Of a stretch of 64,000 nucleotides of DNA, positions 1-64,000 are shown in pieces. This DNA comes from Cinnamomum chago (taxonomy: Eukaryota; Streptophyta; Magnoliopsida; Laurales; Lauraceae), in NCBI GenBank assembly GCA_038049695.1, contig CP142455.1, forward strand, positions 64,755,501-64,819,500. The letters are read 5' to 3'. Each line of letters opens with the position of its first letter. Positions within the stretch are counted from its first letter, which is position 1. The notes under the pieces are model-generated. The model saw only the letters and a list, made by a program, of their open reading frames with translations, had not been told where the DNA came from and ran no database searches. The translations under genes and the position numbers were made by a program.

Positions 1-149
1 ACGAACAAAATTTGCATCTAACCTGCCACTTTGGGAACATAACATCAAGGACAGCGAACAAACCACCCATATCTAACCTTTGTTGCACGTAAAAAGTAGT
101 CGTACATTGTGATGGAAAAGGGTTTCGGTCCATGGTATGAACCAAAAAC

Positions 150-1120
150 CAGGGGCGGACCCACGTTATCTTGAACTGGGGCAGTCGGCCCAGATCAAAT
201 CCAGTTTTCTACATGAAGTCCAATTAGGCTGTAGCCTATGCACAGGGGCGAACCTACATGTCCCATACGGGCCCTAAGGCCTCTTTGGCCCAGCCCCCAC
301 ATAAAAATAGCCCAAGTCCCCACGACCCATTTCAACTCTAACCTAATAAGCCAATCCCCATTATCGTCTCTCTCCCTTCATCACTCTTCATCTCAGGCGA
401 CCAACATTGGCGCACTACCTCTTTGAATACAGATTGTTCTTTTGTTCTTGGTTTTACTTATCATTTGGATGCGTTGCTGTTTTTTAGTATTAGATTTGTT
501 TGAAGCGTGTAAGATCTAGATATCTATTATGTTGTGTAGCTTGGGAGTTTTGGTTGTTGAGAAATTTGATATTGATACGTGTGGTTCTTAGATTTGATTC
601 AATCGATAACATATGACTAGAAAAAGAGATAGATGACCTACAGTGATTTCATATTATCGAGCATTGAAGGAGATTATGGCTCCTAATTTTTACTCGGTTA
701 TGTCGGATAGCTTTTCTTTGTTACCTATGAGATTAGAAATTTTGTTAAATGCATTTTTGTGGAATTGATTTATTTCACTATGATGAAGTCATGTTTAATG
801 TTTATCTTATGAATAAAAATGATTTGTTTACGCCGGATATGATCAGGACATGTTCGACACGAGAAAGTAAGACATCCAAAAAAAAAAAAAACAATTATAA
901 AATTATTCAACTAAATTCATTTGATTACCTAAAATTAGCGTTGGTTATCGATTTAAGATTACCTATGTTTTGTTTCAGTAAAGCATAAAACTGTAGGAAA
1001 TGAGCCACATGTTTAGAAACCTGTTTGATATAATTACCAAAATTTGTGAAACGTCTCTCATTTGGGAGGGGGTATGCTAACTTCATGAAATTATGCATCT
1101 CGTAAAGTAAGAAATGAAAA

Positions 1121-1182
<62 letters not shown>

Positions 1183-1871
1183 GAAAATTTAAGAAAGGGA
1201 AAGAAACAAATTGCCTTGGATTCATGTCTCTGTTGATTAATTTGACTTCATACTTTATAAGCGTAGGCAAATCAGTGTTCTGCTCTAAAAATCTTATGAG
1301 GTTTCTAGTTAATGAGCTTCTTGATCATTTGAGTTTGGTGAGGGCCAAATTTAGTATTTTATTTGATTGAAGTAAAAGATTATTAACCATAACCATTCAT
1401 TAAAAGGATAAAAGGGTATTATAATGATTTTTAGGTTTTGTTGCATTAATTGTCCATCTCTTTTATTTCTTTTTTCTATTTGTTTGATGGAAAAACATAC
1501 AAGTCAAACAAATTAAATTTGTTAAAACAAATTGATTGACCTCATTTTAATTTTCATTAATTGTCCTCTTACAGTTCAAGAGCCTTCTTTTAATTACCAT
1601 CATCACATCTAGAAAACATTTTTTTCCTCGTTTTTTTTAGAACTAAGGGTACCTTAAATCTTTATTCATGTGTATATTTTTTGTGGCTCTGTCTGTGTGT
1701 ATCATGATTGAAGTGGATTGGTCTTTGTTTAAATGACTCTTTAACCACGTGTTTCTCAAGTGGGTTATTTCTCTTTTGCCAAAGTTAAGAAGAACAACAA
1801 AACAGTAATTTAATTACTTTTCAAGTGATTCTAGTAAGCCCCCTCAAACAAAAATCCTAGGTCCGCCACTG
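150..1871. mobile_element. Decayed hAT-like element bounded by CAGGGGCGGACC-type ends
   Basis: The left end at 150 reads CAGGGGCGGACC. The sequence at 1860-1871 is its inverse with one mismatch (GGTCCGCCACTG). A second, similar start, CAGGGGCGAACCTACATG, lies at 243. Ends of the form CAGNGGCGGA are typical of plant hAT elements. I see no 8-bp target duplication: the flanks are ccaaaaac and gcaaggat. I see no transposase reading frame. The pairing of these two ends is inference; they may belong to different insertions. Apart from a microsatellite the interior is AT-rich and holds no gene that I recognise. Confidence 0.4.
1121..1180. repeat. (GT)n(GA)n compound microsatellite
   Basis: About ten GT units pass directly into about twenty GA units in an otherwise AT-rich stretch. 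Confidence 0.95.
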
Positions 1872-2540
1872 GCAAGGATCCTATGCTTCAATGAAGCAAA
1901 ATTTCTTCCTCAAACCATAAAGCAGGCTACTTCACATTCGCTACTTGAAATCTAGTTGGCAAATTCCATTAACATGTTATATTTATTCAAAACCCATTCA
2001 CTATGATTCAGAAAACCCCACAGAAAAACCCAAAAACGGCAAGGATGACAGTGAATCACTTTCTACACGGACAAACTAGAAACTGTAAATAAAATTACAT
2101 TTTCATGAAACTACAAACTTAAAAACAGATTGCAAGGTCGCTCCCTTTCAAATGATCAATCCCATCGAAAAACAATAAAACCCACTCCAAATTTAGGCGC
2201 CAAATACGAAAACGAAAAAAAAAAAAATACCTCCATGTGCGTCAAAGGTTGTAGAATCTTGAAAAGTTGGACCGAATGTGATAGGGGACCACCGATGGGA
2301 GAGAACAATCGCCAGCGAGGATGAAAGCGAAATAGGTAAAGGAAGAAGAAGACTGTGAAGGTTAAAAGCGGTTTCGTTGTGGTTTTGTATGGAATAGGAA
2401 TAGTCGATATCGACTATAGCACTAGAAGACAAGAAAAAAAGGTAAACGTCAATTAAGGGCCCTTTATGTCCGCCGTTTTCTAGTGGGGCTAAATTTAATA
2501 ATACCTCATTTATGAGGGTTTTTCAGGTTAAATCCCCTTT
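1872..2540. other. Intergenic stretch without a recognised gene
   Basis: AT-rich sequence with short ORFs on both strands only (for example 2130-2324 and 2193-2432), none with a recognisable domain or gene context. I see nothing else. Confidence 0.6.
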
Positions 2541-2808
2541 TTAAAATCAGCTTTGTCTCCTAGCACTTTTTTCTTTTTCGTTTTTAATTAATGATGTAAG
2601 GTTGGCAGCATCTCAACACAGAAAAATGAAAAGACGAGCTAAGACAAGCTTTGCATATTTTGTACCGCCAAGGAAAGATCTTGAACGAGCTCCGGTGCTT
2701 TGGTCGGCCACATCAATATGAGAAGAGTACCACTCAAGAAGCACTCAAACCAATAAAAATCTACTAAGCAAGCATCCCCTTGACAATCGGCAAAGCAAGT
2801 GTTAGATA
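2541..2808 (+). repeat. Dispersed repeat, copy 1 (empty-site copy)
   Basis: This stretch matches 14719-15100 in the same orientation. Both have the words 'cagctttgtctc', 'taattaatgatgtaagg', 'accgccaaggaaagatctt', 'gctttggtcggcc' and 'atcaatatgagaagag'. Copy 2 carries an extra 81-bp inverted-repeat element that is absent here, so this copy shows the pre-insertion sequence. The identity of the parent repeat is unknown. Confidence 0.8.
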
Positions 2809-2869
2809 AATATCTCGAGATCCATGATGTATAAATAGCCCAATTTTTTTTTTCACAGAACGTGTTTGA

Positions 2870-3245
2870 TTCTTGAAGAGATTAAACGGTTCAGATCATG
2901 ATGTTCAGTCCCATAATTAAAAAAACCAGTGGAAATCACATGAACACCTAGTCAATGAAAACACCAGTACATTAATATTCCATGGTTTTTCTTGAATTCC
3001 TTGAGATCACGAGGTGTCAAGGGTTGAGATTTAAACTTACAGTCATTCGTGGTGTCTTGAAGATGATTAATGGTTTGGATCATGATTTAGGATCCCTAAA
3101 AATGCAGAATTTCAAAGCTAATGGGTTGATTTTTTCCACAAATATCTTGAGATTTGTGAGGAATCAAAGGATCAAATCTAATAGGTGGTCGTGCTAGGGC
3201 TTTTGAAGACATTTAATGGTTCATAACATCATTTAGGGTCACATA
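2870..3245 (+). repeat. Degenerate tandem repeat, three units of about 145-185 bp
   Basis: Three related blocks start near 2871, 3055 and 3200. Each has a form of 'ttgaagatGATTAATGGTT' followed by 'GATCATGATTTAGG'. The units differ at many bases, so the array is old. No coding function is visible. Confidence 0.6.
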
Positions 3246-3976
3246 TTAAAAAAAAAAAAAACCACACCAGATATATTGTATGCATTTTTATTGTAGTATC
3301 GCATGCCTCGGTGTCTATTTCAAGTTCGTCCCTTTTTCACACTTTCCAATATAGAGGAATACATCTTTATGAATTTTGAAATGGTGGTTGGAACCAAACG
3401 GTTTAAATCCATTGTGAATAAGGCTTTGTTTAGCATCTCTGCTATTTTTCTAACAGACCATTTAAAATAGAGCCATTAAAAAGAGAGCTATAAAAAAAGA
3501 GGCTAGAACCAAAAAACGTGTTTGGTAATCAACGAGTCTACTTCAAATAGACCGTTTGGCATGCCCTCTATTTACCTTTTCTTAGAGGAGGTTTGCTTGT
3601 TTTTAGAGGGGTATCTTCTGTCATTATGTAAAAAATAAACTTTTGCACATTTTCATCAAAATATGGCCTCTATACACATACCATAACATCACAATCACTT
3701 ATCATTTAAAAACTACAACCATTTCCATCAAAATATGGCCTATAACTTGTAAACAATTTAAAAATTACAACATCAAATACAATTATATATTATCTCCATC
3801 ATTCCATCATCACACACCAACACTCCATGTTGCATGACATAAGTTAAACCATGATATAAGATGATAAGAATTAGAAAAAACAAAAACCATGACATAAGAT
3901 GATAAAAATTAAGCACGAGAAGAAGCATCTCGCCAAATGGCATCTGTAATTGAATTCCTCTTGGCATTCATCTCTG

Positions 3977-5130
3977 TCATATCCGTGATATCAATGTATA
4001 AGCGTTTTCTCCATGTGATTCCTCAACGTTAGTGTCACGCTCTACTTGGGCATCATCCTTTAAAAATTGTGAAAATAATTGATCCTCCATATCCTCTTTC
4101 CTAATAAAATTATGCATCACCATTGCAGCAACTACGATGCTCCGTTGTACAGGAAATGGGTAAGGAGCCATCCACTTGAGGATAGGGAATCGAGCTTTCA
4201 ATACTCCAAAACTTCCCTCGATCACATTCCTTAAGGATGAATACAATCTATTTAAATGCTCCTCTCTAGTAGGAGGAATGGTAACACCTTCAAAATCTGG
4301 AAGCCAATATCGGACATTTCGAAATGGAGAAAGAAACCCCCCACATGTTTGTATAACCAGCATCAATCAAGTAGTATTTACCTAAAGACCATTCAAGACA
4401 AATATTAAAGGTCATGTCAAACTATGTTATAGCAATCATTTGTTGAGATTTAAAGCACTACAAATACTTTCTTACCCGGTGGGACATGTGGAAACTTTAG
4501 CCTTTCATCAGAAATGGTATCTAAGAGAATCCGTTGATCATGAGCTGTACCTTCCCATCCACATACCACATAAGTAAAGAGCATGTCAAACGAACATGCT
4601 GCCATAACTTGTTGCAAACATTCCCCCTTTCTACCTCTGCAAGGAATTTGTTTCTCTTGTTGAATAATGGCATGTACAATGGTGCCATCTAAAGAACCAA
4701 TACAATCCTATTAAAAAGAAGATGTTAACATTGAATTTAGCTTAAATAAAAAAGTGTTGTCAAGGAAAGAGAGAAATACCTTAAAATATGGCTCAAAAGT
4801 CAAAACGTGGATTCAAAAGAATTTTCTTAGGCACTGTATCTAGTGGAGGTGGCGCTTTATCATATATTTCGCAAATCTCATCATTGCTATCAGTACCTGA
4901 CGGAAGTGTTTATGAATAGTTTCCCTTGAGTGTTGGAATCTATCTTGTATCACTCTATTCGTATGGGCGTGAGCAATGACCATCATGAACATAGCCAACT
5001 ACTCATCCACAAGTATATATCTGTTGTCTTTAAGTAAATTCTTTGATCTAAAATACATGCATAAACCCCGAAACACATGTTGTTCCATACGTAATAGCTG
5101 ATGACAAATAATGGGGTTCCCATTCAAAAT
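3977..5130 (-). pseudogene. PIF/Harbinger DDE transposase pseudogene
   Basis: Read on the minus strand. The N-terminal part (about 5120-4880) has the motif CHQLLRMEQHVFRGL and then IAHAHTNRVIQDRFQHSRET, characteristic of plant PIF/Harbinger transposases. The catalytic core follows at about 4710-4480: DCIGSLDGT gives the first Asp and GTAHDQRIL the second. The last part (4366-3977) has SLRNVIEGSFGVLKARFPIL with the third acidic residue (E of VIEG). The parts are separated by two intron-like stretches, at least one stop (about 4993), and a frame change near 4337 at a run of six G just after the GYTNMWG region. The enzyme cannot be made intact from this copy. The family normally cuts and pastes DNA at TWA sites in the nucleus. 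Confidence 0.88.
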
Positions 5131-5219
5131 AATTTGAACAGGACCATGTCCTGTTAGGCATTGTATAATTTTTTCAGATGATCTAATTGGTTCTTCGATT
5201 GCTTTTGACTGAAACTGTG

Positions 5220-5420
5220 TCAAGTCCTTTGAGTAAATTTTTTTATTATCATCTCCCATGCTTTTGAGCTAAATTGCACCCCTGAGCGGCCACCAGCTCT
5301 CACTTGCTCCAAACAAATGTCAATCAGACACTTTCTCATACCATCTAACCAAGAAGCACGAGCTATGTCATCTATCTCTTTTGACTTTCCTTTCTCTGAC
5401 ATGATAATTACACCTAACAA
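5220..5420 (-). pseudogene. Myb/SANT-like DNA-binding ORF1 of the Harbinger element, truncated
   Basis: The 66-codon minus-strand frame contains ARASWLDGMRKCLIDICLEQ followed by GGRSGVQFSSKAWEMII. This is the W-x-L-x-E-Q-x-x-G-x-x-x-x-F-x-x-x-x-W pattern of plant Myb/SANT-like (Myb_DNA-bind_3) proteins encoded beside PIF/Harbinger transposases. A second frame (4999-5259) overlaps its end and continues into the transposase N-terminus, so a frameshift or deletion has joined the two genes. In this superfamily the Myb-like protein partners the transposase in the nucleus. That role here is by family only. Confidence 0.7.
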
Positions 5421-5935
5421 AGATTGAGCATTTTTTTAAGTTCTTATTCAGTTTTGTGCCATTCACCAAATACGAAAGATACACCAAATACAAAAGATAT
5501 TCACAATTGGAAAGAGTTGTAATAAAAAACCTACTTCAGTTGTAATAATTACACATAAAGAAAGTTAAAGAAATAAATTCTATCTTGGAGAAATTTCAAA
5601 ACCTTTGTCCATTTTAGAGAAATAGATGTTTAGAGGCAAAAAATAGACACGCCAAACAGGTGCTAAGTGCTTAGAAATTTAGAGACAAAAAATAGCAATA
5701 TCAAATGCCACCTAAGTTTTGCACGAACAAGTCGTAAGCGATTAACAACCTTACAAATAAAATGAATAAATAAATAGAAATGTTTGGCATGACTTGACTT
5801 CTCCAAGTAACATTATTTGCAAGTTTATTAGAAACTCAGAACATTCAGAATTTGGTTTACATCACACTTCGGTAAAACATGATTGAAATGATAGAATGTT
5901 CTTATGTTGGAGACTATATATAAGTTTATGACGTT

Positions 5936-6150
5936 GGGCCTGTTTGGCAACTTTACATGTAGAGTAAAATAAGGTAAAGCCTCACATTAAGAAAGAATAA
6001 ACTATTATGGGGTTTAATCATAATGTGATGGCCTTTTGTCTTTAGTGTCTTAATAATGAATATTTTTTTTTACTTTTTATACGTGTAAAAAGTAGATGAC
6101 ATTTTGTCATTTAGTAGTTGAGAATGTTGCCTTTTGACTTTATTTTTGGG
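5936..6150 (+). mobile_element. Truncated MITE copy related to the one at 17982-18291
   Basis: It begins GGGCCTGTTTGGCAAC and continues 'ttacatgtagagt', close to the left end of the MITE at 17982 (GGGCATGTTTGGGCACC, 'ttacttgtagagt'). Later it has 'ttttgtctttagtg', also shared. No matching right end is visible, so the copy is probably truncated. The rest of 5716-6341 holds nothing I recognise. Confidence 0.45.
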
Positions 6151-6346
6151 CTTGTTTAGCACGCTGCATGTTTTGGTGTTCCCATGGAACGAAAAGATGC
6201 AGCTCATGTTTGGATCACAACCATCGATCATGTCATTGAGTTGATCTGACTTGGGTTGAGTTGTAAACCGCTAGTTTCTTACATTGATATCGATAACAAT
6301 GTCTTAGATAGTAGAAATATTCAGATGAAACTATTCACATGGTTCT

Positions 6347-7137
6347 TGTGTGGGGATATTTTCATAATACCGAGATCGTGCTAGTTTCGGTAAGAGTACC
6401 AGCTAGGTATATCCTGGTCTCGGCTTAATGCATCCCAACAATAATACCAGTGGCGATATCTTCGCAGTACCAAGATCGTCCGGTCTCAGGTAAAAGTACC
6501 TGCTAGGTATGTCTTGGTTTCGGTTTCATGCATCTTGGCAATAGTGCCAGAATGTTGTTCTAGCTTCGGTAAAAGTACCAGCTAAGCATCTCGCATTTAT
6601 ATATTTCGGCAATAGGGCCAGAATGCTTCCATATTAAGGTCATTCCTGACCTCGGTACCATCTTCAATTTGGTTACGGAACCGAGACAAGCACTGACAAC
6701 TGTACTCTTGCAAAGACTCAACCACGTTACAGAACGTGTTGAGAGATAAGGATAAGCACCGGATAGAGATAAGGAGTTATCCTTATCTGGTGATTACGTC
6801 CATATCCCTGGAAGATTGGGATCCATAATCCCTGATAGATCGGGATTGAGATATTACCTCCTAAAAATCAGGACAGGAATCTTGGGATTCACAGCCTATA
6901 TATAAGGAGCTAATTCACAAAAGGTACGTACACACACGTATTCGCATACACAGACATACTCCATCTCTCCTACTCTTTGTTGAGTAACGGAACTTAGGCA
7001 TCGAAGAGCCTTGCGCCGAGAGCGGCCACGGTCTTAGATCCTTCTTTTCTCATTCCCTCTTTTAGGTTTCAGGCATTCATCCTTTCCAAATAAGCTTTAC
7101 AGCAATCTGCAAGTCCGTAACAATTTAAGCACTTATA
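6347..7137 (+). repeat. 5' LTR of the Tat-like element
   Basis: 791 bp. It contains three degenerate subrepeats built on 'ggtaaaagtaccagctagg' (about 6389, 6488 and 6569) upstream of the TATA box. It ends ACTTATA where the 3' LTR ends ACTTACA, so the canonical terminal CA has mutated. Confidence 0.92.
6897..6905 (+). promoter_or_regulatory. TATA box of the Tat-like 5' LTR
   Basis: 'cctatatataagg' lies about 240 bp before the LTR end, the expected U3/R border. The 3' LTR has the same site as 'cctatatatacaagg' near 13702. Confidence 0.65.
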
Positions 7138-7139
7138 AT

Positions 7140-7157
7140 TGGCACCGTCTGTGGGGA
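7140..7157 (+). other. Primer-binding site of the Tat-like element
   Basis: TGGCACCGTCTGTGGGGA begins 3 bases after the LTR end. It has the position and the TGG start of a plant Gypsy primer-binding site. The tRNA it pairs with was not determined. Confidence 0.65.
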
Positions 7158-7200
7158 AGATCAAATCAGATTTACAAAAACTAAGCCTCCAAAAACTAGA

Positions 7201-8750
7201 ATGGGCGAAGGATCATCAGAGACCCTACAACCACCATCAGTATTGCCGCCAGTCCCTCACCAGAGCAAATTCGGGGCAAAATCTGCGCGATGAGCGTGGA
7301 AGGGCCTGAGACTCAGTCAAGTTCATCATCGTGAGGGGTGACGGCACCTCCCCGGCAAGATGATCTACTACTGGGGTATCCCCGACAAGATAAATCTCCA
7401 GAGCCAATTAAGTCACATCAATCCCATCACCGGACTGATGGCGATGACGATAACAATCCATTCCTCACGGATATCAGGGTCCAAAACCTTGTTATCTAAG
7501 AGCAGGATGAATTGATTCGTCAACTCCAGCAGCAGCTCTGGGAGAAGACGAAGGCCCCGACTCCACCCCCTAGATGCAACCGAGCTCCTTCGGTTGAACA
7601 GGATTTGAGGCACACCTTGGATAACAAGAGGTGGGACTGAGCTTACGACGAGGGCTCGAGTAGCAGCCACTTGGATGATGACTCAAAGAGGCTGAAGTAG
7701 AGATCAGAGGACAATAATGACTTGAGAGAATGGCTGGACCGACAAGTCAAACAAACAATCCAGTGGAACATGGAGGTGGTTGGTTTCACCCGAGATCGGC
7801 TAAACGCCTATGACATTGAGGATCTCAGCACATCTCCCTTCTTTCAGGAAATAAGGATATTTTCTCTCCCTGAAAAGTTCAGCGTCTCGAGGTTCATTCT
7901 TTACGACGGGACTTCAGATCCAGCAGCACACCTCCGGCACTTTACTCAGAGAATGTCGGTATGGGGCGACATAGGTCACCTGAACTGTAGAGTGTTCTCT
8001 TCCAGTTTAGGGGACCTTGCCCTCAGGTGGTTCTGCGCACTTCCAGAGGGGTCAATTTCGAGCTGGCGGCAGCTTCAAAATTCCTTCGTGGAAAAATTCC
8101 AAGCTCACAAGGTCATCCCCAAGACGGACGATGACCTGATGGCCATCAGGATGAGGTGGATCGAGAACATCACTCAGTTCGCCAAAAGGTTTTGGACTAT
8201 TTATAACCAAGTCGAAGATGCCACAAACAGGGTGGAAATCATGTCCTTCAAACAAGCTCTACTACAAGGCAATGAGCTTCGCAAGGACCTGGTTTGGTTC
8301 CTCGTGGTCACGGTGAAAGCACTGATGGCCAGGGTGAGTCGGTTCATTGAACAAAAGGAAGATGAGGCTCAAGCTCGCGAAAGCTTTGGCCTTTGGCAGG
8401 AAGATAGAGCCTCCAGGAGAGACAAGAAATCATCTAGGAAGGAGGAAGTCCGAAACGGGTCATCAACTAGCTCGGCAATGGTCTTGGCCTCCACCTCGGG
8501 GGGCAGAAAGAAGTCCAAACCAATTACAGCCTCCTATAAGCCTGTAAACACAATATTTAAGGAGCCAATCCACAAGCTCCTCGGCAGGATCAAGTCACCG
8601 CCGTTCTTTAAGTAGCCGTCGCTAAGGAAGGGTGATCCTTCCACCCAGGATTAGAACAAGTTATGTGCCTATCACAAGCAAAATGGGCACAAAATCGAAT
8701 ATTGTAAGACCTTCAAGTCCCACCTCGAGGAGCTCGTCAGGATGGACACT
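7201..8750 (+). pseudogene. Tat-lineage gag, broken
   Basis: An ATG at 7201 opens a short frame that soon stops. The readable core is 7722-8615 (297 codons). It has the Gypsy gag signature: FILYDGTSDPAAHLRHFTQR near residue 60, then CRVFSSSLGDLALRWFCALP, then WRQLQNSFVEKFQAH. Past the stop at 8613, another frame at about 8660-8750 has CAYHKQNGHKIEYC, the zinc-knuckle-like motif of this lineage. Gag forms the cytoplasmic particle in intact elements. Here the N-terminus is out of frame and the 3' part is interrupted, so it is dead. Confidence 0.85.
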
Positions 8751-9229
8751 TGAAGGATTACATCAAAGAAGAAGGTAATCCGACTCATCAGCGCCGAGAT
8801 GATGATCAGGACAGTGATGAGCCGGAGGGCATCATTCCCTAAAAGTCCAAGTTGAAGGCGCATCTATGCTAGCCGACTTCCTTGTCTTGGCTGCACAATA
8901 TGGAAGCAGTGCCTTCCACTAATCACCAGAACCTCAAGTTTCAGTTAGAGAACGAGAACGGAAGGATTGAGGTGATCATGGTCTAAGGCGACCAACAAAT
9001 GGCCAAATAGTGCTTGATGGTTCTAGTACCTGGCGAAGCAGGAGCCTATGGCCAAAGCAGGTGAATATGGCCGAGTTGGAAAAGGTAGCCGAACTTGAGG
9101 AAGTCAGTCGAGCTCCAACAGAAAACAACATTGAAGATCTCACCGAGATCAGGATTGATCCCAATTACCCTACACTATAGTGGTTGTTACAGAACATCCA
9201 CTTACGTCCTTTTTCTAAAAGGCCCAAGT

Positions 9230-9590
9230 TTTAGCAGACTTCATTGTGGAGTTTGTTTCTCCTAGCTCAGCACCGAGACAGCTCGATATCAAACTGGGGG
9301 GCAAGGAGGATAAGGATGAAGTTACCGAAATAGAAGAAGATCAATCTTGGAAGCAGTTCCTTGGTTTATCGTGGAAGGTCTTCATCGACGGATCCTCGAC
9401 CTTCAAAAGGGTTGGTGCCGGCAGAGTACGAAGCATTGATTGGAGGGCTGAACAACGCTAAAATCCTGGGGGCACGACAGTTAGTGGTCTTCGGTGACTC
9501 CCAATTGGTGAGGAGTAAATTGAACGGAGACTACCAAGTTCGGGATTAAAGGATGGCAACCTACCTAGCTCATGCAAAACGGCTCCTTTC
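9230..9590 (+). pseudogene. RNase H remnant of the Tat-like element with internal deletion
   Basis: The + strand near 9236 reads LADFIVEFV, the connection that precedes RNase H in Tat elements. Then comes VFIDGSSTFKRVGAG (catalytic Asp). The frame then jumps to AEYEALIGGLNNAKILGARQ and VVFGDSQLV (second Asp). The segment that should lie between GAG and AEYEAL, about 25-30 residues, is missing. The RT and protease that should precede it are also missing. Confidence 0.82.
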
Positions 9591-9956
9591 TCAGTTAGAG
9601 AATTGGTCTTAATGAAGACACTTCCCGAAAATAAGAATGAGGCTCACAAAATCAGGCTGAAAGCAACTCGGTTTTAGTTGTCTCCGAAAGACAAGCTGGC
9701 ACCGAACTGGCACGTTTCATTCAAGGTGATTTCGGTTGCTGGAAAATCAGCATACAGATTTGAGGACATGGATGGTAAAGAGTTACCACGGCCATGGAAT
9801 GCGATGCATCTCAAGAAGTATTTTTCTGTCAACTTCTATTTGGAATCAATAGAAGTTACTCTTGTGGAAGAATCGCTCTTTGTTGCTTTCAATTCTCGCC
9901 AAGTTGTGGAACTCCGCAATTACCTACCTAACTGCTATGGAGCATCAGGGAAGTAG
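9590..9956 (+). pseudogene. Integrase C-terminus of the Tat-like element
   Basis: The frame contains DKLAPNWHVSFKVISVAGKS followed by AYRFEDMDGKELPRPWNAMH and LKKYF, the chromatin-side tail typical of Gypsy integrase ends. The zinc finger and the DDE core that should come before are absent, so a large deletion joins RNase H to the tail. It stops at 9954-9956. Confidence 0.85.
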
Positions 9957-10343
9957 ATAAAGGCCTCAGATAGCTAAGGCACGGACGAAACACCAAGTTG
10001 GAGAACTTGGTGAGTACCTCGGTGTTGGGAATTAGAATATGCCTGGTTATGGAACCGAGCTTAAAGTATTCTATCAACGAGGTTTATTTTTCTTGAGTTA
10101 GAGAACTTAAGATAAAGTATGCGGGACTTCGGTTGTTGAACCGAACTCAATTACTTAAGCGAAATCGATTTTCTAAGCATATAAAGTGCTCGGTTAAGGA
10201 ACTGAGGTCAAGCACATGAAGAAATGTTTGGGGGCAAGCATGAAAAGGAAAAAATGAAATTGTATTTATAAAAAAAATGGGATGCAATGTTCAAGCTTTA
10301 CAAAATCCAAAAAAGAAAAAGAAAAATACATTAAAAAGGGTTT
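9957..10343. other. Spacer between integrase end and antisense ORF
   Basis: Non-coding. It contains repeated short words of the kind 'ctcggttaaggaactgagg' that resemble those in the LTR. No gene. Confidence 0.6.
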
Positions 10344-12514
10344 TCAAGCATCAACATCGGCCCCGGCAGCACCAGTGTCGGCCTCGGTCGCAGCGACTTT
10401 GAGAGGAGCCTCGGACGAAGATGGGGCGGAAGTTGGTTCCGGCTTCGAGCCTGGGAACTTGGCATGATTTTTATAAGCCGGGTGATCTTCAGGGACTCCA
10501 GCTTCTTTCAGTGCCACTAGCCACCCGAGCTCCCATGCTTGGTCCCTCACAGTGAGGACCTGAGCTTCATAGAGAGTCGTCGCCTCTGCCACTCCTTCAC
10601 TAAAAGCGGCATCAGTCTTCGACTAGAGTTTGGTTTCGGCTTCCTCTTTTTGCTTCTCGAGCTCGGCTGCCCTCTTCCTTAGCACCTCGATCTCAGCCTT
10701 CGCTGCATCAAGTTCGATCTTGAGGCCTATGATTGTCTCCTCCTGCTCCTCCACCTTTTCGCTGCCCCCCTCCAAGGCTGTCTTGAGGTCTTTCTTTTCT
10801 ACTTCCATCCTCAAGACCTTGGGGTTGCTCTGTTGGATCCTCTCTAACGAGACTTGGCATTTCTGCACTATCTGTAGAAGAAATAGGCGACAAAAAGCAA
10901 TAACCGAGATCAAATACTTGGTTAAAATTTGTGGAAAATTGAACTCACCGAGATGGCCGATTGCATTGACGACGCCAACGGCTTCACGTCATCGGCCTCC
11001 CTGTGCTTCGCCATATCTCTCGGGAGGGCGCAGGCTTCGCCTACCGTGGCAATGACCAGGGCATTCCCGGAGACGCGATCCTCTACTGTTAGCGACCTAC
11101 CGGGCCCGAGTTGAAGGCTCGGTCTCTAGGGAGCCGGCGTGGTAGACTGGGGAACCACGGAGTCACTAGGACCCTGCTTGACTGGGCCCTTTTCTCTGCT
11201 CAAGCCTCACCCCGCGCGGTTTCGGCAATACGCTGCCGAACTTCCAAGCTTGTAGACGGAAGTGGGAGCATCTGCGGCAGCAGAGGTTGAGGGGACCGAA
11301 GGGGCTCGAGGAGCTTGGCCTCCAAATGCCAGAGCTCCCAAGTCTTTGACCGCCATTGGAAGTCGGTGCCGTTTCATGTCTTCTTCCTCCTCCGAGCTAG
11401 AAGAAGAGTTGGAAGTGTGGACAACTTGCAGTGATCTCCTTAAGGTCTCGGTCTCGGTAGACTAGGAGTCGGACCCCGAAGTACTTGCGGGAGCGGTCCG
11501 GGCTTTGGTATCGGCTAGAGGCCCTTCTACTTCTGCCAGAGCTCCCAAGTCTTTGACCGCCATTGGAAGTCGGTGCCGTTTCATGTCTTCTTCCTCCTCC
11601 GAGCTAGAAGAAGAGTTGGAAGTGTGGACAACTTGCAGTGATCTCCTTAAGGTCTCGGTCTCGGTAGACTCGGAGTCGGACCCCGAAGTACTTGCGGGAG
11701 CGGTCCGGGCTTTGGTATCGGCTAGAGGCCCTTCTACTTCTGCCTGATGTCCTCTCCTTGTCTAAGGTTGGCCAGTCCTCTTGATGAAGGAGTGGTACCT
11801 CGGCTCGTAGTTTAAGAGGGACCATGCAGCATGGCCAGAGTGGCCTCGGTAGTCGTATAGTGTCCGAAACCAAGGGTCCTTCCTTCCTCAGCCAACTCGG
11901 TTGGCTTCCTGTCTTCTCTGGCGAGCGTCTGCACGGCAAGTAAAAAACGTTAGCTTGGCGGAACAAGAAAAAGAAAAATGCAAGGAGAACTTAAAATGAG
12001 TAAGTATTTACTTGGATGGGTCCCAAAGCCACGGGGAACTCTGTATGCCCTCTTCACCTCGGACTCGGCCTCTTGCAAATTCCCAGTTGCTCGAGACGAA
12101 CAGGCGGCCATCGCCGGCATACTTGTTGGATTTTTCTAAGTCGTTGACGATACACTCCCGCTTAGCCTTACCTCGGAGGTAATAGGTGTTAACGCCCCCA
12201 GACTTGCTAAGGTCGTAGACATCCTCGATGTCATGGATGCCGAGGTTAATGCCGAGAACCCTGTTGAGCTCGGCAACACCAATTATGATCTTGAAGCCGT
12301 TTGGCATCAACTGGCAAGGGCAGAGACGCCATTTCCTAAGGCAGACCCTAAGAAGTGGGTGAAGGGGGAACCGAACCCCATCCTCGACTATGGTGATCAG
12401 AGGGAACGACATCCAACCGTTGGTGAAGGTATGACCGTCAAAAGGGTTATCAGGGTCGTCTAACCTAACCAGGACATCATCAGGTATCCCGTACTTAGCC
12501 CTAAACTCGGCCAT
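10344..12514 (-). pseudogene. Antisense additional ORF of the Tat-like element (gypsy-type transposon domain plus coiled coil)
   Basis: Read on the minus strand. The first block (12514-12008, 168 codons) begins MAEFRAKYGIPDDVLVRLDD and contains GVRFPLHPLLRVCLRKWRLC then PCQLMPNGFKIIIG. This resembles the plant 'putative gypsy type transposon' domain (Transposase_28). A middle part (about 11966-11000) is acidic and serine-rich, with the 207-bp duplication. The last block (10913-10344) is a heptad-rich coiled coil, ELEKQKEEAETKL, then a short tail ending GAAGADVDA. A single TAG at 10623-10625 interrupts that last frame. Exon borders of the middle were not resolved. Antisense extra ORFs between pol and the 3' LTR are known in Tat-lineage elements such as Grande; their role is not established. 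Confidence 0.72.
11328..11741. repeat. Tandem duplication, 2 x 207 bp, inside the antisense ORF
   Basis: Units are 11328-11534 and 11535-11741. By eye they differ only at 'actaggag' against 'actcggag'. 207 is 69 codons, so the duplication keeps the reading frame. Near-identity makes it far younger than the LTR divergence. Confidence 0.95.
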
Positions 12515-12813
12515 GGCCTCTAGGGTTTCCAGCCACTGCCTCTAAATACCCATTCCTAAGTTTGAAGAAACTAAAAGGACGAAGGTTGAAACTCAAAAAG
12601 AGGAAAAAGGGGCAGGAAACCCTAGATGAATAAAGAGAACAAAAATGAGCAGGGGAAGAAGAGAAGAATTACAACCACGAGACAGACAAGACTAGACTCG
12701 AAAGATGCCGAACTCAGATTCAGAAGAACTCGACCTCGGCGAAACTTCTCTCTTCCGCAAACCCTCTCCCTTCTCTAGCGAATGCAATAGTGAAAAAGGA
12801 GAGAAAGGCGCCC

Positions 12814-12824
12814 TTATATATAAT
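12814..12824 (-). promoter_or_regulatory. Candidate TATA box for the antisense ORF
   Basis: On the minus strand 'ccattatatataaggg' lies about 300 bp before the antisense ATG at 12514, followed by a CT-rich leader ('tttctctcctttttcac'). This is a good match to a plant Pol II core promoter. It is a sequence-based inference only. Confidence 0.5.
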
Positions 12825-13153
12825 GGAAAAAGAGGCGCCCCTTCGAATTTCGAGGACGCACGTGCGGAACGTCGCCTCAAGGATTGGCACGTCTCTTTGA
12901 AACAATTGGACAACCAACCAGGCGGTGACACGTGGTGCTGCCAGTACATCTTCTACATCGATTGCGATGCGCTATTAATTATTTCGGGCAGATGAAGCGA
13001 CACCGTGATAGGAATTAGATGTTAGCAACCGACACCGAGATGAAATATAGTATGAGCTTCAAACTCAATGATCAGGAGGCTCTCCCATCATAATACTTAG
13101 CTTCCGACCACAAAGAGTTAAAGAACTCTAAGAAGCCAGAAGCTAGGGGCAAT

Positions 13154-13972
13154 TGTGTGGGGATATTTTCATAATACCGAGATCGTGCTAGTTTCGGTAA
13201 GAGTACCAGCTAGGCATATCCAGGTCACGACTTAATGCATCCTGACAATAATACCAGTGGTGATATCTTCGCAGTACCAAGATCGTCCTGGCTCCGGTAA
13301 AAGTACCAGCTAGGTATGTCTTGGTTTCGGTTTCATGCATCTTGGCAATAGTGCTAGAATGTTGTTCTAGCTTCGGTAAAAGTACTAGCTATGCATCTTG
13401 GATTTATACATCTCGGCAATAGTGCCAGAGTGCTTCCATATTAAGGTCATTCTTGACCTCAGTACTATCTTCAGTTCGGTTACGGAATCGAGACGAGCAT
13501 TGACAACTATATTTCTGCAAAGACTCAACCACGTTACAGAACGTGTTGAGAGATAAGGATAGGCATCGGATAGAGATAAGGAGTTATCCTTATCCGGTGA
13601 TTACGTCCATATCCCTGGAAGATTGGGATCCATAATCCCTGACAGATCGGGATTGAGATATTACCTCCTAAAAATCAAGACAGGAATCTTGGGATTCACA
13701 GCCTATATATACAAGGGAGCTAATTCACAAAAGGTATGTACACACACACACACGTATTCGCATACACAGACATACTCCATCTCTCCTACCCTTTGTTCTC
13801 CTACCCTTTGTTGAGTTACGGAACTAACTTAGACAATGGAGAGCCTTGCGCTGAGAGCAGCCAGGGTCTCAGATCCCTATTTTCTCCTTCCCTCTTTCAG
13901 GTTTAAGGCATTCATCCTTTCCGAAGAAGCTTTACATCGATCTGTAAGTCCGTAACAATTTAGACACTTACA
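13154..13972 (+). repeat. 3' LTR of the Tat-like element
   Basis: 819 bp, homologous to 6347-7137 across its length. It is preceded by 'agctaggggcaat', the likely polypurine tract. It differs from the 5' LTR by a longer CA run near 13741 and by a 15-bp repeat ('ctcctaccctttgtt' twice at about 13785-13814). Confidence 0.92.
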
Positions 13973-14140
13973 GTTCTCGTATGCAGTTCATCTACATAAG
14001 TCCTTTCCTCATTCATCTAGAGGACAGAGCATTTACAATGGATTTGCATGATCTACCTAACACGTACCGGAACTCCAGTACCTATCTCATTTGGAACTAG
14101 CGAACAAAAGTATTGACCAACTTGAACATTGTCGGAGCTC

Positions 14141-14505
14141 TGATAGAGTGAATGTTGGGTTGTCAGGCCCAACCTTTGTATGTTGAAATAGTCAACCATT
14201 TAAACCAAATCACACCCATTCAAATATTGTATTTCCTAGTCTATAGGACTATTACGTTATATCTCTGCCGGCTACAACAACATACACAGTATATAATGTA
14301 TCTTATTTGATCCTAAAAAAATCTCATCTTATCATTTTAGGATCAGATAAGATACATTATATACTTTGTATGCCGTTGTAGGTGGCAAGATAACAGTCTT
14401 ATAGACTAGAGAATACAATATTTGAATGGGTGTAATTTGGTTTAAATGGTTGACTATTTCAACATATAATAGGTTGGGCCTGACAACCCAACGTTCACTC
14501 TATCA
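14141..14505. repeat. 365-bp near-perfect palindrome (foldback element)
   Basis: The left arm starts TGATAGAGTGAATGTTGGG and the right arm ends with its inverse, CCCAACGTTCACTCTATCA. Inner blocks also mirror: 'ggttgtcaggcccaacc' with 'ggttgggcctgacaaccc', 'aatattgtatt' with 'aatacaatatt', and 'gatcctaaaa' with 'ttttaggatc'. The arms are about 175 bp and the centre lies near 14324. No flanking target duplication is obvious. No coding content. Confidence 0.92.
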
Positions 14506-14718
14506 AGTATTACATTCTGCCTCCCAATGAATTGGATTATGCCAATGGCTTTGATTGCTCCATTCACATCTAACAAAACATATAACTTAGAAAATCCATT
14601 TTTCTTAGTTTTGCTGTTATTAATAGGTTCGCTCTCGCTTTTACTTTTTTGTTTTTTGGAAATGTATAATTTGATTCTTAAAATACACTTGCGCCCAGGC
14701 ACAACCCTTTCCTTCGTT

Positions 14719-15100
14719 TTTAAAACCAGCTTTGTCTCGTAGCACTTTTTTCTTTTCCTTTTTAATTAATCAAAAAGTCTATACACCCCGGGATTTATAC
14801 CCCGACTGGATCCCAGGGTGCATATGGACCATTGGCCTTATAAATCCCGTGGTGTATAGCAAGGCTCATAATTAATGATGTAAGGTTGGGCAGCATCACA
14901 CAAAAATGACAAGATGACGCAAAGACAAGCTTTACATCTAATGTACCGCCAAGGAAAGATCTTAAAAGAGCTACTGTGCTTTGGTCGGCCGCATCAATAT
15001 GAGAAGAGCACTCAAGAAGCTATCAAACCATAAAAATTTTTACTAAGCAAAGCATCACCTTTTTATGACAGTCGGTAAAGCAAGTGTTATTGTGTTAGAC
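14719..15100 (+). repeat. Dispersed repeat, copy 2 (with mini-element insertion)
   Basis: Same repeat as 2541-2808, interrupted after 'tttttaattaat' by the inverted-repeat element at 14779-14859 and resumed at 'aattaatgatgtaagg'. Confidence 0.8.
14779..14859. mobile_element. 81-bp mini inverted-repeat element
   Basis: The ends are CTATACACC(C)CGGGATTTAT and the inverse ATAAATCCCG(T)GGTGTATAG, 21 bp with one mismatch. The word aattaat occurs at 14764-14770 and 14870-14876 and once at the empty site near 2586, so it is the likely target duplication. About ten bases between each copy and the palindrome look like degenerate outer ends. The other copy of the host repeat lacks the element, which is direct evidence for insertion. 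Confidence 0.8.
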
Positions 15101-15268
15101 AATTGATCCCATGCCCACCATTTGATTATTTTGCACTCGGATTAGAGGAATCATTTATTTTCATGTGTACCACATGTGAAAAAGAATATATAATTTTATA
15201 TTTTACACCTGATGAACTCGCCGAGACCTGGTCAAGTTAATAGATATGGATGGTCATGATATGGGTTA

Positions 15269-15480
15269 GTTTCTTTTTTTTCGGAGGGTTCCTGGACTAA
15301 TCCCTCCGGGCTCAGAGGGAAGCCGGGTAAACACACTTGTGGCCCCAAGGTGGTAGCACTAGTGGATTCAACCTTTGATTCCTGAAGTAGGGGGAACCAG
15401 GGGTCGATGCCAAGACCTCTAGCTCCGGAAGAGGGAGGAACCGTGACCCTGACCACTTAGCCAACCTCTTGCGGTTAGGC
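15269..15480 (-). mobile_element. tRNA-derived SINE
   Basis: Read on the minus strand. A head starts 'taaccgcaagaggt'. A box A, TGGCTAAGTGG, lies at 15463-15453. A box B-like GGCATCGACCC lies about 50 bases downstream at 15412-15402. The body ends 'ggaaccctccg' followed by an A-rich tail (15281-15271). The flanks are CATGATATGGGTTA (15255-15268) and CATGATATGAGTTA (15481-15494), a 14-bp target duplication with one mismatch. Together these make a full-length SINE insertion moved by a LINE machinery. Confidence 0.88.
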
Positions 15481-15574
15481 CATGATATGAGTTACAGGAG
15501 CTAAAAGGGTTTTTAGAAAAAAAGTTTAGATCATCTGTATATTTTGGTCTAATATGAAAAGATAAAAACGACTT

Positions 15575-15622
15575 GGACAAACTCTGGGGACCGGACTGTG
15601 GCCCGGTCCCCAGAGTTTGTCC
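15575..15622. repeat. GC-rich perfect hairpin, 20-bp arms
   Basis: GGACAAACTCTGGGGACCGG (15575-15594) is followed by an 8-base loop and its exact inverse (15603-15622). It lies in AT-rich DNA. It could be a tiny inverted-repeat element or a structured RNA; nothing in the sequence decides. Confidence 0.9.
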
Positions 15623-15803
15623 ACCTGGCATATCTCATATAAAAAATGAATCAATAAATTAATAAAATCGATTTCATTAGCTTTATTTTGTGCTTTTAAG
15701 AGTGCCAGTGTCATTAAATTGCCCTTGCTCATCGCGGATGGACCTTTTAACATAAAACTAACTTAGAATTCTTCTTCTCACTTTTTATGTATTATTATTG
15801 AGG

Positions 15804-15884
15804 AGGAATGTTCAAGTGCATCCATCCCTCACCATAGGGTGACGGCATCCCTATAGTGAGGGATTTATGCACTTGCGCATTTCC
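15804..15884. repeat. Imperfect hairpin, about 35-bp arms
   Basis: The left arm contains CAAGTGCATCCATCCCTCAC and CATAGGG. The right arm contains CCCTATAGTGAGGGATTTAT and GCACTTG. Pairing has a few mismatches around a 9-base loop. It is similar in size and style to the 81-bp element at 14779-14859. Confidence 0.82.
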
Positions 15885-16930
15885 CATTATTGATATATAT
15901 TCAAATAATGAGATATTTTAACTTTCAATCAATCACAAGTGTGCGGACTATCAAGTATCAACTGGCTCTGGACTCTCGAGTTTAAGTTGGGTCCATAGCT
16001 TTTAGCGGTTGAGTTAGCCCAAGTCTTGTTGAATGCTCAAAATTATTAAATGTTATTGCCTTATTGGACATTGGTGGATTCAGGACATACTTGGGTCCAC
16101 TAACAACCCTATTTATTCTTCATCCAATGGGCCCACCACAGGATTGAGGTGATTGAAATAAAACCTGCTTGCAACATTCCAACAGGAGCAATATGTGTAC
16201 CATTTAGAAAGAGAATAAAAGGAGGACGATGTTTTGATTTAGATTTTCAATCTGTAAAATGGGCAGGACCCTAGGTAGGCTAAGTAGGCTAAATCCCTTG
16301 GTACTCTTTTTGAGTTGATTATATCTGAATTCAATTATGTTCATATATAAAATATTATTGTACCTAAATTATATAAGATTTATATTATAGTATAATATAT
16401 TTTAATAAATAATTCTGTTTTTGCTAGTTGTATCGTTTACCTCATTAACAAGCTTTTTCATTTTCAATTTAGAGACATCAGAGTTCAAACTCTAATCTTT
16501 TCTAAGGTAGAGGCCGTTAATATAAGTTTTTATGTCGTTCGCTAATAGTTCAAGCTTTTGTTGTTACTTATTAGTAATATGGTATTAGAGTTAGAGGTTA
16601 CGAGTTTGAAATTCAAGGCCGTCTGTTCTGCGGAAAATGTCAAACTAAATTGCGAGAGATTGATACGGCAACAGTCTTTTCATATTGAAAAATGTCGAAC
16701 CAAATTGTAAAAGAATAAAATATTTTTTTTTCATGGAATCACTGAATTTACCATAGTGATTTTTGGTAATGATTTTAATAAATGGTTAATTCATAATTCT
16801 CTTGTAATTTTCTTTTAACATTCTAACGACCTTGGAGAAGATCGGACTCTTACAATCCATAGTAACCCATGTTTGTTTTCTGAGTGTTTAAACAAATTCA
16901 ATAGGTTTTTGTCCTCTGTGAAAAGATGTT
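15885..16930. other. Intergenic stretch without a recognised gene
   Basis: AT-rich sequence without a supported ORF. A stretch near 16580-16620 ('ggttacgagtttgaaattc') looks like a box B and could be a very old SINE remnant, but no box A or tail is clear. Confidence 0.55.
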
Positions 16931-17480
16931 TTGTCAATTTCTCCTTTTGTTTTCATAACTGGTGGGTTGTGAAGGCTTTATGCATATATTAGGGATCCCA
17001 CATTGCTCAAATTCCAACTCTTTAGGAGGCTTTATAAGCATTTTCATTGAGCCTTTTACTACTAGCCCTATGGGCGCACGCAAGTCAGGCTTAACTTGGG
17101 GCGATGAGTTCAGAAAATGTTTAACCGGGCGTGTGTCGCGCACAGCCTAGGTAATTATCGCGCGACACTAGGGGTCCACTTTTGTAGAAAATTTTAGAGG
17201 CCTAACAACGCTATTGGTTCACATCTAGGTTTATGGTTCAGTTGGCTACCTCTGTTGGTAAGTTTATATGAGACATCTCGTTGGGAATTGTACTGGGATC
17301 TGCCAAACACTGGTAAGGTAGCTTTGGCTAATTACCAGCGTTGGCTATGGATTTGCCCACGTGCGGCCGACATACTGAAATGCGTTGGGAAATCCTTTGC
17401 CGATGAGATTATGATTTTTTCAGACGCAGTGACTCGTCGGCATAATCGTATTTTGCTGTAGTGGCATATTTCTTAACTAA
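16931..17480 (+). other. Possible LTR or leader remnant before the fossil Copia gag
   Basis: Contains 'gggatcccacattgctcaa' and 'aggaggctttataagc', words often seen in plant LTRs, and a GC-rich patch around 17115-17165 ('cgcgcacagcc', 'atcgcgcgacac'). A 68-codon ORF at 17255-17461 has no family I recognise. No second LTR copy was found in the window, so this is only a suggestion. Confidence 0.3.
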
Positions 17481-17907
17481 AGTCCTAATCGTGAAGAGAA
17501 AGCATGTGGCTCTTATGCACAGGAAAAGTGGAAAGAAGATGATTATTTGTGCAAAGGCCATATGCTAAACCTGGTTGTAGACAATATTTACAATATTTAC
17601 TCTGATGTCTGAACTGCTAGAGAACTTTGAAAAGTACTTGATAAAAATTATAAGACAGAGGAATTTGGGGCTAAAAAGTATGCAGTGGGTTGGTACTTAA
17701 ATTTCAAAATGATAGATGATAAACCTATTCTTCCTCAAGTACATGGATTACGGACTTTGGTGAATGAAATTGTCAAAGAAGGGACCCGAGTTGATGAACA
17801 GTTTCAAGCATGAACTATAATTGAGAAACGGTCATCAACTTGGAAGGATATTCAAAAGACATTAAAGCATAAACGGAGGGATTACTTACTAGAGTACATT
17901 CATTGCT

Positions 17908-17968
17908 ACAGAGGCAGTTACACAGTGGATATTACTTACAGAGGCAGTTACACAGTGGATATTACGCG
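17908..17968 (+). repeat. Short tandem duplication in the fossil gag
   Basis: 'cagaggcagttacacagtgg' plus 'atattactta' occurs twice, period about 31 bp, just before the MITE. Confidence 0.9.
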
Positions 17969-17981
17969 GTTTCATGCCTAA

Positions 17982-18291
17982 GGGCATGTTTGGGCACCTT
18001 ACTTGTAGAGTCAAGTCAAATAAAGCCCCATTTCTCAAAAAAAAAAAAAAAACCCACCAAAAGCACTTTAATTCAAATTTCTCACTATATTTTTTCCAAA
18101 AAAGTCAAAAAGTAACCTCATTTATTCACTAAAAGACAAAAAAACTTCACTTTCCAATAAAAAAAAGTAAAAAAGATTCCATTACAAACAACTAAAAATA
18201 AAATACCATTATAATTCATTTATATTTTATTATTTCTTCAAAATAACCTTTACTCCACTCAAATCTACAAGTAAAACCCCCAAGCAGGCCC
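17982..18291. mobile_element. 310-bp MITE, PIF/Harbinger-like (TAA duplication)
   Basis: TAA flanks it at 17979-17981 and 18292-18294. The left end reads GGGCATGTTTGGGCACC then TTACTTGTAGAGT. The right end, inverted, reads GGGCCTGCTTGGGGG then TTTTACTTGTAGA. The interior is A-rich and non-coding. It interrupts the fossil Copia gag, so it is the younger insertion. Confidence 0.85.
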
Positions 18292-18960
18292 TAAAGGTTG
18301 AAGAAGAAGCTGGTTGAGTTATCAAACTAATCTACCTGAAAATAGTGGAAAAATAAATGTTGTTGGACATGATGATGGTGAAAAGAAAAGAAAACTTGAT
18401 CAACATATGGGAAGGAACAAGAAAAGTAATCATTCCTTCAAAAATAAGAAGCATAACCAGAATTAAAAAAAAATGTTCAAACAAACATCAGAACCAAGGG
18501 TCAAACAGGCCACAGACAAAAGGTGGTTGTTTTGTTTGTGGGAAGCTGGGTCACTGTGCAAGATAATGTCGCCACCGGAAGAAGTTCCCACGACAATCTA
18601 ATAAGCCTCAAAGCTAATGTTAGTGAAGAAGAGCACTTTGTGGTTGTGATCTTTAAAGTAAGTACACTCAGCACAGTAAAGAGCAAATGATGGCGAATTG
18701 ACACAGGAGTAACCACTCATGTTACTTTTGATAGAGTTCTGTTTATAACCTGTGATGAAGTTAAGAACGATTGTAAATTCGCTTTGGGAACTACGGTTAC
18801 TACTCAAGTAATTGGTAAAGGAAGGTTGAACTTTAGTTCACTTTTGGAAAATATGTAACTTTGCTGAACGTGCTTCATGGTCTAGAGATGTGAAAATTTA
18901 ATTTTTGGTTTTCTTCTCACAAAGCAGGCTTCAAGTAGGTAATTGGACTAAACCAATTTT

Positions 18961-19590
18961 AATGGTGCATAACGTTGTGGGTTTATTACTGGTTAGTCTG
19001 GTTTAAAGGCCCAACGACACTATTTTATATTATAAAAAATGGGCTGAGTGCTAAAATATTTACAGAAAAATACGATCTGTTCCTTCGCTTTTCTCGTTGT
19101 GAGCATTTTGTGCTTCCTGGAGCCAGATCTAGACTTGGCGGATGACCAAGCCAAATCAACTGTGGAGGCCATTGTATCTTGAGGGTAATTTATGCAAAAA
19201 TCCTGTTCGTCTCTGGATTTATTCCAAAGGGGAGAAATTTGTCCTAAATAAAGCATTGCAAGACGTGCCTTGGCCACGAGCTGCCACCACCGATTTTCGT
19301 CGATTTCCGCTTATATGACATTTTCCAAAAACTGTAGATGGGTATTGCTGTTTTAGTTTGTTAATTTACTTGTGTATCTGTTCTGTAGCACTTTTATTTA
19401 CCAACAACCCAATATTCAAGAAAGAACCATGCAATGTATGAGACAATTGCAAGGAGGGTCCCACCACTACAATGAATGCAGTTTCTCTTTTCTACTCCCT
19501 AGTGTGCATCCAACATCCACCGACCGCCAAACCTCTTCAAATTAGCCGTCCCTTCTTTCCTTCAATGATTCTTTATTACTGGTCTTTCAG
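18961..19590. other. Upstream region of the 118-codon gene
   Basis: No ORF with a recognisable product. The last 100 bases are CT-rich and lead into the TATA box at 19591. The short minus-strand ORF at 19020-19277 has no supporting context. Confidence 0.5.
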
Positions 19591-19598
19591 TATAAATA
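19591..19598 (+). promoter_or_regulatory. TATA box of the 118-codon gene
   Basis: 'cagTATAAATAcctgc' lies 69-76 bases before the ATG. A start of transcription near 19622 would give a leader of about 45 bases. Confidence 0.75.
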
Positions 19599-19666
19599 CC
19601 TGCTTCTAGCCTAAGCTTTTATTCATTATTGAATCCTTAGTACAAGAAAGCCTGTGGAGAGAAACA

Positions 19667-20023
19667 ATGGCTAGTAACAAGGATGAGTCCATTTACGAGA
19701 AGTCGAAGAAGATTATGAAAAACCTCATCACTCTTTCATCTCAAACTCGAGCTCAATTCCAACTCAAAACGGTCAGCAAACCACCAACTTCCGGCAACCG
19801 TGGTCCCATGACGAGCTTGGTTAAGCCGGGGGAGGCGCGATTGGTGTCTCCGGTCCCCGGAAGCCGCCAATTGAAAGAGCTCAACCTTGAACCGAAGCCC
19901 ACCACCCATGTGATGATTGATCTAGTGATTGAAGGGAAGGACTCTCAGAGCGAGATGATCTCGGACGTTAATCAAAGGGCCACAATTTTCATCAGGGAAA
20001 AACGGGAGAGTTTTAAAAGCTAG
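19667..20023 (+). CDS. Small basic protein of unknown function, 118 aa
   Basis: Single-exon ORF. The start context is good (gagaaacaATGGCT), the TATA box is well placed, and A-rich candidate poly(A) signals follow (taatgaaat near 20213). The protein starts MASNKDESIYEKSKKIMKNL. It has a basic, proline- and glycine-rich middle (VSKPPTSGNRGPMTSL, PVPGSRQLKELNL) and ends with the helix-like DVNQRATIFIREKRESFKS. The ending resembles the short D-V-x-x-R-A-x-x-F-I-x-x-x-x-x-x-F tail of some small plant proteins (DUF761-like), but I cannot assign a family. No signal peptide or membrane segment is visible. It is the only compact, intact host-type gene in the window. Function is unknown. Confidence 0.72.
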   Translation: MASNKDESIYEKSKKIMKNLITLSSQTRAQFQLKTVSKPPTSGNRGPMTSLVKPGEARLVSPVPGSRQLKELNLEPKPTTHVMIDLVIEGKDSQSEMISDVNQRATIFIREKRESFKS

Positions 20024-20432
20024 TCGCTAATCTCCCTTTCTCCCTCGATATATATATGATTGTGATTAACATTTAGAATAAGACAGTGGAGCAGTGCAAG
20101 TACCTAAAGGATCTTTTGTCTATCTGTTTTACCTTTCTTGATTGAGTTGGAAGGTCGTCTTCCATTTTATCACAAGAGAGTGGTGTAGATCCATCTGTGC
20201 ATTGCTTCTTTGTAATGAAATATGTTGTTCCTAACTTTCTGGCATGACATAATTGCTGCTCCTGTTTTATGTTTCATTTCCTAGTTAGGTGAGGAATTTA
20301 GGGGGCATTTGTGCCGCGCTGGTTTCAGCGGAAAAGCTCCCACGACAGGGCACCGGATTTTCCGGTATCTTGCATGATAAATCCGGTATCTTGCATGATG
20401 TGTTTGGTGCAGTGATGATTTGGCTAGGGAAT
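20024..20432. other. 3' flank of the 118-codon gene
   Basis: The likely 3' UTR extends to about 20230. A direct repeat 'tccggtatcttgcatgat' (twice, about 20366-20400) follows. No gene. Confidence 0.5.
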
Positions 20433-20590
20433 TAGGGGTGGACCTACATGATACAAATATGGGGCAGTCGCCCTAGGTCTAATCCAAAATGGCCTATGGT
20501 CCATGCCCCATTCTAAATTGTACTTTTGCCTGTTTGATGGAAATTGAAGACGGGGGTGGACCTACATGATACAAATTTTGCTTCATTTTC
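20433..20590 (+). repeat. hAT-like end sequences, two copies
   Basis: 'aggggtggacctacatgata' occurs at about 20434, and 'ggggtggacctacatgata' again at about 20553. The first copy continues 'atggggcagtcgccctagg', matching the left end of the element at 150 ('ctggggcagtcggccc'). They are end fragments of one family; no matching opposite end was seen. Confidence 0.55.
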
Positions 20591-20599
20591 AAGCGAGAG

Positions 20600-22843
20600 G
20601 ATGGGGAAATCCTGTGGGGGTGGTAGGAAAGTCGGATCTACGGCTGCCGCCAGCACCACCAAACGTACACTTAGGGCTTAAAAATCCATGGTGTGTGCAT
20701 TTTATGTGGATAACTTTTTTTTTTTTCGTAAATTGCATGAGATTTGTAATTGTTTGGGATTCCTAATGATGGGGAGATGCGAGGGGGAGCACCTACTTTA
20801 TGCGAAAAGGTCATGAGTCCAACCCCTCGTTCGTTAAAATCGTGGACTTTGCCTAAATTTTCATAAAGAAATTCTGCATGAACATTGGATTAGCACATTT
20901 CTTTGAAGAAGTTGTATGATTTTTCCACCAAAAGTGGTTTATATGGAAAGAGAATTCCATGGACTTCTGTTTCTGCAGATTTTTTTCCCCCATAACTTTC
21001 CCTCTATTGGAATCACTTTTCAGAAAGCCGTAGAAAACTGCATTGGTTTTTATGTTTTTCTAATAATAATGGAAAAACTTTCCATGCTGAAAGGCAGTTA
21101 TACAAATTGGCGACGGGCCCGGGTCTTCTTGTGCCTAGCTGAAGCTTGTCCGAGCCCAACCCTTTTACTCATGGGGCAAAATACTAAAAGCCCACGGGCA
21201 TGATGAGGCTCATTTCCAAAATTTAGAAACCCCTTCATGTTCAGTAGTTTGGGTCAATCCGGGTCTTAATTAACTTTTGAGCCAAAAAACTACCTGTGTC
21301 CAGCCTACAGGTCTGGAGCATAGCCCAAATCCAGTTCAACGTTGGTGGAGCTTCAATCATGCTTGGTCTGACCCAGCCCATGAGCACAACTACTCAAGTC
21401 AGCTGACTCTGGCCAGTTTATTTTCATCCCAAATTCTTCCAAAGGGCTCAAAAGTCAATGGAGTCTGGACGGGCCATAGATATTTCTATGGGTCATATAA
21501 CCGGTTCACCAATGCGTCCAAGCCAAAAACTGCAGCCAGTTTCTGCTGTTTCTGGGTTCAGGCTGATGTTCCTGACGTGATAACAAATGGGTAAGGTTTC
21601 TGTTGTGTCCTTTCTTGCTATTCCAATCCAACCCGACTATAATGGCACAATGACCCGGTGACTCAACCCGAACTCTATTAATTGTTTGGGACAACCGTCT
21701 TAATTTCTGATCCGGGCATCTGCTACCCTATCAATTGACCTTAAATTGGGTTTGAGCTTTTACATGTTACCTGCAGAGCTCAACCCGAACTCATCAAAAA
21801 AAAAAAAAAAGTCTCTTGGCATTGCCTAGCCCGTTTATGGGCAACCTAAGATTGCCCATTGGACAGAAAGGCTGGCGTCAACATCATGCTGATCAAGATA
21901 GTTATCTTATATCTTGGCTACCTTTGTGTGATCAAATTAAATCATGGAAAATTTTCACCTACAAGTATATTGCAAATGCGCTTATATGGTCCATCTTGTA
22001 GGGTCCATTTATATTAAGTAGGATAGATTGAAAGCTATCTTTACGCTTTACGGATAAGCACCATGCAAAAGAAAAATATCCCTATCAGATTAATGCAACC
22101 CTTGATTTAACAGCTTTAAATTCTAATGGTTTTATAATCATAGACTATTTTCAGATTCATTGTAACAGTGAATAAAGGCTGAATGAATATAAAATTGGGC
22201 ATGGTAACAGATCTTGGGTTGGGGGGTGGGGGAGGATGATAAGAGTGTGAAAGAAGCACGGAAAACTGGGGGGGTTATATGGAGAATTCCACTTCTATAT
22301 TAGCAATATACCAATTCATGGAATTTGCCTAGAAAGGAACCAATGGTCCTAACCAAGGCCCATTTTGCATTGCTACAAAAGGGGAGCGTTCCAACTCCCT
22401 AGAACAGAGTCTTGATTGAACGGCTTGGATTCAACATCAGGTAGAACTCTACTGTAACAAGATGACATCAAAGCCTATAGCTGTATTTTATATGGTTGCT
22501 CCTAACTCTCGTTCAATGATCCAGAAGAAGAAGAAGAGCTCGATTCAATGAAGTTGGCACCGACCATCTCCAAATTGAAACCATTGGTTCAAGTGCTACC
22601 CCTATGAACTATCCTAATCCGAAACAAGGATTTCTAGATAATTGGTTCATCCCTTCTTGATCGTCTTTCTTTACAACGGAGATAATGGATCATTAATGCT
22701 TACAATTCCTCATCTTCCTCGACCGTGACCATGTTAACGTGAAGGTGCATATATCACAGTGGACCATACTGGGACAATTTTTTGAGCTTGGTCCTGCCAT
22801 CACTGTTTTTTGAGCTGTTTGGACATTTAGACTCAGCCCGTTG
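20600..22843. other. Repeat-poor intergenic stretch
   Basis: No supported gene. A box B-like 'ggtcatgagtccaacccc' near 20810 may be an old SINE trace. A run of 15 A at about 21799-21813 after a stretch rich in 'aacccgaac' words may mark an old retroposon tail. Short ORFs (20916-21203, 21277-21594) show no known domain. Confidence 0.5.
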
Positions 22844-23195
22844 ATGCATGATGAGTGTTAAATATTGCATATTTTACCCCTCATTAGTCTGAGTTTTATC
22901 AACATCTCATATGCATATCAATTGCCTTACACAGAGATTTTATCATTCTATCACATTAACGGATTATCGGATTATCATTTATAAATCTGATTATTTGTAG
23001 CGCATTTATGTAATTTCTCTTGTGTAGGTGGACCTCGCAACTATCCCAACCTTCCGGCTAGTGTCCCAAGCCATCAAGAAGAGATTTCAATAAAGAAATT
23101 ACATGAAGAAATCTTAGGGAGTGTTGAAGAATTCCAAAATAAGAGGAGAAAACTTTATGGATAAAAGAAGTCATTTTCTAACACAAAGGATTGGT

Positions 23196-23276
23196 TGGTG
23201 TAGTGGTTGGAGCTTGGGTTGGTATGGAATAGGTTATGGGTTCAAATCCTAACAATTGCATATTATTATTTTTTTT
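23196..23276 (+). promoter_or_regulatory. tRNA-like Pol III box A / box B / T8 unit in the LTR
   Basis: Box A-like TGGTGTAGTGG (23196-23206) and box B-like GGTTCAAATCC (23239-23249) start 43 bases apart, as in tRNA genes. A run of eight T (23269-23276) follows as a possible terminator. The 3' LTR has the same unit at 31086-31166. It may be a captured SINE head. Activity is not shown. Confidence 0.6.
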
Positions 23277-23310
23277 CCATCCAACTCACCTCTCCATGTG
23301 AAAGGATATG

Positions 23311-23575
23311 AGCCAATCAAAAGCTTCCAAGTTGGAGGACCACATAAAGCAAAAGGCACATATGCTTTTGGAAGGAAAGTTTGTTGCAACCAATCAAATT
23401 GAAGCTATCCATGTGAAAAAAAAGAGCCAATGAAAAGCCTCCAAGTTGAATTCAAGCAATCCATGTGAAAGCAAATAAGCCAATCAAAAGCCTTCAAGTT
23501 ACAACTAATCAAATGGAAGCAATCCTTGTGAAATGAAATGAGCCAATCAAATGTCTTTAATGTTTCTATAAATTA
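23311..23575 (+). promoter_or_regulatory. CCAAT-box repeat and TATA region of the LTR
   Basis: Four degenerate units built on 'agccaatcaaaagcctccaa' start near 23311, 23424, 23478 and 23541, alternating with 'atccatgtgaaa'. A TATA-like 'ctataaatt' follows near 23567. The layout is that of an LTR U3 promoter. Confidence 0.55.
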
Positions 23576-24640
23576 GAATGTTTTTGTAGAGTGAGGGGGA
23601 TCTTTTGGCAAGTTAGTCTTCTTGCAATTTTATTTTTTACTCTTAGATTGTAATTAGGAGCTACTTTGTAACTAATCTAGAGAGAGTGTGTGTATTTGAA
23701 AATCATTAATGAAGATTTGGAGCTCTTTCTTGATGTTTAGTGGCTAAGGCTCTTGGATTAGGCTCTCCTTTTGAAGCTAAGTAATGTGATTAGTTCAATT
23801 ATATGCATGTTTTAGTTCAAATTCCTTACTTTTGCCTTCATTGATTAATAGATCTTAGATCTAATTGCACTAATCCCTCTCATTTTTCATGCTCTATCTC
23901 TACACTTGATGCTTGGATAATCTCAATTGATGCTTTGTAGTTGGATTAAGTTCTCTCACATAGCATGCTCTAAAGCCCTTATCTTTGATCTTTTGTAGCT
24001 TGATTTTGATGATTAATTGTTAGGGTAGTTAGGTTATGATTTAGAATCTTGGCCTTTTGTTTTCTTTACTTTGATCTTCATTGTTATATCATCCAACCCA
24101 ATTAGGCAAGAGATTGCTAATTGGATTGTAGATTTGGGAGTTGAATTAGAACATGCATTGGTTGAATTAAATTCATACTTAGTGGATTTTGGATTGCCTA
24201 ACCTCTTCTTTTTATTGTTGTTAACTTAAATCCTTGTTTTATTTGTTATTTTCACTTTTAGATTCTTACATCCACATTTCAAATCACTTGTTTTAAAACC
24301 CTACACATTTCACACCACATCTTCATATAAATCTTCCATTTCCACCACCATTCATCCATCCACTAGTTTAGTGTAGTTTGTTAGATTAGCTTAGATTTTG
24401 TTAATTTCATACCTTAGATTGTTAATTAGTTGTTTACATTGCATAGTTTATTAGTTTTAATTATTCGCTTCATTTGTCTATATTAGCTATATCTTAGTTC
24501 AATTCTACATTTATTGGATTCATTGCTTGTTCCATCCTCTCCTCGTGGGATTGATAATCCGGACTCTTTAGTCCTTTACTACTTGATGACACCGTAGTCT
24601 TGCGGTTAAGCGTTACACATCTAAGTGTCGATCAAGTTCT

Positions 24641-24657
24641 TGGCGCCGTTGCCGGGG
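24641..24657 (+). other. Primer-binding site, tRNA-Asp type
   Basis: TGGCGCCGTTGCCGGGG is complementary to the 3' end of plant tRNA-Asp, a hallmark of many Athila and Tat elements. It starts 6 bases after the LTR. Confidence 0.92.
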
Positions 24658-25722
24658 AAAGGCATTGGAAAGCTTTGAATTTCATAGAGTTGAACTAATT
24701 TTTAGCTTAGTGTACTTTTTATCTTTCCTTTATTTTCCTTGCGGATTCTACACATTATTTGTGTTTGTTTTGTAGGAAATTTCTCAATTAGAGTGAAGGA
24801 AAGTGGAAAAGCGCATTGGAGAACTTGAAGATTTTATTTGCTTCCTAGTTTAGAATTAGTTTAGACATTTATTTGCTTTCTTATTATCAAAGTTGTAATA
24901 ATTTTGGTTGCGGGTCGGCCCGTGACCCATTTACTTTACTTAACACACTTTACTTGCTTTAAGTAGTTAGTTGTTTAAGTAGTATTGTAATAAATTACTT
25001 GTAGGGAAGGAGGACGGTTGGACTATACCGTCGCGGCCCCTCACATTTGTACACGGAAATTGGTGTTCGTGGTGTGAGTCGACAACAATTGATTCCTCCC
25101 CCGAAATAAATCGGGAGGTTTGCATTTCCTAACCCCCGCGAATCCCTTGCAAGCGGGTTTACTTTGTTGGTTGCTCCTTGCTTTATAGTGTAATTTTTCC
25201 AAATACACTTGTAATTTGGTGCACTACTAGTAAAGGGCAAATTACCCCAACAAGATAAGGATTCGGATTTCATCACCGTTTTCTTTCCCTTAGGATTTCA
25301 TCTTAATTCTCACTTAGTTTAGAACCAATAAACCATAATAAAATTGAGTAGAAACGTGATCTTAGGTTACGAGCTCACTAGGGAAGACCATTGTGGTTGT
25401 GCCAATTGTGTGCCTTGGTGGAATTTCTGGTGCCTAAGCAAACCTTGTCCCTTGGCACCATCTTGCCAAATAGGGAGACAACTTTGTTGTTCGAGGAGTT
25501 GGTTTTTAAGAGGCGCCTTCGCCTAGAGCGTCGTGATCCCACCATCTACCTGGGGGTTAACTGGCTAGAATTTCCGTTTCATAGGTTCAGGTTGAAGGCC
25601 AGAGTGTCATCTTCACAGTTAGGAGCTGTCTAGAATTCTTTTAGGTAACCTTAGTTTAGATTAGCTTTTCATTTAGTTTTCACACTTTTTGTTGTGTTGC
25701 ATTCATTTCATTAAGTGGACCA
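24658..25722 (+). other. Untranslated leader of the Athila-like element
   Basis: About 1.06 kb between primer site and gag. ORFs here (such as 24995-25276 minus and 25344-25526) show no family. Long leaders are usual in Athila elements. Confidence 0.7.
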
Positions 25723-28700
25723 TTGCATTACTGGGTTAGTCGCAGTTGTATGCAAGTGTGGATACGTGATCAAGGCCGATTAGTGAGGATTGATTACCTT
25801 GCCTTACCCGCCCCACCCACAGTACCCACAATGGCTGCTCAAAACCCTCAGCAAAGGACCCTTAATGAACTATTTGCACCATTCTCATCCACTTCACCTA
25901 GCTGTATAGTTTTGCCAGAGAATAATGCAAACCAATTTGAGATTCGGCCCGCCACCATCAACATGTTACCAAAATTCCATGGATCCGAGTGTGAGCAGCC
26001 CTATATTCATGTGAACAAATTTCTGACCATCTGCCACACGTTTAAGAATCAAAATTTGAATAGTGAAGCTATGAAGCTTAGGTTGTTTCCCCTCTCACTA
26101 GAAGATCATGCAGCCGCTTGGCTGAATTCCTTGACTCCAAACTCCATTACCACCTGGGATGAGCTTGTGAAAAAGTTTATGTCCAAATTTTTTCCAGTAA
26201 GTAAAACTGAGCAGTTTAGGAGTGCCATCAGGAACTTTAAGGGACGACTCGAGGAAGAGTTTTCCGAAACCTGGGAGAGATTTCATGACCTATTGATCAA
26301 ATGCCCACATCATGGGATTGACAAAGGAGAGTTGATACATTTCTTTTATAGAGGTCTTACAAACCCCCAGCGTATCTTGATTGAATCAATGCATAAAGGA
26401 GAATTCATGAATCAAACTGCCGATCAAGCATACGAATTCCTTGTCAAGCTTGCAGAAAATTCACAAAATTGGAGCAGTAGTAGGAAAGACTTAGAGAGAG
26501 ATGAGATAGGGATCCAGAAGCCTAGAATGTACAACATCAAACAAGACCCTGAGTTGAAAAATGTGATGACCAATTTAGTTCAAGGAGTGGAAAATTTGAG
26601 CAAAAAGATAGGATCTATGTCTGTAATGTCATGCCAACCCACCCCTCAGCAACATGAGTCCACCTTGAGAAGTATGGGCGAACCGCATCATGTTTGTGTG
26701 TTATGGGATAGTTGTGAGCACATGGTTGAGAGTTGCCCTAGTCTACCATTTGCCAAGGCCGAGCAAGCCAATGCGCTGAATTCCTACGGAAACTTTCGGA
26801 AACCAACTGTTAACACTTTCAGTCAGACCTACCACCCAGACAATAGGTTTCACCCCAATTTCTCATACCGTCAAGCCGAGCCTATTCAGTCCCAAGGAGG
26901 TCAGCCCGGATTCCAACCGCAGTATCCTAGGCAGCAATACCAGCAACCTGCTCAAACTAGTCATCCCATAGTTCCTCATCCTCAGCAAGCCATACAGCAG
27001 AATCAGTTCCAACCACAGAACCAATGTAGGGCACTAGTCCCAGATCAGATGCCTAACTACTCTACACCAGCACAAGTCCCTCAGCAATCCTCTCATCTGG
27101 AGAACCTGTTGACCAAATTCATTCAAATCCAAGAGCAGACTAACCAGGCCCAGAACCAGTCCATTGCAAAACTAGAGGCCCAATTAGGTCAGCTCACCTT
27201 ACAGTTGTCCGAGATAGAAAAGGGCCAATTCCCGAGCCAAACCATTCCTAACCCAAAAGGGCAGCCCAATCAGCCCAGAGGCCAGTGTTCGGTAGAGAAT
27301 AATGAGCATGTGCAGGCGATCCATACATTGAGATCAGGAAAGATTGTTGACAATAGAGTTGAGATGCCTGAGGAGGATCAAAGAGAGAAGATTTTTTTAG
27401 GAAAACCAGAGAGTTCGAAGAAAGTTGTCGAACCCGAGAGAGAGAATGTGAAGAAAGATTTGAAAGAGAATGTAGAAAGAGAAAAAGTGAAAGAGAGAGG
27501 AGAATCTATACCAAGAGGAGACGCACAGAGAGAGCAGATTCAGAAGCCCATTGTAGTTGACCCATCATCCTCAGAAGGGGTACCTAGAGCACCACTCCCA
27601 CACCGATTAAAAGAGACTAGGAAGAAGGATCACTTTGAGGGAATCTTAGAAGTTTTCAAAAATGTCCAAATAAACATACCCCTCCTTGATGCCATAAAGC
27701 AAATTCCTTCCTACTCCAAGTTTTTGAAAGACTTGACCACTGTCAAGCGGAAAACATCAGTACCCAGAACCGTTGTGATGGCAGCCCAAGCATCAGGGTT
27801 GATCCAGCAGACCATTGCGCCCAAATACAAAGACCCTGGCTACCCTACCATTACCATTCAGATAGGAGACTCCGTCATGGAGAGGTGTCTCCTTGATCTT
27901 GGGGCAAGCGTGAATTTACTGCCATACTCCGTGTACACGCAGTTAGGCCTGGGAGAGCTGAAGAAGACTGATATTACCCTTTGTCTTGCTGATAGGTCAG
28001 TCAAGTATCCAAAAGGTGTGGTTGAAGATGTGATCCTAAAAGTTAAGGATTTTTATTTTCCAGTTGATTTTGTGGTTCTAGATACCGAACCAGTGGCAGC
28101 CCCCGACTGACATATTCCTGTCATTCTTGGTCGACCGTTCCTTGCAACATCAGATGCAGTGATTAGATGCAGGAATGGGGTTGTGACACTTAGTTTCGGG
28201 AACATGAAGTTGGAGTTAAATGTTTTTCGTAACGGACTCCAAACATCAGACCTAGATGATGATGAGGAAGTCAACATGATTGACACATTAGTTGATCAAA
28301 CAGTTCAACTATCATGTTACACAAATCTGCTGGAGGAATGTTTGGCTCACTTCAATGCCAACATAGATGTTGACAGGTCCATATGCGAAGTTAATGCATT
28401 ATTGGATTCAACCCAGCCGATGGATGTTGGCCAATGGAAGCAGAAAATTAAGCCTATCTTTAAATCCACCTCTGAATCTAAGGTCGAAAAAGAATCAGTT
28501 ATTGTTGAGCCACCCAAGTTAGAATTGGAACTATTACCCGAAAATTTTAAGTATGCCTACTTGGGGCCCTCTGCTAGTAACCCAGTAATTATTGCCTCAG
28601 ACCTTGAGGAAGAGCAGGAAAAGAAATTACTGGATGTGTTGAAAGACCATCAGAGTGCCCTAGGTTGGACCATCTCGGACATTAAAGGAATCAATCCATC

Positions 28701-28902
28701 TATAGGTATGCACCAGATTCATATGGAAGAAGGTGCAAAACCATCATGTGAACCTTCAATCCGATCCCATGGTGCAGTTGAACTTTTGAATCTCAGAGAT
28801 GGTAGCATATTTCAAGTAAACGGGCACAGATTAAAAGAGTATCTTGAGTTTGTGGATCTTGATAATGTTGCTGAGAAGGTCCTTCTTGTGGACCCAGGAT
28901 AG
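25723..28902 (+). pseudogene. Athila-type gag-protease, one TGA, fused to the integrase tail by deletion
   Basis: One reading frame of 1060 codons is interrupted only by TGA at 28108-28110. A start at 25723 is the longest; the ATG at 25831 (MAAQNPQQRTLNELF) is an alternative. Gag has LRLFPLSLEDHAAAWLNSLT then SITTWDELVKKFMSKFF at residues about 120-165, then a glutamine- and proline-rich linker. The protease has LLDLGASVNLLPYSVY, with Asp in DLGA as in other Athila proteases, and ILGRPFLAT just after the TGA. The pre-RT linker ends at PSCEPSIRS near 28765. There it joins directly to GAVELLNLRDGSIFQVNGHR, an integrase tail, so RT, RNase H and the integrase core were deleted in one step. Gag builds particles in the cytoplasm; here most of gag is intact. 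Confidence 0.9.
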
Positions 28903-30728
28903 ATTGGCCTCATACCATGTTAATTGCGTCTGGCTAAAGACGTTAAACTTAGCGCTTGTTGGGAGGCAACCCAATATACCCGTGTGTCGGCACCCTATGG
29001 TGAGAAATTCCAATTTATCCTCCTTTTTCTATTTTATTTCTGTTCTGCATAAACATTGGGGACAATGTTTAGGATAGGTTTAGGGGTGAGGCACTGCATT
29101 TCATGCATTGCATTTTGCATGTACATAAGTCTTGTTTTCCATTTATACCAAAAACCCTAAAAATTTTAAAAAATTCCAAAATCACTAAAAATCTGAAAAA
29201 ATTGTCCATGGATTTTAGCTTGAAGAGTCGTCATAGATACAAGTTCTAGAAACTTTTTACACATTTAGCCACATGAGTGTAGTCCAAGAGAAGAGCAAAT
29301 CACTTCTGAGATATCCGAAAGAATCATTAGTGGAGACTAGAACCCATTGAGCGATTGAGCCTATCTATATCCGTTTGGGTGAGGACTCTTCTGTGCTATT
29401 CCTGAGTAGAATGAAGAGCTACTCTTAGAGCTTCTTCGTTCAGCATTTCCGATCTCATAAGTGTTATTCCTTGTTCTAACCATAGAGGTGACATCAAAAT
29501 GCGAAAAAACCTTGACTTGTAGCTTATGATGCATTTTTCCGAACTTAGGGGAAGATGATAGGCATTCAAAAAAGAAACCATGGCCAAAACTTTGAATCCA
29601 CATTTTATATCCTTAGTAGCCTTCTTGAGCCTATCTTACAAGAAACCTTCCTTCATTGACCCAAGCCTCATCACCCACATATATATCATCCTTTTTGACC
29701 TATTGTTTTTTAGAAGGGTAATGATACATGATGAAAGGAAGGATTTGAGCATTAGCGTTGAAGACTTCACATGGGCTAAACAAAAAAAAAGATGTTCTAC
29801 AAAGGGATTTGAGAGTTGAAACCAAAAAAAAAAAAAAAAAAGAAGAAGAAAAAAAAAGGAGAGAAAAAAAATAAAAATAAAAATGAGAACCAAAGGAAAA
29901 GATATGAGAACCAAAGAAAATCAAGTACAAAAAAGAGATAGAGTGGAATAAAGAACACAAAGCAAAAGGAAGAAGTGAAGATAGTTGAAAACCTTCCTAT
30001 GAAGACTTGAAGACCCTTACCTTCTCAAAAAAAAAAAAAAAAAAAAACTTTAGCCATATTTAACCCTTATCCTACCTATTAAACCCTAACCCCATTACAA
30101 CCTATGAAAGACCTATCGGATCCTAACAAAGGTTAGGTGTTGAATGAGTGAGAAGTTGAGTGAGCATTTCCACCTTCTATTGGTTATATCTTGTTCTATG
30201 AGATCAATCCTTCTATACATAAACTCCGTTCTTCATCAATTATGTGAGTTCTTAACCTTGTTCATACTCATATACTGAGAGTTAGTCAGTAAAATTTGTG
30301 TGCTTCCATTGTTGAGAGTATGACTTGTAAGGCTGTAGTCAAGGCAAAATGTATTCCGAAGGGGATTAAGGTTGTGTGAGATTCGACTTGAAGATTGCAT
30401 GATTATTGGCTAAATACACACACATAAACAATTGGACTTAGGTATTGACTGTCATATCTTCAAGAGTTGGCTAGTATTCTTGCTAAAGACTGTTGGACAC
30501 CAAAAATATTTTCTTTTCAAAATAAAAAGAATTTTGTGGGATTTATTCACTGAAAACCCTCACGAGACAAAACTCGCCCACTAGGGGAAACCTAGGGGTT
30601 TAACGGCTTGTTGCACGAGCTAAGTGCAACCGCGATTCCTGCGAAAGTGAGTTAGGATCTTTATTGTGTTTTCTTGCATATTGTTTAGTTTTTCTTCATA
30701 GTTTTGCTCGGGATTAGCAAAATGTAGG
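28903..30728 (+). other. 3' untranslated region of the Athila-like element
   Basis: Non-coding and A-rich, with A runs at about 29824-29840 and 30029-30047. Small ORFs on both strands come from these low-complexity runs. No envelope-like ORF is visible. Confidence 0.7.
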
Positions 30729-30738
30729 TTTGGGGGTG
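30729..30738 (+). other. Polypurine tract of the Athila-like element
   Basis: 'ggtttgggggtg' runs directly into the 3' LTR start TGATGAG, the expected place for plus-strand priming. Confidence 0.8.
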
Positions 30739-31557
30739 TGATGAGTGTTAAATATTGCATATTTTACCCCTCATTAGTCTGAGTTTTATCAACATCTCAT
30801 ATGCATATCAATTGCCTTACACAGAGATTTTATCATTCTATCACATTAACGGATTATCGGATTATCATTTATAAATCTGATTATTTGTAGCGCATTTATG
30901 TAATTTCTCTTGTGTAGGTGGACCTCGCAACTATCCCAACCTTCCGGCTAGTGTCCCAAGCCATCAAGAAGAGATTTCAATAAAGAAATTACATGAAGAA
31001 ATCTTAGGGAGTGTTGAAGAATTCCAAAATAAGAGGAGAAAACTTTATGGATAAAAGAAGTCATTTTCTAACACAAAGGATTGGTTGGTGTAGTGGTTGG
31101 AGCTTGGGTTGGTATAGAATAGGTTATGGGTTCAAATCCTAACAATTGCATATTATTATTTTTTTTCCATCCAACTCACCTCTCCATGTGAAAGGATATG
31201 AGCCAATCAAAAGCTTCCAAGTTGGAGGACCACATAAAGCAAAAGGCACATATGCTTTTGGAAGGAAAGTTTGTTGCAACCAATCAAATTGAAGCTATCC
31301 ATGTGAAAAAAAAGAGCCAATGAAAAGCCTCCAAGTTGAATTCAAGCAATCCATGTGAAAGCAAATAAGCCAATCAAAAGCCTTCAAGTTACAACTAATC
31401 AAATGGAAGCAATCCTTGTGAAATGAAATGAGCCAATCAAATGTCTTTAATGTTTCTATAAATTAGAATGTTTTTGTAGAGTGAGGGGGATCTTTTGGCA
31501 AGTTAGTCTTCTTGCAATTTTATTTTTTACTCTTAGATTGTAATTAGGAGCTACTTT
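30739..31557 (+). repeat. 3' LTR of the Athila-like element, left half
   Basis: 819 bp matching 22849-23667 with one difference noted. It is cut by the CACTA element after 'gagctactt' with target TTT at 31555-31557. Confidence 0.95.
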
Positions 31558-31579
31558 CACTACTAGAAAACTGAGTATT

Positions 31580-31672
31580 GGCGCGTCAAAAACGCGGGCG
31601 GCCGCCTGAGGCGGTCGCAAAAGAGGCCATTAGCGACCGCCATAGGCGGCCGCAAGGCGGTCGCTAAAAGTT
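31580..31672. repeat. Left subterminal repeats of the CACTA element
   Basis: Repeated forms of GCGGTCGC, TTAGCGACCGCC and GGCGGCCGC. Such motifs are where CACTA TNPA proteins bind in known elements. Confidence 0.85.
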
Positions 31673-31784
31673 TTCACTTCACTACCTTCCCACTTCTGTT
31701 TTGCCTTTTTCCTTCTCCCGCTCTGCTCCCGCGCTCAACCCTTCCCAGCGATTTTTCCCTCACTCTCCTAGCGATTTTTTCCCT

Positions 31785-31788
<4 letters not shown>

Positions 31789-31842
<54 letters not shown>
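31789..31842. repeat. (CT)n microsatellite in a CT-rich leader
   Basis: About 26 CT units sit in a 200-bp pyrimidine-rich stretch (31690-31900), like the 5' leader of a plant gene. An intron-like donor 'ggaaag|gtcaga' follows near 31992. Confidence 0.9.
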
Positions 31843-31844
<2 letters not shown>

Positions 31845-31992
31845 CACTCTCTCCCCCTCCCTCCCTCTCCCTCTCCCTCTCCCTCTCGCTCTGCCCTCGC
31901 TCCCGCGCGCCGGAGCCGTTGCTGACGAGGTGCTGTAACAGCTCCCCTTCTCCGAAATCCTCTCCATTGAGAAGATCTCTCTGGGCGGAAAG

Positions 31993-34900
31993 GTCAGAAC
32001 TTTCTCCATGTGCGGATTCGTTTTCCTATTGATTTGGGTGTTGTTTTGGGTTTCTGTTGTTGTTCTTCATTTGAGTTGAGCCGATGAGAGTGTAATGGAG
32101 ATTTGTCGGCCTCATTTGAGGTCTTCTTGTTATTATTTATGGTTTCTGTTATTGATTTGGTTTTGAAGTGTTTGGAGTGAAATTTTTGAGATTTCTGATT
32201 TCACATTTTGAGGTTTCACAAAATTTTTGAGTTTTGTTCTAAAACCCTATCTTCGTTACTCTATAAATCCCACCTCACAGACGCCTTTTTCTTCTCTTCC
32301 CCTTTCATTTCTCCACTCCAGGTTTGCTACGAAACCCTAAAATCTCTCTCTCTCTCTCCCCCTTTCTTCTTCGTTTATCTTCTCATGATTTTGATTTTGA
32401 TTTTTGATTTTGACTTTTCTTTTAGAGATTGTAGATCTTATAAGCAAGACAGCTTCTTTGTTTGGATCTAGTTACAATTCAGACAAACATTTACCTGACC
32501 TTGAGATTGAAATAGCAAGTTAGGAAAATGTTATTTAACAATCTACTGTTATAAGCCTACTTGCCCTGTGATGGATGTTGCAATGTTCACATGCATTACC
32601 TTTTTGCTGTGTACATATGTGCAAAGGAAATGTCATATGTAACTGTTGGGCGTCAAGCTAATCCATGGTATGACTTACGTTGAGTTGTTGAATGTCATAT
32701 GTAACTGTTGAAACTTAGTGTTGCAAATTTTTCTTTTTCATTTTTTTTTTTTAATGAAGAGGTGAGATGGCTCTTACCTGCAACATTCTAGTTGCAACAA
32801 TGAGTACCTTCCAATTGGGGTACTGCATATGTCAATTGTTCCTAGTTACATGTGTTTTGAAAAGTTGTTTTGCCATGATAAGAAAATCCCTATGATCCTA
32901 AGATAAAAGTTTCTCGTGAAAGGTTGGTGAATATTTGTACAGAGATTTCCAAACTCGCATCCAGAGTTATGGGATTGGGCATATCAAATCAGTTAACCCA
33001 CAGGTCAACAAAACAGTGGCAAAAAGGAAGAACCATCACTTGAATACACATGTTGGCACTTTCTCATGATTTCTCAGGCCCTTTAAAATCTGGAACATTA
33101 TCATTACATGAATGCATGCATGTATTCATTCATGTATATATCTCAGTTTTTTGTTTTAATCATCCACATCTTTATTTAAAGTTCTTGCTTTTGGTGTTTC
33201 TACATTTTTTTTTGTTATCTTCTTAGCTTCATCATATTCCCAAAAAGCCAACAGAGGGCATATGCAACCGCACTCTGTCCCAAAACCATAAATCATAAAT
33301 GTTTCGTGGCAATTTCTTCGTTTGCAAGATGAAAAGATTATGATTTCCAATTTACTCGTCCCTCACTCAGAGTGAATGATATGGGGATCTCAGGGACACA
33401 TGGTTGGAATACATTGCTCTTATTTTCTATTTTCAGCTTTTGATTTCATAAGATACTGTTTCTTTTCCATTTATGTGGTTGTTGGATCAAATTGATTGAT
33501 GACATGCAGTTATGGGTGATGATTACCCGTGGATGAAAATAGAACCTGACCATCTTTAGATGTGTAACTTGGGCCTGCTCAAACCAAAAACCCAGATTGC
33601 CTGGTGGTTGTTGGTTTTGCCAGATTTGGTTTCCAATCTTGCTTGGGCCTGAATTGAACACACATTGAATTTTGTTCTGGCTCTGCTTTGTTCATGCATC
33701 TCATCTTTAGAACTATTCTTCCACCATAAAATCTGTCTTACAAATGGAAAGCAAGATTTGTAGTTCTTGCATTGTTCCTTTTTTAGATTCACCTAACCCA
33801 CTCATTGATTCCTGCAGTATCTTCTCTTCCCTTTTCTTATGCCCCTTTTGAATTTCATTCTATACACAGTATACAGGTGAGTAGTCTGTGGAATTGGAGT
33901 CTGTTTTGGTCAAAGAAGCAGGTGTTGTTCAGACCAATTTCAGGTGGGTTTTAGAGAATCCATGGTTTTGGTGGTGCCTTATGATGATATGTTCCGTTCT
34001 TCAAAATGCGGTGGGTTTTTTTGGATTTTTCAGAGAAGACAAGGATATTTTTTTCTTTTCTTTTTTTTTTTTTTTGCACGTTTTGGTTCTTATTTTTTTT
34101 TTTTTGGGTTGGAAATGAGTCGGTAATGATGCATGATTAGAGTTTTAAACAAACTCAGCCATGTTTTCACTGTGTAAATTTAAATTTTACATGAAAAGTG
34201 TGTTGGAAATGAATCAATGATGAATGATGATGAATAGAATCTTAAACTAACTCACACCTGTTGTCACTGTGTGTATATTTGAATTTCATGTGAAAAGTGT
34301 GTAGAAATAATTTATATAAACGGTGGGTTTTATTTTAATCTTTTTGAAGTTGTGATTAGTTAAGAAGAAAGATTGTTGTGACTTTATGTTGGTACGGGAG
34401 AGAATCAGGTTCTGAGTTCTAAAAATGGCTTTTGAGAATGATTTTGGATACTATTCTAAAAATAGTAGTACTGAAGAGGCAAGCAGGGTAGGTATTCACC
34501 TCCCATCAAAGGAGAGATTTTTTTTTTTTTTTATGACCACTTATGTATCTTCCCCTTTGTTACCTTTCAGTCATGGAAAAGGCGTTGACTATATAGTAGG
34601 CGAGTCGAAAGTAGCCAAGCTTGAGCTTTTCTTGAAAAATTAAACAAATCCTCTCGAGCTCAAGCCAACCTTGTCCCAGCATGACCTTGGCTTGAATTAA
34701 GTGAAGCTGCCCATGGAATTACTGAGCTAAAGAGCATGCATATCAAGTTTGTGCTCAAGTTAATGCAACTCAAGCATATTGAATGTAGTGAGATTCTCTC
34801 CATGTGGAGTTCACTCTTGATTACCAAAAACTACTCTGGGGGTTCACTCTTAGTTACAAAAAAACCAAGAGAATGAAAGGGACAAGAGGCATAGATGCAT

Positions 34901-37683
34901 AGATCAAGAATAGAAAAGGTCAGACAAACTGGATCTCAGTAGGTGTAGTTTTTAAGATGGCAAAGTTAAATTAACATCAACAGTAAAAAAAAAAAACAAT
35001 GAAAACAAGATCACTCATATATTTTTTGGTTGATTAGAGACGTCAACACAAGATGGTCCTCTTATGAGGATATGATCATTTACCATTCTAATGTAATCTC
35101 ATTATTCTTCAAAAAATCATGATTGAACTTATCTATCAAGTTGATAATATGATATAACATTCTCCAAAGACATGGTATTTTGCGTATTTATATATTTATG
35201 ATATGCAGACACATAACCAGTTACCAAGCTGAGCTTGAATAGAGTCAAGGTTAGATGGACCTAGATTTTGGTCTGGGCATCTCCTGAGACAACGAGCTGA
35301 ACTGGAAGCTAGCTTGGCTGGTTGGCAGCCCTGATTCTAACTCTATCCCTGATTTTTTTTTTTAATTTTATCTTCTCATATTTCCATATTTTTGTGATCT
35401 GATTTAAATGTGGTGTAGATGATTAGACTCATTATGTTCATACATGAATCTTATATTATGAATGTTTATGTTAGAGGCTGATGAGCAATGGCTTAACAGA
35501 AGCACCTTATATTATGAATGTTTATGTTAGAGGCTGATGAGCACCTCTCATGCCTGATTTCAATATTTCATGTTTTCCACAGATATTAGAAGCTTCCATA
35601 TAATCTTTCTTTTCTCTTAATGTTGCATTGGAAATCTATAAAATTTTCATTCATTCTCAATTTGATTCTGATCAAACCAATATCTTCTCTCAGTACTGAA
35701 AGTATTTAAACATGCTGTGAGATTGACAATGGTCTAATTCTTTTACATTGTACAAGTTTAATATTAATACCATTCACATTGTAAGGCCTTAGGCCTCAGT
35801 TAAAAGACTTGGCTTGTTCTACTATCCACCTTTTTTTCTGTTTAATCATTGTGCATCGGAATCCAAGAATTGTTGTGCACACACTGCATCTGTGTAGACG
35901 AAAATTATGAGTAGAATTAGAAACAATGAGGATTCACCTTGGCACTGTTTTGATGAAAATTTTTTAGTTCAGGAGTTTTTTTTTTTTTCTAGTCCTTGTA
36001 ACTCTGTTTTCATGTGTGAATTGAGAAATCTCAGTCTTTCCTGTGTACTTTCCTTTGCAAGCACAGCCCATCAAGGCACTTCACTTTATTGGTAAAAAGG
36101 AAAAGGCAAAAGCCACAGCACTCTTTGCTTTTCCACCCAAAATACCATTGAACACACACATCCCCCTTTCCCTTTGATCGCTTGTCCAAATGGAGCGATG
36201 ATTCCCATGCACAACTTTATAATATAAATCTTAGATTATAGGCCCTCCATTGTAAATTCCAAGGCATGCCTTGAATGATGTATGTTTCTAGCAATTAAAA
36301 TATCTAGCAAATGATCTCTTTGTAATATTGTTAATCCCCAAGAAGCTGCTCCTAGGAACTATCCCCACTGTATGCTTCTATACCTTGTCTTCCTTTAGTA
36401 ACATGACAAATGCCAGAGTGTAGGATTCCTTTACAATGAGGGTAAAGGAAAGAAGAAACAAAAAAAAAAAAAAAAATTGTAATGTATGGTTTTGTACAGG
36501 TGTATGGGTATAGGATATATAGAAAGCTGTCATAGTATTAAACTAATATTGTGAGATTTGTAGTATTGGTTGTTCCGAAATTGTTTTAGTGAATTTGATG
36601 ATTGTGGCAAGTCCAAAGGATGATCATCTTTTCCCTCATATGGCTTTCTCAAGTATGAAATTGTTTTCTATAGAAATGTTGTTTGAATCACCTTCCCAAC
36701 TAACCATGCCCAGTAGTGTGCTTTTGAACAGCCTAGCCCTCCCTGTTTGCTTCTTTCAATTTTGGTAACTAGATTGAAGCAGTGTAACTTGAACTAGATT
36801 TAGGAAAAGTGTTCGCAGCAAACTATGAAAAATGTTTTCCATGGAAAAGCTTCTACTTTTCATTTTTGTTTCTACAAAAAAAAAAAAAAAAAAAAAAAGT
36901 TATGCAAAAGTGCCCTCTGTGTTTGCTTCTTTTAATTGGAAATTAGATTGAAGCATCACACCACAAGTACCCAAAAAGGAGTGGGGCAAAAAGCACGAAA
37001 CTGGACTTCACTGCTCATTTCATTTTCCAAAAGCAGTATTTTATTTTATTGGTTTCTTTGGTGTGTGTGTGTGTTGCTGACAGTACGTCAAAATTGGCTA
37101 TTAACCACACAAACCAGCCGGGCGCCTGAGATCACGTCATTCATGTCCGATGAGGTATATAAACTTTGGTTGTTTGTTCATTTTAGTCAATTTATTGTAT
37201 TGTGGTTACGTCACTCTTTAAATGTTATGTGTTTGAAAGGCGATGGTTTCCGGCGATTGGTAGTTCGAAGGATTATACATTGAAGCAATACCTTATATTT
37301 TCAGAGAAGTTGCAGACAAAAGCAATGGTTAGGTTTGTGATTCTGTACTGATTACTAAGAGGTTTCTTATGATTCTCATTTTCGCATTTTGGATTCCTTT
37401 TAAAATAAGTTTAATGAGAAATTGCGATTTTGTTTATTAGATGCAGGGGAAATGAATTTATATTAATGAAAGGAGCATTTGATTTCTTTCGCTTAATTGG
37501 CTGGTCTCCACTGTAGGTATGAAATTCCAAGAAGGAAATTTCACCACTTAATTTATGCTAGATTTCAGGTTCAAGCTCAGTTTTAACAGAGCTTGAAACT
37601 GAAAAGTAGGCTTTCAATACAAGTAACAGATATCTCTGTTCTCCCTCAGGTGAATCTGAATCTAGTGCTTGATTCCATTACAG
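31993..37683 (+). other. CACTA interior, intron-like, without a recognised product
   Basis: AT-rich with T runs and A runs, and plant 5'-leader words ('aaaccctaaaatctctctct' at 32331). A possible start MAFENDFGYYSKNSSTEEAS at 34425 is followed by a stretch without a known domain. The look is of several introns and unidentified exons from captured genes. I cannot name the source. Confidence 0.45.
35450..35543 (+). repeat. Tandem duplication, period 56 bp
   Basis: 'cttatattatgaatgtttat' plus 'gttagaggctgatgagca' occurs at 35450-35487 and 35506-35543. Confidence 0.95.
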
Positions 37684-37773
37684 GTCATGTGGTCGACGTT
37701 TGTTCCCTTTATTCCCAACAGCATTTTGCCTGGGCTCCTCGCATTCATTGCAGCAGTGGCTGCTGTTGTTATG
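37684..37773 (+). pseudogene. Captured exon, hydrophobic, source unknown
   Basis: A 90-base exon bounded by 'attacag' and 'gtaagc', exactly 30 codons. It encodes VMWSTFVPFIPNSILPGLLA then FIAAVAAVVM, a likely membrane helix. I do not recognise the family. It lies upstream of the topoisomerase fragment in the same orientation. Confidence 0.5.
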
Positions 37774-38381
37774 GTAAGCCTTTTTGTTTTTATATTTTTA
37801 TTGCTTTTTATGTTGATTGCTCTCATTAGTAGGATGCTTCTTCTATATGTTTAACAAATGCTAAAGGATGACATGCCTTTGTGGATTGGAGTTTGTTCTG
37901 CTTCTTGTTTGATGTGTTTGTACCATTCCCAGATCTGAATCTTGAAGATGAACCTTTCCAGCCCAAATCAGGTGAGGCAGAGTTCTCAAGTAGAAATTAG
38001 TTTGCCGGAACTTGCGTTTTGGAGAAAATACTGGCACTCTACTTTGTTTGGGTAGACAGAGAGAAGTATGGCTGATAAATTTTTTTGAATTGACTACATT
38101 TATATTAGATGAAAGTGGAAAAGAAGAAAGTCAATTGTTTTTCTTTCTGGATTCAATCTGCAATTTTCTCAACTGCTACATCATGCTGTATGTTGACCAA
38201 TTATCACTGTGGATGGTTGGCAACTAAATGCTGAGCAGAACTGCTTTTCATATGTGACAATACTGTTGGAATTATGAATTGCTGTTAGTGCTGCAAATCC
38301 ATAGTAACCTGCTGGAAAAGCAGACCCACATCTGGATGTTGTCAGTAAGCAGCATCCACTGTTGGTCTTAGGAAACCATAG

Positions 38382-38572
38382 GCGTGATGTTTGCAGTGAT
38401 GAAAGAAACGGAATATGCAACAAAGCAGAAATTTATTGACAACTTCATGAATGACTGGAAAGTGCTACTTGGCCGAAACCATGTGATTAAGAAATTTGAG
38501 CTCTGTGATTTTACCCCAATCTATGATTGGCATGAGAGGGAGAAGGAAAAGAAAAAGCAAATGAGCACCGAG
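38382..38572 (+). pseudogene. Captured exon of plant DNA topoisomerase I (core N-terminal part)
   Basis: The frame encodes MMFAVMKETEYATKQKFIDN, FMNDWKVLLGRNHVIKKFEL and CDFTPIYDWHEREKEKKKQM, the well conserved start of the eukaryotic type IB topoisomerase core. The borders are 'ccatag|gcgtg' and 'accgag|gtaaat', so intron positions were kept, meaning genomic rather than cDNA capture. The catalytic domain with the active tyrosine is absent, so no enzyme can be made. In the source gene the protein relaxes supercoils in the nucleus. Confidence 0.88.
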
Positions 38573-39001
38573 GTAAATCAAGGTTTCCTTTAATTGATTT
38601 TAGATTAGAGTAAAACAGGGAGTTGTACAGTGTAACTTGATACATATGGAACTGGTGTATGTGAACAATGAACATTAGTTTAATGATATTGACTTGTTTT
38701 ATGTCTTGGTGAAAAATAGATGTTTGTCTATGATACCTGGATACTTCAAAATTGGGAACGTATCCATATCATGTTGTCTCCTTGTTTTGTATCATTGGTT
38801 TCTTTGGCTGCCCAATCTGTGGACTTATTGCTGGCCTGGCTTGTGGGTATTTGCACTGGAACAAAATATATTCCAGTTGTGCCCTCTAGGGAAGCTTGCA
38901 TCAACAAACCAGGCCCTCATTCATTTATATTTATATTTTTTATTTTTCATTTTAACTCCCTTTTAAGCTCTATATTATGCTTTTATAATTCATAAAATGT
39001 A

Positions 39002-39191
39002 GAGAAGGAAGTAAAAAAAGAAGCAAAGATGGATCATGATGATGATCACATACCAATTTCCCAGAGAGTGAAAAAATCGGTTTCATCAGACAATCGATCC
39101 TTATCAAAGAAACCAACAAAGGTTGTCACCTCCCAATTGAAGAAAACAAACAAGAAATCAAAAAAGATTATAAAAGCTTCTAAATACTCAA
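39002..39191 (+). pseudogene. Captured N-terminal exon of DNA topoisomerase I, out of order
   Basis: It encodes EKEVKKEAKMDHDDDHIPIS, QRVKKSVSSDNRSLSKKPTK and KTNKKSKKIIKASKYSK. This is the lysine-rich, low-complexity N-terminal region of plant topoisomerase I. In the real gene it precedes the core exon, but here it lies 430 bp after it. It is followed by a duplicated 'aaggttttgggtttg'. The order shows rearrangement after or during capture. Confidence 0.75.
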
Positions 39192-39840
39192 AGTTGTTGA
39201 AGGTTTTGGGTTTGTATAAACCTTTGAAGGTTTTGGGTTTGAAGATTATATAAAGCTTTGTATGTGTTTCTGTTTAGTTTTGGGTTTTGATTGGAAGAAT
39301 CGAGGTATATGCGAGTTGTTTTATGATTTGTTCTTTTTTTTTATTTATTTATATAGAGCTTTACTATTGATTCTGTTTGTGTGTAAGCTAATTTATATTG
39401 ACTGAGTAGATGAAAAAGGCTTGGTATGCATTGATTCAGTTAGATGGTTACTGATTCAATCTGGCTGGTCTTCTTCTGTTTAAGTTTGTTATAAATTAGC
39501 TAATTCATATGTATTGAGAACTGGATTTGCAGTCGGAGATCTCTTTCTTGTATTTTGTCTCAATGGTCTATCTGCAGGCCAAACTTTGATGTCTAGGAGA
39601 TATCTGTTCTGGAAGGTTTTGAGGCTTGCTCATCCATGGATGGTTTCTGTTTGATCAACATTCTGGATGCCCAAATCATGAATTACTTGTATAGTGCATC
39701 ACATTAAGATACTGTACATATTGAAATACATCAATACACTAATTCCACTTTAATGGAATGTCTCTTGCTTAAATTGGCAGAGATACTCTGCTTGTACATT
39801 TTCCTGTTTTACTGAGTCTCTTTTGTTCTTTTCTAAACAG

Positions 39841-39932
39841 AAATTTGCTGTTAGACGAAGGGGGACGCCTGAAAATTGGTGAATATTGGATTCAAATGCT
39901 TTATGAACAAATTGACCCTTTCCAAGATTACT
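39841..39932 (+). pseudogene. Captured exon of an ILK-like protein kinase
   Basis: Between 'ctaaacag' and 'gtatgt', the exon encodes NLLLDEGGRLKIGEYWIQML then YEQIDPFQDY. NLLLDEGGxLKIGEYW is the catalytic-loop and activation-start region of plant integrin-linked-kinase-like (ankyrin) kinases, where the usual DFG is GEY. Only this subdomain is present. The donor phase matches the next exon at 40074. Confidence 0.75.
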
Positions 39933-40073
39933 GTATGTCATCTTATCAGTTAACTGCATGTAATTCTTTCATGAATAGTCAACTGCTTTGAGTTATGACC
40001 TATGTCATTGTCTTTTTTCATTTATTATTTGAGAAAATGGATCTTCAGGTGAGTAATTATCTTGTTTTTACAG

Positions 40074-40297
40074 GTCAAAGAAATGATGAGGCTGCTATCA
40101 TGGCCAATGCTCTTTACGAGGAGGATAATCTGAATAACAGATTTAAGCCAATTCAGGATCTCAGAACAGATGCAATCTTTTCGGTTGATGACGTAGTTGT
40201 TCTTTGCCCTACTTTGGATTTTGCTTTTACTGTATGGCAAAGTGCTTCAGACACAATGGTGGGTTTTGTTCCACGCATGCATTGGTTGGATGAAGAG
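40074..40297 (+). pseudogene. Chimeric captured exon: kinase segment joined to GT64 glycosyltransferase
   Basis: Spliced from 39932, the frame reads CQRNDEA, which continues the ILK-like kinase. It then becomes NLNNRFKPIQDLRTDAIFSV and FAFTVWQSASDTMVGFVPRM then HWLDEE. The second part is the EXTL2/GT64 domain of plant exostosin-like glycosyltransferases. The family DxD metal-binding motif is present only as VDDVVVL, one residue short of the usual DDD-type stretch. The exon ends at 'gaagag|gtgagc'. The donor glycosyltransferase acts in the Golgi; here only about 55 of its residues remain. The exact junction within the exon (about 40095-40125) is inferred. Confidence 0.8.
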
Positions 40298-41149
40298 GTG
40301 AGCTATTTAACATAGGTCACTATGCTGTCAAGTTATTATCACAAAAAAACTTGCATGTTGAAAGTGGTATTTGCTGCAGTTTGTTATGAAACATGTAGAT
40401 TATTTTGTTCACAGTCACATGTTTGTTCACTGCAGTTTAGAATGATTTCCAAAGACTCAAAGCTGCATCATGTTCATGTATTAATACTTTTCTTGCTTCT
40501 ATATAAATATAGGTATATTTGCTGTATGCTATGCTTCAATTGATTCATCTTTAGAAATTGTGTCTATGCATTCACATTAATATTAGGCTGCGCGTACACA
40601 CTCTATTACTGTTGGATTACTTAGTTGTAGCTGATCAACATTTGGACTAAAGACCACCGATTGTCTGTTGACTGTGCAGATCTAAATTCTTTTGAGATGT
40701 GGAAATTTGAGATGATTTGATGTGGGTTGACAAGGCGTCAAGGCCCATTGGGCTCAATCCACAGGCTCAACATGACCAACCACTTAATTAGGAGTTTTGA
40801 TATAAGCAGGAGTCTTTAAATTTCCAATTTTTATACTTATCTTTTAATATTTATTGTTCTTTTTCTATTCAGGTTTGAGAGCATCTGATATACCACGGCA
40901 TCCGGCACAGAAATTTTTTATTTTCCCTGTAATTGTAATGGATATATTTTATTGAAACTTTTGTAATGTTTTGAATACAATTAATATAAGACTTTCTTTT
41001 TTTATTTGTAATTTTAATTGATGGTAGTAGTTGTATATATTTAGGCTTTGTTATTTGTAATTTTAATTGATGGCAGTAGTTGTATATACTCAGGTACAGG
41101 TATAAAAACAAGGAAAAAATTTCAGAAAATACGGAAAAAAATTTTTTGA

Positions 41150-41577
41150 AAAAATAAAGCTTTAGCGGCCGCCAGTGGCGGTCGCTAAAAGTACTATTAG
41201 CCGTCGCTAATAGTTTCAAAAATTTTAAAAAATAATAAAAATTCAAAAAAAAATAATGTATTAGCGACCGCCAGATGAGTATTAGCGACCGCTCTGGCGG
41301 TCGCTAATACTAAAAAAAAATAAAAAAATAAAAAAAATTCAAAAAAATGAGGCATTAGCGACCGCCATATGGAGTATTAGCGACCGCCATGGCGGCCGCT
41401 AAAAGTCCAATTTTTTTTTTTAAATTTATTTGCGACCGCCATGTAGCGGTCGCTAATACCTTTAGCGACGAGCTTTTCGCGGCCGCCGCGTGGCGGTCGC
41501 TAAAGAGTATTAGCGACCGCCAATTTACTTTTAGCGACGGCAAGTGGCGGCCGCTAAAAGTCAATTTTCTAGTAGTG
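41150..41577. repeat. Right subterminal repeats of the CACTA element
   Basis: At least ten copies, in both orientations, of TTAGCGACCGCC or GGCGGTCGCTAA, separated by A-rich spacers. They match the left end. Confidence 0.9.
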
Positions 41578-41580
41578 TTT

Positions 41581-42547
41581 GTAACTAATCTAGAGAGAGT
41601 GTGTGTATTTGAAAATCATTAATGAAGATTTGGAGCTCTTTCTTGATGTTTAGTGGCTAAGGCTCTTGGATTAGGCTCTCCTTTTGAAGCTAAGTAATGT
41701 GATTAGTTCAATTATATGCATGTTTTAGTTCAAATTCCTTACTTTTGCCTTCATTGATTAATAGATCTTAGATCTAATTGCACTAATCCCTCTCATTTTT
41801 CATGCTCTATCTCTACACTTGATGCTTGGATAATCTCAATTGATGCTTTGTAGTTGGATTAAGTTCTCTCACATAGCATGCTCTAAAGCCCTTATCTTTG
41901 ATCTTTTGTAGCTTGATTTTGATGATTAATTGTTAGGGTAGTTAGGTTATGATTTAGAATCTTGGCCTTTTGTTTTCTTTACTTTGATCTTCATTGTTAT
42001 ATCATCCAACCCAATTAGGCAAGAGATTGCTAATTGGATTGTAGATTTGGGAGTTGAATTAGAACATGCATTGGTTGAATTAAATTCATACTTAGTGGAT
42101 TTTGGATTGCCTAACCTCTTCTTTTTATTGTTGTTAACTTAAATCCTTGTTTTATTTGTTATTTTCACTTTTAGATTCTTACATCCACATTTCAAATCAC
42201 TTGTTTTAAAACCCTACACATTTCACACCACATCTTCATATAAATCTTCCATTTCCACCACCATTCATCCATCCACTAGTTTAGTGTAGTTTGTTAGATT
42301 AGCTTAGATTTTGTTAATTTCATACCTTAGATTGTTAATTAGTTGTTTACATTGCATAGTTTATTAGTTTTAATTATTCGCTTCATTTGTCTATATTAGC
42401 TATATCTTAGTTCAATTCTACATTTATTGGATTCATTGCTTGTTCCATCCTCTCCTCGTGGGATCGATAATCCGGACTCTTTAGTCCTTTACTACTTGAT
42501 GACACCGTAGTCTTGCGGTTAAGCGTTACACATCTAAGTGTCGATCA
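41581..42547 (+). repeat. 3' LTR of the Athila-like element, right half
   Basis: 967 bp matching 23668-24634 with one difference noted. It begins 'gtaactaatctagag' after the CACTA target duplication and ends GTGTCGATCA before ATGCA. Confidence 0.95.
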
Positions 42548-42552
42548 ATGCA

Positions 42553-43237
42553 ATTATAAGTTGGGCCAAAAAGTACTCTCTTAAGCAACTGAGTATCCGA
42601 TTCTCCGAATATCCGGAAATTCCGTTCCATAAATGATTCTGCTCCGGCATCCAATTTTAGGTTCGTTTTGATAAATGAGCTTGGTTCTAGGTCTATATAG
42701 ATCCTAACCCATGGACCCGAGATCCGACATATGAGTTTTTAATTTTGCAAACTATATATCAAAGTCAACTTTTTTTTTATATATATATTTTTATTTTTAA
42801 TCCTAGGGGTAGTAGATTCGGTGCACTATTATAAGTTGAATGATATGCTCATTTAAAAAAAAAAAAATTAAACTGATTTTGGAACTAAATTTTGGTCCTC
42901 TAGTTTGAGCCAGATCTGGAACCAACAAAATAGGTTCAGAGTCAGATCAAGGATCAGAACCAAAATTGTTATTTAGAAACGGTTATGGGTTTGGTCCAGC
43001 ATCGTACTGACTCAAAACCGTCCAGATTGCAACCCTAATATCCACCGCTTGTAGTTACAGGAGAGTCTGAATCCTACATATTGTGCACCACCTATGATAT
43101 TTAATCTGTTCTAAATCATTGCCTACCTTACATCTACGAAATTTGTTTAAAATCAGTCACGTTGAGTCGTTGACTATCCTCATTTACAGACTCTTCTAAA
43201 TCCATCTTGTGAGCCACCTATGATGTTTAAGCTAATC
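42553..43237. other. Intergenic stretch between nested blocks
   Basis: No supported gene. It continues the pre-insertion sequence that ends at 22848. AT-rich with a poly-T/TA patch at 42771-42797. Confidence 0.55.
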
Positions 43238-44759
43238 AAAATTGTCACATCCCGGTCCCGAATCACCCTGGCGTAGGGTAATCTCTGAGGTGAGACACAA
43301 GTATTCCCGTCATGCTGTATCTGTCTCGAGCCAAATACAACACATGAAAGAGAAAAATAACTTTTTCCACATGTAAATTGAGCTCACTAAAACATATCCA
43401 TAACATTTAAATCATAACGGAAGCTGTAATTCATTCACATTAAGGTATCATTTCTCATTCAATCCAATTAAACATTCAAGTTTAATACAAAAAAATTATA
43501 CAAGTATATATATTGTTTTACAAAAGAGGGTGTATAAAAGAACCCTATACAACTATACCAAAATTAAAATCAAGAGAATAACACACAAAAAGGGGCTAGT
43601 CACACACTATATGTAATACTCGAAATATACACCATGGTCTCCTGAGGAGGAAGTATCTACGCTGGCCCTTGATCTGGCCACTCTTCTAATCCTGGAGGAA
43701 CCTCTTCGGTACCCTCCTCTCCCTCTTGGGCCTCTTCAAGACGGGAATTGCAGATGCGACTGTGACACCAAGTAGTAATATCTCAATACAACGATCTAGC
43801 AAGTATATACATTAATAAGGAAATACATAATGTTACAAATTGAATTAAAGACAATTAAATTAACAGATGTCATTGTTAAGTATTAACTAGGCAAATTGTG
43901 CAAAAATCAAATAATTTATGCTTGTAAATCAAAGGAGAATGAAACTTACTAATTTGGCTACTACATTGAGATCATCCTCTCAAAAGAGAGCGAATCTAGT
44001 TGGGATGTCACCAGCGGCCCCGTCAAAGACTAGCTGGCTACCTGGGTCTGGAGTTCCGGTGCTCTAGATGACTTACTACAGTAATCTCAAATATCTAAAC
44101 CAAGTTCAACCCCGTCGGGTATCACAGGGTCGAAGGTAAGTAGTGCTGACTCAATCGTATCAAATAATAATCGAATTTGAGTAAGTCTATATTCTTTTGT
44201 TCATAATCGAATCAAATAGTATGCTCATTCATACGAAAACTTACTCAATCCACAATTTCATTGAATACTGAAACAATTGTGTGACAATTAAGCCACGAAT
44301 TAGAATTAGGGACTCATAATGCAACTAATTAATTAATTTGGATTTGATTTCAATAAGGACCATTGACTTCAATATGAAGTGCAATGATTTAGAGAATTCA
44401 AGGTCTTTTTACTAGCCAGCCCTAATCTATTTCTCTTAGTCCTTCACCGTCCAATTCAAGGTAGTTCCAAAAAGTCGACGTACTACTATCTTGTTGGGTG
44501 TCACTTGTTATGGGAAATACGTTGAATTTCCAGAAGTAACCATCATGGCATAGTGCTAGACCAAAAATTGTCCATTAGGCCAATTAATGAGGTTAATGGT
44601 TCCATTTTAAGGTCATAAGGGTCTTAAAGATCCTAAATTCCTATGGAAACAAGAGTATGCACCTTAATTATCTATTAGAGATTATTACGGTGGGTTATGA
44701 TAGATCAAGGGTGATAATTCACCCTAAATTAGGTAAAAAAGAAACCCAGTCTACAGCTA

Positions 44760-44885
44760 CAGGTTCGCGACCACATCCAAAGGGTTGATCGCTCCGGTGA
44801 CCCTTATTGTTCGCTTGAGCGGTGGTTCCAGAAGGGAGTTCACTCGAGCGGACCCATGTTCGCTCGAGCGAACGCTCCAGAATTC
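44760..44885. repeat. Cluster of TTCGCTCGAGCGAA palindromes in the outer LTR
   Basis: Near-copies 'gttcgcttgagcgg', 'ttcactcgagcgg' and 'gttcgctcgagcgaac' within about 70 bp. The same kind of cluster is at 49269-49410 in the inner LTR of this family. Confidence 0.85.
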
Positions 44886-45420
44886 CTGAACTCTGGAATT
44901 CTCTTGTTTCATTTCTCATTCATTTCTCATCTTCCTTCTACTACATAACCTGCATAAAGGAATGGACCCTCCATGCTCCCATTCACCACTTACAAACCAT
45001 CCAATTTCACCAATTAAAAAAAAAATTCATAAAACAATCCAACCCATTCATTCCTTAAGAGAATAGAATCATTGAGAAAGAGTCTCATTTGATTCAAATG
45101 GAATTAAACAAGATGTAAATCCAACTTAAGCTTATACTTGCCTCAAATAGAGCTTTCCCAACCCTCTCTTCACAACTTGGCTCAAAGAAACCAAAAACCC
45201 CCAAATTACCAAACCCTAATCACAAATACACATGAAAATGGAATGAATATGCATGTATGATTACCCAAGAGTTTCTTGACTCTTTTGCAACTCAAAATTG
45301 CAAACAAGAAGGTTTTGGCTCTTACCTTGATAAGAAAATCCAAATTTGGAAGAAGTAGATGTAGACACCTCATTTTGGCACCCTATAAGGGGTAATCCAG
45401 TCCGCCCTATTTAATGATAT

Positions 45421-45900
45421 CATTTTTGGACCTCTAATCGCCCTAGGAATTTACTCATTGTGATATGCTCGTTGAGGGCTTTTCGTCCATGCAAAAAACT
45501 CCGAGATCCGACGGACGGATCGGAAATAGCAACAGCGGGTCCCGTACTCTCCGGGGTGCCCCCCCCGCCCGAAAGTCACCTATCATCTCTAGACCCCTAA
45601 TCACCCCAGGAGTTGGCTCATTGCGATCTACTCATCAAGGACTTTCCGTCCACATATAGAACTTCGAAATCCGACAGGCGGATTAAAAAATCATGGCAGC
45701 GAGCCCCACACTCCAAAGGTGTTAGCATGAAAAATCACCTACCATTTTTGGACCTCTGATCGCCACGAAAGTCAGCTCATCATGACCTACTTGCTGAGAG
45801 CTTTTCACCGATGTGTAGAATGTCGAAATCAGGCGAGCGTATCAAAATCTACGAAGCCTAGGCCCTAGCGATGAACCTGACCCAATCCAACCTGAGCCCA
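45421..45900 (+). repeat. Three tandem units of about 160 bp in the LTR
   Basis: Units start near 45421, 45584 and 45743 with forms of 'catttttggacctctaatcg'. Each continues with 'gctcatt..gat.tactc' and 'ttttcgtcca' and 'ccga..ggcggat'. The unit length is close to a nucleosome repeat. Confidence 0.85.
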
Positions 45901-46039
45901 AACCATCTAACTTGAACCCAATCCACCTGAACCAAACACCTCAAAATTGGACCTGACCCAGCCAAAACCAACCCAGACCCGACCTGGCCCATTAGCTGCA
46001 TGGGAAAGGAGAGTCCACGAGATCTGGACTCTCCCCTCC

Positions 46040-47890
46040 CCCTTGAGATCTCTGTTTCCCTCTTGGATAGTAGGAATAGAAGATGTGGATGGTTTGGAAG
46101 GTGTGGTTGAAGGCTGGGTAGGGAATTGGGTTGGTTGGGTGGATATAGAAGTAGGACATTGGGTTCGGTTTAGTGCAGTAGGATGGTCCAGTAGAGCTGA
46201 TGGTGGTACTACCAGTGACGAGGTATTGATGGGTTCCACAACATTAATGGGTGGGGCAGATGGCGGGTTATATGGCTAGGCAGTGGGTTGGTGAGGTGGA
46301 GTGAAAATTGAGGTGGGTAGTATGGGTGGGTCAGAAAATATCTGTTGATTGGGGGAAGTGGGCAGTGGCATAGGTATATTTGGTTTAGAAAAAGGAAAAA
46401 TATACTCATCAAAGGTTACATGGCGAGAGATGCTAATGCGGCCAGTTTGAAGATTAAGACAGCGGTACCCATGGTGTGATGCACTGTAACCCAAAAAAAC
46501 ACATTTGGCCGATCTATATACTAACTTGTGTTTATTGTAGGGCCTGAGATAAGGGTAACATAAACACCCAAAGGTTTTCAATATTGTGTAATCTGGAAGG
46601 CGATGAAATAAGATTTGAAAAGGACTCTTGTTTTGAGTGTTTGGTGATGGCAGCCTATTGATTAAAAAAATGGCAGTTTGAAAGGCTTCATCCTAGTAAC
46701 TTGACGGTATTGATGAATGAGCCATAAGAGTGAGCCCTATTTCAACCACATGGCGAGGTTTTCGCTTTCCATTTTGTTCGGGCATGTAGGGACATGATAC
46801 CCAATGTATAATTCCATTAGCCTCTAGAGTAGGCTTAAAAAAGAAATATTTCGTGCCCCCATTTGTTTGAAGATTTTTAATTTTACAACCAAACAAATTT
46901 TCAACTTGAATTTCAAAGAAGCTTTATGAGCATGGGATTTTTGAACCAGTGGATATAACCATGAAAACTTGCTAAAATCATCAATAAAGTGAATATAAAA
47001 CCAATGACCAAGATGAGATGTCACAGGGACTGGTCCCCATAAGTCAGAATGCACAAGCTCCAAAGGTGTAGTAGAAATAAAACTTGGCATACTGAAGGGT
47101 AATTTATGACATTTTCCAAGTTGACAAGAAGAACAAACAGAGGAGGACTAATTATTTTGGTGCACAAAAGGCAATTTACTTTTAGAAATAATAGAACGTA
47201 CTATACGTTCTGTAGGATGTCCAAGCCTGCTATGCCATTGTTCAAGGGACGCCTTTTCACCAATAAAGGCTTGTTTGGTTGTGATCGTTGCTGGTAGATG
47301 GTAGAGCCCGTCCTTAGTTCTGCCCCGTGGCTCGGTCCTTGATAAAAAAATCATCCACATGAAATTCACAATGAACATTGTTATCCTTTGTCAGTTGAGA
47401 TATAGATAATAAAATTTTTGTGATGTTAGGTACATGAAGAATATCCTTTAATTTTAAAGTAGACGAAGGAGTTTTGATAAATGATGCACCAATATTGGCA
47501 ATGCGCAAACTTGATCCATTTCCAACTTGCACTTGATCGTTGCCTTGATATTCAGAGTGAAGTGATAGGTTACCAAGGTTTGCGGTGATGTGGTTTGTAG
47601 CTCCAGAATCAGGTTACCAAGCTGGGTCAAAGGAGGCGATCTGACTTGATCCATGAGAGGCGACGAGGGCTTGAGCAGTTTGATCACCTTGGGCAGCATA
47701 ATCATACCTGCAATAACATGTCATTGCCGTGTGATTGGTGCGACCACAAATCTGGCATTGAACACCGCGATTGGAGAAAGGTGGCCGTGAACCTGACTGG
47801 TTGGACTGGTTTCGGCTAGAACTAGAACCAGAACCCGGCCCAAAAGGAGGATTATGTTGTGGTCCTCTCCCATGGCCTTGGCCTTGTTGT
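46040..47890 (-). pseudogene. Ty1/Copia zinc knuckle, protease and integrase, broken
   Basis: Read on the minus strand from 47890. The zinc knuckle is CQICGRTNHTAMTC. The protease start has W, a TAA stop at 47614-47616, then PDSGATNHIT (the Asp is intact). GAG-pre-integrase follows: WHSRLGHPTERIV and CSSCQLGKCHKLPF. The integrase core has LVHSDLWGP (first Asp) and FIDDFSKFSWLYPL (second Asp), then TFGCLCYPYLRPYNKHKL and KCVFLGYS. It ends in a proline- and serine-rich linker near 46040. RT and RNase H, which should follow, are missing. Several stops and frame changes interrupt it. Confidence 0.9.
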
Positions 47891-48597
47891 CCTCGTGTCA
47901 CGACCCGGGCCCGAATTACGGTTATCCCCGAGCCGTGGGCCCATACTTACTCCCGTAAATCCCGAATTAACCGGAATCCACAAGGGATATCAATCACAAT
48001 AAGCCTGTCAATTACACAATTTTGCGGAAATATTTAAACTTGACAAATATCAATTTACAATTTACATGTAGACAAAATAAAGTCCTTATACATGTATCAC
48101 TTCCATCAAAGTTTAACAATCGGTGCATATTCAACACCATACCATAAGTATTAATTACATTCCATAATGAATGTACAAAATAATTGTTCCAACGTTTCTC
48201 AAAATATTAGCGTCCTTTCTCGCACTCGGATGCCCATATCAAATGGCATTTCGTCCATTCCATTCGATTAGTCCTCCTGGAGGAACCGGAGCGGTCTCCT
48301 CCGCTGGCGCCGGGGGCGCTGCTGCACCGGTAGGGGCAATCGGGCCTGTAATGCCATTGATAACACTAATGAACATGACGGTTCAACAATGTATAAATAA
48401 ATCTTGTAATAGCACATGTTAATACATATACTAAACCCATTAAATCCATTTGGCAATACTACTATTCTAGACAATTCTAGATAATTCATGCAATAACAAT
48501 AAGTAACCTAAGAGTTAACCAATAGACATTCACTATCATAGCTTTCATTCATTTCATTTTGTTCGTTTCATTTCATTTTATCTCATTTCGTTTCCTC

Positions 48598-48659
48598 TAC
48601 CATCTTCCCTCAAGGAAGGATTCATTTAATTTACCATCTTCCCTCAAGGAAGGATTCAT
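48598..48659. repeat. Short tandem duplication, period 34 bp
   Basis: 'taccatcttccctcaaggaa' plus 'ggattcat' occurs twice in the inner solo LTR. Confidence 0.95.
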
Positions 48660-49267
48660 CTTCCAAACGGAAGGCATCAATCAATACCCATAGATATGAT
48701 TGAAATATGTGGGACTTACTAGTGTCCTGGCCAGGGACAACTAGCATCACCACGGAGCTCCGGAACGCCCCCAAATCCATCTGCGGCAGCAGGATTGTTC
48801 ATTCATTTCATTTATTAATTCATTGAACTCATTTAGAGTTCTAGTACAGTGGTTATGTTTGGAGATCAATCATCACTTCATTGTGAGTTCAATGTCAACT
48901 CAGTGTGGCTCAATAGTGAGCTTGAGGGACTGCTATGTAATGCCCTCTGAGACCAAGCATCTAAACCAAACAATAAGTGAAACGTTGGTTATCAATGCAC
49001 GTGTTATTATGGATGACATTACTTAATTTAGTTGTGCATTAGATCACCTTAGCTAACACCTATGATGGTTTAGATATCACTTATATTAGCCTTAACGAAT
49101 AGGCTTTCAATGTAAATCAGTCACCATTCACCACATAACTCATCTTAACGAGGTGGGGAGTTTCCATGATCGCATAAGCGATCTTAGTCCATGCAAAAAT
49201 CCAAAACTCACTCGGTCCTCTCAATTGGCCAAATTTTTACTCACAATCGATGTACGTTCCTGTATCC

Positions 49268-49412
49268 TATTCGCTCGAGCGAGTAAAGTTCGCTCGAGCG
49301 GACACCTCACAGAACCTTGGTCGCTCGACCGCATTTTTATGTTCGCTCGAGCGAACTGTCCAGGACGATTTTACTTTGAAACAGAACCTTGGCCGCTCGT
49401 GCGAACTGTCTA
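49268..49412. repeat. Cluster of TTCGCTCGAGCGAA palindromes in the inner LTR
   Basis: Forms include 'attcgctcgagcgag', 'gttcgctcgagcgga', 'gtcgctcgaccgc', 'gttcgctcgagcgaac' and 'ccgctcgtgcgaac', spaced by about 20-60 bases. The cluster is conserved in position with 44760-44885. Confidence 0.9.
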
Positions 49413-50477
49413 GAGTTCCAAACTCGAAAATCTGATATACTCTCTCTTCTTCTACACTCCCTTCTCCACTATTCATCCACAACATATAATAGCAATGGGA
49501 CCTCCTGTCCCCTCCTCACACATCATCCATTCACCCACCACACTTCTAATCATTTATTAACCATTCACACAACCACAATAACTCCACCATTAATGGAAAG
49601 TGCAAAAACCCATAAAATTAAATGCATTTCTACCACAACTAATGCTAATCACAAGGGATGCTTATACTTGCCTCTTATGAAGCTCAATAGCAAAAGCCCT
49701 CTTCCCTAGCTTGGCTTGACACAAGTATTTCCCCAAAACTCAAACCCTAATCCAAAAGAAACATGCAAATGAACTCCTATGAGCCATTTGTGCTAGAAAT
49801 CAACTCAAACTAACTAATAGAACTTGAAAATCCCAAAATGGGACTAACTACTTACTTGAGGTTCCAAGCAAAGGTTCCTTGAGCTCTCTTTCAAGCTTTA
49901 CTCTTCAATAATGGACAAATGACTTGGGGAAGGAGATGAAGTAGTTCTACTCTACTCCAATCACTTGACAAGTCTTCTAATCTTCACTTTAGAGGAAGAG
50001 GAAATGGAAGGAGAAGGAAGAAAGGTGTCTAGGGTTTGCTTGAAGTGAGAAATGAATGAATGATTCATTTCAATCTATTATAAGGTTCAATTTCACCAAA
50101 ACCCCCTCCTAATAAGCTTTATTACATATTGAGTCAAATGAAGCTTCACTTGGTCCATTTGAGGTCAAATGAAATCGTGTCCATTATGGAAATTAACGTA
50201 CTATTCGAGATACACGCGTTGGTATCAAGAATTTTCGTATTCGACGAAATACGTGAAAATCCGTATTTATGAGGAAGTCCTTAGTCTACTTCGATTGAGT
50301 CTAAACTCGTTCTAACCAATTCAATTTCATTTCATTATGCTTAATGCATCATTTGAGACTAATTTGTCTCCCTTTGGTCTTTAACCTTGATTAACCCATT
50401 TATCCATGCTTAATTAACATTTTTCTCAATTAATTAGCCTTAATCATGATTAGTTTGGGTCGGGGTGTAACACCTCG

Positions 50478-51195
50478 CCCACGGCTACGAGGAGGTCCAC
50501 GACCTCTACCACGTTGGGCCACATTCACAACTGGCTGGGGGACTTCAAGATGCCGTGTGTGATTATTTTCAATCTGTAGTTCATGGATAAGGAGGTAGCC
50601 ATGAAGTTCATCCAAATCAATTAGTTTGGTGCGAGTGGTGAGAGAGGTCACCAAAGCATCATATTCAGGGCCCAAACCTCCCAGAATATAAAGCAGGATC
50701 TCATCATCAGGAATACTATGACCAGCAGCAGCAAGGTGGTCAGTGATAATCTTCACTTTTTGTAGATAATCAGTGATTGAAAGTGTGCCTTTTTTTAATG
50801 TTTGAAGTTGCAACCTCAATTGCAACAGGTGGGCTCTTGAGATGAGAAGTGCTTCTCGAGTGCAGTCCAAACATCCTTGGAAGTGGACAGACCAACAACT
50901 TTGGTGTGAACACTCTCGGTAAGAGAGGCAATCAACCAACTTAGGAGAAGCTGATCCTGTAGGCAGGATTTAGCTTAGTTTTGCCAGAACCTTGAGGGTC
51001 TGAAATCATCTTTGGTGGGCATGGAGTTGTTCCATCAATATACCCAATGAGGTCGTAACCTCTAAGGATGGGCATCAACTGTGACTTCCACAGTAAATAG
51101 TTGTTTTGGTCCTGCTTTGTGGTGAGAAAGTGTTGCACATTAGGTGTTGGAGAGGAAGAAAATGAGGAAGATGATGATGGGATGAAAGATGCCAT
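50478..51195 (-). pseudogene. Ty1/Copia gag, N-terminal part, split by the solo LTR
   Basis: Minus strand from ATG at 51195: MASFIPSSSSSFSSSPTPNV, then FLTTKQDQNNYLLWKSQLMP and LIGYIDGTTPCP, the usual Copia gag start. A frame break lies near 50940. The second part has LRLQLQTLKKGTLSITDYLQ, KVKIITDHLAAAGH and ILGGLGPEYDALVTSL, then an arginine-glycine tail (GRGRGPPRSRGRG) where the Tekay-like LTR inserted. It resumes at 47890. Dead by frameshift and insertion. Confidence 0.9.
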
Positions 51196-51279
51196 TTAAA
51201 GATGAAAGGGTAATACAAGTTTGAAAGCACAGATCTAAGAATACTCACCACATTTGGATCAGCGACGTGAGTCAGAGAA

Positions 51280-51590
51280 GCTCTGATACCATATAATATG
51301 AATGACACAAGTATTAATGTGGTTCAGCGTATTGCCTACATCCACGACAAAGTTTTCCCACACTAGATTGGTTGGTGCTCTCTTCCATTTATAGATAGCT
51401 TTGATACAAAACAATCAGAATCTCTAGGATCTTTGATTGAGAAATAATAGTGCTTATGATTGAAGATACAGATAAGAAGATGGTTGTAAATGAGAGAGAT
51501 CGATATGGAGGGAGAAAAATTATCTTTGACCAGAATCCAAGATGAGAAATCATGAGCTGTAGTATCTAATAGTGATCTGTGTCTGTTTTT
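51280..51590 (-). repeat. Copia primer-binding site and LTR remnant
   Basis: 'gctctgatacca' at 51280-51291 is the inverse of TGGTATCAGAGC, the initiator tRNA-Met primer site. The LTR lies to its right (lower end first on the minus strand). Its outer end could not be placed; homology to anything LTR-like fades near 51590. No second LTR is present. Confidence 0.75.
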
Positions 51591-52178
51591 ACTAAGGATG
51601 CTGGTTCTTTATCTGTTTTTACGGAGTGAGGTTTATTTATAGTTGTTTTCTTTTCTATTGAATGATTGCAACTGTTTACTCTTGTGTTCATATTTTGCTT
51701 TTACCTAGCATTTGTTCTTTGTTGATCTTTCAAAAAGGTGAAAAAACAAAAAAATGATTCTTTTTTTTTTTTTTATTTCAGTAGGATTATTAGTCAGATT
51801 GTTGGGATGAGATGGATTTCACATTTTGGTTTTGCCTCTGATTTAGGGGAGATAAAATATAAGTTATGATGTCCTCACATGAATTTGTTCCTGAAACTCA
51901 TTCCTTTGGGACGGTGGTTTTACTTCATGATAACATGGTTTCATGTTGATTCAATTAGTGGACTTGGTTTCATATTGATTCAAGTAATGGATTTTGTTTG
52001 GCTGTTCACATGTTCTCTCTTGCTTTGTTTTTGTGTTGGTATTTTTCTTTGAGAAATTGTTGTAGAGCAATTGTGATAGCTTAAGTTTGAAAAGGAATAC
52101 AATCATCTCTAGATTAATATCCTTTTGCATTTCTAGTAAGTATGGTTCTTCTGTTTTCCTTCACTCTCTGTTATGCAG

Positions 52179-52497
52179 AAGCTACAGATTTGCTCCAGAA
52201 GCTGTCAATAGATTCTCAAACCAATACCCTTGAAGTTCCTGAGCCTACTAAAAAGGTAATTATGAACTCCTTTTCATGCCTATGATAATTTCTATAAGCT
52301 TGTAACCTTTTTTCCATGTCCCTTGAATATTTTATTCTAATTTTCTGCTGTCCATTTCTTTCCTAAGAAACATGGGTTTGTGAGCTCTGGTGATGTGGCA
52401 AATGTGCCGATTGCATCATGAGAAAGATCTACTCCTCTAACTCAGGGGCTTGGAGGATGTGGACTCAATGGTCAATGAGACAGGTGTGATTAAAGAG
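52179..52497 (+). pseudogene. Captured exons of a YTH-domain ECT gene (N-terminus)
   Basis: The first exon (52179-52255, 'atgcag' and 'gtaatt' borders) encodes EATDLLQKLSIDSQTNTLEV then PEPTKK, nearly the conserved N-terminal box of plant ECT (YTHDF) RNA-binding proteins. A second exon-like block (52368-52497, 'cctaag' and 'gtaaac') reads KHGFVSSGDVANVPIAS then stops. The YTH domain that reads m6A in mRNA is not present. The piece is probably captured by the CACTA element, since it lies between that element's right end and the Copia remnant. Confidence 0.75.
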
Positions 52498-55298
52498 GTA
52501 AACAATGCCCATTAGCGACAGGGATATACTTCAGTAGGCTTGAGCTAGTTGGATAAAGAACTTAGTTTTGACTTGGGTCAAAGTGAGCTTGACTTGTTAA
52601 GTGGCTTTGACTTGAGTTCTATATTTTGGCTTATTTCAGTATGGACATACTCTTTAATACCTATATTTTTATGCCTTTTGTTAAAGTATTTTTTATTTTT
52701 TAAAAATTAGTGAGAGTTATGTGTAAAAACAAGGAGTTTTTATATTTGGAACTTAAATGTCTATCGAAACCTTTACAAATTGTTGGATTGAGTAAACAAA
52801 ATCTGTTTTTAATAGATTATTAAACTTTTAAACTGCTAAATCAAGGGCTAGGATCATTGATGTAGCTGGGAAAATTGAGCCCGATTCCTTTTGTAAATTA
52901 GTTCAGTAGGGAAACCAAATCTCAATCAAAAGGTTAGTACTTAATCATAATTTTTTTTTTCTCATTTCTATAAGTTCTTTATAGTTAGCTTGCTCTTTTG
53001 TCGATTGAATTCTGGTCTTGCATTTGACGCCTTTCATGGACTGTCATTTCTATTTTTTACTTGGGTGCAGTTTGTGAAAGCAATTTCTATCATTGGAAAA
53101 ATTGTTCGATTCATTGTTGGCAATGAGATGAATGAATGAATGAAACAGGGGACCTCATTGAATGAGATGAATGAATGAAACAGGGGACTTACAACTGTGA
53201 TTAATTGATGTATATATGAGAGAACTAATGTTGTATAATACTATTATTCTTCATTTCTCAGGTTTTTCATACTCAGATTTCGACTAATGATCGTTTACTA
53301 AACTAGGCCTTCCGGAACTTCAGCTTGGAATAATTCCAGAATTTCGAGGTATAATCATATGCAGTTTAGTTAGAATTTGGTGTTTACCTCTTTTTTGGCC
53401 ATTTGGATGTTACTTAGAGAGTATACATTTCCTTTATTATCATCTTGGTGTTGGTATCTTATCTTCATGTTGTTTTAAAAACTAGGTATGCTTCGTGTGT
53501 AAATGGTGCCTGATCAACACACATTTTTCGATTACCCATACAATAAACCTGACATCGTACAATTTTGAGTAGTTTTTAAGAGAGAATAGCCCATTTAGTA
53601 ATAGGTGTTGGAAGAAGCCATTTAGTAACTAAGGAACAACTTTGATGATATAGTGAGATTATTTTCTTAAAAGTTGTGGAGTTTCTTCCTCTTTATCCTA
53701 GATATTATGTAGTCATCCCATCCCGTTCATGGTACGAAACTGTGTAGATTATCTTGTAGAACAAAGTTTCAATTTGAGGCCTCATTCCTGCATCAATTTA
53801 ATTGATACACAAAAGCAAAGTATTATTCATTTGTTGTTTGTTGTAGCCACTGATTCTGCACAGATGGGGCTCTTTGCAATTTCCCAGGATGTTTTTAAAC
53901 TCTCCTTTCATTTATAGGCCATTTGGATCATAGTAAAGTTGAGTGCAGGTAAATAAGGGGTTCATGTATTTTGATTACTTGAGTTGTAAATGACAGTTTT
54001 GTGAGCTTCATCCAAATTCCAAGAATGGGTATCACTAAGATGAGGACTTCATGGCAAAATGAAATTAGTTTGCAAGAGTGATTTTTCATTGTTCCCTGCT
54101 AATACATTTTTGCAGGTTTTGTAGTTGAGATCATAGAGGATGATTTCTTGGATTTTCACTTTCTGCCAATTAAAAGGGAAAAAAGTAAAAAGGAAAAATC
54201 TTTAGAAGTGAAAAGATCCAAACTGCTGCTATAATTGGTCCTAACCATATTCAAAGCCTGATAAATAGGCAAATCTCTAATGGGTTGAATACTTGGTTGG
54301 TCTATCCCATGTTTTGTGTCTAGGAAGCAAACAATTTATTTTCTCTCTATGTTTGCATATTCCTCTCATGATGTAGTTATAGCTTTTATGACTTGAATGA
54401 AACAAGTAAATAGAACGAATTCAACTTCTTAATAAACCTCCAAAATCAGTGTTTAAAACTATTTTTTTCTGTATAATTGCAACAACTTGCAGACCAAGTG
54501 CTAAGGACAGTGCCAATATACCTTAATTAAAAGGAGCCAAAAGCTTTTGCTACAACCTTACAATAAGCAATCAGATTGGATCATAACGTTGTGACAAGGT
54601 AATCCAATTTCTCAAAACTTCTTATCAAGATAAGCTATAGAAAAATCCTTCAAGTCCCTTATCTTACTGCATATATTCTTTTTAGATTGGTAGATGTCCG
54701 GTGCATGTTGGAATTAAATAAGATAAAATATCCAAAAAATTATTAGTTATATTTGCATGGTCTAACTAGTAATACTAAATAAGACGTGAGAAGTGGTTCC
54801 AAATTTTTCCTGCTCCTCAAAGAAAGAGAAGATGGTTTCTTTTTCTGCAAATAGAACAATGTTATAAGTGTTGTAAAAAAAAAAGAGCAATGTCATAAGA
54901 ATTGTTCCCTACTGTGAATTTGATCAACAATTTGAAATTAGAATTATATTCGCTGGTGCTGTCCAGCAAATAGCTTTTGAATCCTCAACAAATGAGCATG
55001 TATTTCATTACCACTTGACATCTTTCTTATGATATTAAGGGGAGGATTATCTAGTTTCATGTTTCCATATCCGTAGAGAAGCTAATGTAGATGCCCATTT
55101 GCTTACTAAACAGGGGTGTGGGGGAGAAACTCACTTGTGGATCTTGTGTGCCCTCCAAATCTGTATGTCTTTGAACATTATGAATACTTCCACTGATTCC
55201 TTTCATTTTAAATTATAAAAGAAAGAAACTCCTAATCTTTCAAAAGTTGGTGCTTTTGCTATTTTCATTGGAAATATTACCATGTACTTTCGTTTCTA
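52498..55298 (+). other. CACTA interior, intron-like, no recognised gene
   Basis: AT-rich without a supported frame. A 62-codon ORF at 53729-53917 has no family. It may be introns of the captured gene. Confidence 0.5.
53122..53189 (+). repeat. Tandem duplication with (ATGA)n
   Basis: 'aatgagatgaatgaatga' followed by 'aacaggggac' occurs twice, period about 38 bp. Confidence 0.9.
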
Positions 55299-56945
55299 GT
55301 TATGACAAAAGGAAGGATGCAAACGAGTGCACAGGAACATGATGCTTCAATATTTGATTCGATGATTGAGCCAGAGGCACATATCATTGGAAAGATCAAT
55401 ACTATTAGTTATATGTTTTATAAAATTATTAAATGTCATGTATTTTTTTTTTATTAATGATTTTCATTTTACTTTTGGCTTCTACCTCCACTAGAAGAGG
55501 ATGTGGGAGGTCAAAAAATATCTCCCTTACCATGCTTGTTAAGGATACAGGTAGCTAAGGATTGAAATCCCCGAGGGGCTGTCAAAACCAGTTGGTAAGT
55601 ATGCAAAGCAATTTAAGACTGAAGTTGGCATAATTTGTCGAATGTATGCTCCTCTTGAGTATTCTACCTGGCCAATAGTTAAACAGGAACATAGGCAAAT
55701 ATTTTATGATCGCATTTTGGTAATTCATTCCTCAAAATTTTTATTTTTTGCTTTTATTTTGCATATTATTTAATTTCAAAGTTGGATGTAAAATTAAGTA
55801 ATCTCTTTCCTGTAAAATATACCTAACAAACTTATTATGAATGCATCTTATTTGTAGGACAAATTTGATATAGATCTTCATGATCCATGATTGAAAAAAG
55901 TTGTTAGCAGTTATTTAGCATCAACATTCAAGAACTATAGGAACATATTACTCCCATTATAAGAGGGTTCGCAATCACGAGGTGGCATGCTAGAAACCTT
56001 ATGAGGGTGTGTTTCAAGAAGATTGGGAGCTATGCTGCAATAGGTTTTGTTCAAAAGACTTTCAGGTGAAAATTTATTTTATTTTTAACTGCATTACCTA
56101 TATAGAAATGATTTTTTTTAGAAAATCTTGACGGCATTTCTAATTCATTAACTTGAATGCAGAAAGTTAGTAAAAAGAATTCTGAAAACCGACAGCTACT
56201 TAAAGTGAGCCATTGTGCGGGTTCACAATCATTTGTCGAATATCTTCATGAGACGGCATTAGTAAGTCTAATATTTTAATAAGTATTGATTTATTAACTT
56301 TTTTTTAAAATTTAATTTTGTGTTCGAATTTATACAGCGTGATGCTCCAATTGGTAGGATAGAATTGTGGCATAAGACACGGTATAGTCAAGAGAAGGGT
56401 TGGTCTACTCTTGAGCGTCAGCTACTATATGTAAGGACACTTTTTTAAAGTTTCATCTAATTACCAATTTCTTTTGTTCCTCAGTTTTTCTATACATGTA
56501 TAAATATTTATGTGAATTTTTTTTCTTTTGTAGGAGAAAATGATTACACTCTAGTTGCATCCCACAAAAGAGGATTCTCCTCTATTGACAGATGATGAGA
56601 TATGTAAACGAGTGTTAGGTACAAGGCCCAGATATGTCCGAGGTCTTCGCCATGGCGTCGTGGCCCCTCCATCATCTTCAACAGGCCTTCACAATAATCA
56701 GTGGGTGGAAGAGCTTACTAAGAGGGCCACGACAGCTGAAAGATAGCTTAAGAGTTGGCTGAGCAGTTGCAGCGGATGGAAGCTTAGATGGAGGCTCATA
56801 GGCAATAAATGGAGGCTCAGATGGAGGTTCCGATGGCGGGTCAAAAACAACAAATGGAGGCTCAAATGGATGATATGAGATCCTGGCAAAAGAAAATGGA
56901 GGCTATGATACAATCTATAATGGTGCAAAAGATGGGCACTCCTCC
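55299..56945 (+). pseudogene. CACTA TNPA-like (Ptta/En/Spm, Transposase_24) gene, decayed
   Basis: Pieces in order: MTKGRMQTSAQEHDASIFDS near 55299; TRRGCGRSKNISL near 55490; GKYAKQFKTEVGIICRMYAP then LEYSTWPIVKQEHRQIFYDR near 55595-55710; SSYLASTFKNYRN near 55905; NSENRQLLKVSHCAGSQSFV near 56180; IGRIELWHKTRYSQEKGW near 56350; RPRYVRGLRHGVVAP near 56625; and a coiled coil with repeated MEAQM near 56780-56900. Exons are separated by short AT-rich introns. At least three in-frame stops (after HDP, after LLPL, after TTAER) show decay. In known elements TNPA binds subterminal repeats; this copy is dead. Confidence 0.85.
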
Positions 56946-57879
56946 ATGGTAAAACACTTATTCATTGCTTCTATACATCATTAGGTGCATGTTTAGTTCA
57001 AATAGAAGGCAAATAAAAATGGATAGAATTTCATCTTAAATTTTGAGATATTAGGTGCTTCATTTTCTTAGTTGCAGTTACCATGTTGAATCTCTCTTCA
57101 CAAATGTCACATACCCAAAAGGCATATATAGTGAAGAAATGTTTAAAATGAGACATAAGTAGCCATATCATCAAGTCAATCTGATTTCTTCCATGCCTCA
57201 TATACATCAAGGGCCATGATTTGAATGAAATGGATTGATGTACATGTGGTGGCTTTGTGGATAGGGTACAATCAACATGAACAAATAAGATTTCGACTTG
57301 AGATCTCAAATTTTAGTTTTAACATCTATCTTGTTTTATAGATTTTAACATCTATCTTGTTTTATTTATTGTAGATTGAAATGGGAGAGAGAGAAAATAA
57401 GAACAGTCAACATTTTTTGGACCGGTTTGGATGGCGCAGATCAATTTGAGGATGTTATATTTTATCGTGGAAATTGTTTGTTGTCTCTCCGTGATACATA
57501 TCGAAGATCGCATTTCAGTTATTGTTCCTATGTTATATTGAGACCAACTATTATATAGATTTATGTTTAACAGAATTTTATCAATATCTTCAGTAATAAT
57601 TTGTGACGAGGATAATTGTTTCATTGCACTCAAATTCAATGAATTAATTTAGTTTATGTTTTTACATCGATGGAGTGTTATTTTCATACCTGAATTGCTA
57701 CTTAGGGATATATATGATTGTGATGGCCTAAGGATGACTTTGCATTAAAGATTTGTAAATGGATGGATTGTGAGATTATATTTGTATTGATTGGGTATCA
57801 AAACAGGAAAAATATATATTTTTTGAAAAAATTAAAAAATAATTTTTTCTGAAAAATCATTATTTGAGGCTCTTTTATT

Positions 57880-58301
57880 GTGTTGCAAATAATCAAATGT
57901 AACAAGACGAAGATTATTTACGGCACCACAAAAGCATTTCAAAAAAAGATCATTTGCAACTTTATAGGAGTGTCGCTCTTAATGATTTATTGATGAATTT
58001 TTTGAATCGTCGCAAATATAAATTATTGGTGACGCAATTTTGCCATTACAAATAAATTATTATCTATGACGCTTATAATACGTCGCAATTGATGCATAAT
58101 TAGCAATTCTTTGAGACCGTCGTAAATACTCCCTCCAATTGCCATGCTGCAGTCTTTAGTGTAGCTAATCTTTCTGTGATCCCATTATTTGCGATCCCTT
58201 TGTGACGCTTAGTTTTTTGTGTTGCAATTATTTATTGTGACTCTTTTTATGTTATCTGTGACGCTTTTTTCGCGTTGCAAAAAAGCTAAATTGTAGTAGT
58301 G
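57880..58301. repeat. Right subterminal repeats of the second CACTA element
   Basis: Repeated TGTGACGC, GTCGCAA and TTGCAA words with T-rich spacers up to the terminal GTAGTAGTG. The motif differs from TTAGCGACCGCC of the first CACTA, so it is a different family. Confidence 0.8.
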
Positions 58302-59226
58302 ACAGTCTTCTTCTCCATCCCCATCTCCCATCTCACGTCTCCCAGAACTCTCACCACCTATCATCCTCCATCTCACGCACCTCCTCTCCCTTTGGCCATC
58401 CATCCCCTGCGCACATCTCTCCATCTCTCTCGTCCAGTCCTGCACCTGCCACCCTCCACCCTCTTTACCTCCCTGACAGACGGCCACAGTAGCACCGCCA
58501 AGAGCACGCAGCAGTCCCCGGACGCCCGCAGAGCCTTTATCTTCCTCCTCCGCCTCACGCGACGCCTTCCCCTGCGCCAGGTGCACCCCTCCCTCTTCTT
58601 GTACTCCTCACAGCCCCTATGCACCCACGACTTCTTCCTTCTCTTCTCTTCTTTCTTTTCTTCCTCTCCCCCCCCTCCTCTCTCTCTCTCCTTCTCCCCT
58701 CCCTTGCCGCTGCACTCCTCCCTGCCACAGTTCCCTGCACCCAGCACCAACCGCACCACCTCTTCCTCCTCTTTCTTTTTCTTTTTTCTTTTCTTTCCTT
58801 CTCCCTCTTCTCTCCATCTCACAGCCTCCCCTGCGCATCTCTATCTCCCCACTCCATCTCCTTGCTGCACCTGCACACACCCGTTTGCTACACCACAACC
58901 CACCTTCCCTTCACTGCGCAAAACACCCACCACAAGAGTGCACGCCCCCCACCTTCTTCTTCCCCTCCTTTTCTTTTCTTTCTTTCCCTTCTTCCTCCTC
59001 CTCTTTCTTTTTCCCCCCAATCACTTCACTTTACCCATTGTTCCCTTACCCACCTGCACAACCGAGCCACCTCTTTCTCCCTCTTTCCTTTTCTTTTTTA
59101 TTGTTTTTTCATTCCACTCTTCCCTTCTCTTCTCTTTTCCCCCTCCTTCTCTCCTACACTAACTGCACACACGCACCCTTGTCTCCACACTCACCTAAAT
59201 TAGCCCATTCTCCAGACCCAAGCTGA
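58302..59226 (+). other. Polypyrimidine-rich tract of the Gypsy LTR
   Basis: About 900 bp of nearly pure C and T on the plus strand. Overlapping long ORFs on both strands (for example 58299-59162 plus, 58373-58822 minus) are products of base composition: they consist of S, P, L and F, or of K, R, E and G. No domain is seen. Confidence 0.7.
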
Positions 59227-61082
59227 ACTACAAGGAAAAGGCCCATAACCCATCAGGTCCGGATCGCTATGCCTATCAAGCCCATGCACCTAGTAAATTT
59301 TTAGTTTTATTGTTTATTTTAAATTATTCCAAGCCAACATCAAGCCTGTCCATGCACCTAACATGCCATGCATTTAGGAATTTTTTTTATTTTATATGTT
59401 TATTTCAATTTATTTCTAATTTGTTCAAGCAGGCCACGGATCTAGGTAAGCTCTTCACTTCATTATTTATTTCAATTTATTCTTAGCTTGTTCAGACCTG
59501 CCCATGCATTCAAACAGGCCCATGCATCATATAAATAGTTGCATTTTCTTTATTTTTCACATTTATATTTTATTCCATGAAATTTTACACTGCATAACTT
59601 ATCTAAAAAAAAAAAAGAACAAAAACAGAAAAGAATAAAAAATAGTATTCTAAGTATTAGATTAATTAAAACAATAAGGTTATGTTTAATAATTAATTTC
59701 TTCTTCTCCTCCCTTTTCATTAAGATTAAGGAATTTCATTTAGGAAATTCTAAATCAGTTAAGTCAATTATTAAATAAAGATTAGTAGTTATTTCCTTCT
59801 CCTCATCCCCTTTCATCAAGATTAGGAACATTAGTTTAGGAAATTTTAGATTCTAAAGAAATAGATTAAAAACTAGAAAAAAATAAATAAAACCAAAATG
59901 ACTAAAAAGAAAGAAAAAGATACTAACAACCCAAAAATATTAATTAATAAAACTGGAATTAGAAATTTAGTACTAGTTGAGACTGATTAGGTCAGATCCC
60001 AGACCCAGATCTAGATCTCCCCTTACCCAGGTTAGACTAACCTAATTTTTTTAATTCCAACTAACCTAGGCCCCACTTTCTCTTTGGGCCCCGCTAAGGG
60101 ACCGGGAGAGTGGATGAGGGCGGTCAGGACCCTAGGATAGGGTACAAATCCATTTAGGGACATTGATTAGTTAAATTAAATCAAAGTAGGAAAAATCCCC
60201 TAGTTAGGTCCTTCTAGCCCCAATTATTAAAAAAAATATATATAAAACCAACCCCAAAAATATTTTCTTCTCTTTTCCTCCACCTTTGGTGCCAAATATT
60301 CATTTGAACTCAAAAATTAAAGTGAATAGAGGCTGATTCTGGGAACCTGAATTAACGAGAATGACGAGAAGAGACGAGTGATTTCACACACCCCAATATA
60401 TCAGTTATTTACCTTTGGCCCATCATCGGCTACCCTCAATCAATCCCGGCCCATCATTGGCCATTTTTTATTTACTTTCGGCCCATCATCGGCCACGCAC
60501 TTCTATCACTTGCGTATCGCACGGAAACCCACAGAGATCACAACTCGAAGTTTCATCTGCATCGCTCTTTCGATTCGAAGAATCAGCCTTTAACCCTAGG
60601 TTGTCAAAGGACATTGAAGGGGGTACTCGGGAATGGGACTGATCATCTTCTAAATATTTGGCACATTCCCCCCTATTTTCTTAGTTTATTCTCATTTTAT
60701 TTCATTTACCCCCTAGAATACTTGGATTTAACTTTAATTAGTCTACATGGCCATGGATGTTGATTTCCCCTGCCTAGTTCACTATGACCCTATTTTGAGA
60801 CCCGTAATTTGACCCAAATTGAAAGACCCAAATTAAGTGACAAGATAACCGTTGTGTATCGCCGGCGGCACATTGGACGAGAGATGAACCCATCCCATTT
60901 TCTCCCGCTCTATTTCGACTTTCGTCGAAGGACGGTGTTACGGCCGTATCCGTAGCTGGCTATCATGATTCGTCGATTTTGATGGTAGTCGGAATCCTCA
61001 TTTTCGATGTAAACTTTTTGATATCTCATATAGTTGAATGGCGATTTTCCTCTCCGAGGGGGATCAAAATTCACATCCAACA
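59227..61082 (+). repeat. Right part of the TGTAGACACC-type LTR
   Basis: It contains degenerate repeats with 'cccatgcacct' and 'tttatttcaatttatt' (59270-59560), a TATA box TATATATAAAA (60237-60247), and three copies of GGCCCATCATCGGC-like words (60416-60496). It ends CACATCCAACA. No coding content. Confidence 0.7.
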
Positions 61083-61676
61083 GTAGAGAATGAAAAAGAT
61101 GGTTTCTTGGCCACCATGGTGAGATGGAGATGAAGGAGATGGAGAGGATGAAGAAGATGAAGGAGATCTCCACTCCTTACCTCCAATTGCACCCAAGATC
61201 ACCCTCGATTTGATGATGAAGAAGGAAAAGAAGAAGAGAAAATGAAATGGTATAGAGCCCTTCCTCAACCAAGCAAACATGGGTAAAGTAGTGCCCCCTT
61301 TGCAATAAAGCCCACTAAAATAGTACATTTCCATTTTGAGTCAAGTGAGAGTCCAATTACTCAATGGTAGCTCAAATAAAGTAGAGTCAAATATGAAAAT
61401 CGACGTGCTCCTCAAAATACACGCGATGACGCCAAAATGACGTGCAAATGATGCAGAATGAGAAAATCGATAATTACGAAAAAAACCCTTGACTCTACCA
61501 AACCGAGTCAAATCGGTTCCAACTCACCTATCCAAGGCTCAAGGCCTAACTAACTCAGTCTATCGAGGCTAATTAACACTAATTACCATAATTAACAACT
61601 AAGAATAATTAATTTAGCAAAATCACCATTAATTAACACTAATCATGATTAAATTGGGTTGGGGTGTAACAAAAAT

Positions 61677-62526
61677 TATTGTCTCATCTGTTATCACCCA
61701 AACTTCTTTAAAATCAGTTATGTCCACGATCTGATGCATCACACTTGAAAACCTTTTTTTTCTTTAATTTAACAAATGTTCTACGTGTGTTTAATCTTAA
61801 ATATCAACAAACGCCTGTTTTAAGCCCGACCCCAAATTAATAATATGAAAATAAGTTTTTACTTGTTGGAAATTTTAAATAGAGAAATGGGCACCAATTG
61901 TACGTGCCAAAAAGAAAGAAAAAGACTTGTGAATAAAAAAAAATGAAATGCAACCACCTGGATTGCAAGTGGAAAAATGAAAACCCACATTTATAAGGGA
62001 GAACGAGAACCCACATTTATAAGTAATAACTCAAATCCACAACATCACCATGGGATACAAAATGCGTAAGGTAACACAAAACCCCTACATTTATACAAAA
62101 AGTATTTATAGGTGAAATAGATATTCTCATTCTATAAAAGTAAATTAGTTGTCCTTCAAATTTTGAATTTAAATAGAGAGATTTTAGGGAGTAGGGAAGA
62201 ATGGATTTCAGGAGATTCGAATGAATATAGTTGGAGCTACCAAGGAATAGACATATATTGCAAAAACAAACATCTATTTATACTTCATTTGGGCCCAATG
62301 ATGACCGGTAAAATAGAGATCTCAAGAGAGATTTAAGATCAATGAAATAAACCAAATAATGTGTGACCTTACGTACAACTGTTGACGTGGGAGATTGGTT
62401 GTAATTGATTGATTGAAGTGGATTTGAAATCAATCATGTAAACGGATTTAAAGATCAATTTATGGCAATGCTAGGGTATATTTGAATCTGAAAATATATT
62501 GAGTTTTAAAGAGTTTGCAGAAATAT
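61677..62526. other. Flanking sequence before the LINE
   Basis: Continues the pre-insertion DNA of 43237. AT-rich. No gene seen. Confidence 0.6.
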
Positions 62527-64000
62527 TATATATATTTTTTTTTGCTAAGATGCAAATTGAATTAAAAAGAACAGAAAAGGGAAACAACAGCCCAAACAGG
62601 CAAAAGAGAAGAAACACCAAAACAAAACCAGAAACAGCAGCACACTACCTTAGAGAAGAATTCTGCTGATTACAGAGCATGGAAAAAGAATCTAAAATAA
62701 GACTGGAGAAGGGGGAAGTTAATTTGCCAAGAGCTAAGGAAGCATCCTCCAAGAAGAAAGTAAAAGCAACGTCCAGAGAAGGTACCTTGTTGTTGAAGAT
62801 ACACATATTTCTAACCTTCCAAATGCTGAAGATTGCAATGATGAAAAGAGCTCCCAGACCCTTCTTGGCAGTGGAGCAAGAGCTTGAAGAGAAGGCATAC
62901 CACTTCGCAGATGCAGAGTTGGAAAGGGGAAGCCTGAAGTTCCATTTGGCTTCTAACCAGCCCCAGAAAGCTGTTGCAAAAGGGCAGAGGAAGAACAACT
63001 GGAAAGCTGACTCTTGATGGGAGCCACAGAGACAGCAAGAGGACGCCAAGTGCACTCCAATGGATTGGGCCCATGCATTGGTGGGGAGCTTGTTATGGAA
63101 TAATTTCCAGGCAAAGCAGGCTGTGGAAGGCTTAAGCAATTTATTCCAGGCTAACTTGGACCAGACTTTGGGGAGGGATCTGGATCTGATGGACTCCCAA
63201 GCAGCAGCAAAAGAGAGGATGGGGGAGTTGGATCTTGACCAAATTAGCTGGTCTGGCTCTTCCACAAGGCTGAAAGAAGAAATGATGGAAGAGGAGAAGG
63301 CTATCACCTGCTGGGGGATGGAAGGACTTTGGAGCCTCTGAATATTTGAAAAAACAGCAAAGACTGAATCTGACCAAGGGAAATTAATTTCAGGAAAAAT
63401 CTGCGCCAAAGATAGAGGCCCATGCCATTTATCATGCCAGAAGTCCGTGCTTTTTCCGTCCCCTAAGAGCCAGCGACTATTTTGAAACAAGAAGAAATAT
63501 ATTCTCTTGATAGGCCTCCAGATGCAAGAGCCAGCTGACAGGGAGTTTGGATGCCAAGGAGAGTATCCTTTGAAGTATTTTGCTCTAAACCAGGAAGCCC
63601 ACAGGGAAGAAGATGAGAAAGCCGCCAATCCCAGCCTGATTGAATTAGCATTAATCATGTCCTTAATACGACGAAGACCCAGCCCACCTTCCTTCTTAGG
63701 CAAACAAACAGTCTTCCAGTTGAGAAGGCTCCTTTTGACTTTATCAGGGCCCCCGGACCAGAGGAAGTTCCTCATCCATTTCTCAAGAAAAGAGCAAATG
63801 GAGATAGGAATTGGAAGAACCAGCAGGGTGTGGATTGGAAGACTCTGGAGAACGTGCTTGACAAGGATGAGTCTCCCAGCAAAGGAGAGCATATTACTTT
63901 TCCAGCCAGAAAGCCTTTTCCTAAAGATATCCTTTAACCTCTCAAAGTAACTGGCTTTGGGGCTGCCAATGAAGAGGGGAGCACCCAAGTAGTTTGAAGG
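62527..64000 (-). mobile_element. L1-type LINE, 3' part
   Basis: On the minus strand a reading frame is followed by about 100 bases of 3' UTR ('ttttgcctgtttgggctg') and a short A-rich tail (62543-62527). The 5' part lies beyond the window. No target duplication could be checked. Confidence 0.85.
62645..64000 (-). CDS. LINE ORF2 C-terminal part: RT thumb and zf-RVT domain
   Basis: At least 447 codons on the minus strand without a stop, open at the window edge. It begins YLGAPLFIGSPKASYFERLK at the edge, the motif that follows the RT palm. Next come GWKSNMLSFAGRLILVKHVL and MRNFLWSG. Further on are RWLLGDGKSTDFWHDKW and the zf-RVT region: LAWNKLLKPSTACFAWKLFH, then CCLCGSHQESAFQLFFLCPF. The zinc ligands CxxC, H and C are visible. 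The endonuclease and RT catalytic motifs would be off the window. The family reverse transcribes its own RNA at nicked DNA. The long uninterrupted frame suggests recent insertion. It may be complete or 5' truncated. Confidence 0.9.
   Translation of the reverse strand, partial: PSNYLGAPLFIGSPKASYFERLKDIFRKRLSGWKSNMLSFAGRLILVKHVLQSLPIHTLLVLPIPISICSFLEKWMRNFLWSGGPDKVKRSLLNWKTVCLPKKEGGLGLRRIKDMINANSIRLGLAAFSSSSLWASWFRAKYFKGYSPWHPNSLSAGSCIWRPIKRIYFFLFQNSRWLLGDGKSTDFWHDKWHGPLSLAQIFPEINFPWSDSVFAVFSNIQRLQSPSIPQQVIAFSSSIISSFSLVEEPDQLIWSRSNSPILSFAAAWESIRSRSLPKVWSKLAWNKLLKPSTACFAWKLFHNKLPTNAWAQSIGVHLASSCCLCGSHQESAFQLFFLCPFATAFWGWLEAKWNFRLPLSNSASAKWYAFSSSSCSTAKKGLGALFIIAIFSIWKVRNMCIFNNKVPSLDVAFTFFLEDASLALGKLTSPFSSLILDSFSMLCNQQNSSLR

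Follow-up and report, generated by a model that had tools for sequence, protein, structure and literature searches.

A probable Pack-CACTA-type element of Cinnamomum chago carries fragments from four or more host genes, including an in-frame kinase–GT64 join within one exon

A 64,000-nt stretch of the Cinnamomum chago genome (contig CP142455.1, positions 64,755,501 to 64,819,500 of the forward strand; hereafter 'the window', from whose first letter all coordinates below are counted) contains a CACTA-type element in which a piece of a kinase gene passes in frame, and inside a single exon, into a piece of a GT64 glycosyltransferase gene. Very probably, this is a non-autonomous Pack-CACTA-type element whose cargo was taken up from at least four host genes as genomic DNA, introns included. 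An earlier note on this DNA had described a fusion of kinase and GT64; two unrelated host genes are indeed joined, and their join proves to be one part of a capture involving at least four.

Boundaries and cargo of the element

That the exons lie within a CACTA element, as the earlier note had it, is borne out by inverted termini, flanking TTT triplets and subterminal arrays of GCGACCGCC-like repeats. These features are given here together with the captured fragments upstream of the kinase–GT64 exon pair:

31555..31557 (no strand): putative 3-bp target site duplication TTT, left copy; CTACTTT precedes CACTAC
31558..41577 (+): CACTA-type element of 10,020 bp, within which all captured gene fragments lie
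31597..31664 (no strand): 5′ subterminal repeats, with 6 GCGACCGCC-like matches, 2 of them overlapping
37684..37773 (+): exon of maltose excess protein 1 (MEX1), 90 nt, 30 codons; borders ACAG / GTAAGC
38372..38572 (+): all or most of a topoisomerase I core-domain exon; borders TTAG / GTAAAT
38999..39142 (+): fragment of the topoisomerase I N-terminal region, a weaker match than the other pieces
41165..41554 (no strand): 3′ subterminal repeats, with 14 GCGACCGCC-like matches
41578..41580 (no strand): putative 3-bp target site duplication TTT, right copy; TTTGTAAC comes after GTAGTG

Both ends of the element read CACTACTAGAAAA in inverted orientation—starting at 31558, with the inverse stopping at 41577—as CACTA-type TIRs do. 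Just two exact copies of the 12-base terminus CACTACTAGAAA are present in the window, one at 31558 on the plus strand and one at 41566-41577 on the minus strand. Allowing up to one mismatch yielded three matches in the window as compared to a mean of 0.32 in shuffled sequence, with none of 100 shuffles reaching three; the third near-match, at 25222, falls outside the element. The TTT found on both sides has the 3-bp length of a CACTA target site duplication and carries little information, being three T in AT-rich DNA. The window holds 22 repeats that resemble GCGACCGCC with at most one mismatch (shuffle mean, 1.32); 20 of them cluster at the two element ends on both strands, in the manner of CACTA subterminal repeats.

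In a Pfam search, which a decayed copy could escape, no transposase domain was detected in any of the six frames, with stops read through, between 31700 and 41103, an interval that stops 142 bases short of the left end of the element and 474 short of the right. Lack of the transposase that marks autonomous CACTA members is what a non-autonomous element would show. Apart from one weak, chance-type match, the only Pfam domains to pass in this interval were GT64 and Topoisom_I_N. The element thus combines host coding DNA (from MEX1, topoisomerase I, ankyrin-kinase and GT64 genes) with no Pfam-detectable transposase, the combination that defines Pack-TYPE elements.

The captured material comprises at least five segments from at least four genes, all on the same strand between 37.7 and 40.3 kb. 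All 30 residues encoded by the MEX1 exon are identical to residues 243-272 of the Cinnamomum micranthum protein P0143. The topoisomerase I core exon matched Pfam Topoisom_I_N (E 2.6e-17) and is 76% identical over 67 aa to the protein P0128. The piece at 38999-39142 gave no Topoisom match in Pfam and aligned with residues 259-307 of P0128 (43% over 49 aa, E 6e-4) and with P0129 (53% over 32 aa, E 5e-4). The two topoisomerase I pieces stand in non-parental order, with the N-terminal piece downstream of the core exon rather than upstream as in the parent protein, which may mean that they were captured separately or that the element was rearranged internally.

Three further candidate matches were dismissed as chance: one to the mannose-6-phosphate receptor (Pfam E 0.12; PDB E 0.36-0.43), one to HTH_NDX (E 0.085) and one to DUF3915 (E 0.46). 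Some 6 kb of the element interior, 31700-37600, shows no recognised Pfam domain and may represent captured intron or UTR DNA or element-specific sequence.

Other mobile DNA was seen elsewhere in the window. PIF/Harbinger-type transposase-like remains lie at 3977-4707 on the minus strand (DDE_Tnp_4, E 3.5e-4 and 1.8e-3, both under the curated cut-off). LTR-retrotransposon gag regions were found on the plus strand at 7701-8615 (Retrotrans_gag, E 2.8e-11) and at 25660-28110 (Retrotrans_gag, E 8.7e-20), the latter leading into a stretch that resembles an aspartyl protease below threshold (E 0.002). Copia-type pieces occupy 46276-50969 on the minus strand, with SH3_retrovirus, Pol_BBD and Retrotran_gag_2 domains in three of the four frames examined.

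The kinase–GT64 exon pair and its parent genes

The exon pair lies towards the 3′ end of the captured segments:

39841..39932 (+): kinase-derived exon 1, 92 nt, about 31 codons of an ankyrin-kinase gene; borders ACAG / GTATGT
39933..40073 (+): intron, apparently the kinase gene's own
40074..40297 (+): chimeric exon 2, 224 nt; borders ACAG / GTGAGC
40074..40117 (+): kinase-derived first part of exon 2 (CQRNDEAAIMANALY; the C codon is split across the intron)
40118..40297 (+): GT64-derived second part of exon 2, 60 codons, with one Asp of the DDD motif lost; assigned by Pfam and by 61/63 identity to P0002

The exon coordinates and intact GT-AG borders are as the earlier note had given them, and so is the passage from kinase to GT64 without a stop inside one exon: once spliced, exons 1 and 2 form an open frame of 105 codons, reading NLLLDEGGRLKIGEYW, then CQRNDEAAIMANALY, then EEDNLNNRFKPIQDLRTDAIFSV, then HWLDEE, with both halves matched by known proteins. 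Two of its details needed revision. The kinase stretch opening exon 2 is present and is longer than the CQRNDEA first proposed, extending over CQRNDEAAIMANALY; and the kinase, initially called ILK-like, is better described as ankyrin-repeat kinase-like, with the names of its source proteins including VIK-like.

Searches with the two halves pointed to separate parents. The best match of the kinase half was P0122, a 392-aa protein of Persea americana (E 2.1e-20; 42/46 aa identical), and that of the GT64 half was P0002, a 353-aa GT64 protein of Cinnamomum micranthum (E 1.4e-30; 61/63 aa identical). Scaled to a database of 5.77 billion proteins, these E values mean that neither half is a chance match. 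The GT64 part additionally matched Pfam Glyco_transf_64 (E 8.5e-19) over profile positions 60-119 of 245. Both parents are represented by complete, unfused proteins of laurel-family plants: the species of P0002, P0123 (a Cinnamomum kinase gene model, see below) and P0143 is placed in Lauraceae, to which Persea also belongs.

With all 105 residues as the query, 311 of 346 candidate proteins scored at E ≤ 1, and each of the best 120 of these 311 carried the Pfam accession of GT64. A query limited to the first 45 residues retrieved six proteins at E ≤ 10 among seven candidates, all six with Pfam accessions of kinase and ankyrin domains.

The intron separating the two exons apparently belongs to the kinase gene itself, judging from its resemblance to a gene model. 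Its start aligns with P0123, and a computed alternative splice from a second donor at 39960, instead of 39933, would add nine codons in frame. The peptide read in the window through this donor, CMSSYQLTAC, also occurs in P0123, itself a predicted gene model. Because the intron resembles the kinase gene's own, the captured material was genomic DNA with its introns rather than a cDNA copy.

Protein alignments likewise locate the join. The last codon with kinase identity is that of the Tyr at 40115-40117, and the first with GT64 identity is the Glu codon at 40118-40120. Where the kinase would go on with Asp (GAY), Glu (GAG or GAA) stands in the GT64 parent; GA is therefore assignable to either parent and the overlap amounts to at least two bases. 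We infer that about 2-3 bases at the join are common to both parents, with their position being approximate as the alignment was to protein relatives (Persea, Cinnamomum). Random joins keep the frame one time in three, and we regard the in-frame join within an exon as a neat detail.

Origin of the join and prospects of a fused product

On the favoured account, the pieces of MEX1, topoisomerase I (two pieces), ankyrin-kinase and GT64 would have been captured as genomic DNA, the kinase and GT64 pieces becoming joined by a DNA-level event during capture, possibly a template switch or end-joining. The element would have been mobilised in trans by a transposase encoded elsewhere, and, if it is transcribed, the kept splice sites would yield chimeric mRNAs, as in soybean Tgm-Express1.

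The join might instead be older than the element, a fused host gene or pseudogene having been taken up in one step. A single capture event would then be enough for both pieces. A host gene with kinase and GT64 in this order was the test that the earlier note had named beforehand, and none emerged: not one of 126 proteins of up to ~500 aa (six matching the kinase half and 120 the GT64 half) matched both halves at E 1e-3 or better. The query length admitted proteins of up to ~500 aa, and a full-length fusion (~750 aa) falls outside that range and would escape. A fusion within range should have outscored P0002 among the best 120 of 311 matches listed, and the separate, complete parents also speak against this origin. 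In certain GT64 proteins with 82-90% query coverage and lower identity (such as P0005 and P0009), the alignment extends past the GT64 part into the kinase half; on its own, that half has no match at E 1e-3 in any of these proteins. We therefore consider uptake of a ready-made fusion unlikely. Likewise, two loci might have been brought together at 40118 by the assembly, given that the join is known from a single assembled window. Yet it sits within an otherwise complete element with matching ends, and other host fragments lie on the same strand in that element, as real capture predicts, which makes an artefact exceedingly improbable. Capture of genomic pieces by a Pack-CACTA-type element hence remains the preferred origin.

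What the fused frame might be good for is a separate matter. Translation of a chimeric kinase–GT64 transcript, be it into a novel protein with a function or into a peptide that interferes, would be in keeping with the frame that is open across the join (exon 2 contains 2 and 8 stops in its two other frames), with the intact GT-AG borders and with GT64 residues that are near-unchanged relative to the host protein. However, recent capture explains this near-identity equally well. A GT64 enzyme would have a complete domain and a DXD-type DDD motif, which serves in metal and sugar-nucleotide binding; the captured piece covers only about a quarter of the domain, and its DDD is one Asp short, reading DDV where 99 of 102 GT64 relatives keep DDD (the site was found in 102 of the best 120 of 311 matches). 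Upstream, where joining was examined with the topoisomerase I core exon, a continuous frame from that exon into the kinase exon was rejected, with the direct join 38572/39841 entering a frame that stops after 13 codons; downstream, exon 2 gives V-stop when spliced to the acceptor at 40873 (the single one tried) and VSYLT-stop when left unspliced. Taken together, we give very little credence to a functional product.

Specifically, a working kinase–GT64 fusion enzyme appears unlikely because the frame combines merely 45 residues of a kinase domain with about a quarter of a GT64 domain, lacks one Asp of DDD and runs into stops shortly past exon 2. Where HRD and DFG are usual in active kinases, the parent P0122 reads HNN and GEY and may, for this reason, already be a pseudokinase. 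A chimeric mRNA, if one is transcribed, would most probably lack a function or give rise to small RNAs rather than serve as the message of a working enzyme. It is quite improbable that the element is transcribed and its kinase–GT64 exon used such that a new chimeric RNA or short protein interferes with a parent; the affected parent would be the GT64 sphingolipid mannosyltransferase or the ankyrin-kinase, with small RNAs targeting it or the product acting as its decoy.

Relation to known gene-capturing elements

A close precedent for the multi-gene capture seen here is soybean Tgm-Express1, a 5.7-kb CACTA element with five gene fragments, inserted in intron 2 of F3H in the wp allele (PMC1947982). 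Its exons are spliced into many chimeric transcripts, which were cloned and for which putative chimeric open frames were described (PMC1947982). That a CACTA element can capture several genes and give chimerically spliced transcripts has thus been known since 2007. Like Tgm-Express1, the present element is of the CACTA type, holds fragments of several unrelated host genes and keeps introns and GT-AG sites (PMC1947982). The two differ in size and gene number (5.7 kb and five genes versus 10.0 kb and at least four genes), and expression was demonstrated for Tgm-Express1, whereas the present element is known from its sequence alone (PMC1947982). Moreover, the latter joins two genes inside one exon, an equivalent of which we did not find in the portion of the Tgm-Express1 report available (PMC1947982).

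Pack-TYPE elements, including Pack-CACTA, are non-autonomous and TIR-bounded and hold coding DNA that is often derived from several loci (PMC8903248; PMC13317346; Catoni et al. 2019, cited therein), with the coding DNA of maize Pack-CACTA elements coming from a larger number of distinct loci than that of the other Pack-TYPE superfamilies (PMC8903248). The present element shares these traits—non-autonomy, TIRs and coding DNA of several loci (PMC8903248). The Pack-TYPE annotation pipeline discards singletons (PMC8903248), whereas the present element is known from a single copy in the window.

As to how pieces come together, one proposed route is that neighbouring insertions fuse through aberrant excision or when they are re-mobilised (PMC13317346, PMC8903248). 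For animal Pack-TIRs, another study argues for template switching with short microhomology; this had a median of 2 bp and was present in at least one breakpoint in 67.6% of cases, and chimeric transcription is frequent among these elements (PMC8277862). The short overlap inferred for the present join would resemble such breakpoints. Pack-TIRs are animal elements (PMC8277862), whereas ours is from a plant and its join was compared with the parents at the protein level.

Among the literature matches listed, none was related, judged by title, to CACTA gene capture in Lauraceae. What we describe is a clear case, apparently in the magnoliid laurel lineage, of exons from unrelated genes being brought together by a CACTA element, and a join inside an exon with both splice sites and the frame intact constitutes raw material of exon shuffling. 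The element fits the Pack-CACTA/Pack-TYPE class, the principle of which is already known, and adds to it a lineage and a clean junction usable for studying how captured pieces join.
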